Shown in pieces: positions 1 through 32,088 of a stretch of 32,088 bases of DNA. Every line of letters begins with the position of its first letter. Positions within the stretch are counted from its first letter, which is position 1. The translations under genes and the position numbers were made by a program. The notes below the pieces were generated by a model that saw nothing but the letters and a program-made list of their open reading frames with translations, was not told the DNA's origin and did not search any database. The DNA is from Candidatus Aenigmatarchaeota archaeon (GTDB lineage: Archaea; EX4484-52): contig JAGLPV010000014.1 of NCBI GenBank assembly GCA_023137195.1, positions 1 through 32,088 on the forward strand, given 5' to 3'.

Positions 1-13
1 GGTAGTGAACAAA

Positions 14-40
14 GGAATTTGCCCCGAAAGAGCAAATTCC
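14..40. repeat. Inverted repeat / hairpin GGAATTTGC-N9-GCAAATTCC
   Basis: Perfect 9-bp arms at 14-22 and 32-40. Confidence 0.6.
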
Positions 41-104
41 GCAGTGAGCACCGAAACACCTTGAAAAGTGCGGTAAATTACGTAAGCCCAGCAATTTTCA
101 TGGT

Positions 105-140
105 TTTTTTCGTTGTATTTTTTGCAAGGAAACGAAAAAA
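105..140. repeat. Inverted repeat TTTTTTCGTT-N16-AACGAAAAAA
   Basis: Perfect 10-bp arms at 105-114 and 131-140, upstream of the tRNA. Confidence 0.6.
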
Positions 141-214
141 CTCGTAAGCGTAAGGAACATATGACACAACCATCAATTATTTTAAAATGTTTTCTTTATT
201 ATATTTATTACATC

Positions 215-287
215 GCTCCTGTAGTGTAGTTGGTAATCATACAGGCCTCTCAAGCCTGTGACTTGGGTTCGAATCCCGGCAGGAGCA
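215..287 (+). tRNA. tRNA-Glu (anticodon CTC), no encoded CCA
   Basis: Acceptor GCTCCTG/CAGGAGC, anticodon stem CAGGC/GCCTG with loop CTCTCAA, T-loop GGTTCGAATCC, discriminator A; 73 nt. Confidence 0.95.
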
Positions 288-328
288 TAAACGAAACATC
301 TATATAAACTTCAATTCCAATTATTTCT

Positions 329-931
329 ATGTTCGGCATGATAAAAAAAATAGAAAAAGTAAAAATCAGCAACAGCATATACCACGAATTAAAAAACGAA
401 GCTGTCCGTGGAGAACAAAACAATATTGTAGTTTGCGGCGTTCTTCTGGGCGATATCGGCTACATTAATGTCGGCTTAAAGATGATATATCAGGCAAAAT
501 GCAGCCAAATTATAAATTACGAAACCCTTCAGTCAAACAAAGCACTAATAAGTCCCCTGAAAGTCAGAGAAGGTTTATTCTTCGGAAACTCCTATAACAT
601 TTATCTCCCAGACCCAAAAATAATCAACAAACAAAAGAATGCAATAGGCATCTATGCTTTTTTCCCCCGCAACCTAAAAAAACTGGAAGAGAACATAAAA
701 AAAAGATACAGGAATAAAGGAGGGAGTTTTAAATTCATGTTATTAACTTCATTTAAAGACGCAAATATTATTTCAAAAAAAGAAAAATCCGTAAAGGGAA
801 TTTCCGGGTTTTTGAAAACAAATGAAATAAATGAACTCCAGATATTAAAATCCCGCATACATTCAATGCAAATGAATATTGTGTGTTTGCAAAAAAATAT
901 GAATCCAGTCAGTGTTGAAATTGTTGTTTGA
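329..931 (+). CDS. Hypothetical protein, possibly a degenerate JAB/MPN-like fold
   Basis: 200-aa ORF directly after the tRNA. IVVCGVLLGD and IGIYAFFPRNLKKLEE resemble the GLLLG and G.YHSHP..PS..D regions of JAB domains but lack the metal ligands. Confidence 0.55.
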   Translation: MFGMIKKIEKVKISNSIYHELKNEAVRGEQNNIVVCGVLLGDIGYINVGLKMIYQAKCSQIINYETLQSNKALISPLKVREGLFFGNSYNIYLPDPKIINKQKNAIGIYAFFPRNLKKLEENIKKRYRNKGGSFKFMLLTSFKDANIISKKEKSVKGISGFLKTNEINELQILKSRIHSMQMNIVCLQKNMNPVSVEIVV

Positions 932-933
932 TA

Positions 934-1650
934 TTACATTAAAATTTTAATGTTGTTTTTTTCAATTGATTTTTTTATGTCATTTATTTTTTCTTGTGGT
1001 GGCGCAGTTAAGTCTTTAAAACGGGCTTTATGGGCATCATCCCATTTATCTTCCCCAAGGGAACTGTATGGTAGTAGTTCAATTAATTCCAGGTTCTTTA
1101 GCTGTTCGGCAAATTTTATCAATTGGTTGATGTCTTTTTCTGAATCTGTTTTTCCTGAAATCAAAACATACCTTAACCAGACTGGTTTTTTTGAGGCGAC
1201 ATATTTTATATTTTCTAAAATTAGTTTATTGGTCTTTCCTGTCAGAGCCAAATGCTCTTTTTCATCTATCTGCTTGACAGAGACTAAAAACAAATCAACT
1301 ACGGGCAGAAGGGCATCCAAAACTTTTTTTTGGGTGTAGAGGCATGTGTCTATTGCTGTGTGAATGTTTTTTTGTCTGCAAAGAGTAAGTAGTTCTCTTA
1401 CAAATTCCCATTGCATCGTGGGTTCGCCACCACTTATTGTAATGCCGCCGTTTTTGAGGTAAGGGATGCATTTGTCTATTTTTCTCATCAACTCTTCTGG
1501 TTCAATTTGTTTGCCTCCAAGAGGAGTTATTAAGTCAGAATTATGGCAGAAAACACATTTGAGGGGACATCCCTGCATAAAAACGACATACCTAATTCCA
1601 GGACCATCTAAAGTGCCAAATGACTGGATTGAATTGATTCTTCCCTTCAT
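934..1650 (-). CDS. pflA: Pyruvate formate-lyase activating enzyme-like radical SAM protein
   Basis: CPLKCVFCHN (CxxxCxxC), GGITISGGEPTMQ, FGTLDGPGIRYVVFMQGC; adjacent to pflB. Confidence 0.93.
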   Translation of the reverse strand: MKGRINSIQSFGTLDGPGIRYVVFMQGCPLKCVFCHNSDLITPLGGKQIEPEELMRKIDKCIPYLKNGGITISGGEPTMQWEFVRELLTLCRQKNIHTAIDTCLYTQKKVLDALLPVVDLFLVSVKQIDEKEHLALTGKTNKLILENIKYVASKKPVWLRYVLISGKTDSEKDINQLIKFAEQLKNLELIELLPYSSLGEDKWDDAHKARFKDLTAPPQEKINDIKKSIEKNNIKILM

Positions 1651-1667
1651 TTAATTACCTCTGTTAA

Positions 1668-3902
1668 TTATATGGTATTGTGGAATGTTCTGGCAATGAC
1701 TTCTTTTTGCTGTTCCTTGTTCAGCCTGTCAAAATTTACGGCATAGCCGGAAACTCTTATTGTAAGGGAAGGATATTTTCCCGGGTTGTTCATTGCGTCG
1801 ATTAGTAGTTCCCTGTCAAGTACGTTTACATTTAGGTGATGGGCATTTTTTAGGAAATAGCCTTCAATCAGGTTCATTAAGTTTGTTGATTTGCTCTCTG
1901 GTGTTTTTCCAAGGACGCTCGGGACAATTGAAAAAGTGTTGGATATCCCGTCCATGCATGAAGAGTAAGGGATTTTTGCGACGCTGTTTAACGAGGCAAT
2001 TGCTCCTTCTTTATCCCTGCCGTGCATCGGGTTTGCACCCGGAGCGAAAGGCTCTCCTTTTTTCCTTCCGTCAGGGGTGGTTCCTGTCTTTTTGCCGTAA
2101 ACCACATTTGAAGTTATTGTCAGGATTGAGAGCGTGTGCTCTGCATCCCTGTAAGCAGGGTATTTTTTCAGGAAATTTATGAAGGAGGTCACCCCTTCTA
2201 TTGCAATGTGATCTACCTCTGAATCATCATTTCCAAATTTCGGGAAAGTCCCTTTTATTTTGAAGTCAACTGTAATGCCTTCCTTGTTTCTTACAGGCAT
2301 GACTTTTGCGTATTTTATTGCAGATAAAGAGTCTGCAATCACACTTAATCCTGCCAGACCAAATGCCATTTTTCTTTTTACGTAGGTGTCATGCAAAGCC
2401 ATCTGTGACCTTTCGTAGCTGTATTTGTCGTGCATAAAATGGATTATGTTCATTGTGCTTACGTATTGCTCTGAAAGCCAGTTAGAGTAAAACATGAATT
2501 TTTCTTTTATTTCATCATAATCCAGATATTTTCCCTTTGGTATCGGTTGTATGGGGGCTATCTGTTCGCCTGAAATTTCATCCCTTCCGCCGTTTATTGC
2601 CAGGAGGAGAAGTTTTGCTCCGTTGCATCTTGCCCCGAAAAACTGCATGTCTTTGCCGACCCGCATTGCGCTGACACAACAGGATATTGCATAATCATCA
2701 CTGAATAAAGATTTCATCAAATCGTCATTTTCATATTGGATGGAGCTTGTATTGATGCTTGTCTGACAGCAATATTTTTTGAAGCTTTCCGGGAGTTGAG
2801 CGCTCCATAGAACTGTTATGTTTGGTTCAGGGGCAGGACCAAGATTGGTCAAAGTATGAAGGAGTCTAAATGAAGTTTTATTGACAAGTGGTTTTGAACT
2901 CATCCCTCCTATGGCACAAGTGACCCAGGTCGGCTGACCGGCAAAGAGGGCATCGTAGTCAGGATGTCTCAAGTGCCTTACAAAACGCATCTTCAGGACA
3001 AGATGGTCGATTAATTCCTGGGCTTGTTTTTCAGTCAAGACTTTGTTTTTCAAGTCCCGCTCTATGTAAATGTCGAAAAAAGAATCAACCCTTCCAAAGG
3101 ACATTGCCGCACCGTCCTGTTCTTTGATTGCGGCAAGGTAAGCGAACCAAGTCCATTGGATTGCCTCTTTTGCATTTTGTGCAGGTTTGCTTATATCAAA
3201 TCCATATTTTTCAGCCATTTGGATTATTTCTTTTAATGCCAGACTCTGTTCAAATACTTCTTCCCTTAACTGAATTTTGTCCAGGGGAATTTTTTCATAA
3301 TCCTTTTGTTTTTCTTCTATCAGCCAGTCTATCCCGTAAAGAGCAACTCGCCTGTAATCGCCGATTATTCTTCCGCGCCCGTAATTGTCCGGGAGTCCTG
3401 TGATTAACCCGGCGCGTCTTAACTGTTTTATTTTTGGAGAATATGTAGAAAAGACACCGTCATTATGCGTCTTGCAATAACTGAATATTTTTTTTACCTC
3501 TGCGTCAAGTGTGTAGCCATGTGCTTCGCAGGCTTTCTGGGTGGATTTTATACCTCCTTTTGGTTTTATTCCCATTTTCAGGGGTTTGTCTGTCTGGTAT
3601 CCTACAATGACTTCCAGATTTTTGTCGACATATCCCGGTTCATGGGATGTTATGGTAGAGGGGGTTTTTGTGTCTACATCATAGACACCGCCTTTTTTTG
3701 CTTCTTCTGCCAGAAGCTTTTTTTTCTTTGAAAAGAGGTTTGTTGTTTTGTCTGTTGGCTCTTCGAGAAACGATTCGTCTCCGTCGTAAAAAGAGTAATT
3801 CTTTTGAATAAAATCCCGTACATCAATGGTTTTGGTCCATCTTCCCTTGTTAAAACCAGTCCAGCTTTTTTCTTCTATTAATTTTTTATCATCCATTGTC
3901 AA
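1668..3902 (-). CDS. pflB: Formate C-acetyltransferase (pyruvate formate-lyase), glycyl radical enzyme
   Basis: Cys-Cys active site ([23 protein letters not shown]) and C-terminal glycyl-radical motif ([12 protein letters not shown]); SD-like aaggaggt upstream on the minus strand. Confidence 0.96.
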
Positions 3903-4308
3903 CTTACCTCCTTAATTAGAATGCGCGGAACAATTATATAAATGTATAGGCGGGTGTGGTTGTTGGATAAGACTTATTGAAGAAAGCTGTTTTTGTTCGC
4001 TTTTTATCTTATAACATCATATGACCGAAAAACAAATTGGTTAATGGTCATAAGGTTCAATTGAGTTTATGTTTTCCAAAAAATGGTTTTTAGTCTTACG
4101 AACATGTACAGGATATTCAATTGAAGAAATAATGTTTGTGGTGCTATTGCACAAGTTTCGATCAAATGGCTTGCTGATCTTGTTTAACGATTTATAGCGG
4201 GCTTGTTAAAAACAGCAAAATTTATATAATGTTCAATAATTATGCAGTAATATCGATATTTGTGAAAAAATCACAAAGTATATAAGTGTGTGTGCTATAG
4301 ACGATAGT

Positions 4309-5565
4309 ATGCTAATAGAATTAAAAGTTAAAAATTTTATGTCCTTTAAAGAAGAAACAATTTTTTCTATGGAACGAAGTAGTATTGACAAAGATAAATT
4401 AATTAATAACTTTACTAAAATCAATGAATTAAATATCCTTAAAAGTTCGATAATTTTAGGAGCAAATGCTTCTGGAAAATCTAATTTATTGTTAGCACTT
4501 GATTTTATTAAATGGTTGTTAAAAAGCTCAAGAACATTTGAAAAAAAACAGAAAATAAAATATTTTCCATTTAAACTAGATTCAAATTATAGAGAAGAGA
4601 AACCTATTTCTTTTCAAATTAAATTTATTTCTAATAATAATATTTATGCTTATGACATCAGTTTGCGTAAAAATATTAAAAAAACATCAGAATATGGATT
4701 TAAAATAATCTCTGAAAAATTAGAAAAAAATAATGTTTTAATTTATAATAGGAGAGAGAAAAATAAGTTTGAATTTAATCCTTCTGTTTCTGATGAAACA
4801 AGAATCACTTCAACAATTCTATATGAAAATGCTTTATTATTAAGTACTTCGGCAATAAAAAAAACAGAAAAATCATTAGAAGAAGCATACCAATGGTTTG
4901 ATGAAATTTTAGAAGTTAATATGGGCGGATTACTTAGTAAAGAAGCAACAATTGATAATTATAACAAGAATCCTAAATTCAAAACCTATTTAATGAATTA
5001 TTTAAAAAAAGCAGATTTGGGAAATATTACGGACTTAAAAATAAAAAAAAGAAAATTTACATTCCCAAAAGATCTTCCAGAAGACATAATACAAGAGTTT
5101 TTGAAAGAAAACAAATACATTATAGAAACATATCATTTAGATGAAAAAAAAGAAAATATTAAGTTTGATTTTGATATGGAAGAATCAAATGGAACAAAGA
5201 AATTCACATACTTACTAGGATATATTTATAACTTAATCAACCAGAACAAAGTATTAATTATTGATGAATTAGAAAATGGATTGCATCCAGAATTGTTAAA
5301 GCTGATTTTCCAAATAATACATAAAACTGATTGCAAAGCGCAATTAATTTCAACAACTCACTCTTATTCTTTATTACAATATGTAAATTCAGATAATGAT
5401 GAGGTTTTTAGAAGAGATCAAATTTGGTTTGCCAGAAAAAAGAAGGATATGTCAACTCAATTATATTCTTTAGTAAATATAGGCGGTATAAGAAAAGATT
5501 TGAGAATTTGGAAAGCCTATTTTGAGGGCAGATTAGAAGCATTTCCAAATATAAAATTTGAATAA
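4309..5565 (+). CDS. AAA family ATPase (AbiLi/RloA-like, OLD-type ABC ATPase)
   Basis: Walker A LGANASGKSN, Walker B VLIIDELENGLHPEL, QLISTTHS. The ORF opens at 4288 but MLIELKVKNFMSF at 4309 is the typical N-terminus. Confidence 0.88.
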   Translation: MLIELKVKNFMSFKEETIFSMERSSIDKDKLINNFTKINELNILKSSIILGANASGKSNLLLALDFIKWLLKSSRTFEKKQKIKYFPFKLDSNYREEKPISFQIKFISNNNIYAYDISLRKNIKKTSEYGFKIISEKLEKNNVLIYNRREKNKFEFNPSVSDETRITSTILYENALLLSTSAIKKTEKSLEEAYQWFDEILEVNMGGLLSKEATIDNYNKNPKFKTYLMNYLKKADLGNITDLKIKKRKFTFPKDLPEDIIQEFLKENKYIIETYHLDEKKENIKFDFDMEESNGTKKFTYLLGYIYNLINQNKVLIIDELENGLHPELLKLIFQIIHKTDCKAQLISTTHSYSLLQYVNSDNDEVFRRDQIWFARKKKDMSTQLYSLVNIGGIRKDLRIWKAYFEGRLEAFPNIKFE

Positions 5566-5566
5566 A

Positions 5567-6298
5567 ATGGCAAGAGATGAATCTGAAGTTATTCATATAG
5601 GGAGTGAGAAACCAAAAAAAGAAGTAGGCGGTGTGCTTGACTCAGAAAAAACTCTTTTTCATGGAATAAAGATGTTCTTATTTTGTGAGGGAAAAACAGA
5701 ATATAATTATTTTAAAGGGTTTGAAATAAATCAAGGCAATTCTAGATTAGAAATTATACCTCGTTTTCCAATTAATAACGAATGCGGTATTGAAAAACTA
5801 GTTGAACAGGTGTTGTCCTCTAAAGCAGAGGGAAAAGTAATTGTTAAATCCGATGAAAGTAAAATCATTCATGAAGTGAAAGATGGCGATGAATTTAATA
5901 TAATTTTTGATTGTGAAAAAAATTTTAATATGAATAAGAATGGTAAATCAAAAATGGATGAAGCAAAAGAACTACTTGGTGACGACAATACTTTATTTTT
6001 GTCAAATCACAATTTTGAAGTTTGGATATTGTGTCATTTCAAAAAACCTAATCGTTCTTGTAAATCAACGAACCTAATAAAACAAATACTAAAAGAAAGC
6101 AAGTGGGAAAAATATAAAAAAAATGATAAAGAGCTTTTTGATAAATTAAAGGATAAATTAGATTTAGCAATCCATAATGCAAATGAATTAATTGAAGAAA
6201 GAAAAAACGCAGGAATCAAAATCCATTCTATAAAGAGCAATCCTGTTACAGAAATAGGTATTTTGATTAAAAATATTAATTCTCAATTAATTGATTAA
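5567..6298 (+). CDS. RloB-like protein (AbiLii/RloB, TOPRIM-like)
   Basis: FLFCEGKTEYNYF, NIIFDCEKN, LSNHNFEVWILCHF, SNPVTEIGILI; starts 1 nt after the ATPase stop. Confidence 0.85.
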   Translation: MARDESEVIHIGSEKPKKEVGGVLDSEKTLFHGIKMFLFCEGKTEYNYFKGFEINQGNSRLEIIPRFPINNECGIEKLVEQVLSSKAEGKVIVKSDESKIIHEVKDGDEFNIIFDCEKNFNMNKNGKSKMDEAKELLGDDNTLFLSNHNFEVWILCHFKKPNRSCKSTNLIKQILKESKWEKYKKNDKELFDKLKDKLDLAIHNANELIEERKNAGIKIHSIKSNPVTEIGILIKNINSQLID

Positions 6299-6347
6299 CT
6301 CAACTTTTGAAATTTGCTATGCAAAACAGAGGAATTAACAATAAACA

Positions 6348-6363
6348 TACTCTTTTCTGAGTA
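6348..6363. promoter_or_regulatory. Inverted repeat TACTC-N6-GAGTA upstream of the HTH-RibK promoter
   Basis: Perfect 5-bp arms about 10 bp upstream of TATA-like ATTTAAATAT (6373-6382); start codon at 6401. Confidence 0.45.
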
Positions 6364-6400
6364 GCATAACATATTTAAATATATTGATTAATATTCTTGT

Positions 6401-7517
<1,117 letters not shown>

Positions 7518-7522
7518 AAAAT

Positions 7523-7942
7523 ATGAATGAAAAAAAAATAAGAATAGGTATTGTCGCTGCGGAATTTAACTTTGACCTAACGCAGGCAATGATAAAACTT
7601 GCAGAGGAACACGCAAAGTTCCTGAACGCGGAGGTTGTAGATATTATCTTGGTACCGGGGTGTTTTGAGATACCATTTGCATGTGCAAATACCATAAAAA
7701 GAAAAGATATTGATGCACTCGTTGCACTTGGCTCTGTTATTGAAGGGGCGACAAGCCATGATGAGATTGTAGCACAGCATTCGGCAAGAAAAATAATGGA
7801 CATTGCTCTTGAATACAACAAACCAATTGGATTCGGCATAACTGGACCAGGCATGAGCAGACTTGAAGGACACCAGAGAATCAAGAATGCCAAGAATGCA
7901 GTTGAATCTGCTGTAAAACTTGCAAGACGGTTTAATAAATGA
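7523..7942 (+). CDS. ribH: 6,7-dimethyl-8-ribityllumazine synthase
   Basis: [35 protein letters not shown]; start may be GTG 7514 or ATG 7523. Confidence 0.95.
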
Positions 7943-9162
7943 GCATAATATCTATGGCTGAATTTGAGTTTGCAAGTATCAAAAAGGCAATTGAAGACAT
8001 CCAAAAGGGCAAAATAATTATAGTTGCGGATGACGAGAATAGGGAAAACGAAGGAGATCTTATCTGCGCTGCCGAAAAAGTTAGTCCTAAAATCATTAAT
8101 TTCATGGCAAAATATGGCAGGGGGCTTATCTGTACGCCTATGGAAAAAGAACGCCTTGAAGAGATTGAGATTCCGCAGATGGTTGTAAATAATACAGATA
8201 AGCACGAGACTGCGTTCACTGTTTCCATTGATGCAAAAAAGGAGACTACAACCGGCATTTCTGCATATGACAGGGCGGCAACTATTCTAAAAGCAATTGA
8301 TTCGCAAACCAAACCATCTGATTTTTCAAGACCAGGACATGTATTTCCATTAAAAGCAGTGCCTGGCGGTGTACTGGTAAGAGCAGGGCATACTGAAGCG
8401 GCTGTTGATTTTGCCCGGCTGGCAGGGTTGTATCCGGCTGGTGTAATCTGCGAGATAATGAAAGATGACGGGACTATGGCAAGAGTACCACAGTTGTTTG
8501 AATTTTCCAAAAAGCATAATATTTCTATTGTTACAATTGAAGATTTGATAAAGTACAGGGGAATAAATGAGAAACTTATTGAGCGTATCTCTGATGTGAA
8601 TCTGCCTACAAAATACGGTAGTTTTAGGGCTGTCTCTTATCAATCAAAAATTGACAGGCTGTGTCATGTTGCTCTTGTGAAAGGAAGTGTTAAATCAAAA
8701 GAAACTGTGCTGGTCAGGGTTCATTCAGAATGTCTTACGGGAGATGTTTTTGGGTCGCTCCGTTGTGATTGTGGAGACCAGCTTAGAGAATCCATGAAAA
8801 TGGTTAATGATGAAGGTATTGGTGTGGTGTTGTACATGCGTCAGGAAGGTAGAGGTATTGGGCTTTCAAACAAAATGAGAGCTTATGAATTGCAGGATAA
8901 TGGGCTTGATACGGTCGAAGCAAACGAGAAGCTCGGTTTTGACGCTGATTTGCGTGATTATGGTATCGGCGCGCAGATTCTTTCAGATTTAGGATTAAAG
9001 AAGATTAAGCTTATTACAAACAATCCAAGAAAGATCACAGGGCTTTCCGGTTACGGGCTTGAAATTATAGAAACAATTCCTATTCAAATAAAGCCAAACA
9101 AGAACAATAAAAAGTACCTGATGACCAAGCAAAAAAAACTTGGTCATAGATTAGGATTATAA
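7939..9162 (+). CDS. ribBA: Bifunctional DHBP synthase / GTP cyclohydrolase II
   Basis: RibB motifs ([30 protein letters not shown]) and GCH-II motifs ([33 protein letters not shown]). Start could be 7954. Confidence 0.95.
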
Positions 9163-9164
9163 TT

Positions 9165-10205
9165 ATGAGGCATATTTTTAGCGGACCATTATTTCTCGGG
9201 AAGAATCTTGAATTTGTTGAAGATGGTTTTGTTGTTGTTGAAGATGGCATGATTGTTGATTGTGGCAGAGGCAGGAAAAACAAGGCAAAGAGACATTCTA
9301 TTATACCTGCATTCATCAATGCACATACTCATATTGGAGATTATTTTCTGCGGGAGAAGTTTACTGGTATGCCTCTTGATAAAGTCTGCGGGAAAGATGG
9401 GCTGAAAAATAAATATTTGAATTCGACGGGCGATGATGTTGTGATTGAAGGGATGAAGTCTGCAATCATTGAAATGATGCGTACCGGGACATGTTGTTTT
9501 TCTGATTTTCGTGAAGGTGGGATTAAAGGCATTAAATTACTTAGGAAAGCACTTTCTAATCATGATGGCATAAGTGCTAAAATATATGGAAGACCAGATA
9601 ATCCTGATGAAGCGTTTCTGGGTGAATGTGATGGCTATGGTGCAAGAAGTATTAGAGCAGAAAAAATAAAGAGGAAAAAAGGAAAATCTATCGGGATTCA
9701 TGTATGCGAAACAAAGAGTGGTGAGTTAAAAGAAGCAATGGGCTTCGACCCGAATTTTCTTGTGCATATGAATTGTGCAGGAAAGGAAGAGATAAGTAAA
9801 GTCGCAGGCATGGATATTCCTGTTGTTGTCTGCCCGCGTTCCAATGCATATTTTGGTCTGAAATTGCCGGATATACCATTGATGCTTGAAGAAGGGATTT
9901 TGGTTTGCATAGGGACAGATAATGCAATGACTAATAGTTTGAGCATGATTTCTGAGATGGAATTTGTGTTCAGGTGGTTTATGGATAAAGTAGATGCTAT
10001 AGACATCTTAAAGATGGCAACAGTTAACCCGGCAAAAGTTTTTGGATGGAATTGTGGGTTTATAGAAAAAGGAGCTGATGCAAATCTCCTTCTTTTGGAT
10101 GAGTCTTTTTTGAAGACGCCAAATCCTTATGCAACTGTGGTTTTGAGGCTTTCGGCGCAAAAGATGGAAATTATGTTGGAGGGTAAATATGCATGTAATT
10201 GTTAA
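9165..10205 (+). CDS. Metal-dependent amidohydrolase (SAH/chlorohydrolase/cytosine-deaminase-like)
   Basis: PAFINAHTHIGD (HxH), GIHVCE, LVHMN, CIGTDNA, and terminal KGADANLLLLD; all canonical metal ligands present. Confidence 0.9.
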   Translation: MRHIFSGPLFLGKNLEFVEDGFVVVEDGMIVDCGRGRKNKAKRHSIIPAFINAHTHIGDYFLREKFTGMPLDKVCGKDGLKNKYLNSTGDDVVIEGMKSAIIEMMRTGTCCFSDFREGGIKGIKLLRKALSNHDGISAKIYGRPDNPDEAFLGECDGYGARSIRAEKIKRKKGKSIGIHVCETKSGELKEAMGFDPNFLVHMNCAGKEEISKVAGMDIPVVVCPRSNAYFGLKLPDIPLMLEEGILVCIGTDNAMTNSLSMISEMEFVFRWFMDKVDAIDILKMATVNPAKVFGWNCGFIEKGADANLLLLDESFLKTPNPYATVVLRLSAQKMEIMLEGKYACNC

Positions 10206-10773
10206 TTGCGCAATGAGCCTTGACGGTAGGATAGAAGGGAAGTTTTCAAATGACAAGGACTGGAAAAGAGTCTATGAACTCAGGGCAGAATGCGATGCTG
10301 TAATGGTTGGAATAAATACTATTTTGAAGGATAATTCCGGACTTACTTCTCACGGAGTAGGCAAAAATCCTCTGATTGTTGTTGTTGACAGCAAATGCAG
10401 AATACCGTCCGATGCACGTGTGTTTGAAGGTAATGTTGTTGTTGGTGTCTGCGAAGGAGTAAAGACGGATGCTGTTTGGAATAAGGCAAAAGTGATTGCA
10501 TGTGGAAAAAAACAGGTTGATTTGAAAGTACTTGTTGAGGAGCTCGCTTTAATGGGTGTTGAGAAATTGATGGTTGAGGGAGGAGGCATGTTGATTGCTT
10601 CAATGTTGGATTTGGGGCTTGTCGATCAGGTAAATGTTGCTGTTGCTCCGGTGATATTGGGCAGAGGAATTAAGTTGGTTGAGGACGAATTGAAATTGCC
10701 GGTTAATCTTAAATTGAAAGATATCCTGGAGCTTGATGAAATTGTTGTTTTGGAATATGTTGTTTTGAAATGA
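10189..10773 (+). CDS. arfC: 2,5-diamino-6-ribosylamino-pyrimidinone 5'-phosphate reductase (RibD C-terminal / ArfC-like)
   Basis: VNCAMSLDGRIE, DAVMVGINTILKDN, LMVEGGGMLIASMLDLGLVDQ; overlaps the amidohydrolase by 17 nt. Confidence 0.9.
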   Translation: MHVIVNCAMSLDGRIEGKFSNDKDWKRVYELRAECDAVMVGINTILKDNSGLTSHGVGKNPLIVVVDSKCRIPSDARVFEGNVVVGVCEGVKTDAVWNKAKVIACGKKQVDLKVLVEELALMGVEKLMVEGGGMLIASMLDLGLVDQVNVAVAPVILGRGIKLVEDELKLPVNLKLKDILELDEIVVLEYVVLK

Positions 10774-10841
10774 TTGTACCACACGATAAACTGTGGGGCG
10801 TTTATGTTTTTCCCGGCAAAAAACAAAACATTTAAATAATT

Positions 10842-10863
10842 ATTATGCATTATAATGCATAAT
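10842..10863. promoter_or_regulatory. 22-bp perfect palindrome ATTATGCATTATAATGCATAAT, putative autoregulatory operator
   Basis: Lies between TATA-like TTTAAATAAT (10831-10840) and the ATG at 10862, overlapping the start codon. Confidence 0.65.
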
Positions 10864-11356
10864 GGCAAGACCAAAGAAAATAAAGATTGTAAATTTTGAA
10901 CCGGGCGTGACCTATTTTAAACCAAGGGCAGTTCCTCTAAATACACTACAGGAAGTCGAACTAACCATCGAGGAATTGGAGTCGCTAAGACTATCCGACC
11001 TTGAAGAATTAAGCCAAACCGATTCTGCCCAAAAAATGCACATACACCAGTCGACCTTTCAAAGGACCTTGTCAAGAGCAAGACAAAAGATAACTGATGC
11101 TTTAGTTAATGGAAAAGCGATAAAAATTAAAGGAGGTGATTACAGAATGCCAGGCGGAGACCAAACAGGACCACCAGTTGGCGGTGGTTTTAGTAGAAGA
11201 GGAGGAGGACGAGGCGGCAGATTTTTTGCTGCCGGAGCAGTAGGTGGAATTTGCATATGCCCTTCATGCAACTATGAACAAACCCATGCGAGAGGACTAC
11301 CATGCAACCAAATAAAATGTCCTAAATGCGGAGCACTAATGACAAGAAAAGTATAA
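10862..11356 (+). CDS. DUF134 (UPF0251) putative DNA-binding protein with C-terminal zinc ribbon
   Basis: MARPKK...L.IEELESLRLSDLEELSQ..SAQKMHIHQSTFQRTLSRARQKITDALVNGKAIKIKGGDY; C-terminal CPSC...CPKC. Confidence 0.9.
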   Translation: MARPKKIKIVNFEPGVTYFKPRAVPLNTLQEVELTIEELESLRLSDLEELSQTDSAQKMHIHQSTFQRTLSRARQKITDALVNGKAIKIKGGDYRMPGGDQTGPPVGGGFSRRGGGRGGRFFAAGAVGGICICPSCNYEQTHARGLPCNQIKCPKCGALMTRKV

Positions 11357-11363
11357 CTCCAAC

Positions 11364-11405
11364 TTGCACTGTTTTTTAGGGGATTTCCCCTATTCAGTGT
11401 CGCAA
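11364..11405. repeat. Composite hairpin (CACTG...TAGGGG-attt-CCCCTA...CAGTG)
   Basis: Inner arms 11377-11382/11387-11392, outer arms 11367-11371/11395-11399, then TTG/CAA; intergenic, no U-tract. Confidence 0.5.
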
Positions 11406-11451
11406 TAGAAATCAAATAAAAATTAAATTAAACAAAAAAAGGTGAATAGAG

Positions 11452-12186
11452 ATGAAAATAGCAATATCAACACAGGAAGATAATATCGACAGTAAAATTG
11501 ACCAGAGATTTGGAAGATGTATGTATTTTCTTATAGTCGACATAAAAAACAAGAAAATAGCAAATGCAGAGGCTTTTGAAAATGAGGGCAGGATACAAGG
11601 ACACGGCGCGGGAATAAAAGCGGCGCAACAGGTTGGAGAACTGGACGTTGAAAACGTAATAACAGGAGCAGTCGGACCTAACGCAGAAAATGTGCTTAAC
11701 CAGATGGGCGTGAAAATATATCATGCCTCGGGAATAGCCAAAGAAGCAGTTGAGGATTTTATCAATGACAAGTTAGGCAAAATAACAGAAATTTCAGAAC
11801 CGCACCCAACATCAGCAAAACCAGATGAAGAGGAAGAAAAAGAAGACAAAATATTCATTCCTTTGTTGGACAACATGGGAGAAGATTCTCAAGTTTCGCC
11901 GCATTTCGGACATGCTCCTTTTTTTGGGTTGTATGATTTAAAGACGAAAAAATTGACTATAACAGAGAATAAACTTGACCATAGCGACCCGCTTAAGTCA
12001 CCTGTCGACCAGATTGTCGAGGCAGTCCATCCGACAATTGTTCTTTCAGAGATGATGGGGCAAAGAGCAGTCAAATTATTTTCTGAAAAAGGAATTTCTC
12101 TTAAGACAGGACCATTTAAAACAGTAAAGGAATTGATAGAAAATTCAGATAAGATGGAAGATTTGACCAAAGACTGTGGACATTAA
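11452..12186 (+). CDS. Two-domain NifX/NafY-like (dinitrogenase Fe-Mo cofactor biosynthesis family) protein
   Basis: Two copies of the fold: IDQRFGRCMYFLIVDI...ENVITGAVGPNAENVLNQMG and VSPHFGHAPFFGLYDL...TIVLSEMMGQRAVKLF. Confidence 0.88.
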   Translation: MKIAISTQEDNIDSKIDQRFGRCMYFLIVDIKNKKIANAEAFENEGRIQGHGAGIKAAQQVGELDVENVITGAVGPNAENVLNQMGVKIYHASGIAKEAVEDFINDKLGKITEISEPHPTSAKPDEEEEKEDKIFIPLLDNMGEDSQVSPHFGHAPFFGLYDLKTKKLTITENKLDHSDPLKSPVDQIVEAVHPTIVLSEMMGQRAVKLFSEKGISLKTGPFKTVKELIENSDKMEDLTKDCGH

Positions 12187-12209
12187 ATAAAAAGAGGTAA
12201 GCCGACAAC

Positions 12210-13052
12210 ATGAAAATAATAGGGATAACAGGAGGAAAAGGAGGAACAGGCAAATCAACTATTGCCACTGCTCTTGCCTATAGTCTGGCAAAAAACAAGA
12301 AAGTGCTTTTGGTAGATGCAGATGTGGATTGTCCAAATGACCATCTTCTTTTAAACATCAAAAGAACATTAATCAAAAAAGTCAACCAGAGAATTCCTGA
12401 ATGGAACTTAAGCAAATGTACCAAATGCGGTCTATGCGGAACTGTGTGCAAGTCCAATGCAATAGTCTCGATAAAAAACAAAACTCCTATTTTTATGAAA
12501 CAGCAATGTAATGGTTGCGGTGCATGCAAAATTATATGCCCAACTGGAGCAATCAGCTGGGATGAAAAAGAAATAGGTGAGATTTATTCAGGGAATAATT
12601 ACAATATTGATTTTTTGTCAGGTCAGTTAAAAACAAACGAACCTGTCTCTGAATTTATAGTAAACTCATTGAATGAAATCATTGAAGAAAAGAAAAAAGA
12701 TTATGACTATGTTATAATAGATACTGCTGCAGGAACTCATTGTCCGGTTATAGCGGCACTCGAAAACTGCGACTTGACCTTTGCAGTAACTGAACCCACT
12801 CCACTAGGGAGCCATGATATGGAACTGATATTGGGGCTATCCAAAAAACTCAAAATTCCTATGTCTATTGTACTTAACAGGTCGGATATAGGAGATGAAA
12901 AAATGACCGAACAGCTTGCCCGAAAATACAATACAAAAATACTGGCAAAAATACCTTATTCAAAAGAGATTATTGATTGCTATTCGAAAGGAAAACCAAT
13001 ACCGGAAAAATACATTAATGATTTATTAATGGAGGCAACTAAACATGAATGA
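12210..13052 (+). CDS. MinD-superfamily P-loop ATPase with inserted 2x[4Fe-4S] ferredoxin domain
   Basis: GGKGGTGKST, LLVDADVDCPN, CTKCGLCGTVC and CNGCGACKIICP, YVIIDTAAGTHCPVIAAL. Confidence 0.93.
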   Translation: MKIIGITGGKGGTGKSTIATALAYSLAKNKKVLLVDADVDCPNDHLLLNIKRTLIKKVNQRIPEWNLSKCTKCGLCGTVCKSNAIVSIKNKTPIFMKQQCNGCGACKIICPTGAISWDEKEIGEIYSGNNYNIDFLSGQLKTNEPVSEFIVNSLNEIIEEKKKDYDYVIIDTAAGTHCPVIAALENCDLTFAVTEPTPLGSHDMELILGLSKKLKIPMSIVLNRSDIGDEKMTEQLARKYNTKILAKIPYSKEIIDCYSKGKPIPEKYINDLLMEATKHE

Positions 13053-14286
13053 TGCTCTAAAGAAAGGACAAAAGGCGGCAGGGATTGCAACAATAGCAAC
13101 TATTTTGCTTGCAGCAGTCAAAGGAATCGTCGGCATCATTTCAGGAAACATTCTTATTATAGCAGATGCTATTCACAGCGCGGCAGATGTTCTTGCAATA
13201 TTTGCTTCATGGTATGGTCTGAAAATTTCACAGAGAAAACCTGATGAAAAATTTCCTTATGGCTATTATAAAGCAGAAAATATTTCAACATTAATTGTAT
13301 CTGTATTTATCTTTTTCATAGCATACAGACTTTTTACAGAAAGCTATAGCCGAATTTGGGTAGTGGAGGAATTAAAAATACCTTTTATTGTATTATCTGT
13401 CTCTTTAATGTCGGCAATTGTTTCTTACAGAATAGCAAAATACGAGGAAAAGATAGGCACCCAAATAAATTCGCAAAGCCTGATGGCAAATTCTTATGAA
13501 TCAAAAATGGATGTTGTAACATCCCTGATAGTTTTTGTGGGTTTGATTTTATCGTATCTAAAAATAAATTATGTGGCGGGTGTTATTGGAATTCTGTTTT
13601 CCTTTTTGATAGTAAAGATTGGCTACCAAAATGCTAAAATCAGTATCTTTTCTCTTATGGATGCAAGCCCGGATACGAAACTGGAAAAGAATATTGAAAA
13701 AATAATTCTGAATGTCCAGGGGGTGATGGATATTTCCCATATAAAACTAAGGCAATCTGGGTTGTTTATTTTTGGAGTAGCAAATATCAAAGTACTCAAG
13801 CATCTTGATGTTAAACGAGCTCATCAGATAGCTGATATCATAGAAGAAAAAATCAAGAAAAAATACCCGCACATTGAATCCTTTATTATTCGGGTAGAGC
13901 CATACAAACCGGAAAAACAAAAAATAATCATTCCTTTGGACGAAAACAAAGGTCTTGACTCAAGAGTTACCGGGCATTTTGGAAGAGCAAAGTATTTTTT
14001 ATTTGTTCTGATAAAGGATAAGAAAATTGAATCATGGCACATAAAAAGCAATCCTTTCATCAATGAAAAGGCAAGGGCTGGTCTTGATGCGGCAAAATTT
14101 GTTCTGGAGGAAAAAATTGATGTGGTTGTCCTGCAAAAAATCGGGGAAATTGCTTTCCATACGTTAAGAGACAACTTTGTTGATTTGTACATTACTCATG
14201 GAAAAACTCCTAAGACAGTTATTCACAATCTAATTAATAACAAATTAAAAAGGCTTCAAAAGCCAACACATGCAAGTGATAAATAA
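13045..14286 (+). CDS. Cation diffusion facilitator (CDF) fused to a C-terminal NifX-like domain
   Basis: CDF core (ADAIHSAADVLAIFASWYGLKIS, YGYYKAENIS); C-terminal IIIPLDENKGLDSRVTGHFGRAKYFLFVLI...VVVLQKIGEIAFHTL. Confidence 0.9.
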   Translation: MNDALKKGQKAAGIATIATILLAAVKGIVGIISGNILIIADAIHSAADVLAIFASWYGLKISQRKPDEKFPYGYYKAENISTLIVSVFIFFIAYRLFTESYSRIWVVEELKIPFIVLSVSLMSAIVSYRIAKYEEKIGTQINSQSLMANSYESKMDVVTSLIVFVGLILSYLKINYVAGVIGILFSFLIVKIGYQNAKISIFSLMDASPDTKLEKNIEKIILNVQGVMDISHIKLRQSGLFIFGVANIKVLKHLDVKRAHQIADIIEEKIKKKYPHIESFIIRVEPYKPEKQKIIIPLDENKGLDSRVTGHFGRAKYFLFVLIKDKKIESWHIKSNPFINEKARAGLDAAKFVLEEKIDVVVLQKIGEIAFHTLRDNFVDLYITHGKTPKTVIHNLINNKLKRLQKPTHASDK

Positions 14287-14287
14287 A

Positions 14288-15166
14288 ATGAAAACAATAA
14301 CAATATTATCGGGGAAAGGAGGCGTTGGGAAAAGTAGTATCACTGCTTCTTTGGCAATAACTTTAGCAAAAAGAAGAAGAATCATCTGTGCAGACTGCGA
14401 TGTAGATGCATCAAATCTTGCGCTGGTATTTGGAATCAAAGAGAAAGATTTTGAAGAATACCTGCCGATTTCAACAATTCAGAAGGCAGTGTTTGATCTC
14501 TCAAAATGTAATTCATGCAGGAAGTGCTTTGAAGAATGTTATTTTGATGCGATTGAGTTGGTCAATGACAAGCCAAAATTGAAGGAGTTTAGCTGTGAAG
14601 GGTGTGGCGTGTGCCAGCTGGTTTGTCCTGTGGATGCGATAAAACTAGTGGATGAAAAAAATGCAAAAATAGGTTATGCCAAGACAAAATATGGTTTCAG
14701 GATTTTTTCAGCGCAGTTGGATGTCGGGGCTTCGGGGTCCGGAAAAATAGTTTCTGCGGTCAAGAAGAAAGCAGAAGCATTGGCGCAGGATGCAGAGATA
14801 ATGCTTGTTGATTCATCGGCAGGTGTTGGTTGTCCTGTGATTGCATCTGTATCAGGAAGTGATTATGCTCTCCTGGTAACTGAACCCACGCCGTCTGGAT
14901 TTTCTGACATGAAAAGAGCTATAAAAATAGTCAATCACTTCAATATTCCTTATGGCATTGTTGTAAATAAGCATGATATAAATGAAGAATATACAAAAAG
15001 GATTGAAGAATTTGCAGAAAAAAACAATGCGCAAATTCTCTCGAAGATACCTTATGATAAAGCATTTGTCAAGGCTCTTGTGAATCTGGTTCCTGTTGTG
15101 GTTTTTGATAAAAAGTATGAGAAATTGTTTGAAGAGATTGGCAGTAAAATTTTGCTACGGCTATAA
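14288..15166 (+). CDS. Second MinD-superfamily P-loop ATPase with inserted ferredoxin domain
   Basis: SGKGGVGKSS, ADCDVDASNLAL, CNSCRKCFEEC and CEGCGVCQLVCP, LVDSSAGVGCPVIASV; ORF opens at 14270, likely start 14288. Confidence 0.93.
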   Translation: MKTITILSGKGGVGKSSITASLAITLAKRRRIICADCDVDASNLALVFGIKEKDFEEYLPISTIQKAVFDLSKCNSCRKCFEECYFDAIELVNDKPKLKEFSCEGCGVCQLVCPVDAIKLVDEKNAKIGYAKTKYGFRIFSAQLDVGASGSGKIVSAVKKKAEALAQDAEIMLVDSSAGVGCPVIASVSGSDYALLVTEPTPSGFSDMKRAIKIVNHFNIPYGIVVNKHDINEEYTKRIEEFAEKNNAQILSKIPYDKAFVKALVNLVPVVVFDKKYEKLFEEIGSKILLRL

Positions 15167-15195
15167 ACTTATAAATTTTAATCATCAATAATGTT

Positions 15196-16713
15196 ATGCT
15201 CTCAGATGGAATTACCTATAAAATAGTGCTTTGCTTTGCTGTACTTTTGGCAGGATTTATAATTTCTAAAATAGGGGAGCGATTAATAACATACCTATGG
15301 AGAAGAAAATACAGAGTATCTATTGAAAGGGTTCAGATAGCCCATATTTATGCACTTGGAATTAACATACTGGCGATTGTCATTGCTCTTAGTTTTTTGA
15401 AGATAAATATAACTGAAAACACATTGGTTGAACTTTACAGCTACTTTCCTTTTGTTTTGTCAATAGTTCTGCTCGGGATATTGATAGTCCTTCTTGTAAG
15501 GGTCGTATTTTTTGCAATAGATAAATTTTTGTCTACAAGTGGGCTTAAGGATATAGTTGAGGAATATGATCAGGAGCAAAACATGACTAATTTTTTGTTC
15601 ATCCTTAAATATGTTTTGTATGTTGTATTTGGTCTTATTGCATTAACGTCTCTTGGAATCAATATAGATTCAACTGTGCTTTTGTTCAAAGGCATTTTAT
15701 ATCCTTTGTTGATATTTGGGTTGGTCATATTGTTTGTTGGCATAAAGCCCTACGTGGAAAATACCTTTTCCGGGTTGTTCCTGAAAAAAATGAATTTTTT
15801 AAGGGTCGGCGAGAAAATTAAGATTAAGAAAGAGATTTACACAATTTCTGCTTTGAAAAAACAAGGTCTTCTTTTGAAAACAAAGACAAATTATAATATG
15901 TTCATTCCATACAAGCGAGTATATGAAGAACAGGTAACGTACAGGGAAATAATGTATGATTTGGCAACTCTTGAGAAAATAAAAAATCATTTTCTTGCCC
16001 AGTACCCGAGCCATTGCGGACCTGCTTCTGTTTCTATAGTTCTGAAGATATTCGGTCATAATATAGGTCAGGAAGAAATAGCAAAGCAGACAAAAACTGT
16101 AGTACCTAAACAGAAAAGGCTGGACGGGACAAAGATTCCGGGCGGAACAAAACCAAAAGATTTAATTCGGGCTGTTGAGAAACTAACAAAAAATAAAGTG
16201 AAGGGTGTTTGGATTAATATAGACAGGATTAATGATTTGAAAATGGAATTGAAGACATGGCTGAACAATAAGGCACTAATTATCATTGACTACAAAAAAA
16301 GTTTTTTATTTCCTGAGGCAAAGACAGCGCATTATTCTGTTTGCTTCTCCATTCGTGGGGAGGAACTGCTCATAATAGATCCTGGTCTAAAAAAAGGAGG
16401 GGTGTATTATGCAGACATAAAGAAAGTATATCTTGGGATGAATACTTATTCAGAACTGTTGAAAGAGAAAAGAGGATATATTGTTCTGGCACCAAAAGGG
16501 ACTACTGCATATCATAGGATAGAGGAAGGGCTGATTTATTCAGATCCTGATTTGTACAGGAATCTTAATAATAACCTGACAAAGGAATTGAACCGGCTTA
16601 TGCAAAAGGCAGGCAAGCTTGAGGATATTCTTCCAAAGAGTATAAAGAAAATAGTTGATGATTACAAGAAGAAAGAAAAGGTGACACGTGTGTGGAGACC
16701 TAAGAGTAACTAA
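15196..16713 (+). CDS. MscS-like membrane domain fused to a C39-like cysteine peptidase domain
   Basis: Multiple TM segments; MscS-like VENTFSGLFLKKMNFLRVGEKIKI...MFIPYKRVYEEQVTY; C39-like PSHCGPASVSIVLKIFG, TAHYSVCFSIRGEELLIIDPGLKKGG. Confidence 0.8.
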   Translation: MLSDGITYKIVLCFAVLLAGFIISKIGERLITYLWRRKYRVSIERVQIAHIYALGINILAIVIALSFLKINITENTLVELYSYFPFVLSIVLLGILIVLLVRVVFFAIDKFLSTSGLKDIVEEYDQEQNMTNFLFILKYVLYVVFGLIALTSLGINIDSTVLLFKGILYPLLIFGLVILFVGIKPYVENTFSGLFLKKMNFLRVGEKIKIKKEIYTISALKKQGLLLKTKTNYNMFIPYKRVYEEQVTYREIMYDLATLEKIKNHFLAQYPSHCGPASVSIVLKIFGHNIGQEEIAKQTKTVVPKQKRLDGTKIPGGTKPKDLIRAVEKLTKNKVKGVWINIDRINDLKMELKTWLNNKALIIIDYKKSFLFPEAKTAHYSVCFSIRGEELLIIDPGLKKGGVYYADIKKVYLGMNTYSELLKEKRGYIVLAPKGTTAYHRIEEGLIYSDPDLYRNLNNNLTKELNRLMQKAGKLEDILPKSIKKIVDDYKKKEKVTRVWRPKSN

Positions 16714-16806
16714 AAGAGGTTCTGTTAATCTTGCCGTATAGTTTATATCTAAAATTAACCTATCTTTTTTCCTGATTATTCTACAGAAACTATAGAATTG
16801 CAAATA

Positions 16807-16867
16807 ATTGTATGACCACAAAATAATGCAATTTTTTAATATTTAAATAGTTTTGTGGTCATACAAT
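16807..16867. promoter_or_regulatory. 17-bp inverted repeat flanking the fic promoter TATA box
   Basis: ATTGTATGACCACAAAA (16807-16823) and TTTTGTGGTCATACAAT (16851-16867), perfect complement; TATA-like ATTTAAAT in the spacer. Confidence 0.75.
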
Positions 16868-16870
16868 ACT

Positions 16871-17800
16871 ATGGTCATTATAGAAAAGATAAAAAGAAAT
16901 GAAAAAGAATATTATTACATCAGCAAGAATTTCAGAATCAGTAAAAACAAATGGAAAAAAATCAGAAAATATGCAGGAAAAGAAAAACCGGGAAAAACAG
17001 AAATTAAGGAAATGGCATGCCAAATAGAAAAAGAAGCTGAAAAACTCGGATTAATCAAAAAAACAGGAAGATTCAGGTATCTAGAAGATAATGAAGCAGA
17101 AGTTCTGGAAGACTTAAAAGAATCTTATAAAAAATGGTTTGGCAAACTCCCTATTGAAATAAAAGAAAAATATTACGATGATTTTCTAGCAAGATTCACT
17201 TACAACACAAATGCAATAGAAGGAAATACTTTGGGTTTAAGAGATACTAATTTGATTTTGCAGGACAATATCATACCTGCTGATGCCACCACTTACGAAT
17301 ATAATGAGGTCATCAACAGTAGAGAATGCATGACTTTTATTAAATCGCATGAAGGCGAATTAAATAATAGTTTTTTGCTTAAAATCCATAGTATTTTAAC
17401 CAAAAATACAAAAGTAAAAATTATCGGCAAATATAGGACTCATGAGGTAATTATAACGGGTTCTGAGCATATAACGCCTCCTTTTAAAGAAATAGACAGA
17501 TTAATGAAACAATTTTTTGTGTGGTACATAAACAATAAAAATAATTTTCATCCTGTTGAAATAGCATCTCTTATCCACACAAAATTCACAAGAATACATC
17601 CTTTTGGTGATGGCAATGGAAGAACAGCAAGGGTCATCAGCAACTTCATTCTTTTAAAAAAAGGGTATCCTATGTTTTTTATTGAGAACAAAGACAGGAG
17701 AGAATATTATAAAGTACTGGAATTGTCAGACAAAGGAGATGAAAGACCATTTATAAAATTTGTATTTGACATGATTGTGAGTCAAATAAAGATAAGATAA
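16871..17800 (+). CDS. Fic family protein (putative AMPylase), class II-like
   Basis: HPFGDGNGRTAR active-site motif; inhibitory-helix-like TNAIEG. ORF opens at 16853, likely start 16871. Confidence 0.92.
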   Translation: MVIIEKIKRNEKEYYYISKNFRISKNKWKKIRKYAGKEKPGKTEIKEMACQIEKEAEKLGLIKKTGRFRYLEDNEAEVLEDLKESYKKWFGKLPIEIKEKYYDDFLARFTYNTNAIEGNTLGLRDTNLILQDNIIPADATTYEYNEVINSRECMTFIKSHEGELNNSFLLKIHSILTKNTKVKIIGKYRTHEVIITGSEHITPPFKEIDRLMKQFFVWYINNKNNFHPVEIASLIHTKFTRIHPFGDGNGRTARVISNFILLKKGYPMFFIENKDRREYYKVLELSDKGDERPFIKFVFDMIVSQIKIR

Positions 17801-17850
17801 ATTTTAGATGCTCATTGGTCATAAGAATTAGTATAATCAAAATATCTAAA

Positions 17851-17870
17851 TATATAATGTCCATTATATA
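17851..17870. repeat. 20-bp palindrome TATATAATG-TC-CATTATATA
   Basis: Perfect 9-bp arms in the convergent fic/dcd intergenic region. Confidence 0.5.
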
Positions 17871-17912
17871 ACAGAAATTATATTAACGACAGAACAAATA
17901 GAAATACTCCTT

Positions 17913-18518
17913 TCAAGCAAAATCCCTGCTTATCTTACTATGCTGAACCCCTTTCTGATTCTGGTACTTAGAATTCCTGCTTTTATGCCCATAAGGGACT
18001 TCACATGCAGATGTCATCTGGTACAGAACCAGCTGGCATATTCTCATTCCGGGATACAGCATCACAGGAAATTTCCCTACATTTGCAAGTTCCAATGTGA
18101 TGGTTCCGCAAAATCCGGGGTCAATATAACCGGCCGTAACATGAATCATTATTCCTAATCGTCCAATAGAAGAGCGACCTTCAACAGCGGCAACCAAATC
18201 ATGCGGTATTTCAACATGTTCTTTAATGGTTCCAAGAACAAATTCGCCCGGGTGGATTATGAATGATTTTTTCATCTTGTATTTTGTGGTGTATGTATTT
18301 TCTATGATGCTTGTGCTGTCTGTTTCCCTGCGGTAAAGTTCCTTGTCCTCGTAGTTTTTTGGATCAATTATCGAGTGGTCTGATAATTTAAACACCTGGA
18401 ATTCATCGCCCAGTTTTAAATCAATAGAACTTGGACCCAGTTGTTCCTTGAGGTCAAGCGGTTTGATTACTAAATCTTTTTCAAGCCTTTTTTTTATATC
18501 TCTGTCAGAAAGTATCAT
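17913..18518 (-). CDS. dcd: dCTP deaminase
   Basis: MILSDRDIKKRL, GPSSIDLKLGDEF, EGRSSIGRLGIMIHVTAGYIDPGFCGTITLEL. Confidence 0.93.
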   Translation of the reverse strand: MILSDRDIKKRLEKDLVIKPLDLKEQLGPSSIDLKLGDEFQVFKLSDHSIIDPKNYEDKELYRRETDSTSIIENTYTTKYKMKKSFIIHPGEFVLGTIKEHVEIPHDLVAAVEGRSSIGRLGIMIHVTAGYIDPGFCGTITLELANVGKFPVMLYPGMRICQLVLYQMTSACEVPYGHKSRNSKYQNQKGVQHSKISRDFA

Positions 18519-18645
18519 AGTATCTAATATTTAATTAATCAATAAGCTTTAAAACATTTCAATAAACATAATACCAGAGCAGAATGATTAGATTTAAAAA
18601 TTGCTGATAAATGAAGAGTGACGGGCGATATGACTGCATAAAATT

Positions 18646-19209
18646 ATGTTTTTGAAACTTAATTCAAAGGAAAAAAGATTGTATGGCGTTCTTTTGTTTT
18701 TGGTAAAATTTTTCCTGTTGTCTCTGGTTCTTCACTTTTTAATCTGGCTGAATATAGACATGACAGGTATCCAGAACTTTGTTGCACAAAGCATTCATCT
18801 TATTCTTACTATTACAGGATTTTCGATAACAAAAACAGGCGTATTCTTCATATTAAAGGATTCTACGGGAACTTTGTTTGCGGAAATCACCCGAGATTGC
18901 ATTGCGTGGAAATCTATTTTGGCGTATGTCTGCCTTATTTTTGCGACAGAAGTTAAGGCAAAAAAGAAAAAAAGAAAACAAAAGAAAACATTTTTTGAAT
19001 CATTGGAAGGATATAAAAAAGTCAGGGCGATGTTGATTGGCAGTGCGATAATATTTTTTGCGAATATTGTCCGGCTTGTAACAACATTTGCTTTTGTTCA
19101 TATCTATGGAATAAAGTATTTTGATTTTATTCATAATATTTTATGGCAGGGAGGGATGATGATTTTGATAATTGCTTTGTGGGATTTTATGAGAAGGAAG
19201 TATTTGTGA
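18646..19209 (+). CDS. Exosortase/archaeosortase-like membrane protein
   Basis: Multi-TM protein with the Cys/Arg/His triad context: RDCIAWKSILAY, NIVRLVTTF, DFIHNILWQGGM. Confidence 0.82.
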   Translation: MFLKLNSKEKRLYGVLLFLVKFFLLSLVLHFLIWLNIDMTGIQNFVAQSIHLILTITGFSITKTGVFFILKDSTGTLFAEITRDCIAWKSILAYVCLIFATEVKAKKKKRKQKKTFFESLEGYKKVRAMLIGSAIIFFANIVRLVTTFAFVHIYGIKYFDFIHNILWQGGMMILIIALWDFMRRKYL

Positions 19210-19245
19210 GCGATTTTTTCTTTAATGGTTTTAATGCCCCTTGGT

Positions 19246-20175
19246 TCATTTAATCAAATATTGCGCAGTGAGTTTTACTGCTTCATTACTACTATATTTT
19301 GGTCTCCAGCCATATTTTTTTAATGCAGAAATGTCCAATATCATTTTCGGGACATCTCCTTTCCAGCCACCGGAGCCACCAGTATAAGTATATTTAGGAG
19401 ATAAAGACATAACACCAGAAACGATATCTGCTATCTTTGTTGTCGTTGTCCATTCTTTTGTGCCGACATTGAATATATTTACCTTTTCTTTTGAGTTTTG
19501 GACTACGTGAATCATTGCTTCAATACAATCAGAGACATGTATGTATGATTTTGCCTGTTTGCCGTCGCCTAAAATTTCCATTTGGTTTGGGTTTTTCTTT
19601 AATTTGTTTACAAAGTCATAAATCACGCCGTGTGTTGAATTTGGTCCGACAACATTTGCAAATCTGAAAATATATGTTTTGAATGAAAACATGGATGCAT
19701 AAGCGCAAATCATCGCTTCTGATGATAGTTTTGTTGCCCCGTAAATTGATATAGGTTTTAGGGGTCCGTAATCTTCTTTTGTCGGTATTGTTTTTGCGAT
19801 TCCATAAATGGTTGAAGTGGATGAAAATATAAATTCTTTTATTTTATGTTTTTTTACCTGATTCAAAACATTGTTTGTTGCGGTCGTGTTCTGGGCAAAT
19901 ACGTTGTTGATGTTTGTTGCGCTTGTCCTGACATTCGGGTCTGCTGAAAGATGCCATACCTGTTCTGTTCCGGAGAAATAGTCGTCAAGATTGTCTTTTA
20001 ACAAATCTATTTTTTTGAAATCTACATTTGGCTGTTTTAACTCTTCTTCAATGAACTCCAGTTTTCCTGAAGATAAGTTGTCGATGACAAGGATTTCATT
20101 GTCTTTGTTTTGGGCAAGTTTCTTTACAAGATTGGAGCCGATAAATCCTGCCCCGCCGGTTATTATTATTTTCAT
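19246..20175 (-). CDS. NAD-dependent epimerase/dehydratase (UDP-glucose 4-epimerase-like)
   Basis: GGAGFIGSNLVKKL, FSSTSTIYG, YGATK, RFANVVGP, KSYIHVSDC. Confidence 0.92.
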   Translation of the reverse strand: MKIIITGGAGFIGSNLVKKLAQNKDNEILVIDNLSSGKLEFIEEELKQPNVDFKKIDLLKDNLDDYFSGTEQVWHLSADPNVRTSATNINNVFAQNTTATNNVLNQVKKHKIKEFIFSSTSTIYGIAKTIPTKEDYGPLKPISIYGATKLSSEAMICAYASMFSFKTYIFRFANVVGPNSTHGVIYDFVNKLKKNPNQMEILGDGKQAKSYIHVSDCIEAMIHVVQNSKEKVNIFNVGTKEWTTTTKIADIVSGVMSLSPKYTYTGGSGGWKGDVPKMILDISALKKYGWRPKYSSNEAVKLTAQYLIK

Positions 20176-20355
20176 TATATGCGAAGTGCGTATTAATTAT
20201 ATAATGCTTTGGATTGGCTCTTTAAAAAATCTTGTTGATACCATATTCAATAATTGTAGAAAGAATAACAGAGCTCACAGAGGCAGAAGAAAGGCATATT
20301 AACAGAAGGAAAATACATAGTTAAGTATATAAATTTACTTTTATATTTATACATT

Positions 20356-23300
20356 ATGTTTTTTGGAAAGATAAACAGTGTTCTTTTTCCCATCTTATTA
20401 TTTTTCTCTATTGCATATTTTGCATTTGCAATTCCATCAATTACATTTATTCCTCCTACTTTAAATGATTCTGTCACAACTCAATCAGACTGGGTTTATG
20501 TGAACATTACTTCCAGCGAATCTCTGTCTGCTGCTTTTGTGGAATGGGGTAGTTCATTAGGATTTACAAATTTTACGATGTCAAATACCAGCTTAACAAA
20601 TTTCTATAGGAACATCACAAATCTTACGGACGGGATGTATAATTATTCTATTTGGGCGCAGAATACGACAGGAGACTGGAATCAGACAGAGAGGAGATAT
20701 GTTACTGTTGATAATATTCCGCCTTATAATATATCTGCTTGCCAGGAATTAACTATAGAAAACGGAAGTTATATTCTGGTGCAGAATGTTTCGTCTTCAG
20801 GGACTTGTTTTACAATAAAGGCAAACAATATTACTTTGGATGGTGCAGGATACACCATAAACTATTCTATGTCGTCAATAGGTTATGCTGTAAACAATTC
20901 TTTAGGATATAATTTTACAGTAATAAAGAATATGGATATTGTGCAGGGCTCGACAAGTTCGTACTCTTATGCCATTTGTTTTAATATGTCTTCAAATGGG
21001 GATATTTTGGATAATACGATTGCGACATTAGGTAGTACCAGTCCCGGCGTTATATTGGATGCATCCGGTGCAAACACAATTTCTAACAATACAATTACGA
21101 CATTCGGAGAATATGGTTATGGCATTTATTTTGATTCATCTAACACAAACAATATTTCAAATAACACAATCACAACATCTAGTTCAAATAGTTATGGCAT
21201 TTATGGTGCTTCTTCTAATAATAATATACTTTCAAGCAACACAATCACAACATCTAGTTCAAATAGTTATGGCATTTATAGTGCTTCTTCTAATAATAAT
21301 ACACTTACAAGCAACACAATCACAACATCTAGTTCAAATAGTAATGGCATTTATTTGCGTTCCTATAGTAATTCAAATACACTTTCAAGCAACACAATCA
21401 CAACATCCGGTTCATTCGGCAATGGCATTTTGCTTAATATATACAGCAATTCAAATACACTTTCAAGCAACACAATCACAACATCCGGTTGGCATGGTGA
21501 TGGAATTTATACTGCTGATTCCAGTTATAATACACTTTCAAATAATACAATTACAATAGGGGGCTTAGAAAGTAAGGGCATTCATTCATATTCTTCTATT
21601 ACAAATAACATTTCAAATAACACAATCACAACATTTGGTTCATATGGTTATGGCATTTATTTTGATTCATCTAACACAAACAATATTTTATACAACACAA
21701 TCACAACATCTGGTCATAATGGCAATGGCATTCTTTTTACTTCATCCAACAACTCTATTTTTTGGAACAACACAATAAATACATCTGGTTCAAGTGGTCA
21801 TGGCATTTATTTTGATTCATCTAACACAAACAATATTTCATACAACACAATCACAACATCTAATTCAAGTAGTTCTGGTATTTATTTGGAATCCCATAGC
21901 AATTCAAATGTGCTTTCGAACAATAGGATTACAACAGCAAATTCCTATGCACATGGTATTATTTTATGGTCATCTTCATTAAACAGTATTGCTGGTGGAT
22001 CAATTGTTCTAACGACGAACACGGAGAATATGGAGTATATTTTAATGAATGCAGGAGCTACAAATAATTTTACAAATACAAACTTTACAACAACAAGAAA
22101 AATTTACTTATTAGATAATATATCTTGGTTCAATTACAACAATGAAACCAACGGGAATATCTGGCTGAAGACAAAGGCATCTGCATCTGTCGTGCTTTCA
22201 AGAACTCTCATAAATTGGTCCAACACCACAATGCAATGGAATGATACAAACTCAACAGACAGCGGGATAATTACAACATACAACATCACCGGGTTGAAAA
22301 CAAATACAACATATAATGTGTTTAATTCTTCTAAAGGAATCCAGACTAATTCCCATGTATTGGCAACTGATGCAAATGGTAATCTTCCGTCTTTTACGAT
22401 TGCGCTTAATAACAATACAGAGCTTATTGTTACTTTAGATACATTAGCACCCGAAATTACAATAAATTCTCCAGTAAATGCAAGTTCTATTGAGATAATA
22501 GATGCAACCAGCACAACATTAACAATTACAACAAATGAGGAGGCAACATGCAGATATTATACAAATTCAACATTTGATTATGTGAATGGGACAGATTTTA
22601 CTTCTACTGGTGGAACAGTGCATACACAGAGTTATGGCGGTTTATCTGACGGGCAATCATATTCCTTGTATTATAAATGCAACGATACTACAGGGAATGC
22701 AAATAATGCATCAAAGCATCATTATTTTATTGTGGAGCTTACAACATCGCCTCCTCCGGCTACATCTTCATCAAGTAGTAGTTCATCTTCCGGTGGTGGA
22801 GTACCCACCACAGAAGAAACAAAAATAGTTAGTTTGATTGAGAATGTTTTTAAGAAAATAGATTTTGATTCGTCAAAGAATTTCATAAAGGAAATACAGA
22901 TAAAGGCAAATAAGAAAAAAACAAATATGGTGATTTCAGTCAATAAATATTCTGTTAAGCCATACAAAGTTACTGTGCCAAAAATACGCAATGTATACAG
23001 ATATCTTCAGATAACACATGATGGTCTTAATAATAGTGAAATAGATGAAGTTAAGATTACTTTTGCTGTGGAAAAATCCTGGATGACAAAAAATAATGAA
23101 TCTAAAAATGATGTAATTTTATTAAGGTATAATGATGCACTCTGGGAAGATTTAGATACAGAGTATTATAATTCAGTTGATAATTATTCTTATTTTACGG
23201 CAAAATCGGAAGGAATGAGTTATTTTTCTATTGGAACAAAAACAAAAGAGGACAATAATAATTCCGGTGTTTCTGAGGTAGATAACAATAGTGAATTGTT

Positions 23301-24003
23301 GGGAGAAAACGTATCTTCGTATGATTATGTAGATGATGAAAAGTTGTTATCTGAAATAAATGATATGATTGAAGAAATGAAGTTGGCACTATCTGAAGCG
23401 GAAAAGACAAAAAATATTACTTATGTTCAACAGAAATTTCAAGAGGGAATTCGATTATATGAAGAAGGACAGTATGACGAGGCAAGAGTGTTGATACTGG
23501 AAGCAAAATCTTTGCTTGATTCTGCACCGCTTAAAACTGTTCGTAGAGGAATAATATACTACGGGATTATGTTATTTATGTTGCTAATTGGTATGGTTGG
23601 CATAGGGGGAATCATATATATGAATAAAGACAAGTTGTTGGAATTATTCAATAAGAAGGAAAGATATGTTGCAGAGCAAAGCGAAAGGAAGGAAGAGCTA
23701 AATAATGTTGCGGATATTGTGAAAGTAAAAGAACACCCTCTTGCTACAGAAACCATCGGGAGGAGAGCAAACCAGAAATATATTGTGCTGTTAAATGAAA
23801 AAATGAATGGACTTATAGAAAGGGTAGGATTATTAAAAAGAGACAATAAAACTACATTGGGTCTAAAAGAAAATATGGTTAGTGTAGTGGAGGAAGTAGA
23901 GTTGGCCAAATTTCTTGTCAGGAATAATTCGGATGAAGCTCTTGCGCAAATAAAAAAGGCAAATGCTCTTATTAATCAGATTTCTGAAAATTTGATGGAT
24001 TGA
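20356..24003 (+). CDS. Large secreted/surface protein: NosD-like beta-helix repeats, PGF-pre-PGF-like domain, TM and cytoplasmic tail
   Basis: Signal-like N-terminus; about 25-aa repeats (GIYFDSSNTNNISNNTITTS); SSSSSSSSGGG linker; SLIENVFKKIDFDSSKNFIKEIQI...GMSYFSIG; TM near residue 1070. Confidence 0.85.
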   Translation: MFFGKINSVLFPILLFFSIAYFAFAIPSITFIPPTLNDSVTTQSDWVYVNITSSESLSAAFVEWGSSLGFTNFTMSNTSLTNFYRNITNLTDGMYNYSIWAQNTTGDWNQTERRYVTVDNIPPYNISACQELTIENGSYILVQNVSSSGTCFTIKANNITLDGAGYTINYSMSSIGYAVNNSLGYNFTVIKNMDIVQGSTSSYSYAICFNMSSNGDILDNTIATLGSTSPGVILDASGANTISNNTITTFGEYGYGIYFDSSNTNNISNNTITTSSSNSYGIYGASSNNNILSSNTITTSSSNSYGIYSASSNNNTLTSNTITTSSSNSNGIYLRSYSNSNTLSSNTITTSGSFGNGILLNIYSNSNTLSSNTITTSGWHGDGIYTADSSYNTLSNNTITIGGLESKGIHSYSSITNNISNNTITTFGSYGYGIYFDSSNTNNILYNTITTSGHNGNGILFTSSNNSIFWNNTINTSGSSGHGIYFDSSNTNNISYNTITTSNSSSSGIYLESHSNSNVLSNNRITTANSYAHGIILWSSSLNSIAGGSIVLTTNTENMEYILMNAGATNNFTNTNFTTTRKIYLLDNISWFNYNNETNGNIWLKTKASASVVLSRTLINWSNTTMQWNDTNSTDSGIITTYNITGLKTNTTYNVFNSSKGIQTNSHVLATDANGNLPSFTIALNNNTELIVTLDTLAPEITINSPVNASSIEIIDATSTTLTITTNEEATCRYYTNSTFDYVNGTDFTSTGGTVHTQSYGGLSDGQSYSLYYKCNDTTGNANNASKHHYFIVELTTSPPPATSSSSSSSSSGGGVPTTEETKIVSLIENVFKKIDFDSSKNFIKEIQIKANKKKTNMVISVNKYSVKPYKVTVPKIRNVYRYLQITHDGLNNSEIDEVKITFAVEKSWMTKNNESKNDVILLRYNDALWEDLDTEYYNSVDNYSYFTAKSEGMSYFSIGTKTKEDNNNSGVSEVDNNSELLGENVSSYDYVDDEKLLSEINDMIEEMKLALSEAEKTKNITYVQQKFQEGIRLYEEGQYDEARVLILEAKSLLDSAPLKTVRRGIIYYGIMLFMLLIGMVGIGGIIYMNKDKLLELFNKKERYVAEQSERKEELNNVADIVKVKEHPLATETIGRRANQKYIVLLNEKMNGLIERVGLLKRDNKTTLGLKENMVSVVEEVELAKFLVRNNSDEALAQIKKANALINQISENLMD
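21110..21960 (+). repeat. Coding tandem repeats of 75-78 nt (beta-helix coils)
   Basis: Recurrent aacacaatcacaacatc...ggcatttat blocks, some near-identical. Confidence 0.85.
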
Positions 24004-24043
24004 TTTAAAGGGAAGTTTATATATTTTATTTGCTCTTGTAACT

Positions 24044-24562
24044 ATGTCATCAGGAAAAAATAACATTACATTTCATGAAGAACAGCAATTTAGGGAATCA
24101 TGGGTGTGGATTATCATTAGTATTCCAACACTTATCCTGTGGTATATTACTATTCAACAACTAATTTTCGGCAATCCAGTTGGTAATAATCCCGGATCAG
24201 ACACGATGATATTTGTATTCTGGGTTTTATTTGGAATACTCCTTCCACTGTTTTTTTACAGGCTTAAACTTATAACAGAAGTACGGGACGAGGGACTTTA
24301 TGTTCGTTTTGTTCCTTTTCATTTTTCTTTTGTAAAAATATCGCTGGATGATTTGAAAAAATGTTATGTTCGTACGTATGATCCTATTGGAGAGTATGGT
24401 GGATGGGGCATACGGTGCGGATTGTTTGGACATGGCAAAGCATATAATGTAAGTGGCGATGAGGGAGTGCAGTTGGAATATAATGGTGGGAAAAGATTAT
24501 TGATTGGGTCGCAGAAAGCACAGCAACTTAAAAGTGCGATTGATTTGTGTGAGGGAAAGTAG
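24044..24562 (+). CDS. Small membrane protein, DUF6141-like
   Basis: FHEEQQFRESWVWIII, two TM segments, GIRCGLFGHGKAYNVSGDEGVQLEYNGGKRLLIGSQKAQQL. Confidence 0.65.
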   Translation: MSSGKNNITFHEEQQFRESWVWIIISIPTLILWYITIQQLIFGNPVGNNPGSDTMIFVFWVLFGILLPLFFYRLKLITEVRDEGLYVRFVPFHFSFVKISLDDLKKCYVRTYDPIGEYGGWGIRCGLFGHGKAYNVSGDEGVQLEYNGGKRLLIGSQKAQQLKSAIDLCEGK

Positions 24563-24573
24563 TTTTTGGAAGT

Positions 24574-25596
24574 TCAATTACAGGTGCTGATTGTCTTGTT
24601 TTTTTTATTTATGATGAAGTTAACATCTATAAATTTTTTTACGACCCATATATTGGTTTCGGTGTGCTTTGTTATTTGTGATGTTTGAATGGTTCCTCCT
24701 CTAATTGCAAGAAACGGTATTAGTTGGTCGCATAAGTGCTTGTCGACGCAGGCTTTTGTCTTGTATTCTTCAATCATTTCAAGAGCGGCTTCTTTGCCGA
24801 CGGATTCAGCTTTTTTGCCTATGTCTCCGATGGATGAGGTTCCGAGAAACATGTCGTTATTTGTCCATAAGGTAATTCCTGTGCCTGTTGAAAAGGAATC
24901 TTTGTATGTGCTTTCAATGGATATACTTCCAAAAAGATTTGAGTTTTGGAGTATGTTTTTCGCAGATTCTGTCTGTCTTGATGCTACCGCTTTATTTTCA
25001 AGGTTTGAAGATGCAATGCTTAAGCCCAGAATATTCTCTTTTTCCTTGAAGGAAGTAAATATGGCTTTTTGTGGTTTAGGGGGTTGTATTTGTAGGCATA
25101 CCAGACTGCATCCTTTCGGGTAAAAGCCATGGCGCAATATGTTAATATTTATATTGTATCCTAATTTAGATATTGCTTTGGTAAAAGTAGTTTGGATGTA
25201 AGTGAGTGGCGGAGCCCACTTTCCGAAAGTAGCTCCTCCTTTAATTTCAATCTCTATTTTTTTGTCAATTTTGGAAGTGGCTATTATGAGCGTTTGTAGA
25301 ACCAGACCTACAGATCCCGCGGTCGGTATATTTACTTTGATATTCTTTGCGTTCCAATGTCTGCCGGGGGAGAACTCTATTGTTTTAGATCCTGTGAAAA
25401 TGCCTTTGGTCTTTGCCGAACACAGGTCTGCGACTGCGTTTATTGCAGAGACATGCTGGAATGAAAGCCCCGGGTTTGACCTTTTGGCGCGGATGTTTTC
25501 AATTTTTATGTCTTTTTCCATGAGTGCGGAAAGGGCGACAGCTGTCCGGACAATCTGTCCTCCGCCTTCATGATATGAACCGTCAATTACAATCAT
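24574..25596 (-). CDS. rtcA: RNA 3'-terminal phosphate cyclase
   Basis: DGSYHEGGGQIVRTAVALS, RAKRSNPGLSFQHVSAI, GSVGLVLQTL, RHGFYPKG. Confidence 0.95.
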   Translation of the reverse strand: MIVIDGSYHEGGGQIVRTAVALSALMEKDIKIENIRAKRSNPGLSFQHVSAINAVADLCSAKTKGIFTGSKTIEFSPGRHWNAKNIKVNIPTAGSVGLVLQTLIIATSKIDKKIEIEIKGGATFGKWAPPLTYIQTTFTKAISKLGYNININILRHGFYPKGCSLVCLQIQPPKPQKAIFTSFKEKENILGLSIASSNLENKAVASRQTESAKNILQNSNLFGSISIESTYKDSFSTGTGITLWTNNDMFLGTSSIGDIGKKAESVGKEAALEMIEEYKTKACVDKHLCDQLIPFLAIRGGTIQTSQITKHTETNIWVVKKFIDVNFIINKKNKTISTCN

Positions 25597-25633
25597 ATAT
25601 AGATAGGTGATTCGTAAATAAAAAACTTGTTAT

Positions 25634-26347
25634 TTAAGGGGTTACAGGCACAGTATATTTTGGATCCAGTTCATGCGCTTTTTCAAGGGCGTTTTTTGCA
25701 TCTGCAAATCTTTTTAATTTAACAAGGGCAATGCCCATGTTATTCCATGCGTGTGCGTATTCGGGGTTCAACTCAATAGACTTGTTAAATGCTTCAATTG
25801 CTTCTTCATGCCTTTGCAGATTTCCAAGAGCGATGCCTTTGTTGTTCCATGCATTTGCATATCCCGGGCTTAGTTCTATGGTTTTTTTGAATGCAGAGAC
25901 TGCTTCTTCATGCCTTTGCAGATTTCCAAGAGCGATGCCTTTGTTGTTCCATGCATTTGCATAAGCTGGGTTTAATATGGTTGCTTTGTCAAATACTTCA
26001 ACTGCTTCTTCGCTATTTCCATTGTTTCCAAAATCAATGCCTTTTTTGTTTAATTCTATCGCTTCCTGGAGGGATAGTTCGACGATGTATTCTCCCGGGC
26101 TTTTTCCATATAAATCTAATATTAGAACTTTTTCGTTATTTTGCCAAATGTCTTTGTAATAAGAATATCGTTCTATGTCTGAAGATTCTAAAGGCGTTTG
26201 AGTCACTTCAACTATTTCCATACTGCTGTCCCCAGTATTATAATCCTCGTTTGCCTGTGGATCAGGAGAGCTAAAATAAAGACCATATATGGAAAAACAC
26301 AATACTGCGATAAATGCAATGGCTAAAATGATTTTTAGGGGGTTCAT
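25634..26347 (-). CDS. Membrane-anchored TPR protein
   Basis: N-terminal TM; three 34-aa TPRs (AYANAWNNKGIALGNLQRHEEAVSAFKKTIELSPG). Confidence 0.85.
   Translation of the reverse strand: MNPLKIILAIAFIAVLCFSIYGLYFSSPDPQANEDYNTGDSSMEIVEVTQTPLESSDIERYSYYKDIWQNNEKVLILDLYGKSPGEYIVELSLQEAIELNKKGIDFGNNGNSEEAVEVFDKATILNPAYANAWNNKGIALGNLQRHEEAVSAFKKTIELSPGYANAWNNKGIALGNLQRHEEAIEAFNKSIELNPEYAHAWNNMGIALVKLKRFADAKNALEKAHELDPKYTVPVTP
25799..25963. repeat. Identical 63-bp direct repeats, period 102 bp
   Basis: 25799-25861 and 25901-25963 are identical; they encode parts of adjacent TPRs. Confidence 0.9.
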
Positions 26348-26409
26348 AATACTAATAATTATGAATCTTTTTTTTAAATATTGTGTTCATGGTTTTTACA
26401 CTAGACATC

Positions 26410-27324
26410 TTAGTTTTCTTCGGCAATAGAATAGGCAATGGAATATTGACATTCTTCTCTTTTATTTACATTCTCTATATTTTCACAAATCAGGATATCT
26501 TCCTTTATTTTAGCGATAGATAAATAACAACGATCTTTTCTTTCCCCATTGATGATGGTTTCGCAAATAGTTTGGTCTTCTTTTGCTTTAGCAATAGAAT
26601 ATTGACAATCCTCTCTTTTAGTTGTATCTGTAACAGTTTCGCAAATAAGGACATCTTCTTTTAATTGGGCGACTGAAGAATAGCACCTGTCTTTCTTCTC
26701 TCCATTGGAGATGGTTTTGCAGACGGAGAGGTCTTCTTTTGATTTGGCGATAGAATAAAGACAATTATCTATTTCCTTGGAATCTGTAATATTCTTACAG
26801 GAGGAGACATCTTCTGTTGCCTGGGCAACATAATAATAACAATTGTTTCTTTCCTCTATATAATCAATATGTCTGCAAATAGAGGCATCTTCTTTTCTTA
26901 GGGCGACATAAGCATAACAAAGGTCTTTTTTGCCTGCATCTGTGATATTTTCACAGGCAGACATATCTTTTTTTGCGCCGGCAACATGAATGGGGCAAAG
27001 CTCTTTCTTGCCTGTGTCCTTGATATTTTCACATAGAGAAAAATCCTTTTTTGCTTCAGCAAAATAATAATAACAATCATCTCTTTCATCTGCATCAGCG
27101 ACATTTTCACAGGAATTCACTTCTTTTGTATCGGGAATAGTATCTTCACTACTTTCGTCTGCCGTGACATCTCCACTCGTGTCAGTATCAGCTTCTGCAA
27201 TATCGCCGGAAGGCAGCCCCGGAGTATCTATTATTTTACTTTCAACACTATTATTATCTGCAACACATCCGCTTATTAAAACAACAGACAAAAGCAATAA
27301 GATTAAGAAGTTCTTTCTATCCAT
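26410..27324 (-). CDS. Lipoprotein with nine tandem 26-aa cysteine repeats
   Basis: Lipobox LISGC; repeat C-x11-C-YxxxAxxKxDxxx nine times from residue 72 to the C-terminus. Confidence 0.85.
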   Translation of the reverse strand: MDRKNFLILLLLSVVLISGCVADNNSVESKIIDTPGLPSGDIAEADTDTSGDVTADESSEDTIPDTKEVNSCENVADADERDDCYYYFAEAKKDFSLCENIKDTGKKELCPIHVAGAKKDMSACENITDAGKKDLCYAYVALRKEDASICRHIDYIEERNNCYYYVAQATEDVSSCKNITDSKEIDNCLYSIAKSKEDLSVCKTISNGEKKDRCYSSVAQLKEDVLICETVTDTTKREDCQYSIAKAKEDQTICETIINGERKDRCYLSIAKIKEDILICENIENVNKREECQYSIAYSIAEEN

Positions 27325-27467
27325 ATTATTTTTTAATACAATAATATGAGTCTTAATTATATATAGTTTTACCTATAGTTTCATTGGAGTCTTTTTTAGT
27401 TTATTTTATTTCCTGTACAATAAAATATATAAAAGAAATAATTAATATAATAGAAGGATAATTAACT

Positions 27468-29171
27468 ATGGAAAGATTCGCAGAAAAAATTATAAAAAAA
27501 GAGAAACGCAATATTGCATATTTTAGCATGGAAATCGGGCTGGATTCTAAAATTCCAACTTATAGTGGAGGGCTGGGAATTCTTGCAGGAGACACGATAA
27601 GGAGCTGTGCTGACCTTCATATCCCTATTGTTGCGACAACATTATTGTACAGGAAGGGTTATTTTACACAAAAGCTTGACCATCATGGCAATCAAACAGA
27701 AAGTGATGTGCATTGGAAACCGGAACTTTTTCTAAAAAAAACAGGTAAAAAAGTTATTGTTGATATAGAAGACAGGAAAGTTGCAGTTACTGCATGGCAA
27801 TACAATGTGGTGGGTGTTGCCGGCTACAAGATACCTGTCATATTTTTGGACACAAATCTCAAAGAAAATAATTCTCATGACAGGAATATAACCAACTGGC
27901 TATATGGTGGTGATCAAAAATACAGGCTTTGCCAGGAGATAGTTCTTGGAGTTGGAGGAGTCAGGATTCTTGAAGAGTTGGGCTATAACCGGATAAAAAA
28001 ATATCACATGAATGAAGGGCATTCCAGTCTGCTTATACTTGAATTATTAAGACGCCAAAAGAAGAGCGAAAAAAAACTGACAAAAAAACATTATGATTTG
28101 GTAAGGTCAAAATGCATATTTACGACACATACTCCTGTCCCGGCAGGACATGACCAGTTTCCGATAGATATGATAAAAAATGCACTCAAAACTACATTCC
28201 CTCCTGAAGAGATGGATAAAATGAACTATCACGGAAATCTGAATTTAACGCACCTTGCACTAGACAATAGCCAATATATAAACGGCGTTGCAAAAAAACA
28301 CGGTGAAGTCTCAAGAAAGATGTTTCCCGGGCATCTTATCGATTCTATAACAAATGGCGTTCATTCTACTATGTGGACATCAAAATATTTTAAGGAGGTC
28401 TATGATAAATATATTCCGGGCTGGCAAAAAGATTCTTTTTCTTTAAGATATGCTCTTGGCATACCGGATTATGAAGTATGGAATGCCCATAAAAAGGCAA
28501 AAAAAGATTTGATGGATTATATAAATGCCGGGCATCCGAATGCAGATTTGAAAACCCATGTGTTTACGATAGGGTTTGCAAGAAGAAGTGCTACATACAA
28601 GAGAGGGGCTCTTCTTTTTTCTGACATAAACCGATTGCTTGAAATTGCAAAAAAGAAAGGAGAAATACAGATAATCTATGCGGGAAAAGCACATCCTCGT
28701 GACGGTCAGGGAAAGGATATAATTAAATTTATTTTTTCAAAGATGAAAGAGCTGAAAGGAAAAATAAGCGTGGTGTATATTGAAAACTATGGTATAGAAG
28801 TTGCAAAGAAAATGGTTTCCGGGGTGGATTTATGGCTCAACACACCTCAAAAACCACTTGAAGCTTCAGGGACTTCCGGGATGAAGGCATGTCATAACGG
28901 GATTCCTAATTTGAGTGTTCTTGACGGATGGTGGATTGAAGGGCATATTGAAAGCAAGACAGGGTGGTCTATTGGAGGTAAAATGGAAAGTTCCAACGAG
29001 GAAGATGCAAGAGATTTGTATTACAAGCTTGATGAAAAAATAGTGCCTAAATATTATAATAATCGAGAGCAGTGGATTAATATAATGAAGCATTCTATTG
29101 CTTACAATGCGTCTTTTTTTAACACGCACAGGATGATGCATCAGTATGTGCTGAATGCTTATTTTCGGTGA
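27468..29171 (+). CDS. glgP: Alpha-glucan (glycogen/maltodextrin) phosphorylase
   Basis: YFSMEIGLDSKIPTYSGGLGILAGD, HMNEGHSSL, TTHTPVPAGHDQF, EASGTSGMKACHNGIPNLSVLDGWW. Confidence 0.95.
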   Translation: MERFAEKIIKKEKRNIAYFSMEIGLDSKIPTYSGGLGILAGDTIRSCADLHIPIVATTLLYRKGYFTQKLDHHGNQTESDVHWKPELFLKKTGKKVIVDIEDRKVAVTAWQYNVVGVAGYKIPVIFLDTNLKENNSHDRNITNWLYGGDQKYRLCQEIVLGVGGVRILEELGYNRIKKYHMNEGHSSLLILELLRRQKKSEKKLTKKHYDLVRSKCIFTTHTPVPAGHDQFPIDMIKNALKTTFPPEEMDKMNYHGNLNLTHLALDNSQYINGVAKKHGEVSRKMFPGHLIDSITNGVHSTMWTSKYFKEVYDKYIPGWQKDSFSLRYALGIPDYEVWNAHKKAKKDLMDYINAGHPNADLKTHVFTIGFARRSATYKRGALLFSDINRLLEIAKKKGEIQIIYAGKAHPRDGQGKDIIKFIFSKMKELKGKISVVYIENYGIEVAKKMVSGVDLWLNTPQKPLEASGTSGMKACHNGIPNLSVLDGWWIEGHIESKTGWSIGGKMESSNEEDARDLYYKLDEKIVPKYYNNREQWINIMKHSIAYNASFFNTHRMMHQYVLNAYFR

Positions 29172-29212
29172 GAGTTTTTGACAAGAGATTATCAATTCTC
29201 TTTAAATACGAT

Positions 29213-30547
29213 TTATCTAATTACTTCCCAATGACCGCCTTTATCCGGACCAATTCTTTTCAGCACTCCTTTTTGCTTTAATTTTGAAATATTGTTTTCG
29301 ATAGCAGTAGTTCCTATTTCTAGTTTTTTGGTCATTTGATTGATTGTAATTGAGTTGTCTTTATCGATAAGTTCAAGAATTTTCTTCTCATTTTCTCCCC
29401 ACTTTTCTCCCCACTTTTCTCCCCACTTTTCTATTTTTATGGGTGCCATATTCCTCTGAAACACAACGGTAAATCCACTTTTGATTATCTTGAATTCCAC
29501 TTCAACATTCGCTTTTTTGCATTCATCACAAATTCTCTTTAATCCGGAACCCCATTGCTCTATGTCTTTGCTGAAATAGAGAGTATTTGCAATGAGAGGA
29601 TTTCTTAAAATTGATTTTTCTTTCCCTTCAATAAAATCGAATGGAGTGTATTCTTCAGGAAATTGCCCTGGATTGTAGATTTCTATTCTGTCTTTAAAAA
29701 ATGCAATCTCATTTCCTTTAGGATTGCTATAATCCCTGTGGCACAGGGAATTAATTATGCTTTCAGTTATTGCTCTTAGAGGCACTTCAGGAATTTCTTC
29801 TCTTCCGTTTCCTGTAAGTTCAGCTCTCCAGTTCATATGTTCTTTGATATATGATTCAGACTGTTTTATTAACTCAAAAACATTTCCTTTAAACCGGCGA
29901 ATATCCAAGAAAGTGAGTTTATCCTCCCCTGCAAAAACTGCTGCCTGAACTTCTGCGAAATTGTTATCACAGAATAATATTTCTGTCGCTCTTATTGGCT
30001 TTCCATCTTTGAGCAGATTTAATTTATTTAAAGTATCTCTAATATTTGTAAATTCAAAATCAATTCTTTTTACGGCATTTGCTTTTGTTATAAATTCTTC
30101 CAATGTTTTTTTGTTGACATCATCAATTGTTTTTTCTGAAAAACCGCTTTCCCAAAGCGTCTCGTTCTTTTTTAGAATTGATTTTTCTATTTCCCTTATG
30201 CTGAGCTTTTTGTCTTCATCTCCTACACGCATGTATGGTCGACCATAAGCATAATAAAGAACATTATCCCCGGAAAAATCCACGCAAATACAATCTTTGC
30301 CGCTTAGTTTTAATTCATTTATTTTTGGATAAATTTTTGGCTCAATGTGATTAGAAATTGATCTTGTTATGTCTTTTACGGTTTGCTTGCCAATTTCCTG
30401 ACCTATAATTTCACCAGAATCTCTTATTCCAAAATATAGTTTTCCTTTTTTGTGCTTATTTAGAATAGAAACTATCGAGATTATTGCTTCTTTTAATTCA
30501 GATGTGGATTTTTTTAATTCCAGTGTTTCTGATTCTCTGTAAGTCAT
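29213..30547 (-). CDS. AlbA_2 (Schlafen-like) ATP-binding / winged-helix regulator
   Basis: ESETLELKKSTSELKEAIISIVSILNKHKKGKLYFGIRDSGEIIGQEIG; RAITESIINSLCHRDYS; C-terminal wHTH. Confidence 0.9.
   Translation of the reverse strand: MTYRESETLELKKSTSELKEAIISIVSILNKHKKGKLYFGIRDSGEIIGQEIGKQTVKDITRSISNHIEPKIYPKINELKLSGKDCICVDFSGDNVLYYAYGRPYMRVGDEDKKLSIREIEKSILKKNETLWESGFSEKTIDDVNKKTLEEFITKANAVKRIDFEFTNIRDTLNKLNLLKDGKPIRATEILFCDNNFAEVQAAVFAGEDKLTFLDIRRFKGNVFELIKQSESYIKEHMNWRAELTGNGREEIPEVPLRAITESIINSLCHRDYSNPKGNEIAFFKDRIEIYNPGQFPEEYTPFDFIEGKEKSILRNPLIANTLYFSKDIEQWGSGLKRICDECKKANVEVEFKIIKSGFTVVFQRNMAPIKIEKWGEKWGEKWGENEKKILELIDKDNSITINQMTKKLEIGTTAIENNISKLKQKGVLKRIGPDKGGHWEVIR
29391..29432. repeat. 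3.5 copies of a 12-bp tandem repeat (ttttctccccac) encoding WGEK repeats
   Basis: Direct reading; encodes EKWGEKWGEKWGEN on the minus strand. Confidence 0.9.
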
Positions 30548-30624
30548 ATATTATTCTTTCACCAGATACTTTTAAATATTATTATTATTTTGTCTTAGAT
30601 TCTATGAACAAATTCAAATTAGTT

Positions 30625-30689
30625 TTTCTTTGATTGATTTGTGAGTTATTAAAGAAAATAGGGGTTTTGTTTAATTAGGAGGATTTTAA
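30625..30689 (-). repeat. 65-bp direct repeat copy L, upstream of the AlbA_2 gene promoter
   Basis: Aligns without indels to 32006-32070, with about 11 differences by eye. Confidence 0.8.
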
Positions 30690-30720
30690 TTAACGCTGGG
30701 TTTAACTATTTTTTACTGAG

Positions 30721-30745
30721 TTAAAGAATTTGCGGAATTCTTTAA
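30721..30745. terminator. Hairpin TTAAAGAATT-TGCGG-AATTCTTTAA downstream of the second fic gene
   Basis: Perfect 10-bp stem with 5-nt loop, between fic (minus strand) and the AlbA_2 gene; terminator role unproven. Confidence 0.35.
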
Positions 30746-30831
30746 TTGGGATTTTGAAATATCCTCTTTCATCCACTATTTCATCAAAAGAACGATTTTA
30801 TATTCAGAAGGGTTTAATAAATTAATAACTT

Positions 30832-31968
30832 TTATAGCTCCAGCGTTCTCAAAATAGACTCTGCGCAATAAAGCTTGTTTCTCTCTTTTTTGTCTGCTTC
30901 AACAAGAACGCCCGTCTTTAGAAAAGAATCCACAATTATTCTTTTTGCTGTTGGGTAAGTGGTATCTAAAACATCTGCTGCTTTTGATATTGTTATGAAA
31001 GGATTATTGAAAAGACAATCAATTAAATTTATTGCCTGATTGCTCGTTGTAACTCCCTGTATTTTTTTCCTGTACTCTTCCCTGATGTCGTATAGTTTTT
31101 TTGCCCGGTTAATTGCATCTTCTGATTGGCTCTGTACGCCCAAAAGAAAGAATTTTATCAATTCTTCAAAGCATCCTTCCTGATTTACTCTCAAAAGAAG
31201 AGATTGATATTCTGTCCTGTTTTTTTCAAAATAAGCACTCAGATAAAGTAGAGGGTGCAAAATCACTTTTTTTTTGCACAACAGCAATGTTATGAGAGAC
31301 CTTCCTATCCTGCCATTCCCGTCGCAGAAAGGATGTATGGTTTCAAACTGGTAATGCATTAAAGCTGCCTGAACCAGAGAGGGAACATTATCTTCATTGA
31401 TGTAATCTTCTAGTTCTTTCATTAAACCCGGCACTTTTGCAGGCGGAGGCGGCACATAAGTGGCATCTTCCATCCTGTCTGTAAAACCTATCCAGTTTTG
31501 CACATTCCTGAATTTTCCCGGCATCTTGTTATATCCTCTGACATTATTGGACATTAGGATTAAATGCATCTTTTTTATCAAATCAAGAGTAATTCTTTCT
31601 TCTTTGGAATCAAGGGCATAGTTTAGGGCAGATATATAATTTTTCACTTCAACTACATCTTCGTCTTTGCTTTCATCATGCTGAATCTGCGATTTATACA
31701 ACTCAGAAATTGTTATTCTCGTGCCCTCTATTCTCGAACTCATTACAGCTTCCCTGTTGATGTAAGGCACAATCAACAGGTTCGGATTCGGAAGACGTTC
31801 CCCTGCACCAGAAAGTTCTCCTATCTTGTGCGTGGCTTTCGATAATAAGAGCAATAATTTGTTATCGTAATTTATGTGTGTTGGTATTTTGCATGGGATG
31901 AATGTGTAACTTTCTTCTGTTATTTTTTCTAATTTTCCGGCTTTTCCATTGAATTTTTCCAAATCCAT
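30832..31968 (-). CDS. Fic family protein with C-terminal HTH, class II-like
   Basis: HPFCDGNGRIGR active site, SSRIEG inhibitory motif, C-terminal ITISKAADVLDTTYPTAKRIIVDSFLKTGVL. Confidence 0.93.
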   Translation of the reverse strand: MDLEKFNGKAGKLEKITEESYTFIPCKIPTHINYDNKLLLLLSKATHKIGELSGAGERLPNPNLLIVPYINREAVMSSRIEGTRITISELYKSQIQHDESKDEDVVEVKNYISALNYALDSKEERITLDLIKKMHLILMSNNVRGYNKMPGKFRNVQNWIGFTDRMEDATYVPPPPAKVPGLMKELEDYINEDNVPSLVQAALMHYQFETIHPFCDGNGRIGRSLITLLLCKKKVILHPLLYLSAYFEKNRTEYQSLLLRVNQEGCFEELIKFFLLGVQSQSEDAINRAKKLYDIREEYRKKIQGVTTSNQAINLIDCLFNNPFITISKAADVLDTTYPTAKRIIVDSFLKTGVLVEADKKERNKLYCAESILRTLEL

Positions 31969-32005
31969 ATAATTAAATGTAAGAATGTTTTAAATATTTT
32001 GCTGT

Positions 32006-32070
32006 TTTCTTTAATTGAATGGTAAGTTATTAAAGAAAATGATGGTTTTGTTTAATTGAGAGGATTTTAA
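32006..32070 (-). repeat. 65-bp direct repeat copy R, directly upstream of the second fic promoter
   Basis: Matches 30625-30689; contains perfect 11-bp inverted repeat TTTTCTTTAAT/ATTAAAGAAAA (32005-32015/32029-32039). Confidence 0.8.
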
Positions 32071-32088
32071 CTTGAGAATTCCCCACAG

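Follow-up and report, generated by a model that had tools for sequence, protein, structure and literature searches.

A PRK07213-like amidohydrolase encoded in an archaeal riboflavin operon is a candidate for the missing deaminase of riboflavin biosynthesis

We propose that the amidohydrolase gene located between ribBA and arfC in an archaeal riboflavin operon encodes an enzyme that acts as a deaminase on the product of ArfC, with or without its phosphate, and we put the probability of this assignment at about 0.7. The proposal is computational, rather than biochemical or genetic, in origin. A deaminase function had been suggested by a sequence-only reading of the window (i.e. the entire 32,088-nucleotide stretch of DNA analysed here), and our computational tests support this reading and extend it to a family-wide hypothesis. 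According to this hypothesis, PRK07213-like proteins would perform the missing deamination on the archaeal route to riboflavin and F420, with a fold unrelated to that of the CMP/dCMP-deaminases, and the assignment of this step to DUF447 would be wrong or secondary. We consider this wider hypothesis slightly favored over its negation.

The operon comprises six co-directional genes:

6401..7054, + strand: RbkR-like protein with a winged HTH and a CTP-dependent riboflavin kinase domain (PF01982, 139 bits)
7050..7517, + strand: ribC, archaeal riboflavin synthase (TIGR01506, 177 bits, cut-off 100.6)
7529..7942, + strand: ribH, lumazine synthase (TIGR00114, 136.9 bits)
7939..9162, + strand: ribBA, DHBP synthase/GTP cyclohydrolase II (PF00926 and PF00925; NF006803, 644.6 bits, cut-off 569)
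9165..10205, + strand: amidohydrolase of the PRK07213-like archaeal family, proposed ArfC-product deaminase (Amidohydro_1; PRK07213, 240 bits)
10189..10773, + strand: arfC, stand-alone RibD_C-type 2,5-diamino-6-ribosylaminopyrimidinone phosphate reductase (PF01872, 134 bits)

The intervals between these genes are -5, 11, -4, 2 and -17 nt if ribC is assumed to start at ATT. The sequence-only reading had described six closely packed genes running in one direction, with the amidohydrolase gene between ribBA and arfC and overlapping the latter by 17 nt, and the coordinates bear this out. They also agree with its description of a complete reading frame (ATG start, 346 residues) that contains the motifs HTH (residues 54-56), IHVCE (178-182), LVHMN (199-203) and GTDNA (250-254). 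The first protein of the operon, which matches PRK14165 (wHTH/riboflavin kinase) best among the NCBIfam models, with 200 bits and thus under the cut-off of 279, is the probable operon regulator and kinase. For ribC, the TIGR01506 match begins at profile position 12 when translation is read from the listed ORF start (ATG 7083); in window positions 7041-7083, the conserved N-terminus lies in frame from ATT 7050, which overlaps the ribK stop. ATT 7050 is probably the true start, and the ATG at 7083 reported by ORF finders would remove the conserved N-terminus. For ribH, an alternative GTG start at 7514 is possible. ArfC scores 140.5 bits against TIGR01508, which is below the equivalog cut-off of 186.45, while the RibD_C domain itself is recognized; the TIGR01508 scores are 162-164 in two other Nanohalarchaeota and 237-252 in Halobacteriota.

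Immediately upstream of the operon (4288-6298), an AAA_21 ATPase and an RloB-like protein are encoded by overlapping genes and resemble RloA/RloB or AbiEii-type defence modules. After arfC follows a cluster (10862-15166) coding for a DUF134 protein, two NifX/FeMo-cofactor-like proteins, one of them as a fusion with a cation-efflux transporter, and two Mrp/NifH-like ATPases carrying inserted ferredoxin domains. A Fic/DOC family protein is encoded on the minus strand at 30832-31968.

The product of 9165-10205 matches Pfam Amidohydro_1 with 104.1 bits (gathering cut-off 25). Of the curated models, the one that fits it best, along almost its entire length, is NCBIfam NF005552/PRK07213 (‘chlorohydrolase’); because the score of 240 bits is under the equivalog cut-off of 294, we class the protein as PRK07213-like rather than as a member. 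Euryarchaeal relatives score 247-326 bits against the same model and thus straddle its cut-off. We found no published characterization of this family in the open-licence literature. The window protein keeps the entire six-residue mononuclear deaminase site of heterocycle aminohydrolases (HxH, HxxE, one more His and an Asp), and in our alignment H54, H56, H179, E182, H201 and D252 do not vary in any of the 59 family members or the 11 outgroup proteins. The alignment also reveals a set of near-invariant, family-specific residues (D59, K81, R116, E117, R143, R225, N253 and R328), and the basic residues among them would fit a phosphorylated, polar substrate. The conserved motifs are located as follows:

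9318..9332, + strand: NAHTH metal-binding motif, residues 52-56, with the invariant H54 and H56 (sequence)
9507..9521, + strand: FREGG motif, residues 115-119, family-specific and not in SAH/MTA-type relatives (alignment)
9699..9710, + strand: HVCE, with H179 as metal ligand and E182 as proton shuttle by analogy (alignment)
9765..9773, + strand: HMN, with H201 (alignment)
9912..9935, + strand: GTDNAMTN, with D252 (alignment)

An AlphaFold2 model of the protein built with 17 sequences is confident (pLDDT 90.7, pTM 0.92). In a Foldseek search with this model, its closest folds were heterocycle aminohydrolases, with TM0936 and adenosine-type, aminofutalosine, guanine and isocytosine-specific (Vcz) deaminases among the matches. 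The ArfC product has a substituted isocytosine as its ring and, therefore, the chemistry required is that of this class of deaminases. Other than one dihydroorotase-like protein, no further amidohydrolase domains were found in the source assembly (57 contigs with a total of 1.42 Mb; completeness, 84.8%).

The source genome belongs to Candidatus Nanohalarchaeota, and the closest named relatives of the protein are from assemblies of this phylum (60-64% identity). In three of these genomes (G001, G002 and G004), which belong to another family of Nanohalarchaeota, the orthologue lies directly after ribBA. The recurrence of this gene order argues that the linkage is conserved and not due to chance. 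The position of arfC varies: G002 has it about 0.6 kb downstream of the orthologue and G004 about 6 kb off, and in G001 the two genes are on different contigs. In G002, the approximately 0.6 kb between the two genes (L003, 2541-3160) contain a broken reading frame, as if an inserted gene had decayed. Among 34 Nanohalarchaeota genomes, arfC (PF01872) is present in five (G000, G001, G002, G004 and G005, with completeness of 85, 68, 81, 87 and 79%, respectively). In the survey for co-occurrence that the sequence-only reading had proposed, the amidohydrolase orthologue was detected in four of these five genomes, and the 29 genomes that lack arfC had no orthologue either. The exception is G005, in which arfC is on a 3.9 kb contig (L070, G005:C110) and the amidohydrolase was not detected, possibly because the assembly is incomplete. 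Since the two genes are physically linked, their co-occurrence in Nanohalarchaeota is weaker evidence than these counts suggest.

The sequence-only reading had also stated that no RibD N-terminal deaminase domain is present, and named such a deaminase elsewhere in the genome as a finding that would speak against its proposal. The ArfC of the operon has the RibD_C domain only, and PF00383 was not found in the whole source assembly; thus, the absence reaches beyond the operon. Likewise, PF00383 is absent from all five arfC-bearing Nanohalarchaeota, and a search for DUF447 found it in none of the 34 Nanohalarchaeota, these five included. It is unlikely that the same gene has been missed by chance in all five genomes (about 2.5 in 10,000 if the assemblies are independent).

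Outside the Nanohalarchaeota, a scan of named genomes identified relatives with 36-38% identity in ANME-1, Methanosarcinales, Methanolliviera and haloarchaea. We determined the distribution of the family in Halobacteriota and Nanohalarchaeota. Using a profile built from the relatives in the named genomes and a threshold in Halobacteriota of E below 1e-40, a family member was detected in 108 of 110 Halobacteriota genomes (56 of 59 Halobacteriales), nearly always as a single copy. Some matches were weaker (E about 1e-57 to 1e-75), and we considered that these could be SAH/MTA-type proteins. This was rejected on bit scores, because nine tested family members, the weakest included, score 195-410 bits and SAH/MTA-type proteins at most 106; the weaker matches are, therefore, taken as divergent family members. 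arfC is likewise present in 108 of the 110 genomes, and two of them (G141 and G173) have arfC and no detected family member, for which incomplete assemblies are a possible cause. Because both genes are near-universal in Halobacteriota, their co-occurrence there carries little weight; genes of near-universal occurrence will correlate with every pathway that is itself near-universal, which counts against our proposal. In a tree with 11 COG0402 proteins (SAH/MTA-type, from the same phylum) as outgroup, the Nanohalarchaeota and euryarchaeal members form one clade (SH-aLRT 100) in which the Nanohalarchaeota are sister to the rest; the tree was made with a quick method and gave a long-branch warning, so its exact branching is not secure. 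The window gene is not peculiar to its operon: it belongs, as the branch found in Nanohalarchaeota, to a euryarchaeal family of near-universal occurrence, and this family is linked to arfC elsewhere too.

When the positions of the two genes were cross-tabulated over the 110 Halobacteriota genomes, they were at most 2.3 kb apart in 16 genomes, compared to about 0.5 pairs expected under random placement. Eleven of these pairs share a strand, with about 1.4 kb between the genes; another pair is separated by 2.2 kb, and the remaining four are divergent, with a spacing of 113-116 bp. Judging from the representatives that we read, the 11 same-strand clusters are of the amidohydrolase-Usp-CBS-arfC type, and the four divergent pairs have the same Usp and CBS genes behind the amidohydrolase gene. 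These arrangements differ from the Nanohalarchaeota operon. Given that members of a clade share ancestry, we count the 16 pairs as two or three independent arrangements in addition to that operon. In one such cluster (L165), both products exceed their equivalog cut-offs (amidohydrolase, 297.5 against 294 for PRK07213; ArfC, 236.9 against 186 for TIGR01508). The genes between or beside amidohydrolase and arfC in L165 (5914-9101), L166, L167, L176, L177 and L168-L170 code for a Usp and a protein with four CBS domains; this CBS protein could be a sensor of an adenine nucleotide or of a signal from the flavin pathway. A Usp gene is also downstream of the amidohydrolase gene in haloarchaea, where the context includes an HD-domain gene, Usp and birA and is near cofD. 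In about 90 of the 108 genomes, the family member does not adjoin arfC.

The most serious competitor is DUF447. The sequence-only reading had held that the archaeal deaminase is unassigned. This needs a correction, since a predicted candidate, HVO_2483/MJ0699, has been published (PMC8305020). That work counts three remaining gaps in the riboflavin synthesis of haloarchaea and has candidates for two of these; HVO_2483 (34% identity to MJ0699) appears there as a prediction of Rodionova 2017, placed after arfC and before the phosphatase gap (PMC8305020, Table 6). The conserved haloarchaeal gene order is cofD, DUS, CitG, DUF447, S17e and asd, with HD, amidohydrolase and Usp beyond cofD; the asd side was read in four loci. 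Because cofD is HVO_2479 and asd is HVO_2487, this order implies that HVO_2483 should be DUF447 (PF04289), and we infer the identity of HVO_2483/MJ0699 from this synteny. The gene order in Halomicrobium (L059) had suggested instead that HVO_2483 is the amidohydrolase; this was rejected, because asd is on the DUF447 side in the four haloarchaeal loci. DUF447 could be the general archaeal deaminase, with the amidohydrolase family having another role in flavin, F420 or nucleotide metabolism and being at most recruited to the pathway in Nanohalarchaeota. DUF447 is present in 103 of 110 Halobacteriota and in four of four archaeal control genomes, and in two ANME-1-type genomes (L172 in G194 and L173 in G181) it is the divergent neighbour of arfC at a distance of 169-180 bp, an independent link to the pathway. 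The wide distribution together with this adjacency makes DUF447 a serious rival. However, it was found in none of the 34 Nanohalarchaeota, those with arfC included. In addition, it is missing from two haloarchaea (G058 and G085) that keep both arfC and the amidohydrolase gene and whose largest contigs cover most of the genome, i.e. they are nearly closed; at the conserved locus (L185 in G058, 5114-8354; L186 in G085, 9892-13132), S17e is 47 bp from DUS, and DUF447 and the CitG-like gene are missing. Finally, DUF447 has a weak match to the PNPOx domain, which suggests a flavin-binding split barrel, a fold for which, to our knowledge, no hydrolytic deamination is known. Weighing these lines of evidence, we regard DUF447 as rather unlikely to be the general deaminase.

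Two further explanations concern the window protein itself. It could be a deaminase of the SAH/MTA/5'-deoxyadenosine or guanine type that happens to lie in the operon without a role in the pathway, and the nearest solved structures by fold and sequence indeed include the SAH/MTA deaminase TM0936 and AtzA. The sequence-only reading had named strong orthology to such an enzyme as evidence against its proposal, and we found none. The protein scores 36-74 bits against curated models of these types with cut-offs of 375-779 (PRK15493, 36 against 779; PRK06038, 70 against 609; PRK07228, 49 against 522; guanine deaminase TIGR02967, 46.5 against 375.4). Moreover, a Glu located 27 residues after HxH in 11 of 11 SAH/MTA-type outgroup proteins, which we take to be the equivalent of Glu84 of TM0936 that binds the ribose hydroxyls, gives way to Leu or Met in those family members that we inspected. 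The sub-cut-off scores and the replaced Glu argue against an SAH/MTA deaminase identity, the family is split from SAH/MTA-type proteins of the same phylum with the full support given above, and the linkage to rib genes recurs; a deaminase of these types without a pathway role is, in our estimate, highly improbable. Alternatively, the protein could be a damage-control hydrolase that acts on a toxic or unstable side product rather than the pathway deaminase. Diaminopyrimidine intermediates are reactive, and accessory hydrolases are known in other pathways. But in this case the deamination step would have no known candidate in the source genome, in which neither PF00383 nor DUF447 was found, and an essential step would better account for the presence of the family in 108 of 110 Halobacteriota genomes. 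Thus, a damage-control function appears very unlikely, and we favor a role for the amidohydrolase as the pathway deaminase.

In archaea, the established order is reduction followed by deamination (cited in PMC8305020, PMC3403918). RibBA generates 2,5-diamino-6-ribosylamino-4(3H)-pyrimidinone 5'-phosphate, and ArfC reduces its ribosyl side chain. If our assignment is correct, the amidohydrolase would then use a water molecule activated on one metal ion to exchange the 2-amino group of the isocytosine-like ring for oxygen with the release of ammonia. In this mechanism, H54, H56, H179 and D252 would hold the metal and E182 and H201 would move protons, while K81, R116, R143, R225 and R328 probably hold the side chain or phosphate and the ring. 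The predicted product, 5-amino-6-ribitylamino-2,4-pyrimidinedione or its 5'-phosphate, depending on the phosphorylation state of the intermediate, is the compound from which both lumazine and F420 are made; the latter carries electrons in methanogenesis. After deamination, an unassigned phosphatase and then lumazine synthase would act. We propose the same role for the whole PRK07213-like archaeal family.

The deamination step is one of several remaining gaps in the archaeal flavin pathway, for which a prediction is available (PMC8305020), and its product also feeds F420 synthesis. If our proposal is true, a gene annotated as ‘chlorohydrolase’ in nearly all sampled Halobacteriota gains a core function, an independent route to the deamination of this intermediate is established and the published candidate needs to be revisited. 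The proposal also makes the gap directly testable with one gene and one auxotroph.

The window protein and the PRK07213 family share catalytic as well as family-specific residues and form one clade with a support of 100. However, the window protein, which is 34-38% identical to the euryarchaeal members and sister to all of them, is below the cut-off of 294, and its gene is part of a full riboflavin operon, unlike those of the euryarchaeal members examined. Among characterized enzymes, the TM0936-type SAH/MTA deaminases (PDB 1P1M, 1J6P and 2PLM) have the same fold and the six catalytic residues and provide the best Foldseek match (TM 0.80, 21% identity), while the PRK07213-like family has no such ribose-holding Glu, is about 60 residues shorter and has a different set of conserved Arg and Lys residues. 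The isocytosine-specific deaminase Vcz (PDB 7WW2 and 8IS4) has the fold and mechanism class in common with the window protein, and isocytosine corresponds to the ring part of the ArfC product; by contrast, the two proteins are only 18% identical, and Vcz has no known role in riboflavin synthesis. DUF447, which has been proposed for the same gap and is near arfC in some archaea, is an unrelated small protein and absent from Nanohalarchaeota. Lastly, the deaminase domain of bacterial RibD and fungal Rib2, which have the CMP/dCMP-deaminase fold, carry out the reaction that we propose here, and in the case of Rib2 reduction also comes first. Their fold is unrelated to that of the amidohydrolase, and the source assembly has no PF00383 match. 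Thus, deamination by PRK07213-like proteins would represent a non-orthologous solution to this reaction within the known amidohydrolase superfamily.
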